IMG/VR virus record: IMGVR_UViG_3300050821_019450
Span: 1-40,263 of that record
Length of the DNA: 40,263 bases
Direction: 5' to 3' (one strand)
DNA from: a virus
The notes below the pieces were generated by a model that worked only from the letters and a program-made list of their open reading frames with translations, made no database searches and was not told the origin of the DNA. This document shows, piece after piece, positions 1 to 40,263 of the stretch (its first letter is position 1; each line of letters begins with the position of its first letter). The translations under genes were made by a program, and so were the position numbers.

Positions 1-311
1 CTTGGCCCAGCGCCGCGTAAGACTACATTGGAGGGTATGGTGATGGTGCTGGAGATCTTGAACTTGCCGCTGGAGAGCATCACCACCTGATTATCGGGGC
101 AATTGGATAAAGCGGAATTAATAGCACTGGAAGCGTCGGAACTGCCGTTGCCGTAATCGCTGGCTTTCAGAGTTTTGTAAACAGTGGACCGGGTAGGAAT
201 CCCGCCCTCGACCCCGGATTGTTTCCAATCGATCTGGGTAGTAGCCGGGGGTGCCGCCCCTCTCACTAAAGGGGTAATGAAAAGAAAAAGGGCCAGGAGG
301 ACTTTATTCAT
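1..311 (-). CDS. Exported pectate-lyase-like beta-helix protein, N-terminal part
   Basis: The gene runs off the left edge, and 103 codons are visible. The ATG at 311 overlaps the stop of the holin-like gene (ATGA). The first 20 residues look like a Sec signal peptide: MNK, then a hydrophobic core (LLALFLFITPL), then VRGA before the likely cleavage site. The mature part has the usual opening of pectate-lyase-fold proteins: a D-G-N-G-S-S-D-A segment, a helix of the type AINSALSNC, a G-K-F-K-I-S-S-T-I-T-I strand, and the NVVLRGAG turn. In phages this fold usually forms tail-spike depolymerases, but those normally lack a signal peptide. Polysaccharide cleavage or binding outside the cytoplasm is inferred; catalytic residues would lie beyond the window. 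Confidence 0.65.
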   Translation of the reverse strand, partial: MNKVLLALFLFITPLVRGAAPPATTQIDWKQSGVEGGIPTRSTVYKTLKASDYGNGSSDASSAINSALSNCPDNQVVMLSSGKFKISSTITIPSNVVLRGAGP

Positions 312-559
312 GGGGGAGATTTACCGTTTTTGGTTTCGACATATTTATCTATAGAACGCAGGCCGGAGAGGCCGAAAGTGAGTGCCGTCACCGACTGATA
401 AAAATTTCCAAGAAATTTATAGTCCTTCACGTGCTCGTGAAAATGAGTCCAGCCGAATTCCTGGCTAGCGATAGCCAAAGTGAAAATAAGCAAGGGCAAG
501 GTCAGAAAGGTTAAGACTGACCCCCAGCAAAGCACTGCCCGCCATCGTGGTTCTTTCAT
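308..559 (-). CDS. Holin-like small membrane protein
   Basis: An 83-residue protein with a strong membrane segment at about residues 8-28 (VLCWGSVLTFLTLPLLIFTL). A second weakly hydrophobic stretch near the end (FYQSVTALTFGLSGLRSIDK) is followed by a charged tail (KYVETKNGKSPP). I chose the ATG at 559 because it lies one base after the stop of the M15-like gene; a start at 580 would overlap that gene. Size, topology, the GLRSIDKY-type ending and the position after an endolysin-like gene fit a phage holin. The function is inferred from context, and a spanin-like or other lysis role is possible. Confidence 0.55.
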   Translation of the reverse strand: MKEPRWRAVLCWGSVLTFLTLPLLIFTLAIASQEFGWTHFHEHVKDYKFLGNFYQSVTALTFGLSGLRSIDKYVETKNGKSPP

Positions 560-560
560 T

Positions 561-1031
561 CTACCAGAACTCGAATTCACGGATTCTCGCCCTATTCAGG
601 CCGCAATAAGTCCACCCATGGCGGCTGAAAACCTTGATCGCGTCGGTCATCACCTCGCCAGATACCTGGGGAGAAAGCTCCCAGGCCGCGCCGTACCAGA
701 AAAGCGAGGGCGCGGAGTCGCCAAAACAGTAACAACGGACAAATTGATCGAGCCCGTTGCGGCTCAACGCTTCGATAGTGTAACTCGCTCGAAATTCATC
801 AAAAACCAGTCTTAAAGCGTTAGCCGCGCGGCGATTAACCTGGACCCTTTTCACCCAGAAATCGGGAAAATAGGCAGATCGCAAGGGAAACGGCAATCTC
901 AAGGAATGAAGGTTCCGGCCTTCCCATTGTGAAGTCGGACGACCGGAATTCACGTCCAGGTCGAACGGCCCGTACAGGGTGTTCATGTCGCTCAGATGCT
1001 CGACTTTGGCATTGAGTTTAACGGCTCGCAT
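561..1031 (-). CDS. M15 (D-Ala-D-Ala carboxypeptidase)-like protein with lost zinc ligands
   Basis: A 156-residue protein that follows the phage M15-endopeptidase layout: an early LYGPF element, a WEGRNL segment, the VKRVQVNRRAANALR segment, NGLDQFVRCY, then SLFWYGAAWEL and a C-terminal FEFW. In active M15 enzymes the S-x-H-x-Y-G-x-A-x-D motif and the final D-x-x-H-F-E motif supply the zinc ligands. Here the first reads S-L-F-W-Y-G-A-A-W-E and the second R-I-R-E-F-E-F, so the His residues and the first Asp are replaced. It sits directly upstream of the holin-like gene, where an endolysin would be expected. It is probably a non-catalytic relative, perhaps binding peptidoglycan or serving in the virion. 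The fold assignment is by eye. Confidence 0.6.
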   Translation of the reverse strand: MRAVKLNAKVEHLSDMNTLYGPFDLDVNSGRPTSQWEGRNLHSLRLPFPLRSAYFPDFWVKRVQVNRRAANALRLVFDEFRASYTIEALSRNGLDQFVRCYCFGDSAPSLFWYGAAWELSPQVSGEVMTDAIKVFSRHGWTYCGLNRARIREFEFW

Positions 1032-1191
1032 CGTCTAAGGCCTTTTTAATCACTTCCTTGGAACCCGCTTTACTCTGGAAACGCGAACCATCCCGGAGCT
1101 CACGGCCATAGTAATGCTTGCGAGTTTGAGCGGCGTGCTCCGCGGCACGCCGCTCGCCCTCACTCTTTTTCGATTTAACGATGATGTTCAA
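1018..1191 (-). CDS. Small basic hypothetical protein (TTG start)
   Basis: A 57-residue frame starting at a TTG whose last bases form the stop of the upstream gene (TTGA, 1188-1191). It ends 14 bases inside the next gene. The product is highly charged and probably helical (KSKKSEGERRAAEHAAQTRK near the N-terminus, SKEVIKKALDDASR at the end), with a HYYGRELRDG core. The overlaps on both sides match the packing of neighbouring genes and support the non-ATG start. I do not recognise a family. Confidence 0.6.
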   Translation of the reverse strand: MNIIVKSKKSEGERRAAEHAAQTRKHYYGRELRDGSRFQSKAGSKEVIKKALDDASR

Positions 1192-1508
1192 AACGGCAGC
1201 GGTTGGCCTTTAGCTCCGGCGGCTAATGAAGGACGCATCGCCGCCGAGGAACCCGCCGGAGGGGTTCCAGCGTCTTCGGTAGCCTCCTGAGCCGATGATT
1301 CATCCACCGGCTGGCCGTTAACACTCTCCAGTTTCACCGTGGCGTTCTCGTCATCAGCCGACTGCACGGTGCCATCACAACTGAAAGAAACCGAGTCGCC
1401 CGCCTGCGGCGGAACTCCGTCTTCCGATAAAAGGTCCAAAGGGACTTTGACCGTGTAACCGCTATTATCGGACTTAGGCTTAACGCTGACTCCAATTAAC
1501 GCTGCCAT
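1188..1508 (-). CDS. Hypothetical protein downstream of capsid genes
   Basis: 106 residues. The first 70 look like a small beta-barrel (VSVKPKSDNSGYTVKVPLDL, then a segment with SVSFSCDGTVQSADDENATV). The remaining 35 are a low-complexity Ala/Gly/Pro/Ser tail. It lies between the PDQGLP-repeat gene and the small basic protein in the late operon. An accessory head protein is conceivable from its position, but nothing in the sequence proves it. Confidence 0.65.
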   Translation of the reverse strand: MAALIGVSVKPKSDNSGYTVKVPLDLLSEDGVPPQAGDSVSFSCDGTVQSADDENATVKLESVNGQPVDESSAQEATEDAGTPPAGSSAAMRPSLAAGAKGQPLPF

Positions 1509-1519
1509 AAAAGTAAACC

Positions 1520-1981
1520 CTACTTTTTGGGTTCTGGCGTTGGCGGCAGAGTGTGATCCGGGGCCGGCGGCAGAGTGTGATCGGGTGCCGGCGGGGTTTC
1601 ACTCGATGGTGGCAACCCTTGATCCGGCGCTGGCGGGGTTCCGCCAGGGGCAATCGGGTTAGTCGGAAATCCTGGCCCCTGGCTCGGGTAAGGAGGCCGT
1701 GGCAATCCCTGGTCAGGATGGGGCGGGACTAAAATCGGCGGCCAGATTTCCGGCGGCAACTGGATCGGAGGGGCAATCGCCCCGGGAGGTTTCGGCAAAC
1801 CCTGATCGGGCGAGCCTGGAGGCTTCGGAAGTCCCTGGTCAGGAGTGCCGGGGGGTTTAGGTAAACCCTGGTCAGGAGTGCCAGGAGGTTTAGGCAGACC
1901 CTGATCAGGAGTGCCGGGAGGTTTGCCCGGCTGAGCGGGGGGTGCGCTATAATACCAAATCGAGATGTGAACGAGTGCCAT
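1520..1981 (-). CDS. Proline-rich PDQGLP-repeat protein
   Basis: 153 residues. It opens with a short hydrophobic/aromatic start (MALVHISIWYYSAPPAQ). The rest is almost entirely Pro/Gly/Asp/Gln repeat: four tandem 11-residue units of the type PPGTPDQGLPK, two diverged PDQGLP copies, and two PDHTLPP copies near the end. The start is the ATG at 1981, just past the capsid stop; the frame opens further upstream only within the capsid gene. PDQGLP-type repeats are known to me from hypothetical proteins next to podovirus capsid genes. An extended, unstructured virion accessory is a reasonable guess. Confidence 0.7.
   Translation of the reverse strand: MALVHISIWYYSAPPAQPGKPPGTPDQGLPKPPGTPDQGLPKPPGTPDQGLPKPPGSPDQGLPKPPGAIAPPIQLPPEIWPPILVPPHPDQGLPRPPYPSQGPGFPTNPIAPGGTPPAPDQGLPPSSETPPAPDHTLPPAPDHTLPPTPEPKK
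1801..1932 (-). repeat. Four tandem 33-bp coding repeats
   Basis: Units at 1801-1833, 1834-1866, 1867-1899 and 1900-1932 each encode one PPG(T/S)PDQGLPK-type block. They differ at scattered third positions and at a few first positions, so the duplication is not brand new. The number of units could vary by slippage or recombination. Confidence 0.85.
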
Positions 1982-1985
1982 AATT

Positions 1986-3014
1986 TTAAGTTCCGGTGTA
2001 AGCAGTTTTGGTCTGAAGAACAATCCCGTTCCAGGTGCTAAGGCACACGGCATTGTAGAAAGTCTTCCAAACGTAAGTGATAAACTGGCCAAAAGGATTG
2101 GCGCTATCGGGTTGGGTGATGGTGTAGACCTTCGGTTTCGGAGGATTCTCACCAGAGAGTTTAGGAGCCGCGAAAGCATCTTTGCCGAAGACCAGAGCCG
2201 CGATGATCGCTCCACCCGGAACCGGAGTTCCTTCGGTGCCGCCGCTGGTCTGATAGCAGGGATTAGTGGCCCGCATCACCTTGATCCCGGAAAGGGTCCC
2301 GATCTCGCCTTTCCAGATCTGGTCAGGCTTATTGAACGCGGACGCATAAACCCAGGCGCTCCCTTGTTCCTCAATCAGGTCGCGTTCCTGTTCCGGCGAA
2401 ACCACCGCCACGAAGGTGCCGTCATCGAATTCCTTGGCTTTCTGGACCCGCAGCTTAGTCACCGCATCGATCAGATCATCACCGGAAAACCGTCCGGTGG
2501 CTCCCGTAAGCGCCGATAATGAGGTGAAATCCGTTGCAGTGCCGGCGTACATCCGGCCAAATTTTGTCGGCTCTTCCGTGGTCCCCATAATGCAGGAGTC
2601 ACGAATGAGGGTGTCGCACCACAACGCGGCTTCCTCGCCAAATTTGGTCATCAAGGCATCACCGGTGTTCAAAAATTCCGTCTCATCGACGATATCGCTG
2701 ACCTGTGCATACCCGCCATACTGCTGAAGGCTCCGAGTGATAAACTCGAAGATCAGCTTGTAAGGCGCATTGGTCGGCGGAGTGCCTTCTGTCAGGGTGA
2801 TGACGTTGGCCAGAGACGCTGGGGGCGCCCGGAACATCCTCATTGTCTTACTGCCCTGCCCAGTCGGAATTTCTGCCGGATAGCAGAATTGATAGAGCTG
2901 GAGCTTATCCACCTGGTGCTCCAGCAGTTTTTTCGCAAAATAAATCCTATATTCTGAGGCTTTATCGGTACTGGTGACCGCCCCATAGATAGGTTGATTA
3001 ACCGTAGTTGCCAT
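1986..3014 (-). CDS. Major capsid protein, N4-gp56-like
   Basis: 342 residues, a normal length for HK97-fold capsid subunits. The N-terminal half has the N4-gp56 pattern: FAKKLLEHQVDKLQLYQFCY, then IPTGQGSKTMRMFR, then LTEGTPPTNAPYKLIFEFITRS, then QQYGGYAQVSDIVDETEF. Further on are the spine-like VTKLRVQKAKEFDDGTFVAVVSP region and an EIGTLSGIKVMRATN segment. The gene follows a scaffold-like gene and sits downstream of the portal, the standard head-module order. The product would assemble the icosahedral shell. The family call is by pattern recognition. Confidence 0.88.
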   Translation of the reverse strand: MATTVNQPIYGAVTSTDKASEYRIYFAKKLLEHQVDKLQLYQFCYPAEIPTGQGSKTMRMFRAPPASLANVITLTEGTPPTNAPYKLIFEFITRSLQQYGGYAQVSDIVDETEFLNTGDALMTKFGEEAALWCDTLIRDSCIMGTTEEPTKFGRMYAGTATDFTSLSALTGATGRFSGDDLIDAVTKLRVQKAKEFDDGTFVAVVSPEQERDLIEEQGSAWVYASAFNKPDQIWKGEIGTLSGIKVMRATNPCYQTSGGTEGTPVPGGAIIAALVFGKDAFAAPKLSGENPPKPKVYTITQPDSANPFGQFITYVWKTFYNAVCLSTWNGIVLQTKTAYTGT

Positions 3015-3040
3015 AAAAGACTACCTAGTCGCTAATTTTT

Positions 3041-3946
3041 CTAGAGCCACCCCGTGGTGTCCTTATTTTTCCTCGAAGCGGCAAGCAAATGCTTGCGCAT
3101 CTCGGCAGAAGAGAGACGTGCGAAATCAGCGGTTGAGTTGATTCCGCCGTCTCCAACCCGACCTGGGACTCCCGGCCCAATCGAGGTTAATCCGGTATAA
3201 CGTTGCAGCTCTTTTTTAAGTTGGGCATTTTCCGTCTGAAGACCCTTCACGTCTTCTTCCAGAATCTGCCGTCTAGCTTCGGAATAAGCGGCGTAGATGC
3301 CCTGTGGATGATCGGCATAAGCATTCCCGTCAGGGCCCGAAAACAGTTGGCGCAACTTGGTATCGATCCGAGAACCCGTCTTCATGAATTCAGGGTCACG
3401 CTGACGAATATCAGCCTCTCCCTGTTCCCACATCTGCCGGTGTTCTTTGGTCCCGCGTTTCGGAAGTTCAACCACCATTTTAGAAGCTTTTTCTTCAGCC
3501 TCCATGGCGGCAATCTCTGCATCCGCTCTCGCTACCAATTCAGATCTTCCTTCAACACCCTGCTCGGCTTCTTTTCGCCAAGCTTCACGGTATTCTTTCA
3601 GATCCGACAAGCTATAGTTGCGCTTCGGCTTTTTAGACTCCTCAAACTGCGCTCGCTCTTGGGCAAACTGCGCTTGTTGAGCTCTAAAGGCCTCCTGCTG
3701 CTGTTTAAAGGCAGCACGCTCCCGCTTGGTCCGTTCGTACCGGGACTCCTGCTTCTGTTGCGCGGCTGATTTGGGCCGCCCGTCATTGCCATTACCGTTT
3801 GTTCCACCGGGAACATTTTCTTCCGTCGAGTCGGTGCTGGAAGATTCGCTCTGGTGGCCAAACTCCGGGCTCGGCGCTCCCTCAAAAGCGTCACCTTCAC
3901 TAGCGGTGCCCTGCGGCCCGCTCGACATGGAAACTACTTCACTCAT
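3041..3946 (-). CDS. Putative scaffolding protein
   Basis: 301 residues. Residues 1-60 are acidic, Ser/Gly-rich and probably disordered. About 65-175 is a long charged coiled coil (KRERAAFKQQQEAFRAQQAQ and following). A second helical stretch near 230-245 (LQTENAQLKKELQRY) follows, and the tail ends RKNKDTTGWL. Composition, a helical C-terminus and a position immediately before the capsid gene are what internal scaffolding proteins show. The start at 3946 overlaps the stop of the upstream gene by four bases (ATGA). No protease domain is visible. Confidence 0.7.
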   Translation of the reverse strand: MSEVVSMSSGPQGTASEGDAFEGAPSPEFGHQSESSSTDSTEENVPGGTNGNGNDGRPKSAAQQKQESRYERTKRERAAFKQQQEAFRAQQAQFAQERAQFEESKKPKRNYSLSDLKEYREAWRKEAEQGVEGRSELVARADAEIAAMEAEEKASKMVVELPKRGTKEHRQMWEQGEADIRQRDPEFMKTGSRIDTKLRQLFSGPDGNAYADHPQGIYAAYSEARRQILEEDVKGLQTENAQLKKELQRYTGLTSIGPGVPGRVGDGGINSTADFARLSSAEMRKHLLAASRKNKDTTGWL

Positions 3947-4332
3947 TGCCTGCTATTTCTGATGGCGGTATTCCCACCGCTTAAATTGAACTTCCGGCCA
4001 TCAAGCGGAGCTCGTTGCGATGGTAGCGGCTCGATATCCTCGTCCCCCGAATACTCGCTCTCCGCCTCCGGCGGAAAACTTCGGAGCCGATGGAGTACGG
4101 CCAAGAGATCCTGCATCCCCCGAGCACGCGCGTTGGCGCTCACCCTATCCTGGTAAACGGCTTGAAACGTGTTGGTAGCTACGGTTTGACGCAGGAGTTC
4201 AAAAAGTTTCTGTCCCGCTAAAGTGCGGGTAAAGACGTCAAAAGCTTTGGCATCCTCAGAGGTCCAGTGGACGGCACGCTGAAAAGGAATGGAAATCAGC
4301 CGCCAGATCATCGCTTTGATAAACGCTTTCAT
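3943..4332 (-). CDS. Hypothetical head-module protein
   Basis: 129 residues. The first 20 are amphipathic and basic (MKAFIKAMIWRLISIPFQRA), about 25-70 are probably helical, and a flexible Pro/Asp/Glu-rich segment leads to the C-terminus. It lies between the 44-residue gene and the scaffold gene with four-base overlaps on both sides, so it is translated as part of the head module. I do not recognise a family. Confidence 0.65.
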   Translation of the reverse strand: MKAFIKAMIWRLISIPFQRAVHWTSEDAKAFDVFTRTLAGQKLFELLRQTVATNTFQAVYQDRVSANARARGMQDLLAVLHRLRSFPPEAESEYSGDEDIEPLPSQRAPLDGRKFNLSGGNTAIRNSRQ

Positions 4333-4463
4333 GGCCAGTGGAATGGGGCGTCCTTGATCGCCTCGGCTATCGGTTCAAGCGGTGCTAGCGGGCCTTTGAT
4401 GTCCACAACCTGATACCCGGCATCGGTCAGGATCTTCTTGATCTCGTCGGCTTCATCGCTCAT
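4329..4463 (-). CDS. 44-residue micro-protein after the portal gene
   Basis: The frame reads MSDEADEIKKILTDAGYQVV and continues to a PFHWP end. It begins with an ATGA overlap on the portal stop (4460-4463) and ends with another on the next gene (4329-4332). The sequence suggests one acidic helix, one strand and one more helix. No family is recognised. The double overlap is the main evidence that it is translated. Confidence 0.65.
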   Translation of the reverse strand: MSDEADEIKKILTDAGYQVVDIKGPLAPLEPIAEAIKDAPFHWP

Positions 4464-6508
4464 TGCGGGCCTCCGTTGTTCTGCGGGTTAGGGGCGCCGT
4501 TGACGCTAGCGCCGGGTGACGGCGGCTGCGGAACCATCGGGGGCGTGCCGCCTGGCGGAGGCCCTCCGCGCATCGTCCCCTGACCTGGAGGGGTTTTCAG
4601 CTGATTCATGGTGGTCGCCGCCTGGGCCTGCATCTGGGTCTGCTTCTGCAGCTGGGTCAAGGTGGCCTGGAACTTCTGCTGGAACTGGATAATGGCCTGG
4701 TAATTCTGCTTCATGTACTGAGCATCTTGCCTCGCCATCTGAACATGCATCATTCCGTGCTCCATCAAGCGACCCATAAAATCAGGGGCAATCGGCGGCT
4801 GGGGAGTCGGAGGAGGCGCTCCCGGCTGAGGCGGTCCCGGTTGCCGGAACTGAATAAACTGCTCGATCATGGTGCAGTGGATAACGTGATCGTCTTTCGG
4901 GGACGGTTGCGGGACAAACCCGTCATTCATCACCGTGGTTTCGATGGCCTGATCCTCCTGCTGGCCGGCAGTCACCTGCTCAGGCTGTTGATAGAGGTCG
5001 ACGATCCAGGAAGAATCCATCAGCTCAATAATTTTCCGATCAATCTCAGGGGTGACAATCCAGGGAGAGCCCTGCCCCAATTGCCGCAACTGCATCAGTT
5101 TCTGGATCTCTTTATCCTTCGAATAGCCGTCGACCGAACCATTGGGTTTTAAGAGATATTTATTGTCGAGAGCCGCGTCGGGGAGAGTAAGCCGGCGTTT
5201 GCGCCAGAAGTAATCGAGGGAATCTTTATCGTACTGCTTGAGAATACTCCAGGCCTGCTCGTAGACCGTGGTGATTGAATCTTTGGAAATCCGGGCCCGC
5301 AAGTCGTTAGACTGCTGCATGACGGTGGAGATGGAATTGACCTCCGTCGCAGTACGGCTCTTATCTTGCGTGTTGGCATCTCCAATTCCAAAGTCAGGAA
5401 TTCCCACTCGTTGCTCGGCCAGGGACTTGTTATTATTGACTTCCTCATCAAAATCGACGGGCGGCGGCGGTTGCTGGACTAACTGCAAAATAGCGTCGTA
5501 AACCGCGCCGGGTTCCCAGCGAATGTTTTGGGCATTCACGCTTCCTCCCTGACTGGAAAGCACCGGGCGGTTGGCGATTGACATGTAGTCAAGCTTCTCG
5601 TTCCACATCTTGGTGGCGCTGGCCTCGTACATCTGGACCAGTTCCATCACCCCGCGACTGGAATAAAACATCTCATCCAGCCATTCATAAGGAAGAGCGG
5701 CAATCGGGACCTGGCGATGATCATAGGGCATCTTGAAGGTGGCCCGGGCAGGTTCATCGGGAGCCAGGGGGCTGAAGGTCTGAACTTCGATATTGCCGTC
5801 ATCCAACTTCACATAGACTTCCCAGAGGATGATCAGGTCTTTTAACCGGGTGTAAGAAAGCCCCTCGGCCTGATACTGGCTTTCCCGATAACGGTTGTCG
5901 GGTTTGCCCTCGCCTTTAATCGAATCGATGAAGTCGTCATCCATGTTGTAGCCGCAATCGGTCCCGCTCCGGCGGTAATCGGCCTCACTCATGTGCATGA
6001 CGTGACAGACCCGGTCAGCCTCCTGCAAGGTGGTGGTCCAGGGCGGGACAATCACGAAATAAGGATGGATATTGGCAAAGGCCAGACGCTTTTTAGTGGC
6101 GTCCCAGTAGGTCTTGACTAACCCCACCCCATTTTGCAGGGTCGAGTCGACCGCGCACATCGCGACTCTCGTGAAATTCGAACATTCCCGGACTTTGTAA
6201 TCAAACCACTGGGCCACCGAATCGGTGTAGCTGTCCCCTTGAGTCTCCATCGAGTAAAAACTGGCTAATAACTCAGGGCCGAAGACCCACTGCATGTAGT
6301 AGGCTTTCAGTTTCCCGATGATGGTGTCCCCCAGGGGGACATGCATATCGGCGGCCCCGCTCCAGGGTTTACGGGCGCGCCGGACCCCGTGTTTACGCAT
6401 CCGGCCCCACAAGATCTGGCGGCCTTCCCAATCCTCCCGGTCGTCCAGATCCTTGCAGATCTTGGCGTAAAGCTCGTTCTCGTAGTTACTGGAGTCGTCG
6501 TCAGGCAA
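4460..6508 (-). CDS. Portal (head-tail connector) protein
   Basis: 682 residues, typical for large podovirus portals. It opens with charged helices, then RRARKPWSGAADMHVPLGDT and a long region with VAMCAVDSTLQNGVGLVKTY and IHPYFVIVPPW, as in P22/N4-type portals. Mid-protein GVMELVQMYEASATKMWNEK and TATEVNSISTVMQQSNDLRA fit the stem/wing helices. The last 130 residues are a Gln/Pro/Met-rich helical barrel-like tail. The start is a TTG, overlapping the stop of the 84-residue gene by 8 bases. It would form the dodecameric vertex through which DNA is packaged and ejected. Confidence 0.87.
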   Translation of the reverse strand: MPDDDSSNYENELYAKICKDLDDREDWEGRQILWGRMRKHGVRRARKPWSGAADMHVPLGDTIIGKLKAYYMQWVFGPELLASFYSMETQGDSYTDSVAQWFDYKVRECSNFTRVAMCAVDSTLQNGVGLVKTYWDATKKRLAFANIHPYFVIVPPWTTTLQEADRVCHVMHMSEADYRRSGTDCGYNMDDDFIDSIKGEGKPDNRYRESQYQAEGLSYTRLKDLIILWEVYVKLDDGNIEVQTFSPLAPDEPARATFKMPYDHRQVPIAALPYEWLDEMFYSSRGVMELVQMYEASATKMWNEKLDYMSIANRPVLSSQGGSVNAQNIRWEPGAVYDAILQLVQQPPPPVDFDEEVNNNKSLAEQRVGIPDFGIGDANTQDKSRTATEVNSISTVMQQSNDLRARISKDSITTVYEQAWSILKQYDKDSLDYFWRKRRLTLPDAALDNKYLLKPNGSVDGYSKDKEIQKLMQLRQLGQGSPWIVTPEIDRKIIELMDSSWIVDLYQQPEQVTAGQQEDQAIETTVMNDGFVPQPSPKDDHVIHCTMIEQFIQFRQPGPPQPGAPPPTPQPPIAPDFMGRLMEHGMMHVQMARQDAQYMKQNYQAIIQFQQKFQATLTQLQKQTQMQAQAATTMNQLKTPPGQGTMRGGPPPGGTPPMVPQPPSPGASVNGAPNPQNNGGPQ

Positions 6509-6755
6509 TGGGAGAACCTTTGGGTAAAAGAAGAAGGCCGGAAGGTTTACTAACCACGGTGACCCCGAGCTTGATCCCGGTGGACCCGATAAATTTCTTG
6601 ACCGTCCCGGTTAAAGTCGCGCCGGCGCTCTGGCCGGAACCGACGGTGACGGTCATGGTGTCGCCGACATTGATCCCGGCAGTGGAAACCAGGGTCAGGT
6701 TAACCCGGCCCCCGGCCTGATTGGCAAATGAAGCTCTTTCAAGGGTAGTAGCCAT
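6501..6755 (-). CDS. Small beta-rich hypothetical protein
   Basis: 84 residues, mostly short strands rich in Thr, Val and Gly (VNLTLVSTAGINVGDTMTVT, then TLTGTVKKFIGSTGIKLGVT). This resembles one small beta-barrel or Ig-like domain. It ends inside the first codons of the portal gene. A head decoration or minor structural role fits its place, but no family is recognised. Confidence 0.6.
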   Translation of the reverse strand: MATTLERASFANQAGGRVNLTLVSTAGINVGDTMTVTVGSGQSAGATLTGTVKKFIGSTGIKLGVTVVSKPSGLLLLPKGSPIA

Positions 6756-6761
6756 AAAATT

Positions 6762-7487
6762 TTAAGCGGCAAAACGCATCGGGGGATTGGCTCCGAAATT
6801 AAATTGGGTGCCGGTGATAAGAAGAGGGCTTCGGGTGACCAGTTCCGGGGCGCTCGGCTGATCCCCGGCGGTAGACCCGGACAAGAGGCTGAAAAACCCC
6901 AGGCCCTGCGGAGCGACCACCCGGGGATCAAACCCTTTGGCCAATAAGGCAATCTGAGGGTCAGAAGGGACCGAACGCCAGACTGCCGGATAAGCCACGA
7001 TGGCTCCGGCTCCTTTGTCGCCGGTCCCGATCTGGACAAAGGCTTGGTTATCCAAAAGGAGATAGCCGGTGGTCGCGGTCACTCCAGTCGAGGGGGCCTG
7101 ATAAACTCCGTTGACGTACATCCGTCCATTGGTGATCGAGCCGGCGGAACCGGTGACGCTGAAAAAAAGGTGATGCCACGTCAGGGGCGGGAGTCCCATG
7201 GCCGGAGGGGAGTAATCGAAGGTCCCGCCGGTGTTGCTGAAGATATTGCAGCCGAAACTCCAGGAGGTCGGGGTCCCGTTCTGACCGACATAGTGGAGCT
7301 GGAGCTGAGCATTTAAGCTGGCTCCGGCATTGTTGCCGCTCGGCATGAAAAAATATTCGGGATTAAACGGCGAGGGTGCCGTGTTGGGCATGTTGATCCA
7401 GCAGGCGCAGGCCATCGGCGGGTAAATACTGACCCCACCAGGGCCATTCTTAAAAAGAGAAGTGAGGGCTCCGCCTTTAATCGACAT
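6762..7487 (-). CDS. LamG/concanavalin-like surface protein
   Basis: 241 residues. The pattern is that of the laminin-G/concanavalin jelly roll: ACWINMPN, then a WSFGCNIFS strand, then PLTWHHLFFSVTGSAGSITN followed by GRMYVNGVYQAP, and IGTGDKGAGAIVAYPAVWRS. These match the W-H-H-(x)-F and LYVNG landmarks of LamG-type domains. Such folds bind sugars, so it may decorate the capsid or bind host glycans. It is encoded between the large terminase and portal, not with the fibres. Confidence 0.6.
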   Translation of the reverse strand: MSIKGGALTSLFKNGPGGVSIYPPMACACWINMPNTAPSPFNPEYFFMPSGNNAGASLNAQLQLHYVGQNGTPTSWSFGCNIFSNTGGTFDYSPPAMGLPPLTWHHLFFSVTGSAGSITNGRMYVNGVYQAPSTGVTATTGYLLLDNQAFVQIGTGDKGAGAIVAYPAVWRSVPSDPQIALLAKGFDPRVVAPQGLGFFSLLSGSTAGDQPSAPELVTRSPLLITGTQFNFGANPPMRFAA

Positions 7488-7508
7488 CTACTCTACTCGT
7501 CATGTTTT

Positions 7509-8252
7509 TTAATAAGCCTCCACGGCCACGGCCAGAAGGTGAGCGATTCCCGCCATGGTGTCCCCGGCATTGGTGCCGACCCTGGAGATCTGGAGCCTGA
7601 ACAACTGGTCACTGGCCAGAGTGCCTAAGTTAGCAGCCGGAACCGAGATGGAAGTGGAAGTCTCAATATTGGCTCCAGCTGAGGCGCCAGTGGCCGTCAC
7701 CTGAACCCCCCAATGGTCACTGGAAACATTGGCTCCTTCGGTCGGCTCAAAGGCCGCGCCCCACATCACGTTGCCAGTGGCCGGGACGCCGGCCCATTTT
7801 AAGATCACTTTCAGTCCAGTCGTCCAGGAGAGCCCCTGCGGGACGGTGCCGGCAAAGAAAATCGAATTGATCACCCCGTTTAAGAAATCCTGGCTAGGGA
7901 TGGCGTTAACGGTGTTAGCCGAGGCCGGGTTAACCGCCGGGGGATAGCCGGCAAAGGGGCTGAAGTCTTTTAAGGTCAAGGTTCCTCCTGTACTAGTGCC
8001 ACTCGAATCGACCGGACTGTTGGGGTTAAAGCCGCCAGGAATATCAACCGCCGGGGGACTGATCAGGCGCACCCCGTTTGCCGTCACGCTCATAGTTGAA
8101 AGGTCTAAAAGGACCCGCGAGGTGTCGGGCCAGAAGAGCTTGATCCCTTTAGCGTACTGAACCACCTGGGCACTGCCAATCGGGTGCCCGGAGTCCAGAT
8201 TGACAAAGGCCGAAATAATATCGGTCAGTGTCGAGGTGAGGGAAAGCGGCAT
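7509..8252 (-). CDS. Putative virion structural protein with jelly-roll-like C-terminus
   Basis: 247 residues. The C-terminal region (about 115-247) has regular strands ending RLQISRVGTNAGDTMAGIAH followed by LLAVAVEAY. That R-x-G-x-N-A-G-D-T-x-A-G pattern recurs in phage and prophage structural proteins of beta-sandwich type. The N-terminal half contains LSTMSVTANGVRL and a Gly/Ser-rich linker. It is adjacent to the LamG-like gene, and together they look like a two-gene appendage set. Confidence 0.55.
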   Translation of the reverse strand: MPLSLTSTLTDIISAFVNLDSGHPIGSAQVVQYAKGIKLFWPDTSRVLLDLSTMSVTANGVRLISPPAVDIPGGFNPNSPVDSSGTSTGGTLTLKDFSPFAGYPPAVNPASANTVNAIPSQDFLNGVINSIFFAGTVPQGLSWTTGLKVILKWAGVPATGNVMWGAAFEPTEGANVSSDHWGVQVTATGASAGANIETSTSISVPAANLGTLASDQLFRLQISRVGTNAGDTMAGIAHLLAVAVEAY

Positions 8253-8279
8253 GGCCTCTTGCTTGCTCTAAACAAGCGC

Positions 8280-8579
8280 TTAAACGATCCTAATCGTAAT
8301 CTCGGCCGGAGCAATCGGACGGACGGTGATAAAGAGGTCCACCACCGTCTGGTTTTCCGGCTCCCCGACCCCGGACTCCTGCCAGTTAACCTGCCAGCGG
8401 TCGGCATAAAGGCGGATAAAACGCGGGGGTTTGGAGAGATCGATCAAATCATCACTAAATGAATAAGAATTTTTAAGCAGATCGAGAATGGTGGAATCCC
8501 AAGTCAGTTCCTGAGGTGGTAATTCATCATCACCAGGGACCGTGGGATTAATTCCGGCAGTGGGGGAGTATGCGCTCAT
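8280..8579 (-). CDS. Hypothetical protein
   Basis: 99 residues, acidic at the N-terminus, with ELTWDSTILDLLKNSYSFSD then a beta segment (RFIRLYADRWQVNWQESG) and a strand pair ending AEITIRIV. It overlaps the stop of no gene, but its start overlaps the upstream 194-residue gene by four bases (ATGA). I do not recognise it. It may pair functionally with that upstream gene, which has a similar VNVHYPADGSLAIIRIEA region. Confidence 0.6.
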   Translation of the reverse strand: MSAYSPTAGINPTVPGDDELPPQELTWDSTILDLLKNSYSFSDDLIDLSKPPRFIRLYADRWQVNWQESGVGEPENQTVVDLFITVRPIAPAEITIRIV

Positions 8580-9160
8580 TGTGGTTTAGAATCCTCCCGG
8601 GCGGTCGCGTCGTCATGGGACTCCTGCTGGGCCAGTTCTTCAGGCGGCGGAGCTTGGGTAGCAGCGTCCTTATAGGCGTTATACCTCTGGTTAGCGTCAG
8701 CGGCAGCTTCGGGGGTCATCGGGTTCTGGACCCCACCCCACGCTCCCGGACGGGCTTCGATACGGATAATGGCGAGCGATCCATCGGCCGGGTAATGGAC
8801 ATTGACCTGATGGGGGCTGACCACGTCGAGGGTAGGCTCGTCGATCCCATCGGCCACGAAGTAGGCGGCCTTGATCAACTCATCAATCGTCGAAGCCCCG
8901 GTGGGAATAAAGCTTTGAGCTTCGGGGGCGCTTGCGCCCTCGCTCCTGGCCCCAGGGCCAGTGGACTTACCGGCCAGCGCGGCAGACTGACTGACTCCGG
9001 CAGTCGGGGGATTCCGCGAGCTCGAGGTGGGATGCAACTGGTCAGGATTAGCGGTCTGCTGCTCCTGCTCAGGAGGTTGCTCCGGCACAGGCTGGATAGG
9101 GTTAGCAGTGATCTGAGGGGTAGTCTCAGCCGGGGTGAACGAAGATGACGCGTCATCCAT
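8576..9160 (-). CDS. Hypothetical protein with disordered N-terminus
   Basis: 194 residues. The first 85 are low-complexity Pro/Gln/Ser/Ala. About 88-145 form a small folded core (STIDELIKAAYFVADGIDEP, then VNVHYPADGSLAIIRIEARP). The tail is acidic and Gln/Ala-rich. It lies between terminase and structural genes and overlaps the next gene by four bases. The family is unknown. Confidence 0.6.
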   Translation of the reverse strand: MDDASSSFTPAETTPQITANPIQPVPEQPPEQEQQTANPDQLHPTSSSRNPPTAGVSQSAALAGKSTGPGARSEGASAPEAQSFIPTGASTIDELIKAAYFVADGIDEPTLDVVSPHQVNVHYPADGSLAIIRIEARPGAWGGVQNPMTPEAAADANQRYNAYKDAATQAPPPEELAQQESHDDATAREDSKPQ

Positions 9161-9213
9161 GATGTCAAGCTCTAATCATCTTCAGGCCAAAATGTAAAGC
9201 TTCTTAGTGTCTC

Positions 9214-9339
9214 TTAACCCCGGGTATTTCTTTCAATCGCCAGCATGGTGAAAAGGATAGCGCTAAGAAATCCGCCCATCAGGACCACCCAGAAGGCCAC
9301 ATAGGCCAGGTCAACCTCCTCGATACGGGAAAGTTTCAC
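9214..9339 (-). CDS. 41-residue single-span membrane micro-protein
   Basis: A GTG start overlaps the terminase stop (GTGA, 9336-9339), with a G-rich SD-like stretch just upstream in the terminase end. The product begins MKLSRIEEVDLAYVAF, has one membrane helix at about 11-34 (containing VVLMGGFLSAILFTM) and a short basic end (ERNTRG). N-terminal charge and the basic tail suggest a C-in orientation. A lysis, superinfection or assembly role is possible; none is shown. Confidence 0.6.
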   Translation of the reverse strand: MKLSRIEEVDLAYVAFWVVLMGGFLSAILFTMLAIERNTRG

Positions 9340-10808
9340 TCCCCCGCCCAGCCTCCGATTTTCTTCTGGATGGCAGCGTCCCCACCGCCGCCAACCCCAC
9401 GAAAATCCTCCGGGAGCCCGTCGTAATACTGGTCCAATTGCTCGAAAGGATCATCGGTCTGTTTAACGAACTTGGCGAAAGAGGGGTTCCCGAGGGCAAA
9501 ACATCCACAGACGGCATCGGCCCGGTCGGGGGACTTAACCCCACGGGCTCGCAAGTCATCCTTGGATTCCAGCCGAACCCGGCCTTTTAAATCGTAAAAG
9601 ATTTTCCGGGTGGTCAACTGAGAAATCAGGGCCGGATCATTGAGCAGGACCAGCTCCCCCTTCTCGACCCCCCGCGAGAGCCGCATCCAGATCTCGGCTC
9701 CCTTATTATAATAGATGGCGGGGTTCCCGGCCTTGCCTCCGAAATCGAAGCGGTTTATGGGCCATCCGGCGTCGGCCAGCATGTCACACATGGGCGTCCC
9801 GAGTCCGCCGGCATCCCCCCAGATCTGGGAAGGACGAAGATGGTTTTTGCGGAACTCGATAATAAAACGGCCCACAGACGCCGTAGTATCACGCTCCCGC
9901 CAGGCGACCAGTTCAAGGAGTTTATTTCCGCTTCGGATAGCCAGAACGTTCTCGTCTCCACCGGCAGCAAAGTCACAGAAAGCACTATAGTCATGGCGGG
10001 AAATCAAGGCTCCGGGCGGGGACTCGAAATTGGCCATCAGTTTTTCGTAGGAAACGGCCATCGGGGTCGACTCATCCTCGGCCATGAACTCGCCGTAAAT
10101 AGTGCTCCTGACAAAGGGGGCGCGTTCACCGTAGGTCTCGATGACGTCGCGAATCCGTTCCGGTGAGATATGAGGGCAATCTTTCAAGCCAACTTGCTCA
10201 AGCAAAAGAAACTGTTCCCGGTGAAGGGTGAAGGCGTCGTAGAACCGCCCAGTTTTGAGGCCAGGAGAGGAGATGTAAAGAAGGACATTATAGGTGCAGC
10301 GGTCAAGAGCCTGGAAGATCTCGGGCTCTACGCTCTTAGCTTCATCAACGATCAGGAGCAAAGGGGAATGGGCGCTCTTATGGTGCCCCTCGGCCCGGCT
10401 TGGCTCATCGGTGGTAAAGGAAAGGAAAAAGCCATTGTCGTGAGTGCGGATGGTCCTGCCTAAGAACTCCCAGGCGGGGAAGCGGGCCGAATGCTTGCGG
10501 ATGGCCGGCATGATCTGGAAGTCGATCTGCTTGGCATCGGCAGAAGTGAGGATCACCCGGCCTCGGGGGAAGCGGTTGAGCCAGCGCAGAATGGCCACCC
10601 CGACCACTCGCTCGCTCTTGCCAGCGCCATTGGGAGCGGAAACCGCGATCTTGATCCGGTCGTAATGAGCAAACTTGTCAATGGCGCCTAAGATCTTGGC
10701 CTGCCAGTCGTAGAGCGGAGTCTCCAGCCCCACCTCGGCAAAAGAGAGGACGTCATCGAGAACGCGTCTAGCCATCTTTAGAGATTGGAAAGGGGACCCA
10801 CTTTCCAT
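9336..10808 (-). CDS. terL: Terminase large subunit (packaging ATPase-nuclease)
   Basis: 490 residues with both motor and nuclease domains. Walker A is SAPNGAGKS at 57-65; Walker B is LLLIVDEA with Asp155-Glu156. The RNase-H-like nuclease shows candidate acidic residues in FCDFAAGGDE (Asp279), WGDAGGLG (Asp332) and SPDRADAV (Asp428/Asp431). It drives ATP-dependent DNA translocation through the portal and cuts the concatemer. The ATG at 10808 has a GGGAG seven bases upstream and is preferred. An ATG at 10775, at the end of the upstream gene, would remove 11 residues. Confidence 0.92.
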   Translation of the reverse strand: MESGSPFQSLKMARRVLDDVLSFAEVGLETPLYDWQAKILGAIDKFAHYDRIKIAVSAPNGAGKSERVVGVAILRWLNRFPRGRVILTSADAKQIDFQIMPAIRKHSARFPAWEFLGRTIRTHDNGFFLSFTTDEPSRAEGHHKSAHSPLLLIVDEAKSVEPEIFQALDRCTYNVLLYISSPGLKTGRFYDAFTLHREQFLLLEQVGLKDCPHISPERIRDVIETYGERAPFVRSTIYGEFMAEDESTPMAVSYEKLMANFESPPGALISRHDYSAFCDFAAGGDENVLAIRSGNKLLELVAWRERDTTASVGRFIIEFRKNHLRPSQIWGDAGGLGTPMCDMLADAGWPINRFDFGGKAGNPAIYYNKGAEIWMRLSRGVEKGELVLLNDPALISQLTTRKIFYDLKGRVRLESKDDLRARGVKSPDRADAVCGCFALGNPSFAKFVKQTDDPFEQLDQYYDGLPEDFRGVGGGGDAAIQKKIGGWAGE

Positions 10809-10995
10809 TGGCGAACTCCCGGACTACCCCGTCCTCGCCCAGAGCATAGATCAGGATGACCTCGGAGCCAATCCGGCCATCGGGGCCCCGGGCGGACTGG
10901 TCAAAGAAGTTCAAAACCTGGAAATCAGTGACCTTGATGGTCGCCTTGACCCCGTTTCTTTCCGGGGGATGAGGAGGGGGAAGAGTTCTTTTCAC
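10768..10995 (-). CDS. Small hypothetical protein between terminase genes
   Basis: 75 residues: a Pro-rich start, then an all-beta core (VKATIKVTDFQVLNFF, then IGSEVILIYALGEDGVVREF) and a final KWVPFPISKDG. It lies three bases after the small-terminase stop and overlaps the large terminase start by 41 bases. I recognise no family. Conserved placement between terminase genes may mean a role in packaging. Confidence 0.6.
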   Translation of the reverse strand: MKRTLPPPHPPERNGVKATIKVTDFQVLNFFDQSARGPDGRIGSEVILIYALGEDGVVREFANGKWVPFPISKDG

Positions 10996-10998
10996 GCC

Positions 10999-11940
10999 TT
11001 AAATCCCAGCCATAGCCTTTACCACCCGGGGTCTCAAGACAATCTTGGGGGGCACCCTTTTCTTGCGGGTTTTGCCCGGCAGCGGCGGGGCGGCCTTCTT
11101 CAGAATCTTCTTTTTTTCCCTTAATTCCGCCTCCAGGGCAGCCTGGCGCTCCCGAATTTCCCTTTTAGAGGGGAGCAATTCGCCCAAAGGGCCGTATTTC
11201 CGGCCCGGGCCAGGCCCTTTGGGGTGGGAAAAGGAGGGATTTTCCGGGCTAAAATCGTTGTCAATACCCTCTGGGGGTATAGATCCATAATTTCTAGAAT
11301 TTTCTACAGAATTTTTTTCTGTAATTTTGGGCTCATTTTTCTCAAAATTTTGGGAATTTGGGGAGAGATTGGGAGCGATATCCTCCCCCGCGCAACTAGG
11401 GGTACCCCCGCCAGAGGCCGGGGGCGTCTTCCTAACAACAGAACTTTTCAACGTTGTTTCGTTCGTGTTGTGATTAGGATCTCCCGGTTCAGAGCTAACA
11501 AGTTCTTCTACCAGTTTAGCTTGTCTGTTAGCAGGTGGAGTTAACCTGCTTAACGCATCATTTAAGACGCTGTTACGGGCTTTCAAGCCTTCGGCCTGTT
11601 CGGCCGTGATGATCAAAGTATTGTTAGTGGTGTTGGCGGTCGAATTGAGTTGCAGCTGAATTTCCGGTTTACTAAGCTGTCCGGGGTATTTTCGCTCTAA
11701 CATCCAAGCCGCACCTTGCCATCCGGGTAAGCCTCGATAGATCTTTTGCCGAAATGGTTTTTCCATCTCCAAAGCCATTTCTTCGACTTCCGCCCAAATT
11801 GGCGTACCCCGAATTTTGAGCAAAGTATTTCGGGAGATTCCCCCTAAATAAGCCGCTTGTTCTGCGGTATAAGCCAAAAATAACGCTTCCGCGATCTTCT
11901 TTAACGTAGAACTGGACAACTGTGTCTGCTTCGCTGGCAA
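10999..11940 (-). CDS. terS: Terminase small subunit-like DNA-binding protein
   Basis: 313 residues. The N-terminal 100 contain a helix-turn-helix (EQAAYLGGISRNTLLKIRGT) and the WQGAAWMLERKYPGQL motif common in small terminases. Residues 105-145 may form the oligomerising helices. About 150-245 is Asn/Ser/Pro-rich and disordered, and the C-terminus is strongly basic (LREKKKILKKAAPPLPGKTR). The start is TTG with AAGGAG nine bases upstream. It should recognise the packaging site and load the large subunit. The assignment rests on the N-terminal motif plus gene order. Confidence 0.72.
   Translation of the reverse strand: MPAKQTQLSSSTLKKIAEALFLAYTAEQAAYLGGISRNTLLKIRGTPIWAEVEEMALEMEKPFRQKIYRGLPGWQGAAWMLERKYPGQLSKPEIQLQLNSTANTTNNTLIITAEQAEGLKARNSVLNDALSRLTPPANRQAKLVEELVSSEPGDPNHNTNETTLKSSVVRKTPPASGGGTPSCAGEDIAPNLSPNSQNFEKNEPKITEKNSVENSRNYGSIPPEGIDNDFSPENPSFSHPKGPGPGRKYGPLGELLPSKREIRERQAALEAELREKKKILKKAAPPLPGKTRKKRVPPKIVLRPRVVKAMAGI
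11280..11400. other. AT-rich, palindrome-rich island inside terS
   Basis: A stretch coding for the disordered Asn/Ser-rich part of the small terminase is far richer in A and T than its surroundings. It contains a TACAGAA/TTCTGTA hairpin (11305-11311 and 11317-11323) and a CAAAATTTTG palindrome. Packaging sites often lie within terS, so this is a candidate pac region; an unwinding element is the alternative. Confidence 0.35.
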
Positions 11941-11979
11941 CGACTTAGGCTCCTTCCTTAAAATACTGCAAAAACAAAT

Positions 11980-12004
11980 CTTGAAAAAACTTTACTTTTT
12001 CAAG
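11980..12004. promoter_or_regulatory. Operator-like inverted repeat in the divergent region
   Basis: Perfect 9-bp arms CTTGAAAAA (11980-11988) and TTTTTCAAG (11996-12004) are separated by 7 bp, centred between the divergent late and early operons. The right arm overlaps the candidate early -35 box, a good place for a repressor or activator site. Confidence 0.5.
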
Positions 12005-12020
12005 TTTGATCCGTTATACT
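11991..12020 (+). promoter_or_regulatory. Candidate sigma70-type early promoter
   Basis: TTTACT at 11991-11996 and TATACT at 12015-12020 are separated by 18 bp, about 50 bp before the first early gene. The -10 box is one mismatch from consensus and the -35 box two. It is the best promoter-like pair in the divergent gap. I found no comparable pair for the leftward terminase operon. Confidence 0.45.
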
Positions 12021-12070
12021 TTAGGTGTCGGGCAAACCGACCATTTGAACAAAAAAGCTAAAAGGAAGCA

Positions 12071-12265
12071 ATGAAAAACGTAATTCAGATTAAAACACAA
12101 GATAACGGGTCAATCGTTGCCAAGGTTTATTCCCGGGGGAACGTTTACGCGATCAGGTACGCTGAGGGAAGCGAAGTAACTGAAGCTGAAATTCGCAAGG
12201 TGTGGAAGGAGGAGCGACGCGCGTTTCGCCCTTTCGATGAATCTCTCAATTCATTCTGCCAATAG
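12071..12265 (+). CDS. First early gene, small hypothetical protein
   Basis: 64 residues, starting MKNVIQIKTQDNGSIVAKVY, with a basic/aromatic middle and an ERRAFRPFDESLNSF end. It has a good SD (AAGGAAG) and is the first gene rightward of the divergent promoter region, so it is probably expressed immediately. No family is recognised. Early phage genes of this size often modify host functions. Confidence 0.65.
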   Translation: MKNVIQIKTQDNGSIVAKVYSRGNVYAIRYAEGSEVTEAEIRKVWKEERRAFRPFDESLNSFCQ

Positions 12266-12271
12266 TTCGAA

Positions 12272-12287
12272 ACGCGCTTTTGCGCGT
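12272..12287 (+). terminator. Weak terminator-like hairpin
   Basis: ACGCGC and GCGCGT arms with a TTTT loop follow the first early gene, then CTTCTT instead of a clean T-run. It could be an attenuator or RNA-stability element between the first and second early genes. Confidence 0.3.
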
Positions 12288-12339
12288 CTTCTTGCAGTGA
12301 ATCTGCAACTGAAGAGAACAAGCAACACCTAAGGAAAAT

Positions 12340-13062
12340 ATGCAATCATTACTCAAATTCGGCCGCGCGAACGACAAGCTTAAAAAGCTTGAAGCACGGC
12401 TCGGAAAGAGACTCTACACCATATCGCTTAAAGCGGGCTATTCCTGCCCTGGAGCAAATTTGTGCTTCGCCAAATATGATGCCAAGGCAAATACTGTAAT
12501 CGATGGCGAGCGCGCGGAATTCCGCTGTTTTGCTGCCAGTCTTGAAGCTGTCTTCAAAGGTTTCGAAGCCAATAATCAGCACAATTTCGATTTGCTCAAA
12601 GGGGCGAAGACAGAACAAGCAATGTTTGAATTGATCGTCGAGTCAATTCGTACGCTGAAATCCCCTGGCATCATTCGCGTGCATGTCAGTGGGGACTATT
12701 TCAACAAGACGTATTTTTACGCTTGGATGCGAGCAGCTGCGGTGTTTCCTGAAATCAACTTCTACAGCTACACCAAAAGCATTCACATTTTAAATGAGTG
12801 CGTTGAGTCAATTCCTTCGAATTTCTCGATCACCTGCAGTGAAGGGGGAAAATTCGATCACTTAATCTCTGATCGGTTCAAGACGGCCAAAGTCGTTTTC
12901 TCAGTTGAGGCCGCTGCGGTGCTTGGAATGGAAATCGACCACGATGACTACCACGCTGCAGTCGGGAAAGAATCGTTCGCCCTTTTGCTTCACGGCTCCC
13001 AGAAAGGCGGGACCGAAGCTTCACGGGCTTGGCAGATCAACAAACAACTCAAATTCGCCTAA
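12340..13062 (+). CDS. GP88-family phage protein
   Basis: 240 residues. It has the hallmarks of the phage GP88 family named after mycobacteriophage gene 88: an early GYSCPGANLCFAK cysteine motif, then IIRVHVSGDYFNKTYFYAWM, then INFYSYTKSIHILNE, then an SITCSEGG segment, and a C-terminal SFALLLHGSQKGGTEASRAW. The family's biochemical role is not established to my knowledge. The cysteines suggest metal or cofactor binding (inference). The SD is AAGGAAAAT. Its place in the first early operon suggests a takeover function. Confidence 0.75.
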   Translation: MQSLLKFGRANDKLKKLEARLGKRLYTISLKAGYSCPGANLCFAKYDAKANTVIDGERAEFRCFAASLEAVFKGFEANNQHNFDLLKGAKTEQAMFELIVESIRTLKSPGIIRVHVSGDYFNKTYFYAWMRAAAVFPEINFYSYTKSIHILNECVESIPSNFSITCSEGGKFDHLISDRFKTAKVVFSVEAAAVLGMEIDHDDYHAAVGKESFALLLHGSQKGGTEASRAWQINKQLKFA

Positions 13063-13077
13063 AAGAAAAAAACCAAT

Positions 13078-13236
13078 ATGCAAATCAACATCTCTGAAAC
13101 AATGCGCGAATGCCTACAGAAATGCGCGGAATTCGCCATCTCAAAAAACGCCTGGATCTCCTCCATTGACTACGCGGGGGATGAGGAAATCACCATGGAA
13201 GAGGCCCTCGAATTCTTGAAGGAGGTGAAGGAATGA
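13078..13236 (+). CDS. 52-residue hypothetical protein
   Basis: Acidic and mostly helical, starting MQINISETMRECLQKCAEFA and ending EALEFLKEVKE. It is preceded by an A-rich leader (AAGAAAAAAACCAAT) rather than an SD, and its stop overlaps the next start (ATGA). The two cysteines near the N-terminus are CLQKC. No family is recognised. Confidence 0.65.
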   Translation: MQINISETMRECLQKCAEFAISKNAWISSIDYAGDEEITMEEALEFLKEVKE

Positions 13237-13499
13237 TTCATCACCTTTTCTTTTTCGTGACCACACTAGCCCTGGATCTTGCCCTCTCCTTTGGGCCACT
13301 GGTGCTCGGACTCTACGCTTTCGGAAAACTCAATGAGTGCTTCTGGGAAAATGGCCAGGTCAAATTCAGCCTCAAACCCTTCCTTCTCATGCTCGTCGGC
13401 ATTGCCCTACTAGTGGCCATCTTACCGGAAGCGCGAGGAGAATGGGACCGCATGCACAAACTCGAGGCCGAAAATCCCGATCCAGGGGACAGATTCTAA
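13233..13499 (+). CDS. Two-span membrane protein
   Basis: 88 residues with membrane segments at about 4-30 (LFFFVTTLALDLALSFGPLV) and 48-66 (FLLMLVGIALLVAILPE). A charged loop lies between them and an acidic soluble tail follows. It is translationally coupled on both sides by ATGA and TAATG overlaps. It may act at the inner membrane, for example in superinfection exclusion, but nothing identifies the function. Confidence 0.65.
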   Translation: MIHHLFFFVTTLALDLALSFGPLVLGLYAFGKLNECFWENGQVKFSLKPFLLMLVGIALLVAILPEARGEWDRMHKLEAENPDPGDRF

Positions 13500-13948
13500 T
13501 GGCCCACAGACGCACAGGGCGCCCCGTAGGGCGTCCTTCCAACCAGGAGAAGGCAGAAAGGGCTGCTCTGGCCAAAGAGAAGGCCAGAGAGGCTAATCCG
13601 CTCTCCCGCTTGCCCAAATACGGGCCCCCAGTCCCCAAAGGGCTGGGCTGGGGAGGACGGCGGGCTGGAGCGGGGAGAAAAAGAAAAGAAGGGAGAAAAA
13701 TGGCCATGGTTCTTTTAAACCGTGACTTGGAATCCAAACTGTCGGCCCTGCCAGCAAACACTCGCTCCGAATATTTACGCCAAGCTATCGACCTGATGGT
13801 GACGATTTCCCCTCCTGAGAAATTTGTCCTGAAAAACGAACCAATGGCTGAAGGGGAAAATGAGGCTCCGGAAAAATCCAAGATAATTCAAGTTTCCCTC
13901 GAAGAAAGGCCCCCGCCAGGGGAATTAAATGCCATCGGGTCGCCGTAA
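13499..13948 (+). CDS. Basic ribbon-helix-helix-like DNA-binding protein
   Basis: 149 residues. The N-terminus is very basic with AT-hook-like repeats (GRPVGRPS, then GGRRAGAGRKRK). About 68-100 reads MAMVLLNRDLESKLSALPAN then TRSEYLRQAIDLMV, which matches the strand-helix-helix of Arc/CopG-type repressors. The C-terminal 45 residues look flexible. It starts at the TAATG overlap at 13499; upstream codons in this frame overlap the membrane protein. It is probably an early regulator or nucleoid-type binder. Confidence 0.6.
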   Translation: MAHRRTGRPVGRPSNQEKAERAALAKEKAREANPLSRLPKYGPPVPKGLGWGGRRAGAGRKRKEGRKMAMVLLNRDLESKLSALPANTRSEYLRQAIDLMVTISPPEKFVLKNEPMAEGENEAPEKSKIIQVSLEERPPPGELNAIGSP

Positions 13949-13962
13949 TCGGGCGCCATCGG

Positions 13963-13983
13963 GCACCGTCATCATGACGGTGC
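13963..13983 (+). terminator. Palindrome with terminator features
   Basis: GCACCGTCAT and ATGACGGTGC flank a central C, and the hairpin is followed by TTTT on the plus strand. It lies 15 bp after the ribbon-helix-helix gene. It can fold as a terminator for the first early operon, and is also one of the outer elements of the symmetric repeat region that follows. Confidence 0.5.
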
Positions 13984-14122
13984 TTTTCCCTCGTATGACG
14001 GTAAAACCTGCCTTTTTCAACCTTCTCTATACTTCCCCCTTCACCTGCAAAGAGAAAAAAAGGCAGTTTTACCGTCATCCATAGGAGAAAGTACCGTCAT
14101 GGGCACCGTCATGATGACGGTG
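13963..14122. repeat. Symmetric array of ACCGTCAT boxes between convergent genes
   Basis: Seven copies of ACCGTCAT/ATGACGGT lie in 160 bp. Two 19-21 bp palindromes form the outside (13963-13983 and 14104-14122). Inside, 22-23 bp inverted arms (13995-14017 and 14057-14078) pair with only one unpaired base. A single extra box sits at 14093-14100. The whole block is non-coding, between the end of the plus-strand gene at 13948 and the end of the minus-strand helicase. It may be a replication origin, a regulator binding array or a two-way terminator. Confidence 0.8.
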
Positions 14123-14130
14123 TGGCAGCG

Positions 14131-15549
14131 TCATTGCTGGCGCAAGCGTTCGCTCAAGGAGCGGGAACGGATGGTATAATTTTTGGCATCCATGGTCCGT
14201 CGAAACGACACTCTATCGGGGCGTTTCTCGACCAATTTTTGCAGGTATCTTCCGGTAAAGGACTGACCGCGCAAAAGGTCGTCGGCTTGTGCCTTGACGC
14301 AACTTTTCGGATGTCTCAAGTCGGCTTCGATTTGGGCGGCGCTGCCTTCCATCAAGTCGCCTGAGTCCATTACGAGAGTTTCGAATTCGTGTTTTTCGCT
14401 GCCGAAATAGAAAATATCGATCAACTCCAGCAGCTTCACGTAGGGTTCATGCTCATCCATCAGTTCAAGAACCCGTGGCGCGCGATAGACCTTCACGCCG
14501 AAACGATTGTCTCTCCACTCCTCGGGAATTTTGATCTGATGGAGCAAGTCCCAGATAAACGCCGGCAGTTCGCTAACCAGGGTAGCCCGGAAAATCGCCT
14601 GTTCCTCACTGGTCCCGGTCGGCATCGGCATGGGCACGCACGCCACGTCATAAAGGCTGATCTTGTGATCGAGCGACACATCGCTTGGCGGCAAAAGAGC
14701 TACGTTTGCGCTAGTGTCGTTGAGGCTGATGGTCAATCGTTGGAAGAGCGGCGGGACCATGAAAGGCATCTGATACTTGGCATGAGACTGCTTATCCTGA
14801 TTGGCGATGATTGCCTTGATCGCGGCACCTAGCGTCATCCGCGACTTCAAATCGCTGGCCGAGTGCTCGTCTTCGATCATCAAATGCTCTGCCGCAAAAG
14901 TATGGGCGTTAAAGGAAGTCTTGCCGGTCATGGACTCATAAGGCCGAGACATTCGCCCGCCCAGGATCAGCGTCAGAAGATCCTGCCAGCGACTTTTGCC
15001 GGCCGAATGAGGCCCGCACCACACTGGGGCAGTGCCAAGAGTGCAGCGTCGGTTGTAGAGATCGTCAACCGCCTGGTGAGTCCACCACAAGTTATGGTCG
15101 TACTGCTTGGAGTCCAGCATACCGGAAAGCAGTAAAGCGAGCGTTGGCCAATCTCCCTCCTTTGGCGTGATCAGGTTTGGCGCGTCTTTGACCAAAAGTG
15201 TTTGGCCTCCATGGTGAATGATCTTTGGGCCGAAGTGCCCTGCCAGGGAGGTCACGGCATTGATCACGTTGTGGTCCTGAATCGACGTAATGATCTTCTC
15301 AGCGTTCGACGGTTTGCCATCGTGGCGCGAGATATCGACACCGAAATTAACGCCGACATACCTGCCAAATTCCTTCGGGCTCAATTCGAGCAATTGCTTA
15401 TTTCGGTTAAAGAATACGATCCGCCCGCGATTGGTTTCATAGTAAAACGGCCGGGTATCAAATATCCGACTCTGGCCCGCCGGCTTCTTCACTTTTTTTG
15501 GTTCAGGATCAGGTTGATTCATGCTTTCAAACGAGTCTTTTTTGGTCAT
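14131..15549 (-). CDS. Superfamily 3 (D5/VirE-like) replicative helicase
   Basis: 472 residues. The ATPase core has Walker A GPHSAGKS at 179-186, Walker B HLMIEDE with Asp227, and a sensor-1 strand RLTISLND ending near Asn277, all in the spacing of SF3/DUF5906-type helicases. The N-terminal 170 residues would be a primase-linking or DNA-binding part; the C-terminal 150 residues are probably a winged-helix region. It should unwind DNA for replication. Its start overlaps the primase gene by 23 bases, so the two are co-translated. It runs against the surrounding early genes. Confidence 0.78.
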   Translation of the reverse strand: MTKKDSFESMNQPDPEPKKVKKPAGQSRIFDTRPFYYETNRGRIVFFNRNKQLLELSPKEFGRYVGVNFGVDISRHDGKPSNAEKIITSIQDHNVINAVTSLAGHFGPKIIHHGGQTLLVKDAPNLITPKEGDWPTLALLLSGMLDSKQYDHNLWWTHQAVDDLYNRRCTLGTAPVWCGPHSAGKSRWQDLLTLILGGRMSRPYESMTGKTSFNAHTFAAEHLMIEDEHSASDLKSRMTLGAAIKAIIANQDKQSHAKYQMPFMVPPLFQRLTISLNDTSANVALLPPSDVSLDHKISLYDVACVPMPMPTGTSEEQAIFRATLVSELPAFIWDLLHQIKIPEEWRDNRFGVKVYRAPRVLELMDEHEPYVKLLELIDIFYFGSEKHEFETLVMDSGDLMEGSAAQIEADLRHPKSCVKAQADDLLRGQSFTGRYLQKLVEKRPDRVSFRRTMDAKNYTIRSRSLSERLRQQ

Positions 15550-16543
15550 AGAACAGGACGGGTTGAGGTTGATTATTTTCCGACTTGCGAGTGCCGCCGG
15601 GGAAACGGAAAAAACGTTCGGGTTCGTCCCCGCCTTTATCAGCGCCCAATGGTATCGCCCGGGCCAGCAGATCCAAGGCGTTTTGCTCTGAGAACTTCTT
15701 CGAGATCTGGAACCACGAATGAAGCGACTTGCCTCCAGAGTCGACGATCATGAAGGGCCAGCGCCGTGGCTCGCCGGTAGTCGCCAGGTGATGGATCAAA
15801 TAGGCTTGCACGTCGCGTGAGGAGATCCCCTTTGCTGCCCAGGCTTCGAGGTGCTTGGCAAAGGTTTTCCCGAAGTCGAACTCGATTACGAGATAAACGC
15901 GCGGTCCCGCGTTTTCCTTGCATCGAGGAGAGTCCGATTTGCCCGTGGAATAGGCGAATCCTGTCATCTTCGACATTGGCGAAGGCACGATCCACTCCAT
16001 CTCCTTCTCAACGCCGCGAAAAGATTCCCGGGTATCGGTGCGGGCCCACCGTTGACTGCCGGCCGCGCGACAAATCCAGGGGTTGCCTGGATAAAGCCGG
16101 TCAATAATCGCTTCCGAGCTCGGAATAGCTTTTCGTTTAGGGCGAAGGAACGCCAGGAGTCGCGCGTACATCCCTAACGCATTCCCGGCTAGCTCGTCCA
16201 AACGCTTGAAGGAAACCTTCGAGCCTTTGACGTGCGGCCGGTTATCAACCGGGGGAAGATAAACTTCGCCTAGTTCGTCGCCATGCGCCAGGCGCCACTC
16301 TTTGTGAATGTAATAGGCTACTCGGCGCTCAGACCACGGTGGTTTACACCTTGTCCGGTTATACTCGAGCATCCATTGGCGGTACAATTCAAAGTCGGCG
16401 GTACAACATGCCAGTTGCCTTGCCGTGGCCCAAAGCTGATTGTCGCCATTGCTGCCGGATATCGAGCAGTCAATGTCACAAATACGAGGGAGATCGATAT
16501 TTACTTGACCCCCTCCATTGGGGACAATATTCTGGTCCTGCAT
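15527..16543 (-). CDS. Archaeo-eukaryotic-type primase (PrimPol-like)
   Basis: 338 residues. The catalytic landmarks are near the C-terminal half: VYLVIEFDFGK (Glu221/Asp223), MIVDSGGKSLHSWFQ (His275) and FFRFPGGTRK (315-320) followed by QPQPVLFYD. This matches the acidic, S-x-K-S-x-H and R-x-PG-x-R pattern of AEP primases in phages and plasmids. About 40-90 is a cysteine-containing N-terminal helical part. The gene starts with AGAAGGAAG upstream. It should make primers for the polymerase, in partnership with the downstream helicase. Confidence 0.75.
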   Translation of the reverse strand: MQDQNIVPNGGGQVNIDLPRICDIDCSISGSNGDNQLWATARQLACCTADFELYRQWMLEYNRTRCKPPWSERRVAYYIHKEWRLAHGDELGEVYLPPVDNRPHVKGSKVSFKRLDELAGNALGMYARLLAFLRPKRKAIPSSEAIIDRLYPGNPWICRAAGSQRWARTDTRESFRGVEKEMEWIVPSPMSKMTGFAYSTGKSDSPRCKENAGPRVYLVIEFDFGKTFAKHLEAWAAKGISSRDVQAYLIHHLATTGEPRRWPFMIVDSGGKSLHSWFQISKKFSEQNALDLLARAIPLGADKGGDEPERFFRFPGGTRKSENNQPQPVLFYDQKRLV

Positions 16544-16606
16544 ATTACTTCCTTCTGGTTTTACTGTGTATGTGTTGAAGGTCTGGTAAACCTTTAGTCG
16601 GCTTCT

Positions 16607-16756
16607 TCAGAATCGGAATTGTGTCTTGTTTGGTTTGTTCCACGAGGTTTCGTGGAACAGATTTTCTTGGGGCTCAAACGCTTGCATATCGTTTGAGCCC
16701 TTTCCTTTTTTAAACAACCCGCCGCACGCTGCCTCGCCCTTTTGCTTAATCTTCAT
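16607..16756 (-). CDS. Possible 49-residue basic peptide
   Basis: An ATG at 16756 with AAGGA seven bases upstream overlaps the end of the 65-residue gene. The product starts MKIKQKGEAACGGLFKKGKG. The reading frame passes through two strong inverted repeats (16636-16659 and 16670-16700), so the region may instead be regulatory RNA or DNA. It lies just before the primase gene in the same direction. No family is recognised. Confidence 0.35.
   Translation of the reverse strand: MKIKQKGEAACGGLFKKGKGSNDMQAFEPQENLFHETSWNKPNKTQFRF
16636..16659. repeat. parS-like split palindrome
   Basis: TGTTCCACGA and TCGTGGAACA flank GGTT. The outer eight bases of each arm (TGTTCCAC and GTGGAACA) are exactly the half-sites of a classical parS sequence, but here they are pushed apart by eight bases. 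It may be a protein binding site or an RNA hairpin. Confidence 0.6.
16670..16711 (+). terminator. Strong plus-strand terminator
   Basis: Eleven-bp arms GGGCTCAAACG (16670-16680) and CGTTTGAGCCC (16690-16700) with a 9-base loop are followed by TTTCCTTTTTT. No plus-strand gene lies just upstream, so it would end antisense transcription across the primase-helicase block or a small RNA. Confidence 0.6.
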
Positions 16757-16943
16757 CGGGTGTCCTTTTTCTAGGGATTCGGAAGCTGTACGGGTGCGCC
16801 ATTCGCCAGGCGATATCCTGCAGATTATCCAGGGTTTCCCTGAGTTTTTCTTCAGACGCAATTCGCTTAGGATCGTTTTTCTTCATCCAGGCCACGTCAT
16901 GAAGATTAAACCTATCCGTGTTTTTGTTTCGCCTTAATTTCAT
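16746..16943 (-). CDS. Small basic hypothetical protein, head of primase operon
   Basis: 65 residues, basic at both ends, with a central helix (SEEKLRETLDNLQDIAWRMA) and an FRIPRKRTPDED end. It is the first frame of the leftward primase-helicase operon and diverges from the next plus-strand gene. I saw no clear SD before the ATG. It could be a small operon regulator, but no motif proves it. Confidence 0.5.
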   Translation of the reverse strand: MKLRRNKNTDRFNLHDVAWMKKNDPKRIASEEKLRETLDNLQDIAWRMAHPYSFRIPRKRTPDED

Positions 16944-16992
16944 ATGTCATAATTCTTTATCTTTCGACCACAATTGCCGTTAATGTATTGGC

Positions 16993-17208
16993 ATGACAAA
17001 GAAAAAATTAGGCGCTGAGCGCCTAGACGTAAATATCCTTGTCCCCTTCTCGGGACGAATGGCAGAGAAAGTTAAAACAATTTCCCGGGCTAACGGGATG
17101 CCGAACACCATGGTGGTCCGGATGATCATGGAAATCGGGCTGGAGGAAATCGAGAAGGGCCGTGAGCTCAAACTGGTGATTCCGAGCCTGAACGGGGAAA
17201 TGCCCTAG
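16993..17208 (+). CDS. Ribbon-helix-helix-like small protein
   Basis: 71 residues: a basic start (MTKKKLGAERLD), a strand (VNILVPFSG), then two helices (RMAEKVKTISRANG and TMVVRMIMEIGLEEIEKG). This fits a CopG/Arc-like DNA-binding dimer. It is the first gene rightward of a divergent gap of 49 bp, and the next gene starts inside its stop (TAGTG). It may regulate both this operon and the leftward primase operon. No SD is visible, so a short or absent leader is possible. Confidence 0.55.
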   Translation: MTKKKLGAERLDVNILVPFSGRMAEKVKTISRANGMPNTMVVRMIMEIGLEEIEKGRELKLVIPSLNGEMP

Positions 17209-17711
17209 TGCGCCCTAAGTTCCTGATCGCCATCGATCCCGGGGCCAAGGGAGCCATCGCCAGCTATTCGACCACTTACGAGCCCCCGGGCGGGCCGACC
17301 TGGATGGTCGAGAAACTCGCTGAGAGCCCCCAGGATCGCTTTTGGCAGCTGGGGGTTCATGCAGAGGCCGCCAGCCGCCTGGAGGCCCCTAGAATCGCCA
17401 TTCTGGAAGACGTCGGGGGTTTTACGGGCTCGCCTCAGCCCGGGAGCCGGATGTTTACCTTTGGAAGGGGGTACGGGCAATTGGAAGGGATGCTGATCGC
17501 TTTGGGTTATCAGCTGATTCGGGTCAGGCCCCAGGAGTGGCAAAAAGCCTTGAGCTTGAAAACCCGCCCCGGGGAATCCAAGCCCGACCACAAGCGGAGA
17601 ATGAGAGGCAAGGCGCTGGATTTGTTTCCGCAGTTGAAGCCAACCTTAGATCAGGCGGATGCTCTTTTGATTTTATATTCCTATATCGAAAGAAACTTGA
17701 CTAAAGAATAA
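17208..17711 (+). CDS. RuvC-like Holliday junction resolvase
   Basis: 167 residues with an RNase H fold: LIAIDPGAKGAIA (Asp10), IAILEDVGG (Glu67-Asp68), a conserved RPQEWQKAL segment after the third strand region, and C-terminal DQADALLI (Asp148/Asp151). This acidic triad/tetrad and the PGESKPDHKRRMRGKALDLF basic helix match RuvC-type phage resolvases. It would cut branched replication or recombination intermediates before packaging. The start is GTG at the TAGTG overlap. Confidence 0.82.
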   Translation: MRPKFLIAIDPGAKGAIASYSTTYEPPGGPTWMVEKLAESPQDRFWQLGVHAEAASRLEAPRIAILEDVGGFTGSPQPGSRMFTFGRGYGQLEGMLIALGYQLIRVRPQEWQKALSLKTRPGESKPDHKRRMRGKALDLFPQLKPTLDQADALLILYSYIERNLTKE

Positions 17712-17737
17712 GATAGGATTAACCGTAGAAGAACAAT

Positions 17738-18022
17738 ATGCAAAATGAGGATGAGCCTAATTTGCTGAGGGTGTTGGACGAAACCGAAGCTATCCGTCGG
17801 GAAAGAGCCGCTGAATTAAACGCCGTGGGCTGGGGCCGGGAAATTCTGGAAGGAACCTACGGCAAGGTCTACTCGACCGATGAGCTCCGGGCCGAATTCG
17901 AGGTGATGGGCTTTTACGCGCCCCTGGTGGTGGTCAAATCCAAAGCGGACGGGTCGCTCGGGAGTTTCGAGTTCCAGCACGCCCCCCGCTTTTTTTTTAA
18001 TTATGTGAGGGACGAACAATGA
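17738..18022 (+). CDS. Hypothetical protein
   Basis: 94 residues. An acidic helical N-terminus (LLRVLDETEAIRRERAAELN) leads to an alpha/beta core (YSTDELRAEFEVMGFYAPLV, then VVKSKADGSLGSFEFQHAPR). Its stop overlaps the next start by four bases (ATGA). The pattern of a helix followed by strands with aromatic residues resembles small single-domain phage proteins, but I do not recognise a family. Confidence 0.65.
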   Translation: MQNEDEPNLLRVLDETEAIRRERAAELNAVGWGREILEGTYGKVYSTDELRAEFEVMGFYAPLVVVKSKADGSLGSFEFQHAPRFFFNYVRDEQ

Positions 18023-18477
18023 AAGAGTTTGAACTCTGGTGGGAGAGCGGATGGCGGACTCATGATACCCCTCGCGTCTGTCCGCCTTGGCCCGAAATAG
18101 CCCGTTTCATCGAACGGAAGGGTAAAGCAGCCATTCCACCCCTGGAAGCGCTTGCTGCAGCCAGGGCGTACACAGGAACGTGGCAGGCGGACAAGGACGC
18201 TTCCCCGCTTAAGGTCAAGCCGATGTGGCGACTGGCTGACGTGGCAATTTGTGGAGGCAGGCATGGCAGCATTGAAGTCGTAAAAATCCGGATCGACCGA
18301 GCGCATCAGCTGCCTTCAGGTGCATGGTGTGAAAAACATGAACGCTATCCGCATAGTGAGCGTTGGGGAACCGACGGGTTCACTTACACCTCTAACAGCC
18401 ATTCCAATCCCGAAGCCGCGGCATTTGGCAGAGCTATTCTGTTTTGCTGCCATTTGGAAAAAGAGGACGAGCAATGA
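18019..18477 (+). CDS. Hypothetical protein
   Basis: 152 residues, rich in Trp, His and Cys. Features include FELWWESGWRTHDTP near the start, a helical IARFIERKGKAAIPPLEALA, WRLADVAICGGRHGSIEVVK and a CEKHERYPHSERWG segment that might bind metal. It is coupled to genes on both sides by ATGA overlaps. Function unknown. Confidence 0.65.
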   Translation: MKEFELWWESGWRTHDTPRVCPPWPEIARFIERKGKAAIPPLEALAAARAYTGTWQADKDASPLKVKPMWRLADVAICGGRHGSIEVVKIRIDRAHQLPSGAWCEKHERYPHSERWGTDGFTYTSNSHSNPEAAAFGRAILFCCHLEKEDEQ

Positions 18478-18713
18478 AGACGGCGTACACAGAAATTCAT
18501 GACCACCGGGTCGACCTCTTTCTCCGAAGAGAATATCTGGCTCGCACCTGGCCCAATGGCGAAATTTCCCAATGGGAGCGTTTCAGCTTTCCTTTGCGCT
18601 GCTTGGACGAGGTCCATGCGCTGGCCGAAGAATGCGCTCAGACCACCGAACGGGATGCGTTGGAGCTGGTGAGGAAACGTCGACGAGCAATTCAATGGGC
18701 AGAATCTCCATGA
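18474..18713 (+). CDS. Small hypothetical protein
   Basis: 79 residues. Beta-rich N-terminus (YTEIHDHRVDLFLRREYLAR), then a SQWERFSFPLRCLDEVHALA segment and a basic helical tail (LVRKRRRAIQWAESP). The start is the ATG of the ATGA overlap at 18474; frame codons upstream overlap the previous gene. It precedes the helicase with a further overlap and may be its small partner. Confidence 0.65.
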   Translation: MKTAYTEIHDHRVDLFLRREYLARTWPNGEISQWERFSFPLRCLDEVHALAEECAQTTERDALELVRKRRRAIQWAESP

Positions 18714-20038
18714 GTGATTTTCAGCTATATCCTCATCAAGTCGGGATGGTCGAACGTCACAAAGTGTTGTTGCAAAAGCGAGGGGTTACCTCCGATCGCT
18801 CCGAAACTGGAGTTGGCAAGACTCCAGCCATCCTTCAAGCGGCCAAAGAGTTGCAGGTGCCTTTCGCGGTGATTTGCCCCAAGACCCTGATCAGCCATTG
18901 GACCCGGTGGTGTCGCCTGATGGAGCTTAAACCCGTAGCGATCCTCGGCTGGGAGGGGGCCAAGATCGGCAAAAGCCCCCGGCTCTTTAACCCCAAAAAT
19001 CCTGGCCTCAAGTGGTTGGCCGAATGGCCCGATCGAAAGGTCTTATTGATCTTTGACGAGGCCCACCGAGCCAAAAGCAAGAAATCGCAAAATTCAAAAA
19101 TGGTAGCCAGTGCAGCGGCCGAGGGCCATTGGCTGGCCCTACTCTCAGCGACGCTGATCCAGAACCCTCTGGATCTGCTTGGGCTGGGCTATCCCTTGAA
19201 GCTGGTCGCTAAACCCTACTACGCTTTCAAGTACGCTCAGGCGTTCGGGGTCGGGATCGGCCCCTGGGGCGGTTACGAGGATTTTTCTAGTCAAAGGCAG
19301 AAACTTGAATTGTACCAGGAGCTCGACAAGGTGGGTTTGCGGATTCGCAAGGCCGAAATCTGTCCCACCATGTGCGTCCACCGGGCCGACCTGATCGATT
19401 CGGAGAAAGCCGCTACCGTGCGCGGGATCTACGAGGACCTGGAACGGGAGATCGCCGAGCTTGCCGCCAAGAAAAACTCGGCAATGGAAGAAATCACCAA
19501 GCGTCTCCGGGCCCGTCAGGCAGCGGAGCTGGCCAAGGTGCCGATCTTTATCGAGGAGGCTCTGCGACACCTAGAGGAGGGTGCGAGAGTTGCGTTGTTC
19601 TTCTGCTTCCAGGCTTCGATAGACGCGGCGACCGTCATGCTCAAAGACGAGCTTGGAGAGGTTCCTGGCCTGTTTGGCGTCATTACCGGAGCCACTAGCC
19701 TCAAGGCCCGTGACGAAGCCATTGAGGCTTTCAACTTCGGGGATTCGAAGGTTCTGGTCTTGAACATTGCCGCCGGCGGCGAGGGAATTTCTCTTCATGA
19801 TCAAGACGGCAGGTTTCCACGGGTTGGCCTTTTGTCGATTCCCGAATCCTCAACTCATTTGATCCAGGCTCTTGGGAGAAATGACCGGGTCGGGGCTAAA
19901 TCGGTCGGACTCAATCGGATTCTCTTTTGCGCCGGCACCATGGAAGAGAGGGTCTACGAAAACTTGAGCGGTAAAATCCGCGATATCGAAACCATCAATG
20001 ACGGAGATTTATCCGTTTTATCGGAAGTAATGAAATGA
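18710..20038 (+). CDS. SNF2-type (superfamily 2) helicase
   Basis: 442 residues from the ATGA-overlap start at 18710. It has a Q-motif-like YPHQVGMVERHK, Walker A ETGVGKT at 32-38, a motif Ia-like VICPKTLISHWTRW, DEAH box LIFDEAHRAKS near 113, motif III LLSATLIQNPLDLLG, and in the second lobe LVLNIAAGGEGISLHD (motif V) and LIQALGRNDRVGAKS (motif VI). A charged coiled coil is inserted around 245-290. These are the marks of compact phage SNF2/DEAH translocases. It would remodel DNA-protein or branched DNA structures during replication and repair. Confidence 0.88.
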   Translation: MSDFQLYPHQVGMVERHKVLLQKRGVTSDRSETGVGKTPAILQAAKELQVPFAVICPKTLISHWTRWCRLMELKPVAILGWEGAKIGKSPRLFNPKNPGLKWLAEWPDRKVLLIFDEAHRAKSKKSQNSKMVASAAAEGHWLALLSATLIQNPLDLLGLGYPLKLVAKPYYAFKYAQAFGVGIGPWGGYEDFSSQRQKLELYQELDKVGLRIRKAEICPTMCVHRADLIDSEKAATVRGIYEDLEREIAELAAKKNSAMEEITKRLRARQAAELAKVPIFIEEALRHLEEGARVALFFCFQASIDAATVMLKDELGEVPGLFGVITGATSLKARDEAIEAFNFGDSKVLVLNIAAGGEGISLHDQDGRFPRVGLLSIPESSTHLIQALGRNDRVGAKSVGLNRILFCAGTMEERVYENLSGKIRDIETINDGDLSVLSEVMK

Positions 20039-20151
20039 AAGTTATCGTCTATTTCGCCTCGCTGGCGGTCCTGGTCATCGCCAGCGCAGTAGCCGAATGT
20101 TGGCACCAGTTCTGGAGCCAGCTTCGTCAGTGCAATGACCGGGAACCTTAA
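20035..20151 (+). CDS. 38-residue membrane or exported micro-protein
   Basis: It starts at the ATGA overlap with the helicase stop. The product is MKVIVYFASLAVLVIASAVA followed by a Cys/Trp/Gln-rich soluble tail ending CNDREP. It could be a membrane anchor or a signal-peptide-like leader. No family is recognised. Confidence 0.55.
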   Translation: MKVIVYFASLAVLVIASAVAECWHQFWSQLRQCNDREP

Positions 20152-20166
20152 AGAAAAAAACCAAAA

Positions 20167-21297
20167 ATGACCTCCGCTATTACCCATCACGAGTATGGGC
20201 CGAGCAAACTGGAAAATTACGACCCTCGCAGTAAAGGTTGTGCGGCCTTTATCCCCAATCCCGAATCCAACCAGAAGGCGGAATTCGGCACCCTTAAACA
20301 CCTTGCCACCTCGACCCGGGACTTAAGCGTCTTAGGGGGTGACACTCAGGCCGAGGCCGAAGTGGCTCGAGTGGTTGAGTTTATCGATTCTTTCAAAAAA
20401 GAGTACCCGGTCATCCACTCCGAGCTAACCTTAAAAACCGAGAAAATTTTCGGGACTCTCGACCATTTGGGGCTCGACCCCGACGCGAAAAAAGCGGTAA
20501 TCATCGACGCCAAATTCGGGGCCTGGGGGGTGACCGTTTCCCAAAAGAATCTCCAGGGCTGGGCCTATGTTTTATTAGCTTTTCATAACTTTCCCACTCT
20601 CAACAAGATCAAGGTAATTTTCTATGCCGCCAAGACCGGAACCCACACTGAATACACCTTCTGGCGCTATCGGCTGCCGGCTTTGGAAAAACGGATTTAC
20701 CGGATCATCGACCGGGCGGTTCAGGTTTCTCAGGCTCCTGGCCCAAAAGATTATACTCCTGATGCCGTTAATTGCAGTTTTTGTGTTAGGCTTAATTGCC
20801 CTGCTCGTCTTGCCCTGCTGGGAAGTCTCGTTACCCAGTGGACGGGAAAACCTGTTGAGCTACCTCATCTCGACCTGCTTAAGGTCAGTACCCCTCAACT
20901 GGGGGCTTTAAAGAAGCTCTCCAACGTCTTCAAGATCTTCTCAGCGGCGGTCGATAACGAAGCCAAAAGAAGGGCTTTTGATGAGGGTGACATCGTTGAA
21001 GGCTATGAAATTGCCGAGAAAAGCGGCACCCGGTTAGTGGTTGGCGCGGAGCAGATTACCAATGCTAGTAAAGTGTTAGCCACTGAATGGGATTCTCTGG
21101 AATTTGAGGGCGTCGATTGGGGTAAATACGTCCTCCAGAATGTCGAGCTTTCGGTTGCCGACCTGGAAAAAGAGATCGGAAAATTGGCCCCCAGAGGGAA
21201 AGCCACCCTGGCCAAAAAAATAATCACCGATGCTTTAGAAAAAGCTGGACTGATTAATGCCAGCAAGATATTCTATCTCCAAGCTATCAAGGAATAG
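20167..21297 (+). CDS. PD-(D/E)XK nuclease, DUF2800/Cas4-like
   Basis: 376 residues. The nuclease core reads ...HSEL (Glu86), FGTLDHLGL (Asp99), AVIIDAKFG (Asp114, Lys116), with the downstream helix NLQGWAYVLLAF (Gln130, Tyr134). Cys25 lies before the core and Cys203, Cys206, Cys211 (VNCSFCVRLNCPA) after it, the arrangement of an iron-sulphur-stabilised Cas4/AddB-type nuclease. The last 150 residues are a helical domain. A role in DNA end processing or recombination with the neighbouring SSB-like protein and polymerase is expected. The leader is A-rich without an SD. Confidence 0.8.
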   Translation: MTSAITHHEYGPSKLENYDPRSKGCAAFIPNPESNQKAEFGTLKHLATSTRDLSVLGGDTQAEAEVARVVEFIDSFKKEYPVIHSELTLKTEKIFGTLDHLGLDPDAKKAVIIDAKFGAWGVTVSQKNLQGWAYVLLAFHNFPTLNKIKVIFYAAKTGTHTEYTFWRYRLPALEKRIYRIIDRAVQVSQAPGPKDYTPDAVNCSFCVRLNCPARLALLGSLVTQWTGKPVELPHLDLLKVSTPQLGALKKLSNVFKIFSAAVDNEAKRRAFDEGDIVEGYEIAEKSGTRLVVGAEQITNASKVLATEWDSLEFEGVDWGKYVLQNVELSVADLEKEIGKLAPRGKATLAKKIITDALEKAGLINASKIFYLQAIKE

Positions 21298-21338
21298 CTC
21301 TTAAGAAATAGTTAAAAAAGAAAGTTAAAGAAAATATT

Positions 21339-22073
21339 ATGAGTGATGTAAGTGTAGTCGATTTGGGGGATGGGGAAAGTAACGAGGTGGTTCCTTTTTC
21401 GGAACCCAGTGTCAGCCCGATCCAGGGAATTCAGGGCGAGTTCGGTGGCGGGGACGTCAAGTTCCCTTACTTCGGGATTATTCACGGGGTCGGCCCGAAT
21501 TTCGCCAAGTTCCCTAAGAACGCCGGGGACTTGCTTTATAACGGGGAAACCCTGATTCCCAAGCCTGCCGAACTCAGTTTCTACGGGGTTCAGAAAAAGT
21601 ACGTTCAGAACCTCCGTTACGACCCTACGGGGCCGCGCCCGAATGAATTTCTGACTACCCAGCAGGTCATTTCTGCCGGGGGAAACCTGAAGGAGTTCGT
21701 TCCTGCCGGGAGTGATGACGGTAACTATGTGGCCCACGCAGTCTGTCACATTGTTCTTTTCGCCCCCAAGCTGAAAAACAAGGTTTCCTGGGCCGAAGGC
21801 CTGGACCTGACCATTATAGGCGAAGGCGAGTACGTGGTGCCGGCACTCTGGACCCTCCGGGGCACCAGTTACCGCGCGATAGTGCCCCAGTTGATCATGG
21901 CCGACTCAAGGTTGCGTAAGCAGCAGAAGACCCTGGCCGCCCAGCGGTGGACCCTTGATACCAAGAACATGAAAATGGGGGCCAACTTCGTTTTCGTGCC
22001 GGTCTTGGACCGCTCGGACAAGCTGAACAAGGACGAAACCCTTGAGCTCCTGGCCGAGAACTTCGGCGGCTAG
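21339..22073 (+). CDS. Possible single-strand DNA-binding protein
   Basis: 244 residues. The N-terminal 35 are acidic and flexible, then FPYFGIIHGVGPNFAKFPKN and a beta-rich middle (VAHAVCHIVLFAPKLKNKVS, then LTIIGEGEYVVPALWTLRGT), and an acidic end (DKLNKDETLELLAENFGG). Beta-rich core plus acidic C-terminal tail is typical of phage SSB proteins. It sits between the nuclease and the polymerase, where such genes are common. The function is inferred; I do not see a named family. Confidence 0.45.
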   Translation: MSDVSVVDLGDGESNEVVPFSEPSVSPIQGIQGEFGGGDVKFPYFGIIHGVGPNFAKFPKNAGDLLYNGETLIPKPAELSFYGVQKKYVQNLRYDPTGPRPNEFLTTQQVISAGGNLKEFVPAGSDDGNYVAHAVCHIVLFAPKLKNKVSWAEGLDLTIIGEGEYVVPALWTLRGTSYRAIVPQLIMADSRLRKQQKTLAAQRWTLDTKNMKMGANFVFVPVLDRSDKLNKDETLELLAENFGG

Positions 22074-22089
22074 GCAAGGAAAGAAAAGC

Positions 22090-23835
22090 GTGAATCAGGT
22101 CGTCGCAATCGACTTTGAGACGTACTACGGCGACGACCTCTCCGTCAAGCGCCAGGGCCCGGTGGTTTACGCTTCACTGACGGACATTTTCATGGTCGGG
22201 ATTTATTCCCCCGGCCTGGAATATGTCGGCCCCCCACAAGATGCTCCCTGGCCCGCAATTGCCGGGGGGCATTGGCTCTCCCACAACGCGGGCTTTGACC
22301 AAGCAGTCTTTCAAGCTGCCTCCCGGCGAGGACTTGTCCCATCCATAATTCCAGCCAGGTGGGACTGTACAGCCGACCTGTCGGCATTTGTAGGAGTCGG
22401 TCGCAAGCTTGAAGAAGCGGTGAAGAATTCATTCGGGCATGAGATTTCCAAGACAATCAGAAATCGCGCCAAAAATCGAGTTTGGCCTCATGGTTTCAAC
22501 CCGAAAATGCAGAATGATTTCAGAACTTACTGCCTGGCCGATGCCAAGTGGTGCCATGACCTCTGGATGAAGTGGCATGACTCATGGCTCCCCGAAGAAC
22601 GGGAGTTTGCCGATATCGTGCGGATGCGCGGCCACCTCGGCATCTCAATCGATCAGGAAAAACTCGCCCAGGTGAAGTCAGTCCTGCAATTCAGAGTGCG
22701 CGAGGCGAGGGAACAAATCCCCTGGGAAGATCCGCCGCTCTCCCGGGCAAAATTGGTCGCCTGGTGCGAAGCTCAAGGCGTACCGGCCCCCGCCTCCACG
22801 GCCGAGAAGAACGAGGAATTCTCTAAATGGATCGAGAAATATGGTGCGGAGTTTCCTCAGATTTTTTGGACCGGCAAATTCAGGAAAGCCAACCGTCGGC
22901 TGGCTCTCTGTGAGCAAATCGAGCGGAGAATCATGCCCAACGGCAGGATGAACTTCACCCTCAAATACCACGGCGCCGGCAACACCGGGAGGCTTTCTGG
23001 GACGGACGGCTTGAACATGCAGAACCTCAACAAGGACTCCGATGGCGGTGTTGACTTGCGCTCGGTCTTTGTGGCCGGCCCGGGGAAGACCTTCGTGGTG
23101 GCCGATTTCGCCCAGATCGAGCCTCGTGTGATCGCCTGGATTTGCAAAGACGAGAAGCTGCTCAAGGATCTTGCCAGCGGAACGAATTTTTACGAAGCCG
23201 ATGCCCGGATGGCGGGGGTCTGGGACGGCGAGCCAGGGACCTTGAAAAGGGATAAGAAGAATCTTTATCAAGTCCAAAAGGTTCAGACGCTGGGGATCGG
23301 CTTCGGTATGCAGAAAGACCGATTTGTTGAAGCTGCCAGAGTGATGATGGGGGTGAAACTTCACCCTGATGACGCCGAGCAGATCATCAGACGCTGGCAT
23401 CAGCGTTACCCCCGGGTCAAGAAGGTCTGGAACCAGCTGGAGCAGGGAATAATCCGGGCCTGCAACTTAAAAGAATCTTTCGGGATCAAATTACCCAGTG
23501 GCCGGGAACTTCGCTACTACGACCTCCGGCGCGAGATGGGCGGGGTCACCGGAGCGACTACACGCGGTTCCACCCGGCGGATGCGCTACTGGGGCGGGGT
23601 GCTTTTCGAGAACGTGGTCCAGGCCACCGCCCGTGACGTTCTGCGTGACGCGGTCCTCCGGCTGGAGGCCGCCGGCATTCCAGTCGTCTTCAGTTCGCAT
23701 GACGAAGTAATCTGCGAAGTCGACCCTTCCTTCCCGAAAGAAGAAGTGGTTAGAATCATGACGATCTCCCCCGGGTGGGCCCTAGATCTTCCCCTGGAGG
23801 CTGAAGCGACTGCCAGCCCCCATTACCTGAAATAG
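22090..23835 (+). CDS. DNA polymerase, family A
   Basis: 581 residues from a GTG with AAGGAAAG upstream. The 3'-5' exonuclease has VVAIDFET (Asp8, Glu10), LSHNAGFDQAVF and YCLADAKWCHDLW. The polymerase domain has GNTGRLSGTDGLNMQNLN, motif A VVADFAQIEPRVIAW, motif B-like KVQTLGIGFGMQKDRFVEAA and motif C SSHDEVICEV. No 5'-3' exonuclease is present, as usual in phage enzymes. It should be the replicative polymerase, working with the AEP primase and SF3 helicase. Motif B is unusual in reading LGIGFGM where many have a KxxxxYG core. Confidence 0.93.
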   Translation: MNQVVAIDFETYYGDDLSVKRQGPVVYASLTDIFMVGIYSPGLEYVGPPQDAPWPAIAGGHWLSHNAGFDQAVFQAASRRGLVPSIIPARWDCTADLSAFVGVGRKLEEAVKNSFGHEISKTIRNRAKNRVWPHGFNPKMQNDFRTYCLADAKWCHDLWMKWHDSWLPEEREFADIVRMRGHLGISIDQEKLAQVKSVLQFRVREAREQIPWEDPPLSRAKLVAWCEAQGVPAPASTAEKNEEFSKWIEKYGAEFPQIFWTGKFRKANRRLALCEQIERRIMPNGRMNFTLKYHGAGNTGRLSGTDGLNMQNLNKDSDGGVDLRSVFVAGPGKTFVVADFAQIEPRVIAWICKDEKLLKDLASGTNFYEADARMAGVWDGEPGTLKRDKKNLYQVQKVQTLGIGFGMQKDRFVEAARVMMGVKLHPDDAEQIIRRWHQRYPRVKKVWNQLEQGIIRACNLKESFGIKLPSGRELRYYDLRREMGGVTGATTRGSTRRMRYWGGVLFENVVQATARDVLRDAVLRLEAAGIPVVFSSHDEVICEVDPSFPKEEVVRIMTISPGWALDLPLEAEATASPHYLK

Positions 23836-23863
23836 CAGTCGTTAAATTAGGACCAAAAAAAAC

Positions 23864-24055
23864 ATGATCAGTGATCTCAGATACGTGGACCCCGCCTCTC
23901 CAATCGGAGGATGGCAAACTCGCGATATTCTTCTTAATGCCGGCACTCCGCCGCCAGTAATCGACTGGGTGCTGGATCTGGTTAAAGACCATCGCGCCGA
24001 AACCAGGGCGCTCGAAAGAGAGCTCGCCCAGGTTCATCTGGACAGGGCCGAGTAA
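23864..24055 (+). CDS. Small hypothetical protein
   Basis: 63 residues, starting MISDLRYVDPASPIGGWQTR with a helical C-terminal half (VIDWVLDLVKDHRAETRALE). It follows the polymerase after an A-rich leader (ACCAAAAAAAAC) and is directly followed by a terminator, making it the last gene of the replication operon. Function unknown. Confidence 0.6.
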   Translation: MISDLRYVDPASPIGGWQTRDILLNAGTPPPVIDWVLDLVKDHRAETRALERELAQVHLDRAE

Positions 24056-24063
24056 GTAATTAT

Positions 24064-24090
24064 CCCGGCCTCTTTTAAGAGGCCGGGGTT
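24064..24090 (+). terminator. Rho-independent terminator after the replication operon
   Basis: Eleven-bp perfect arms CCCGGCCTCTT (24064-24074) and AAGAGGCCGGG (24077-24087) flank TT and are followed by a short T-run. The hairpin is very stable but its T-tract is weak, so some read-through into the next gene is likely. Confidence 0.75.
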
Positions 24091-24097
24091 TCTAAAT

Positions 24098-24400
24098 ATG
24101 GACGCGGAATCACAATTGCTGGCTGAGAAAGACGCCGAGATCCATCAATTGGAACGCGATCTGGCGGATGCTGTACAGAACATTCAGGCGCACTCGATGA
24201 TCGTCGATGCGAACGAGAAAGACGCCGAGATCGAGCGGTGGAAAGAAACCGCATTGGCATGGCGAGAGCAAACAGAGAAACGAGACAAGCTTATCACCGA
24301 ACTTGCGGATTGGGTCAGGGATCATAGCTACGAAGGATACTCGCTACCTAATATCCAGCTTAGAGAGTTACTTCAACGCGCACGGGAGGCCACACGATGA
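24098..24400 (+). CDS. Coiled-coil protein, RAREATR-ending family member 1
   Basis: 100 residues, almost all coiled coil, with an internal repeat: EKDAEIHQLERDL and EKDAEIERWKET are encoded by identical 16-base segments (24127-24142 and 24217-24232). The second half has KLITELADWVRDH and ends LLQRAREATR. It starts only about 10 bases after a terminator stem and has no SD. It is a paralogue of the 86-residue gene two places downstream. Confidence 0.6.
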   Translation: MDAESQLLAEKDAEIHQLERDLADAVQNIQAHSMIVDANEKDAEIERWKETALAWREQTEKRDKLITELADWVRDHSYEGYSLPNIQLRELLQRAREATR

Positions 24401-24401
24401 G
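24374..24401 (+). repeat. Junction repeat, copy 1
   Basis: Encodes the QRAREATR end of one gene, supplies a GGGAGG SD and contains the ATGA start of the next. Further copies are at 24744-24770, 24915-24937 and a diverged one at 25133-25160. Confidence 0.85.
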
Positions 24402-24513
24402 CGAGAAAGCAGTCGAGAATGCGTTTCGTGAAGGATTTAGGGCTGCGGTTGAAGGAGTCCTAACCGAAGACGAAGCGTGGCAAGAGTTCGTCGATTCCTG
24501 TTCTGACCTATGA
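24397..24513 (+). CDS. 38-residue acidic micro-protein
   Basis: MSEKAVENAFREGFRAAVEG, then a VLTEDEAWQEFVDSCSDL end. It starts in the ATGA of the first junction repeat and stops in the ATGA of the next gene. Predicted to be two short helices. No family is recognised. It lacks the RAREATR ending of its neighbours. Confidence 0.6.
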   Translation: MSEKAVENAFREGFRAAVEGVLTEDEAWQEFVDSCSDL

Positions 24514-24770
24514 GTGAGTATCAGTTCCATCACTTGGGGTGCGGGTGCGGGTGCAATGATTACCTCCGCAACCCGAAAGACGCCGAGATCGGGAGGCTGA
24601 GAAACGAGATCCTTGATCACATCTATCATGAGGCTCGCTTACGCAAGCTGATCACCGAACTCTGCGATGCGCTGAGGGAATCGAGATTAACGCGCACCGG
24701 AGATAAGTGCGTAGAATTTTGGCAAGGCGTCGATGTGCTCCTCCAACGCGCACGGGAGGCGACACGATGA
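24510..24770 (+). CDS. RAREATR-ending family member 2
   Basis: 86 residues. The N-terminus has FHHLGCGCGCND, a cysteine cluster that may bind metal. It is followed by PKDAEIGRLRNEI (encoded by the same 16-base segment as in the 100-residue gene, 24575-24590), KLITELCDALRES, and the LLQRAREATR end. The shared blocks in the same order show a duplication from, or with, the 100-residue coiled-coil gene. Confidence 0.6.
   Translation: MSEYQFHHLGCGCGCNDYLRNPKDAEIGRLRNEILDHIYHEARLRKLITELCDALRESRLTRTGDKCVEFWQGVDVLLQRAREATR
24744..24770 (+). repeat. Junction repeat, copy 2
   Basis: Nearly identical to copy 1 over 27 bases (one mismatch in the ATGA-proximal part), again joining a RAREATR C-terminus, an SD and the next ATGA. 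Confidence 0.85.
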
Positions 24771-24937
24771 ATCGGCGCGAATTTAGTATCCTGATCACCG
24801 AGGGAAAGGACGGTCTATTCCTGGCCTCAGCTATCGGATTTGTCGGCGGTGGCAACACAGTAAAGGAGGCACTGGATGCTTGGGTTGATGCCATTGTTGA
24901 TGACGCGATTGGGCGCGCACGGGAGGCGACACGATGA
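24767..24937 (+). CDS. HicB-like small protein
   Basis: 56 residues. FSILITEGKDGLFLASAIGF, then VGGGNTVKEALDAWVDAIVD, follows the HicB fold: two strands, a glycine-rich turn and an EALDAW helix. No HicA-like toxin (about 60 residues with a GSH-type motif) lies next to it, so it is an orphan. HicB-like domains also serve as stand-alone regulators. The last residues are the shared RAREATR. Confidence 0.6.
   Translation: MNRREFSILITEGKDGLFLASAIGFVGGGNTVKEALDAWVDAIVDDAIGRAREATR
24915..24937 (+). repeat. Junction repeat, copy 3
   Basis: The GCGCACGGGAGGCGACACGA core is identical to copy 2 and ends in the ATGA that starts the next gene. It gives the HicB-like protein its RAREATR ending although that protein is otherwise unrelated to the two coiled-coil paralogues. 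Confidence 0.85.
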
Positions 24938-25131
24938 GCGTTCGACACCTGAACGGCGGCCCTCTTAATAACGAGGAAATGCAAGTTCCTGATCCGCCTT
25001 GGCCTTGGCTAAGAATCGTGGTCCAAGACGCTTACGAGACGCCGAAGCTAGGGATTCTTCCGGTTGCACTTTACCGCCTGGTCCGCTACACGGACGGTCG
25101 CCTCGGGTACGAATATGAATGCATGGACTAA
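24934..25131 (+). CDS. Small hypothetical protein
   Basis: 65 residues: a polar start, DPPWPWLRIVVQDAYETPKL, then VALYRLVRYTDGRLGYEYEC. Its SD comes from junction copy 3. It ends two bases before the diverged fourth junction copy, whose RAREAT codons lie in a different frame, suggesting a past frameshift or module insertion. No family is recognised. Confidence 0.55.
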   Translation: MSVRHLNGGPLNNEEMQVPDPPWPWLRIVVQDAYETPKLGILPVALYRLVRYTDGRLGYEYECMD

Positions 25132-25132
25132 C

Positions 25133-25160
25133 CAACGCGCCCGCGAGGCGACTTAATGAA
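25133..25160 (+). repeat. Junction repeat, diverged copy 4
   Basis: CAACGCGCCCGCGAGGCGAC followed by TTAATGAA. Read in its own frame it still gives QRAREAT-stop, with TAATG starting the next gene, but the upstream gene has already stopped in another frame. Confidence 0.65.
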
Positions 25161-25245
25161 AGAACTGAACATGGAACAGCGGGTTTTCATCGTGACCCTG
25201 GGCCTCTTAGTCTGGGTAGGGATGATGGTCCGCTGGTGGAAATGA
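25156..25245 (+). CDS. 29-residue membrane micro-protein, copy A
   Basis: MKELNMEQRVFIVTLGLLVW, then VGMMVRWWK. One membrane helix with a polar N-terminus and a basic-aromatic end. It starts in the TAATG of junction copy 4 with GCGAGG as SD, and its stop overlaps the next gene (ATGA). A paralogue lies at 26421-26552. It may act as a small inhibitor or membrane-targeting peptide; its function is unknown. Confidence 0.65.
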   Translation: MKELNMEQRVFIVTLGLLVWVGMMVRWWK

Positions 25246-25427
25246 CACATGTTATGAACGATTGGGTTATCGAGGAGAGTCGAAGCAATCCAGCTATAGG
25301 TTGGATGCCTACGTACAAGATCCGGCACAAGGAAAGAGGAACGTATATCACATGGCTAGATCACGTTCTCTCATTTGAGAGCAGGGAACAGGCGGAAACA
25401 TTAATCTCTTTACTGGAAACCTTATAA
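25242..25427 (+). CDS. Small hypothetical protein
   Basis: 61 residues from the ATGA overlap at 25242: MTHVMNDWVIEESRSNPAIG, then MPTYKIRHKERGTYITWLDH and a FESREQAETLISLLETL helix. The strand-strand-helix pattern resembles small single-domain phage proteins. The start matches the coupling seen throughout; the longer frame upstream overlaps the micro-protein and is ignored. Confidence 0.6.
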   Translation: MTHVMNDWVIEESRSNPAIGWMPTYKIRHKERGTYITWLDHVLSFESREQAETLISLLETL

Positions 25428-25540
25428 ACTACTTCTGGCTTATCGCTGTCGCGTTATTCGTCTTCTTTTTCGCGCTTGGATTTGTCACCGCGCTCCTGAT
25501 GTTCAGCTGGCATGAAGACGAATCTGAACAGAAACCATAA
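25400..25540 (+). CDS. Membrane micro-protein without a standard start
   Basis: An open frame with a strong membrane helix (YFWLIAVALFVFFFALGFVT, then ALLMFSWHEDESEQKP). Its stop abuts the next ATG (TAAATG, 25538-25543), which supports translation. There is no ATG, GTG or TTG in frame before the helix. The first plausible start is ATT at 25400, and the N-terminal part overlaps the end of the previous gene. A frameshift from that gene is possible, but I see no good slippery site. Confidence 0.4.
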   Translation: MNLFTGNLINYFWLIAVALFVFFFALGFVTALLMFSWHEDESEQKP

Positions 25541-25834
25541 ATGTACATCGACCTCTCCCTTACCGAATTAAAGGCGCTCAGTACCGCCCTGGCTGTTTGC
25601 CGAGCGGTGGCGAAGGAACGACTGAAAGGGAATAGAACCAGTCACCACTACCTGGTCGGCCTGACTGAAGTTGAACTCAAATTAGTGTTGGCCGTGACCA
25701 CCACCCTGGAGAACTACATCGATCTGAAGATGATCCCCAAGGACGACGAGATCATCGAAGATCCGCCGCCCTGGCTGGACCGCAAAATGCGGGAACTGGA
25801 AGGAGGATACCATGATGAACAAATCGAAAACTAA
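25541..25834 (+). CDS. Small hypothetical protein
   Basis: 97 residues. Helical N-terminal half (LSLTELKALSTALAVCRAVA, then LTEVELKLVLAVTTTLENYI) and an acidic Pro/Trp tail (IIEDPPPWLDRKMRELEGG). It starts right after the stop of the membrane micro-protein and overlaps the next gene by 23 bases. Function unknown. Confidence 0.6.
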   Translation: MYIDLSLTELKALSTALAVCRAVAKERLKGNRTSHHYLVGLTEVELKLVLAVTTTLENYIDLKMIPKDDEIIEDPPPWLDRKMRELEGGYHDEQIEN

Positions 25835-26105
25835 CGGGCGCTTGATCGGGGAGAAGGTGGCCACCGCTGAATTCTGCTGGAACCGCCTGACTAACGGCGG
25901 CGACACCGAGGAGATGGTCGCTGAAGCCATCCTTTTACAGGCCATGGCCAACCTGACAGTAGAAGAACGGGAAAACCAGGGGGAGGTCGCGATGGTTCGC
26001 AAAGTGGTCCGCCACGCCTGGCTGGAAGGCTTCATTGCCTGCCTTTCCGCGATGGAATTTGGGGCCATCCAACAGCTCAAACCGGAAAAGCTGGAGAATA
26101 ACTAA
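25812..26105 (+). CDS. Small hypothetical protein
   Basis: 97 residues, helical: a basic start, then VATAEFCWNRLTNGGDTEEM, AEAILLQAMANLTVEERENQ, and a long C-terminal helix containing VVRHAWLEGFIACLSAMEFG. GGAGG precedes the ATG. Its stop overlaps the next start by one base. No family recognised. Confidence 0.6.
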   Translation: MMNKSKTNGRLIGEKVATAEFCWNRLTNGGDTEEMVAEAILLQAMANLTVEERENQGEVAMVRKVVRHAWLEGFIACLSAMEFGAIQQLKPEKLENN

Positions 26106-26287
26106 TGGACTCTGACCATTTTCTCTTCTTCGCCTTTATCTTTATCTGCTATTCCTTCGGGATGTTTTCGATTGGCTATACTGCAGGGCAGCAGAGCTTA
26201 ATGGAAAGGTTTAAAGGCACCCGCAAAAGGGATAAAAAAGTGGATGTCGAGCGAAGAAAGTGGCTTGAAGAGATAGAAAGAAATTGA
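26105..26287 (+). CDS. Single-span membrane protein
   Basis: 60 residues with one strong N-terminal membrane segment (FLFFAFIFICYSFGMFSIGY) and a basic helical cytoplasmic part (ERFKGTRKRDKKVDVERRKW). It is the last gene of the coupled series. Topology is N-out/C-in by the positive-inside rule. Function unknown. Confidence 0.6.
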   Translation: MDSDHFLFFAFIFICYSFGMFSIGYTAGQQSLMERFKGTRKRDKKVDVERRKWLEEIERN

Positions 26288-26374
26288 CTTTTTCGCCGGT
26301 GTAGCGGAAATCATGACCAACAGCTTATAACCACTTTCAGGATGGAAAGAGGTTTAAAAAGTTTGTTCATGTTT

Positions 26375-26415
26375 CCTCCCGCCCGGGTGGTCCTCCCTGG
26401 CGGGAGGTTTTTTTT
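26375..26415 (+). terminator. Rho-independent terminator of the early operon
   Basis: Nine-bp arms CCTCCCGCC (26375-26383) and GGCGGGAGG (26399-26407) with a 15-base loop are followed by eight T residues. It marks the end of rightward early transcription, close to the convergent late genes. Confidence 0.88.
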
Positions 26416-26420
26416 CGTCC

Positions 26421-26552
26421 ATGAAAGAATTAAACACTGAACAACGCGTCTTTATTGTCGCCCTCGGCCTGCTCGTCTGGGTCGGCACCATGGTCCGCTG
26501 GTGGAAATGGCATCTGCTCTTGACTCTCTGCAAGTATTACATGATAAGGTAA
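26421..26552 (+). CDS. Membrane micro-protein, copy B
   Basis: 43 residues. The first 28 match copy A at 25156-25245 with three amino-acid differences (MKELNTEQRVFIVALGLLVW, then VGTMVRWWK), and then it continues WHLLLTLCKYYMIR. Fifteen of the 29 aligned codons differ, twelve of them silently. It starts five bases after the T-run of the operon terminator and has no SD, so expression needs read-through or its own promoter. It could also be a decaying relic, but the silent pattern argues against that. Confidence 0.5.
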   Translation: MKELNTEQRVFIVALGLLVWVGTMVRWWKWHLLLTLCKYYMIR

Positions 26553-26596
26553 TGCATTGCGCTCCCAAACCCTGAAAATTTTCCTAGCGGAGAAAG

Positions 26597-28168
26597 CTAG
26601 TGCCCGACCTGGGCCTGGTTCCTGGTCCGATGCGGAGTAGGATCTTTAACTTCTTTTGGCTCTGTTCCAGTTGCAAAGGAAGCGCCGGCTACCATAGCGG
26701 CTCGCATCCACATCGAGGCGTCGGTCACGCTGGCACCGTTCTTACGCAATTGGTCGTAAACGTATCCGGCGGCACCGCTTAAAGGGATTGGGGCCTTGCT
26801 CCAGGCATATTCTCCCCAGGATACCGGCGGCTTTGTTTCTTTTCCTTCAGCGTGTCTCCAGGGTAACAGACGATCTTCCCAGTTGCGACCGGTGATTAAT
26901 TCTTTCCCCATTCCGACAAGCGGGGTGGCCTTGTTTTCAGCGTACTGAAGAAGCTGACGCGCCACATACAATTCTCTTAAAGACCGCAACCTGCCCCCGG
27001 TTGCTCCTTTGGCCCCCGGCACTCCCACTGCCGCCAGATCTTCCGCTTTCATTGACTGAGCGGTGATGATTTGACCAATCAGATTGATTTCAGAATGCAT
27101 CGCACCTGGCAGTCCCCACCGGAATCCACCTGCTTTAAAGGCCAGCCAATCAGACTGAGACGGATCGTTCCAGTTTATCTTCTGACCTAGCAGAGCCTGG
27201 TTGGCGTATAACATCCCGGTGTAAGTGGCTGCTGCGGCCATTGCCCCCCGTAATCGTTGCATGGCAACTACCTTTTCGCCCGTACTCGCTCTATTCCAGC
27301 TGCTAAAAGTGGCGAGGGTCTTAGCTGGATCGCCAATTAAACGATTCCAATAGGATTGCGCTAACTTCGGGCCAAAAAAAGCTGAGGAGATATACTTGTT
27401 AGAAGTAAGCATCCCTTTTCCGCTTCCTGTCGCGTGATTAGCCCAGGTCGCCAACTCCTTAGCAATCCCGTCGATTTCTTCGGGCGTGTACTCTCCAGAG
27501 TCGATGTGCCGTTGGATTGCCGCATCGAATAAACGGTACCGGGTCTCGACTAAAGCCGCCCAGCCACGAGAGGAAAGACTTCCGCCGCCTGTTTCATTTC
27601 CGTGGGTACTGAAATCGAGACCGTTTCTTTTGGCCAAAGTGAAATTATCGCTTCGGAGCATGGTGTCCCTCAAAGTTTCTGCATGAGCCCGATCGAGATT
27701 CCCCCAGGTGTGATAAACCAGTCTGGCAAACGCTTTCCACCTTGCCGGGTTAAGAATAAGTGCCCCGGCATGAGTGCCGGGGAAGGCTGCAAAGTGGAGC
27801 CCCCCACCGACTGTAGTGTACCTGGGAACGGCGATTACTGCATCAAAAGCCTTCTCCAGATTGGTAGCATTTTTATCGTTGACCAAATGTTTAGCTTGGG
27901 TCTGGATATCCCTGCGCCTGGCTTGCGCGGTCCAGGCTGCGTCGGCAAGACGTTTAAAAGGTGTTTTCCGGGCGGCTAGAAACTCATTGATCCAGGCAGC
28001 TTTTTCGCCAGTTACCCCTCCGCCGAAGTAATGGTTATTGAATGCTTCATGAACCTGTTCAAGATTCATTTTGTGGTCGATGGCGTTTATCTTGATCCAT
28101 TCCCACATCCCCATCCGTTCAGCATCAGTCAGCTTCCCGATTGGGTTTGATCCAGAGTAACAGCTCAT
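26597..28168 (-). CDS. Large virion (injection-type) protein
   Basis: 523 residues, mostly helical. Recognisable segments are NPARWKAFARLVYHTWGNLD, RHIDSGEYTPEEIDGIAKEL, the PLVGMGKELITGRNWEDRLL stretch and a C-terminal Ala/Gly-rich region. This resembles the C-terminal part of very large polyvalent or internal virion proteins that enter the cell with the DNA. It directly follows the 1293-residue protein (4-bp gap), so the two may be separated halves of one ancestral protein. Function inferred. Confidence 0.55.
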   Translation of the reverse strand: MSCYSGSNPIGKLTDAERMGMWEWIKINAIDHKMNLEQVHEAFNNHYFGGGVTGEKAAWINEFLAARKTPFKRLADAAWTAQARRRDIQTQAKHLVNDKNATNLEKAFDAVIAVPRYTTVGGGLHFAAFPGTHAGALILNPARWKAFARLVYHTWGNLDRAHAETLRDTMLRSDNFTLAKRNGLDFSTHGNETGGGSLSSRGWAALVETRYRLFDAAIQRHIDSGEYTPEEIDGIAKELATWANHATGSGKGMLTSNKYISSAFFGPKLAQSYWNRLIGDPAKTLATFSSWNRASTGEKVVAMQRLRGAMAAAATYTGMLYANQALLGQKINWNDPSQSDWLAFKAGGFRWGLPGAMHSEINLIGQIITAQSMKAEDLAAVGVPGAKGATGGRLRSLRELYVARQLLQYAENKATPLVGMGKELITGRNWEDRLLPWRHAEGKETKPPVSWGEYAWSKAPIPLSGAAGYVYDQLRKNGASVTDASMWMRAAMVAGASFATGTEPKEVKDPTPHRTRNQAQVGH

Positions 28169-28172
28169 AAAT

Positions 28173-31100
28173 TTATGTGCGGCAGGGCAGGTCTTTCATT
28201 ATCTCCATCAACCTGGCGCGGATATTATCGTCAGACGGAAGAGTTTTCCTGGCGGTTCGGTTTCTAATTTCATTGCCTAGATTATCCATTGCAGCCTGTT
28301 CTGCCTGAGCAGATTTAGTTACCTTGTCAGCTGTCTGTTTTAATTTCGGCTCCATCTCTGGCGGTGCTTCCTTTCCGTTCCCTATCCCTTTCATGTACGC
28401 TTCTTTCATCCCGTTCAGGGTGGTGTAATCAAGCGGGATATCCCGTTGCAACCCGCGACCGGCATCGCTCCAGACCCGTTTCAATTTCTTGACCGGCCCA
28501 TTGTGAAAATCGGTCACTGCTTTTAAAGCTGCATCAGCCTGGGCCTTCAGCTGGATGTTGGTTGGGTCTGCTGCCGCTGCCCGGGAAGCTTCTGTGGACT
28601 GCACGCTCAACCTGGCTTCTTCAGCCCTGATGGCCGCGCCCTGGTTGTCGAGATCGCCACCCACGCCTCTATTGAAATTGTTGATCAGCCTCTCCCTTTG
28701 CGCTGGAGCCATCTGCAAACCTTGCATCACCAATTCCTCGGTAGATTTCCCTTCTGAAGGATCAATCTGGCCAAGTTCCCCGGTAGCCATTCGTTCCGCA
28801 GTGTAACGGTTGGCTATTTTCGAAGTGAAAGGTTCCGATTCACTGATTCTTGGAGGCGGTGGTTCTCCCGATATCGGAGGCGCTCTTCTTGTCAGTAGAG
28901 GTTCCCCACCTAAAGCAGTGGCCGTGGCTGCTCTTCTTTGTTGTTGGATAGCCTCGGCCAAGGTCGGCGGGGGACTGGGGGCTTGCGCCCCTTTCGCCTG
29001 TTGCACTTCCTCCTGCGTCCCTTCATCCCCCAGGTACCAGGCTGCCGGAGACTGCAAGGATTTAATTCTTGAGGCAAGCTCTTCGGGAGTGCCGGCAGGC
29101 AGTCTTTGAATTGATTCAGATAATTCCTGCGGGGTAAAGGCTTCTCGTTCCGCCCCTCGGATAACCAAAGGATCTTGCCCGGGCTCAGCACCCTGCAAAT
29201 ACCACGGTCGGGGCGGCGTCGGCTCTGGTGGTACATCAGGCCCGAGCATTTCTGCTCTTGAGACCGGTTTTGGTTCAACTGGCGTGACATGCTCCGGGAC
29301 TTCAACCTCGGCTCCATGTCGTCCTCCAATGGCACCACCAATAGCGCCTTGAACAGCTCCACCTACCCCTGCCTGAATTAACTCTTCGGCTGTTGGCGTT
29401 TTCCCGGCGGCAAAACTGGCCACCGCTTGCTGACCTGCTCCTGCTAGCCCGGTTACGACCCCATGGGCAATTGAACTAGTGGCCATTCGTGCGATGGGAT
29501 TTTCGATTCCCCGAAGTACCCCGCCGCCTAACCCAAGCGTGCCAACGTTAATCAATTCCTGCAAAACATCCTGCGGGATACTGACCGCCGCCGCATGAGC
29601 GCTTAACTGGTCCTCGGTCCAACCGGGATGCTCCTGGCGTAACGATTCCTTGGTATCGGAATAAATTTCTGCGGCCATCACCGACTGGCCAAGATAAGGA
29701 GTGACTGCTTCCAAAAAATTCTTAGGATACGCGGCCACGGCATTGGCGATTGTCCCGCCCAGGGTGCCTTGCAAGGTTGGATCTTCTCTCAGATCTTTCC
29801 GGTTCTGAGCAACTGCCGCGTTGATGCCGGCCAGGCGCTTGGCTTGTTCTTCTTTTACCCCTGGCTGGGAAATCGTGTCGGACCAATTTAAAAGGGCATT
29901 CAAGTCCACGTTCTGGGCCTGGTCGCTTCCCAGGTGCGAGTAGAGACTCTTGATAAACTGAGCCCGGTCCTCGTCTGGCTGGGCCATTACCTGTTTAACC
30001 AGGGCCAGTCGCGCTTCAGGAGTGGCATTAGGTTCCGCGACGTTGATAAACTGGAGGAGCGGGGAAGCAGAGACGGCTTGTTGCGCAAAGGATAACCCGG
30101 CATGAGAAAGGTTAGGCAGGATCTTGGACCCGGCTTCACCCAAGAGAGTACCAAAATCAGCATTACCCATGATTCGGGCATAGGCTTTGTCCGGGTCGGG
30201 CTCTTTGTAATAATCCTGGGCGTAAGCGGTGATCTGTTTTTTAAACTCAGCGGCAGTCGCCAGGCGCACCGGATCGCTAACCCCTGGAATCGGATTCTCC
30301 AGCGCACGAACAAAGGCAGGCATGCTGGAGGTCTTATCCCGTATCCCGGCTAAAATTTCTTGCTGCTTGGTCTGACTTACTTTATCAGCCGCCGCCTGAT
30401 CTTCCGGCGAGAGTTTCACCCAGTCATCCCACGGCATTTTCTCCGGGCCTGCCACCGCCGCAACCGATTTGCCGACCGGCATCGCTCCGGTTAAAGCGGT
30501 GCCATCTTGATCGTAAATGTCGAAGCGGGGGTCGGTATATTTTTCAGGGACTTTGTCACCATAGCGCCATTCCTTGCCGGCAAACTGGAACGTCTCGCCT
30601 GGTTTAGGGTTACCGACCAGGGCCGCAGCCTTGGAATTAAGAGCCACGTCGTAGCCGGGGATCATGTTCTCGATGTAAGCCCCGTGACCAGCGGCGCTGT
30701 CCTTATCCAGATTCTCATCACTCTGATACCCGAAGTGAGTGACGTTCAAGCCACTCTGATCCAGCCTGACCAAAGTCTGGATTGGCGGCTCTCCAGCCTC
30801 TGTAGTGGTGCCGCCGCCAGCGCGGGCCTCATTGATTGCGTTGACACCGCGAACGCCTTCGTTCTCTCGATCGCCTGGACTGACCTGGGAGTGACCGTAC
30901 ACCGGCACGTTGGCATATGGCCCCTTCGGCCCTGCCAAACGCTTCAAGCTTTCCAGCTGGGCGGCGGTCATGTCGGCGTCATCTTTGGCGATCACCTCGA
31001 TGCCGACTGCGGTCTGGTTGTTTACACCGGGGACAACCGAATGCAGGAAATTTCCGGTCCCGCCGTAGCCGAATTCTTTCTTCGTTTCGTGGATCACTCC

Positions 31101-32054
31101 GTCGCGATCCATGATCATTTGCGCACCCACGCCTGGGCGGTTGGTCCTCCAGTCGTTGACCACGCTCTCCGCTGAATTGTTGCCGCCGGTGTGATGAATG
31201 ATCAGCGCTGCCGGCGGTTGCCCGTTGGGAGCATTCATCATCGGAGGGACATCCCCCGCCGCGACTGCTTCGGGCTCTTTCTTAGCGGATGGCCACGTGG
31301 AATTGACCAGGGAATCCCAATCGCTTTTTGCGGGCGCCACAACGACTGGGTTTGCGGGCGCGGCGGCAGCGGCCGGCGGCGGCGTTACCGGAGCATTGAC
31401 CACGCTGGTCTTGCCGCTAGCCTCATCCGGGGTAACGATCTGATCGGGGTATTTGGCCCCCGGTGGAGTCTCATCGGCCACCACATTCCCGTCTTTATCG
31501 ACCAGCTTATTCCCTTGCCACTTAACGGCACTGGCAGGGGCGGGAGTCCCCGCCGGGTGCCACGGCTCGCGCCATTCTTCGCCAGGCTCGACTTGAGCTA
31601 AAGCGTCGGGTGCTTGTTGGCCGGAACCTTCTCCAGCACCCTGGTCCTGGGCAACTGTCGGGTAAGCCTCCGGGGAGACGCCCTTCCCAGTGTCCATCTG
31701 AGTATAGGGAGGCGGCGGAGCTGGAGGCTTTTCACGCTCGTCATAGGGGACCACCGATTCGGCCACCGCAGTGTCGAATTTTTTATCCGGTTGCCCCTGG
31801 TCTTGAGCGATGGTCGGGTAAACTGTCCCCTGGTCCCCGGTGACCTGCTCGTCGGTCTCGGTGTCAAAAGCCTGATTAATCAGCTTGTGATAGTCAGAGG
31901 TATCATCCGGCTTAACCACTTCCGGTGACGCGACGACCTGTTCATCGGTCTTGGTATCAAGAGGCTGCTCATCAGGCTGCGGGGCCAGCAACGCGGAAAT
32001 TGCAGCCTGCCGTTTCAGCTCTTCGTCCCAATCCACGTCAGTCAGCGAAGCCAT
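28173..32054 (-). CDS. 1293-residue virion protein with amidase and 3D-like domains
   Basis: A long Pro/Gln/Asp-rich N-terminal region with repeated TDEQV and AQDQG units (about 30-140) leads to an N-acetylmuramoyl-L-alanine amidase (Amidase_2/PGRP) domain at about 282-405: ALIIHHTGG (His287) and VPVYGHSQVSPGD (His388, Asp395). Next, about 437-518, DSAAGHGAYIENMIPGYDVA to DPRFDIYDQDGT resembles a 3D-type lytic-transglycosylase barrel. The rest is helical with a glycine-zipper segment (GVGGAVQGAIGGAIGG). It would be carried in the virion and open peptidoglycan during DNA entry. The third zinc ligand is uncertain. Confidence 0.68.
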   Translation of the reverse strand: MASLTDVDWDEELKRQAAISALLAPQPDEQPLDTKTDEQVVASPEVVKPDDTSDYHKLINQAFDTETDEQVTGDQGTVYPTIAQDQGQPDKKFDTAVAESVVPYDEREKPPAPPPPYTQMDTGKGVSPEAYPTVAQDQGAGEGSGQQAPDALAQVEPGEEWREPWHPAGTPAPASAVKWQGNKLVDKDGNVVADETPPGAKYPDQIVTPDEASGKTSVVNAPVTPPPAAAAAPANPVVVAPAKSDWDSLVNSTWPSAKKEPEAVAAGDVPPMMNAPNGQPPAALIIHHTGGNNSAESVVNDWRTNRPGVGAQMIMDRDGVIHETKKEFGYGGTGNFLHSVVPGVNNQTAVGIEVIAKDDADMTAAQLESLKRLAGPKGPYANVPVYGHSQVSPGDRENEGVRGVNAINEARAGGGTTTEAGEPPIQTLVRLDQSGLNVTHFGYQSDENLDKDSAAGHGAYIENMIPGYDVALNSKAAALVGNPKPGETFQFAGKEWRYGDKVPEKYTDPRFDIYDQDGTALTGAMPVGKSVAAVAGPEKMPWDDWVKLSPEDQAAADKVSQTKQQEILAGIRDKTSSMPAFVRALENPIPGVSDPVRLATAAEFKKQITAYAQDYYKEPDPDKAYARIMGNADFGTLLGEAGSKILPNLSHAGLSFAQQAVSASPLLQFINVAEPNATPEARLALVKQVMAQPDEDRAQFIKSLYSHLGSDQAQNVDLNALLNWSDTISQPGVKEEQAKRLAGINAAVAQNRKDLREDPTLQGTLGGTIANAVAAYPKNFLEAVTPYLGQSVMAAEIYSDTKESLRQEHPGWTEDQLSAHAAAVSIPQDVLQELINVGTLGLGGGVLRGIENPIARMATSSIAHGVVTGLAGAGQQAVASFAAGKTPTAEELIQAGVGGAVQGAIGGAIGGRHGAEVEVPEHVTPVEPKPVSRAEMLGPDVPPEPTPPRPWYLQGAEPGQDPLVIRGAEREAFTPQELSESIQRLPAGTPEELASRIKSLQSPAAWYLGDEGTQEEVQQAKGAQAPSPPPTLAEAIQQQRRAATATALGGEPLLTRRAPPISGEPPPPRISESEPFTSKIANRYTAERMATGELGQIDPSEGKSTEELVMQGLQMAPAQRERLINNFNRGVGGDLDNQGAAIRAEEARLSVQSTEASRAAAADPTNIQLKAQADAALKAVTDFHNGPVKKLKRVWSDAGRGLQRDIPLDYTTLNGMKEAYMKGIGNGKEAPPEMEPKLKQTADKVTKSAQAEQAAMDNLGNEIRNRTARKTLPSDDNIRARLMEIMKDLPCRT

Positions 32055-32057
32055 GTT

Positions 32058-33407
32058 TTAAGGAACTTGCGCGATCTGTCCGGTCGGCAATCTGACCCAA
32101 GTTCCACTGGCTCGGGAGAGAGCATCCAATTTGGTTTTAACCGGATAGGGATTGGTCTGCGACCCAAGCGATTGATCTTCCCCCGGCACCCTAAGAAGCG
32201 GTTGATGCTGTTTTTTTAAGAGAGCATTCTGTTGTTTGATAGCGGTCTGTGCTGTCCCAATCGGAACATTAACAGTCTTATTAGCGCCAAGCTGGACTGG
32301 GACAATAGAGGCAACTTTAGGTTGCCCGGTAGCAGGGTCAATAATCGGATTACCCTTTTCATCAGTAATCGGGTTACCTTGTGCATCAGTAGCAGTTTCG
32401 TTTCCAGTAGAAACCCCATTAACTAAACCAGCGGTCACCCCTTTGCCATGAACCCCATCAATAAAATTGGTCAATTGAGCCTGATTATCCACCGGCTCTG
32501 CACTGATATTGACCGGGGGAGCATTCTTATCGGGTTTGGCAGTCTTGGGAGTTAAGACAGACGCCTGCGCTTTGGCTAATTGTGCCCGTTTTAAGGCAGC
32601 TTCCAGGGCATAAGGCCCGGTGCCACTGGCTTTCGCCTGAGTATCCGCCAGTTTCGCGGCTGCCTGAGCCTGGGTATTGGCCATGACAGCTTTCTGGGCC
32701 TGCAGGGCCTGCACCTCTTTTAAGACGCTCAAGCCTTTCACCCCTCCGGTATAAGGCTGGGTGCCGGCGGTCGAAACTCCCGGCGCGATGGTGTTTGGAG
32801 TAGGAGAAGACGTCGTCGTCGAGAGATTAGAAGGAGCAGCCGGGGCACCCGGAACAACAGGGGCAGCGGGAGCGGAAGAAGCCGGAATGGTATTGCCAAC
32901 AGTCGGGCCACCTCCCAGCCTGGCTGCTACTATGGCGTTTTGAAAATCGGTATCATCGGCCGCACTCGGGGTATAAGTGGAAGCAGTGTCGGCGGGAGCA
33001 GGTGCTGAAAGGTCGGTATTAATCCCCAAGCTGGGTTGCGAACCCTGCGCCGGCAAGGTGCCCAGATCTTGTGGCGTGCCCTTGCTAGGGACGAGCGAAT
33101 CCGCCGCCATCGCTTTTTGCAAATCATCATCGGTCGGTCCTCCTCCTCCTTGAGGACCGCCAGGCTGGGGGCCTCCAGGTGTGGATGCCGTCGCGTCGCC
33201 GGGACTGACCAGGGCCGCGCGGGGCGCATTCTCAGTATTCATCAACTTATTGGCCAGCGCATCCTGCTGAGCTCCCTTAATCGCTTCTGAGAGGCCCCCC
33301 AGCATCTTGCCGACTTCCTGCCCGATGTTCATCCCCCGCTGGACATCGTTGACCCCCTGGTTGCGGTTGATCGCGTTAACTCGCCGCAGGTAATTACTCT
33401 GGGCCAT
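32058..33407 (-). CDS. Internal virion protein-like, low complexity
   Basis: 449 residues. The N-terminal 60 are helical (VQRGMNIGQEVGKMLGGLSE), then a long Pro/Ser/Thr/Ala-rich region and a helical Ala/Gln/Lys stretch (QAQAAAKLADTQAKASGTGP). The C-terminal end has short tandem blocks (GNPITDEKGNPIIDPATGQP) and a folded tail (ASGTWVRLPTGQIAQVP). It sits between the small 62-residue gene and the amidase-bearing giant in the injection-protein set. A minor virion role is inferred from the position. Confidence 0.55.
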   Translation of the reverse strand: MAQSNYLRRVNAINRNQGVNDVQRGMNIGQEVGKMLGGLSEAIKGAQQDALANKLMNTENAPRAALVSPGDATASTPGGPQPGGPQGGGGPTDDDLQKAMAADSLVPSKGTPQDLGTLPAQGSQPSLGINTDLSAPAPADTASTYTPSAADDTDFQNAIVAARLGGGPTVGNTIPASSAPAAPVVPGAPAAPSNLSTTTSSPTPNTIAPGVSTAGTQPYTGGVKGLSVLKEVQALQAQKAVMANTQAQAAAKLADTQAKASGTGPYALEAALKRAQLAKAQASVLTPKTAKPDKNAPPVNISAEPVDNQAQLTNFIDGVHGKGVTAGLVNGVSTGNETATDAQGNPITDEKGNPIIDPATGQPKVASIVPVQLGANKTVNVPIGTAQTAIKQQNALLKKQHQPLLRVPGEDQSLGSQTNPYPVKTKLDALSRASGTWVRLPTGQIAQVP

Positions 33408-33414
33408 AGGATTT

Positions 33415-33603
33415 TTATGGGAGATAACTTTTCAAGGGGTCAATCGGATTCTTAGTCAGGCTCCGATTCGACACCCGGGCAGGTTTAACCACTGGCTTGG
33501 TCGAGAACTGTTTCAGGCTTTGTTCCGGGGAAAGGATAGGGGGCACCTTGATCACGGGGGCCTTGGCTTTCGGATAAACGAACGGTTTAGGGATTTTGGC
33601 CAT
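33415..33603 (-). CDS. Small Pro/Lys-rich hypothetical protein
   Basis: 62 residues: MAKIPKPFVYPKAKAPVIKV, then a repeated K-P-V/R-V pattern and a PIDPLKSYLP end. Highly basic and probably extended. Its start follows the DUF3008-like stop by one base. Function unknown. Confidence 0.6.
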   Translation of the reverse strand: MAKIPKPFVYPKAKAPVIKVPPILSPEQSLKQFSTKPVVKPARVSNRSLTKNPIDPLKSYLP

Positions 33604-33604
33604 A

Positions 33605-33766
33605 TCAATCTTTCAGGTAGCTTTTAGGTTTCTTGGCGAAATCTTCGAGTTGTTTCTCAGTCATCTGGGCGGCCACTTTCCGGGCCTCGGGGAAGGTCTT
33701 ATTCCCCCGTTTAGCCGACAAGGCGGCACCAAAAAGTCTTTGCTGCTTGGCTGATTTACTTGGCAT
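33605..33766 (-). CDS. DUF3008-like small protein
   Basis: 53 residues: MPSKSAKQQRLFGAALSAKR, then GNKTFPEARKVAAQMTEKQL and a DFAKKPKSYLKD end. The S-x-x-Q-Q-R-L-F-G-A and M-T-E-K-Q-L-x-D-F-A landmarks are those of the DUF3008 family, basic two-helix proteins often found in phages. The start overlaps the stop of the previous gene (TAATG). The biochemical role is not known. Confidence 0.75.
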   Translation of the reverse strand: MPSKSAKQQRLFGAALSAKRGNKTFPEARKVAAQMTEKQLEDFAKKPKSYLKD

Positions 33767-35313
33767 TAGCTATAATAACCTCCTACACCTCCGGCAATCG
33801 CCCCAACTCCGGCCCCAATGGCCGTCCCGATCCCCGGATAGGCAGCGGTCCCGGCAGTTGCTCCCGACATAGCTCCGCTCAAAGCCCCGGTGGCTGCACT
33901 AACCCCCTGATTCTTGGTCGATCCCGCTGCCCCACCGCCATAGGCGTTATTGAGCGAGTTAAAGTAATTCTGGCTTTGCGCCCCGACATCCAGCCCGTAC
34001 TGCGGGGCTTGCTGGGCGGTTCCAAGCTGACCGGCACCGAGACTGGCAGGTTGATAAACCGGACCTCCCTGTGCGGCATTACCGGCGGCACCTTCCGCAT
34101 TGGACAAGTAACTCGCTCCGGCCTGGTAGGGAGTCTGGCCGCTGGAAAGATAGGATAACGCGTTCTGTTGGGCATTGGCTTTATTGGCCAGCCCCTGCTG
34201 ATAAAGGCTCATCGCGGTGTCGCCCAGGCCCAGCCCCGCGCCGAGATAGCTTTGCTGCTGGCCAAGAGCACTGGACAAGGCTTGCTGCCGTTGTTGCAAA
34301 AGAGCCTGCCCCGCCTGCCCGGTGGTCATCGCTTCGACCGCTGCCTGCCCGGAGCCATAAAGATTGCCGCGAGCCTGCTGAGCCTGCCGCGCCGACTGCT
34401 CGACCTGCATCTGGGTGATCGGGTCCAGCTGGCTCCCCAGAGCAGCCTGATCCTGCATGCTCTTAAGGTACGAATCCATCGAGGTCGCCAGCCCTGCCCG
34501 CTCCGCGTACTCGGTCGGGTCGACCTGTTTAAAGGTGTCCAGATAACTCTGGTACTGGGCGGCGGTCGGGTTGGCAGCGGTATTGGGGTCCTGGTAACTA
34601 GTCGAAAGCTGTTGCCGCAGAGCCTCAGTCGAGGGGTCAATCTGCCCCATCTGCTTGAGGGCCTGCGTCTCCGGGTTAGTGGATTGGAAACCCATCGCCT
34701 GGGCCTGGATGTCAGTGACCGGAGTGTGGTTGCCGTTCGCGTCAGTGGTAAAATAGTTGCCGCTGGCGTCAACATTGATCTGCTGGCCTTGGGCGTTCTG
34801 GAGGATGGCGTACCCGTTACCGGTTCCGACCTGGCTGATCCCAAAGGCATTCTGTTGCGGCGTCTGGGCAGCAGCAGCGGTTGGTTTAGAGGCAACGCCC
34901 GTCTGGATCGAGTTCATCACCTGATCGGGACTCCACCCTTGTTGCTGAAATGCTGCGATATCCTGCGGAGAATACCCGGCGTTAGTGATGTCGGTCCATG
35001 ATGCCATATTGCTTGAGCTAGAGGGTGAGAGATACGATTGCGCCTGCGTTTGGTCTGCCGCCTGTCCCTGAGGATGCGCCGACTGATACATGTACATCAG
35101 TTGACTGGCGTCGATGGGTTGCCCGGTCGGCGTCTTCAGCACCGTGCCGGGAAAGATGTACTGATAGGCATCAGAAAGACTGCCATCCTTATTCATCATC
35201 TCGGCAGGCATGCCGCCGTAGATGGCCTGATATGCAGCCTGGATATCAGCGCCGTTATACGGTTGCCCGGTAACAGTGGTATCGGCGGCCGATGCTGTAG
35301 TGGCGAGAGCCAT
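33766..35313 (-). CDS. Putative injection protein with glycine-zipper C-terminus
   Basis: 515 residues rich in Gln, Ala, Gly and Ser. It has a charged helical middle (ALRQQLSTSYQDPNTAANPT, then LDPITQMQVEQSARQAQQAR) and a C-terminal glycine-zipper membrane segment (AYPGIGTAIGAGVGAIAGG, then VGGYYS). That ending fits a protein that inserts into the cell envelope during genome ejection. Neighbours on both sides are similar low-complexity virion-type proteins. Confidence 0.58.
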   Translation of the reverse strand: MALATTASAADTTVTGQPYNGADIQAAYQAIYGGMPAEMMNKDGSLSDAYQYIFPGTVLKTPTGQPIDASQLMYMYQSAHPQGQAADQTQAQSYLSPSSSSNMASWTDITNAGYSPQDIAAFQQQGWSPDQVMNSIQTGVASKPTAAAAQTPQQNAFGISQVGTGNGYAILQNAQGQQINVDASGNYFTTDANGNHTPVTDIQAQAMGFQSTNPETQALKQMGQIDPSTEALRQQLSTSYQDPNTAANPTAAQYQSYLDTFKQVDPTEYAERAGLATSMDSYLKSMQDQAALGSQLDPITQMQVEQSARQAQQARGNLYGSGQAAVEAMTTGQAGQALLQQRQQALSSALGQQQSYLGAGLGLGDTAMSLYQQGLANKANAQQNALSYLSSGQTPYQAGASYLSNAEGAAGNAAQGGPVYQPASLGAGQLGTAQQAPQYGLDVGAQSQNYFNSLNNAYGGGAAGSTKNQGVSAATGALSGAMSGATAGTAAYPGIGTAIGAGVGAIAGGVGGYYS

Positions 35314-35850
35314 TTAAGAAGTCAGGTAGCTGGGAGCAACCGCGTAAGGAACCGCGTTCATGGCGCTGGCGCCGGGTCGGCTTAAAACCGGGTTGGCCCC
35401 TGCTTTATTTACTTGTCCGACGGAAAGCATCCCGGAAAGAGCCTGGGCGTTACGGGCCATCGCCACCGGGTCGGGCAGATCGCCGGTGCCGGGAACTTTA
35501 TAAGTGTCGCTCGGCGTGTTGTAGGAATAGGCGGTCGGGTCGACGCCATACAGCTTACCCAACCGGGCATTGGCCGCATTCATTCTCATCTGACGTTGCG
35601 CATAAGCTTGCGGATCAACACTCGATTGAATGTCCATCTGCTGCTGGGCCCCCAGCTTGGCGGCACGCCCTGCCAGCGCCTGCTGAGCCTGCATCGCCGC
35701 TGGTCCCAGTTGGACGGTGTTCAGTAAATTTCCGTATTGATCGACAGGCTGATTGGCCACCGACATCATTTCGCCAGCGGCGGCGGTGCCCATGGCGGCC
35801 TGGGCAGCTTCGCCCGGGTGAACCACTTCAGGCGTTTTCTGTGATCCCAT
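35314..35850 (-). CDS. Putative minor virion protein
   Basis: 178 residues with an Ala/Gln-rich helical middle (GPAAMQAQQALAGRAAKLGA, then QRQMRMNAANARLGKLYGVD) and a flexible end. Composition is like the larger neighbouring injection-type protein. It stops one base before the start of that neighbour and overlaps the upstream gene by 23 bases. Function inferred from context only. Confidence 0.55.
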   Translation of the reverse strand: MGSQKTPEVVHPGEAAQAAMGTAAAGEMMSVANQPVDQYGNLLNTVQLGPAAMQAQQALAGRAAKLGAQQQMDIQSSVDPQAYAQRQMRMNAANARLGKLYGVDPTAYSYNTPSDTYKVPGTGDLPDPVAMARNAQALSGMLSVGQVNKAGANPVLSRPGASAMNAVPYAVAPSYLTS

Positions 35851-36277
35851 AAGACAGTCTCCTCGCTAATTTAGTGAATTGATCCCAGCGATATATCCGG
35901 GGAGGTCCGTATTCTGTCCGCACTCCCCGGTCCCACATCATGGTTTCCTGCGGCCCCCACCGATCCACCAGGGCGGAGAACATCACCCCCATGATGATCG
36001 GGTCACTGGCTACGGCCAGTTCGATAAAACAGAATTTGCCGCAGGGGTCGTGAATATCGCGGTCCATGAACTGGCTGATTTCCCTGAAGAGCCGGATCAG
36101 GCAGACCCCTTGAGCCTCGCCGAAATCGCTGATCCACCAGGTCATGGTCCCCCGGTTCCAGTACCAGCTCATCCAGTCGCAGAGATCGTCAAAATGCATG
36201 ACCGCCAGAGGCTCGTACTGCCGCAGGAGCGGCTTTAAGGTGGCCGCCATCTGGACGAAATTAGGGTGATGTTTCAT
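35828..36277 (-). CDS. Hypothetical tail-region protein
   Basis: 149 residues. An aromatic-rich start (LCDWMSWYWNRGTMTWWISD), then VCLIRLFREISQFMDRDIHD and FCFIELAVASDPIIMGVMFS, and an FTKLARRLSYGI end. The arrangement of alternating strands and helices recalls the GNAT-like proteins that T7-type phages place near the internal virion genes, but I cannot see an acetyl-CoA loop. It overlaps the stop of no tail gene, but its start overlaps the tail protein stop by four bases. Confidence 0.55.
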   Translation of the reverse strand: MKHHPNFVQMAATLKPLLRQYEPLAVMHFDDLCDWMSWYWNRGTMTWWISDFGEAQGVCLIRLFREISQFMDRDIHDPCGKFCFIELAVASDPIIMGVMFSALVDRWGPQETMMWDRGVRTEYGPPRIYRWDQFTKLARRLSYGITENA

Positions 36278-37827
36278 CGGGTGGTCAGAGGTGCCGCCTC
36301 GAAAGCGGTCAGTTTAATCTGGTAAAGACTCCAGTTGCCTTCACCCTCCAGTTCAATCTGGATCTCGCTACAGAGCCCCGCTCCCGCTAAAGACATTGGG
36401 AAATTGAAATAGCCCTGTTCGGTCAGGTTGAAAGTGAAACCGGGGATCGGTAAAGTCAGCCCCTGCTGGCCCGTTGGAGTGTCGACTTCCTCTAACTCGA
36501 TAGTGCGGTCCAGGATCGCGCAAACACTGACCGGATCGACCGATTCCAGAAACTGGATCTTGGCCGAATGAGGCTGAACCTGGTTGATCGTTTCCGAGAA
36601 AGTGAACGACCGGGAAATCAGGCTGGAGCTGATCGGGATAGGGACTGAAGCGAGATCAAGCTCCCAGTACTGGCGGTCGACCGGATAAGTCTGTTCGGAA
36701 ATAAACCCGTCAATCGTTCCGTAAAGGACCAGGGTGCCGGCGGGGTTGGTCCGGTCACGGGCCGAGTCGCGAAAACCGTAACCCACCCCGTCCCCGTCGA
36801 AATCGAAAAACCAGACGCCCTGCCAGGCGTTCAGAGTGACGGAATAAGCGAAGATGGCATTGTTAAAAGTCGAGTCATCGACCGGGACGCTCAAGATATA
36901 CAGGTCATTCCAGTAAGTAGCTCGGGCGTTGGCAACGGCACTCCAGTTGATCCGGTCGATATACCGTTTGATCGGCTGAGAGATTGGTTGCCAGACGCCC
37001 ATCTGATCGGAGGTCGGGACCTGGGAGAGAGCGAAAACCCCCCGGCCCGTTTCCGAGAGAAAGAAGACATCCACCCCGCACTGGACGATTGAGCCGTGAG
37101 AACAACACCCCACCGTGGCCGATGCGCGGTTCACTTCCCAGTTGACCACCGTCAGGTTGGGGCCGGTTTCAATAATCCAGGTGGAACCGTTACGGAAAAC
37201 CGCCAAAGTCTGTCGCTGCCAGATGACCATTCCGGTGATCACATCAGACGCCACCGGGTCAAGCGTCACACTCTGGAGAACCGGGTTCCAGACCTCCGGC
37301 GAAAGAATGTTGGAGACATACAGGTTATTGGCCATCGCGACGATCAACTGGGCAAAAGCCCAGGTCGGATATTTGACCACCGCGTTAAAAGGGGCCGGGG
37401 TAGTGACCGCCGCTAAGACCCCGGTTGCCGGAGTGTATTTCCAGAGAGTGTCGCCACGGGAAAAGTAAAGAACCTGGTCACACAAAGCCGAATAGATCTG
37501 GTCCCCGTGAGCCCAGGCCGGCCCTCCGGTCAGAGGGACATTGGCATGCAGCCGGGAATCATAGCTGAACCAGTTACTGGCGTCGTTCCAGAGAAATCGC
37601 CCGTTACCGACATGGTGGATGGAATCAAAACTGACCGGGGTTTTTACCCTTTGAGTGATCCCGGGCCGGGGGCGGTTCATTCCGTCAGGCTCCGACAAAC
37701 GGTTCTGGGCATCCGCCGCCATCGTCTGGTCAATCGCCGCTGGCGGCAAAGCGTTATTAACCCCGGAAATCGGCACGCTGCCGTCAGTTAAGACCTCATC
37801 GTCCAGGCTTGAATTATATTCCGCCAT
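36274..37827 (-). CDS. P22 gp10-like tail stabilisation protein
   Basis: 517 residues of repeated beta segments consistent with a beta-propeller-type tail hub. Landmarks are IHHVGNGRFLWNDASNWFSY, a TLAVFRNGSTWIIETGP segment, SHGSIVQCGVDVFFLSETGR followed by GVFALSQVP, and YWNDLYILSVPVDDS. They match the DNA-stabilisation proteins of short-tailed phages. It would sit under the portal and help close the packaged head. It is next to the gp4-like gene as in P22. Confidence 0.68.
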   Translation of the reverse strand: MAEYNSSLDDEVLTDGSVPISGVNNALPPAAIDQTMAADAQNRLSEPDGMNRPRPGITQRVKTPVSFDSIHHVGNGRFLWNDASNWFSYDSRLHANVPLTGGPAWAHGDQIYSALCDQVLYFSRGDTLWKYTPATGVLAAVTTPAPFNAVVKYPTWAFAQLIVAMANNLYVSNILSPEVWNPVLQSVTLDPVASDVITGMVIWQRQTLAVFRNGSTWIIETGPNLTVVNWEVNRASATVGCCSHGSIVQCGVDVFFLSETGRGVFALSQVPTSDQMGVWQPISQPIKRYIDRINWSAVANARATYWNDLYILSVPVDDSTFNNAIFAYSVTLNAWQGVWFFDFDGDGVGYGFRDSARDRTNPAGTLVLYGTIDGFISEQTYPVDRQYWELDLASVPIPISSSLISRSFTFSETINQVQPHSAKIQFLESVDPVSVCAILDRTIELEEVDTPTGQQGLTLPIPGFTFNLTEQGYFNFPMSLAGAGLCSEIQIELEGEGNWSLYQIKLTAFEAAPLTTR

Positions 37828-37828
37828 T

Positions 37829-38848
37829 TCACCATCCCCATGGGTAAGAACTGGAGGCCCTCACATAACCCGTGGCCAGGTAATCCCCGGAATCATAAAA
37901 GACCGGGACTGCCTGCTGGCGCATCTCGGACTGATTTTTCTCGATTTGGACCGCTGCCTGAATATGGGCGATCGCTTTCTGCTCGCAGCTGTCGCTCTTG
38001 GCCAGTTGGCGGCTCTTTTTATAGAGTGCAGCCAGGGTGAACTCGATCAGGGCGTCGGTGATATGGCTGATCCGGGGAGTTGAGGAATCGCTATCCAAGG
38101 TGTCGGCTTTCAGCTTCACCTGAGTCCGGTAAACCATCTGGATCGGTAGCCCGTTCTGACTAACCAGAACCGGAGCCGGGTAGAGAACCAGTTGGGTGAA
38201 CATCAACTCACTCATTCCCGGCGGCATTGAAGCCGGGGGAACCAGAGGCGGAAACTGGGCGCCGATCTGGAGGGGCTGAGCCGTAATCCCTTTAGAAAGA
38301 ACATTGATCTGACTAAAGGAATTAGCCGTGGTGACGACCGCCGGGTTAACGGTGTTATCGGGGTTAACGACCGCCTCCACTTTATAGGTTTCCTGAACCA
38401 GGTTACCGTTCTGATCGAGTCCCGAAATAAAGAGGGTGAAAATACTGGGGTCGTAGGAAGTGAAGGTCAACTGCCCGGGATTGAGGTACGGCCAGGCCAG
38501 GTTTTCCGCCCGGTAATAAGCCGGAATCGAGCCGGGAACGGTCAAGTAACGGGTCCCGAAACGTTCCATCCAATCACGTTCCCGGTAACTCAGCCGGGTG
38601 TAATTATTCCCGTCATAAGAGAGCGAAAGAAAAATCACTTCCTCGCAGTCGTAGGGTAAAAAAAGCACCCCGTTAAGAGTGGGGTCCAGCGGGTAGCCTT
38701 CTAAAACCCGCATCGACTCGCGCCAGGCATGGGCATCGTAAAGAGTCTGGTACTTGAGCCGGATGGCTCGTCGAGCGAAATTCATCATCTCGTCGGAGAT
38801 ATCCCCCACGGTTTCACTGGCAAAGCTGGCAATATCCAGGACCGTCAT
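37829..38848 (-). CDS. Head-tail adaptor, gp4-like
   Basis: 339 residues. The N-terminal helices include MNFARRAIRLKYQTLYDAHA followed by WRESM, as in P22 gp4/tail-tube A-like adaptors. A long beta-rich middle follows and a C-terminal helical part (LIEFTLAALYKKSRQLAKSD, then IEKNQSEMRQQAVPV). It should attach the tail to the portal. Its stop is one base from the gp10-like start. Confidence 0.68.
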   Translation of the reverse strand: MTVLDIASFASETVGDISDEMMNFARRAIRLKYQTLYDAHAWRESMRVLEGYPLDPTLNGVLFLPYDCEEVIFLSLSYDGNNYTRLSYRERDWMERFGTRYLTVPGSIPAYYRAENLAWPYLNPGQLTFTSYDPSIFTLFISGLDQNGNLVQETYKVEAVVNPDNTVNPAVVTTANSFSQINVLSKGITAQPLQIGAQFPPLVPPASMPPGMSELMFTQLVLYPAPVLVSQNGLPIQMVYRTQVKLKADTLDSDSSTPRISHITDALIEFTLAALYKKSRQLAKSDSCEQKAIAHIQAAVQIEKNQSEMRQQAVPVFYDSGDYLATGYVRASSSYPWGW

Positions 38849-38857
38849 AATTCACTC

Positions 38858-39622
38858 CTAACCGAGAGCCAATTTTATCGGGGTCGCCCCAACATAAATA
38901 AACAAATTCGTCCCGTCCCACCTGATCTTATAAGTAAAACCATTTCCCACATCGGTGAAGGCTATTCCTCCGTTGCCGCAAGTGACCGTCCCAGATACCC
39001 CCAGGCTGGCACCCGAAATCGCTCCATTGGCCGAAATAGATCCGCTCGACGAAATAGAAGAACTTGCACTCACTGCCCCTGCCGAAACCGTTCCGGCAGT
39101 GGAAAATCCATTAGTGGCTATCGAGTTGGCCGAAAACGATCCGCTCACCCCTAAATTGCCGCTGATGTTTCCACCCGCCGTTGACAAACGCGAGGTGTCA
39201 CTGGGGTGGACATGATCATTACGGGCGTAAGTGGTGCCGGTGCCGACCGCCGCCACCCCGTTCATTGAAGGGGTGGTCACAGAAGGGCCGGGAATAACCG
39301 GTAAAGGATGACAATTATTGTCGCCACCCACGTAATCGGTAGTCCTCCCGCTTAACTGGCGCAACATCCCGTTCTTGGTCGAGTCAGCTACCGGCAGGGT
39401 GCTGGCCACCGAATTAGTAATGGTATCAAACCGGGTCTGAGCCAGGGTGTTGTCGGTCTTTAAGACTAACAACATGTCGGCAATATTCATCGTCGCGCTC
39501 GATGGCTTGTTAGCGATGATATCAGGCTGGACTCGGGCGCGGCCAACGATCCCGTTCATGTTAGAGGCCGCGATATTCCTCTGGCCATCGGTGAATTTCT
39601 CGTCAGTGATCAGTTCACTCAT
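38858..39622 (-). CDS. Tail fibre protein
   Basis: 254 residues. Helical N-terminal anchor (about 1-90), then the tail-fibre landmark VAAVGTGTTYARNDHVHPSD (about 124-143). A repetitive Ser/Gly/Ala shaft (SGSFSANSIATNGFSTAGTV and similar, about 155-205) follows, and a C-terminal DGTNLFIYVGATPIKL strand pair. Such repeats form trimeric beta fibres. It may bind host surface sugars, or serve as a collar or adaptor for the next fibre gene. Confidence 0.75.
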   Translation of the reverse strand: MSELITDEKFTDGQRNIAASNMNGIVGRARVQPDIIANKPSSATMNIADMLLVLKTDNTLAQTRFDTITNSVASTLPVADSTKNGMLRQLSGRTTDYVGGDNNCHPLPVIPGPSVTTPSMNGVAAVGTGTTYARNDHVHPSDTSRLSTAGGNISGNLGVSGSFSANSIATNGFSTAGTVSAGAVSASSSISSSGSISANGAISGASLGVSGTVTCGNGGIAFTDVGNGFTYKIRWDGTNLFIYVGATPIKLALG

Positions 39623-39628
39623 AAATTT

Positions 39629-40263
39629 TTACCATCCTGTGTCTGCGGCGTATTGGGCCTGCCAGATAGAACCAGCGGTCCAATTTGACGGGAAAAACAG
39701 ACCGTCAAATCCAGCATCCCCTAAATTGAGTGCCGAATTCACTGAAGCATCACCACCACCGACTAAAGCCGCCGCATTTGCCGCGCCGGTAATAGGCGAC
39801 CAGAAATTAACCGTTGGAATTTTAGCCATTATTTTCGGGAAAACTACGTTTCCGTAAGCGCCATTTGGTTGACTTGTCGGCGTATAAAATGCTTTACATC
39901 CATTTGACGCAACTGTTCCTGCCTTGGTCGTATACGAATAACTTTTCTGGTAATACCGCAGACACTCATCCAAGTTCTGGGTGAACGGTTTATCGATCAA
40001 GGTCGAGCAAAGCTGTCCCGGTTCGTGTTGGACAAAAGCAATATCGAAGGTTGAATTGACCGGAGACGCCGCAAAGTTGCTTTGACCGACTGCACCCAGA
40101 AAACTAGCGCCAGCCTGCCAAGTATCGTTGGCTGGCGCAGTGATCGTAGCGCCAGCAGCCAAAACAATGCATAATAAATAGGATAGCACCCCTGGGGCCG
40201 TACTGAAATTCCCGCTAGGCCAGACCGGGAGGTTAGGCAACGATATTAATGTCCAGGTATTGG
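39629..40263 (-). CDS. Tail fibre or adsorption protein, C-terminal part
   Basis: The frame is open to the window edge, with 210 residues visible (the TTG at 40240 is an in-frame codon, not a needed start). It has the common ending of phage fibre proteins: NTWTLISL at the edge, ANDTWQAGASFLGAVGQSN, NSTFDIAFVQHEPGQ, and LDECLRYYQKSYSYTT, after which a variable C-terminal region follows. This type of domain assembles sugar-binding jelly rolls. The missing N-terminal part lies outside the window. Confidence 0.75.
   Translation of the reverse strand, partial: NTWTLISLPNLPVWPSGNFSTAPGVLSYLLCIVLAAGATITAPANDTWQAGASFLGAVGQSNFAASPVNSTFDIAFVQHEPGQLCSTLIDKPFTQNLDECLRYYQKSYSYTTKAGTVASNGCKAFYTPTSQPNGAYGNVVFPKIMAKIPTVNFWSPITGAANAAALVGGGDASVNSALNLGDAGFDGLFFPSNWTAGSIWQAQYAADTGW

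Follow-up and report, generated by a model that had tools for sequence, protein, structure and literature searches.

Genes and repeats at the junction

We analyzed a 40,263-base stretch of phage DNA (the window; IMG/VR record IMGVR_UViG_3300050821_019450), in which an array of short boxes separates 2 convergent genes. The genes converge, as the preliminary description had stated: the stop codons of the + strand ORF, at 13948, and of the - strand SF3 helicase gene, at 14131, face each other across the array, which begins 9 nt beyond the helicase stop and 15 nt from the end of the gene on the other side (Table 1). The latter encodes a protein with a ribbon-helix-helix (RHH)-like C-terminal part. 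The product of the gene upstream of the helicase contains the motif SGGKSLHSWF and is AEP primase-like by eye; the family libraries gave no match to it, and in L049, L044, L050, and L056, relatives of this protein are encoded upstream of the helicase. Among the other genes of the phage is one for a family A DNA polymerase. Searches of annotated phage proteins with the SF3 helicase, and also with the RHH protein, returned zero matches. Elsewhere in the window, the product of 12340–13062 (+), an ORF in the short + strand operon of the RHH gene, has a clear match to Pfam GP88 (PF17338, E 1e-35); 3 small ORFs (24098–24400, 24510–24770, and 24707–24937) share the terminal peptide RAREATR, which suggests a recent tandem duplication; and an ORF with proline-rich tandem repeats (KPPGTPDQGLP) at 1520–2215 (-) overlaps the start of the structural-gene neighborhood.

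Table 1. Genes, boxes, and repeats at and around the array, in window coordinates.
Feature	Position	Strand
Convergent neighbor, RHH-like C-terminal part, unlikely box reader	13337–13948	+
Box array with AT-rich spacer, putative replication origin	13963–14122	none
Left outer palindrome, 10-bp arms around a 1-nt center, GCACCGTCAT-C-ATGACGGTGC, TTTT after	13963–13983	none
Box 1, ACCGTCAT	13965–13972	+
Box 2, ACCGTCAT	13974–13981	-
Box 3, ACCGTCAT	13995–14002	-
Inner inverted repeat core, left arm, with box 3	13995–14017	none
Spacer between opposed boxes 3 and 4, proposed unwinding element	14003–14070	
Inner inverted repeat core, right arm, with box 4	14056–14078	none
Box 4, ACCGTCAT	14071–14078	+
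Box 5, ACCGTCAT	14093–14100	+
Right outer palindrome, 9-bp arms around a 1-nt center, CACCGTCAT-G-ATGACGGTG	14104–14122	none
Box 6, ACCGTCAT	14105–14112	+
Box 7, ACCGTCAT	14114–14121	-
Degenerate half-site CGTCAT (eighth site), overlaps helicase stop codon	14129–14134	+
SF3 helicase (DUF5906-like), predicted C-terminal winged helix (residues ~399–461), proposed box-binding initiator	14131–15549	-
Putative primase gene, directly upstream of helicase	15527–16543	-

The 7 boxes, which lie between 13965 and 14121 in both orientations, are all exact copies of ACCGTCAT. The whole window holds 11 matches to this sequence versus 0.79 expected, a count of at least 11 was reached in 0 of 100 dinucleotide shuffles, and this is the only 8-mer family of the window with a cluster of at least 5 in 200 bp. 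The 2 outer palindromes are perfect and are mutual inverted repeats, without mismatch over 20 nt. They enclose a long inner inverted repeat (13984–14017 and 14056–14089; 34 nt, 74% complementarity), whose core gives an inner stem-loop behind the SF3 gene with 23-nt arms and a 38-nt loop. Boxes, palindromes, and inner repeat were thus as first described, but the exact symmetry that had been claimed for them is only approximate, because the outer repeats are centered at ~14043 and the inner ones at ~14036.5. The 68-nt spacer between the opposed boxes has an A+T content of 60%, compared with 45% in the window, and the array region folds far beyond shuffled sequences, both as single-stranded DNA (z = -12) and as RNA (z = -9.4 and -8.2).

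Convergent flanking genes, strong folding on both strands, and the TTTT after the left palindrome are what a bidirectional terminator between 2 operons would display, the repeats then serving RNA hairpins only. We consider this very unlikely, since a terminator scan found zero sites within the array and a terminator needs neither tandemly spaced copies of one 6-mer in both orientations nor a sequence-specific box common to distant SF3 loci (see below). Within the array, a GC-rich hairpin with a T run behind it, as is usual for intrinsic terminators, is not found, the left hairpin being followed by TTTT only; this palindrome may nonetheless act as a weak + strand terminator in a side role. The other convergent junction of the window carries a strong intrinsic terminator of the standard type (~26376–26418), consisting of a hairpin, CCTCCCGCC...GGCGGGAGG, and then T8, and the elaborate junction at 14 kb therefore stands out. 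The perfect terminal inverted repeats could also delimit a small MITE-like mobile element. This has next to no chance of being correct: target-site duplications are not visible at the array edges, the array is present in a single copy in the window, and the exact palindrome occurs elsewhere in IMG/VR as chance matches in unrelated sequence. That search gave 3 matches, of which those in L002 and L003 lie inside coding sequence reading VTVIMTVM.

The helicase slot in sister phages

A search with the large terminase returned 4 relatives that were 68% to 83% identical; single-sequence queries with the helicase, the terminase, or AAA_25 proteins all yielded few relatives. In the sister phages at 80% to 83% terminase identity to the window, the slot beside the RHH gene (L007, L009/L012, and L010/L011) contains a primase and an AAA_25 helicase, and in the 3 assessable sisters out of 3, a box array and a hairpin immediately follow the stop of the AAA_25 helicase. 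Their boxes are unrelated to those of the window, being ACTAAACG in L011, TGCARTATC in L007, and TGCACC in L012. When the repeat score of the array was compared with those of all other 250-nt segments of the same genome or long fragment, p values of 0.0013 to 0.011 were obtained for each of 4 genomes including the window (combined p = 3e-7). The fourth terminase relative (L008, phage G002) was left out because its sequence stops just before the helicase stop. The occurrence of unrelated helicases, each with its own array, in one slot of sister phages is the less expected part of these results, together with the recurrence of this layout at AAA_25 helicases of other phages (see below). The preliminary description had suggested that the array could mark the border of a mobile replication module, and this reading gains support because the sister slot holds a different helicase together with a different array.

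The terminase relatives showed 3 further features. In the L009 phage, a gene whose product weakly matches the N-terminal domain of ParB (L012, 210–1670, -) starts inside or right after the array, between the helicase and RHH genes. Clusters of the palindrome-like sequence GCTAGCA, absent from the window, lie around the end of the gene preceding the terminase in L010 (8808–9010, 8 copies) and L009 (8669–8851, 6 copies). Finally, the first gene on the contig of the 68% relative is of host type and resembles cytochrome c peroxidase genes (L008, 1315–2532), which hints at an integrated copy.

The RHH-like gene beside the slot is conserved in 4 of 4 terminase relatives and ends close to the array, as would be expected if the boxes formed an operator or partition array for its product. 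However, the boxes do not follow the RHH gene. L009 and L010 encode RHH proteins whose DNA-reading strands are almost the same (KMTMVRMD and KQTMVRMD, respectively), yet the boxes are unrelated, the phage of L009 having TGCACC boxes and lacking ACTAAACG. The RHH protein is therefore an unlikely reader. Moreover, tblastn, which is of modest sensitivity, detected no RHH relative near other SF3 arrays, the array of the window lies downstream of the RHH gene, and a promoter scan of the array was empty. A regulator array for the RHH protein, as proposed earlier, is thus highly improbable.

The box core behind distant SF3 helicases and the helicase fold

The SF3 family was opened only by a two-sequence alignment of the window helicase and its L004 relative, which as a query led to 18 more viral and 20 genomic loci, the genomic ones mostly in Verrucomicrobiota assemblies. 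Directly behind the helicase stop (250 nt), the words repeated most often have the same core as the window box (GGTGTCAC, GCCGTCAC, GCGTCACC, CTGACGCC, and similar words). We enumerated 528 degenerate 6-mers in the 250 nt after the stop of 27 SF3 loci without favoring the window motif, and RTGACR/YGTCAY ranked first, with 96 occurrences versus 13.8 expected (z = 22; runner-up, z = 12). At least 2 copies of YGTCAY were present in 19 of the 27 loci, compared with 8.8% of 2199 other windows. Searching beside other SF3 helicase genes, one of the checks that had been proposed for the array, was the decisive test and revealed YGTCAY arrays downstream of them. Opposed box groups around a spacer of roughly 60 to 110 nt recur in the SF3 loci, the spacers having in most cases an A+T content above that of their own locus, and the first box overlaps the helicase stop in 7 loci (window, L042, L044, L045, L047, L048, and L052). 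The arrangement of box pairs differs, with palindromes in the window and direct repeats, often 8 nt apart, in most relatives. YGTCAY was absent from the downstream 250 nt in 6 SF3 relatives (L004, L023, L053, L054, L056, and L059), and L023 and L054 have GTGGAGGG-type repeats in its place.

An AlphaFold model of the window helicase built from a 29-sequence alignment had a pLDDT of 88.6 and a pTM of 0.82; the model from the two-sequence alignment was unusable (pLDDT 32.7). The C-terminal winged helix is predicted to comprise helices 404–411, 419–425, and 431–442 and strands 447–451 and 456–461. The top fold match was the C-terminal region of NrS-1 polymerase (Z = 20.5), and the SaPI5 primase-helicase (Rep) matched with a Z of 16.6 in an alignment that reaches model residue 457. 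Among 381 alignment columns, residue 456, with which the second wing strand begins, showed the strongest association with box type: it is basic (K/R) in 18 of 19 GTCA-box loci and in 0 of 6 others, with an uncorrected p of 4e-5 that fails strict correction for 381 columns and 7 residue classes. A link between this wing residue and box type, as the sequences suggest, is a lead and not a proof, because the poorly resolved helicase tree gives too few independent pairs (only 1 to 4) for this test.

The array could also be an origin at which some other initiator, of the phage or of the host, recognizes the boxes. RSF1010-type replicons work in this way, with RepC as a separate reader of the iterons for the RepA helicase (PMC4234260). 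We find this unlikely for the window, as the type of box goes with the family of the helicase across elements and switches when the family switches, we saw no further gene that travels with it, and the predicted winged helix is part of the helicase.

A candidate origin and its known counterparts

Among the alternatives raised in the preliminary description, an origin with iteron-like boxes is the best supported, by the motif downstream of SF3 helicases, the sister arrays, and the predicted winged helix. The array is probably a phage replication origin of the primase–initiator helicase–origin type, with boxes read by the SF3 helicase. In this Verrucomicrobia-type phage, DNA copying most likely starts at the array. 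We infer that helicase binding, melting, priming, and the start of replication all take place there. Docking of the SF3 helicase on the ACCGTCAT boxes behind its own gene would be mediated by the C-terminal winged helix, and the opposed box groups flanking the ~70-nt AT-rich spacer would allow the assembly of 2 helicase rings face to face. These rings would then melt the spacer, possibly aided by the inner hairpin, and the adjacent putative primase would start synthesis. GC skew, another check that had been proposed, has no turning point at 14 kb and is uninformative here because gene strands are mixed.

The same helicase-then-array layout is found with the AAA_25 helicases of other phages. 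In 12 annotated AAA_25 phages, the 250 nt after the helicase ranked first within the locus for repeat content in 7 and within the top 6% in 3 more, and a repeat excess behind the helicase was absent in 2 (L069 and L070). Repeated 8-mers were more abundant in 8 gaps behind helicases than in 15 gaps between other genes of these loci (median 0.365 versus 0, p = 0.0002). Because these phages are a small sample, hand-picked for host diversity, the generality of the AAA_25 pattern is suggestive. Dense phage-specific arrays were seen behind the AAA_25 helicase in L060, L061, L063, L065, L066, L067, and L071, mostly Firmicutes phages, with GGACAAAACC in L063 and GAAATGAAA in L066 as examples. We see about even chances for a general rule by which the unrelated SF3 and AAA_25 (RecA-fold) replicative helicases of phages would each have acquired a DNA-reading C-terminal domain, with the cognate origin right behind the stop; helicase and origin would move as one cassette, 4 such pairs sharing a slot in one phage family, and the box would be predictable from the helicase tail. 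A full-text literature search found no paper naming such origins in Verrucomicrobiota-associated phages or elements, for which YGTCAY boxes directly behind an SF3 helicase would provide an origin-finding rule. The AAA_25 layout in Streptococcus, Bacillus, Paenibacillus, Faecalibacterium, and Mycobacterium phages suggests that origins may be locatable from sequence in many uncharacterized phages, and initiator–origin co-evolution can be tested directly through the box–helicase tail pairs.

Initiator-helicase origins are a known kind, to which the window adds a putative member; it matches them in position, repeat anatomy, and protein fold. In SaPI Rep and SCCmec Cch2, the C-terminal domain is reported to read short repeats directly downstream of its own gene (PMC7581432). 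Like SaPI (SaPIbov1 and SaPI5 Rep) and SCCmec Cch2, the window has an SF3/D5-like helicase with a C-terminal DNA-binding domain, the initiator role being proposed and the domain predicted in its case, and short repeats directly behind the helicase gene (PMC7581432); the putative primase gene of the window may correspond to the primase gene near those helicases. The iterons flanking an AT-rich region in SaPI/SCCmec have their counterpart in the seven 8-bp boxes and the 68-nt spacer. However, sequence identity is very low (~8%), the box sequence differs, the boxes are partly palindromic, and the element is a phage with its own family A DNA polymerase and kin to Verrucomicrobiota elements, not Staphylococcus. 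In pRN1, a stem-loop downstream of the SF3-winged-helix gene is required (PMC4234260). Both pRN1 and Bordetella phage BPP-1 (BIP-1) share with the window an SF3 helicase with a C-terminal winged helix and a large downstream stem-loop (PMC4234260), and the stem-loop of ~100 nt behind the SF3 gene that characterizes them is present in the window. pRN1 is described without iterons, whereas the window is dominated by short conserved boxes. According to work cited in PMC4234260, the winged helix of the initiator helicase of satellite phage P4, alpha, binds repeats of the origin, and we propose that the window helicase may do likewise. In P4 alpha, a Toprim-type primase is fused to the helicase, whereas the putative primase and the helicase of the window are separate ORFs, neither of which has a Toprim match. 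Finally, the AAA_25 sister phages resemble the RSF1010 RepA/RepB'/RepC oriV, in which iterons and hairpins lie beside helicase and primase genes, although RSF1010 relies on the separate iteron-binding protein RepC, unlike what we propose for the window, where the helicase itself would read the boxes.
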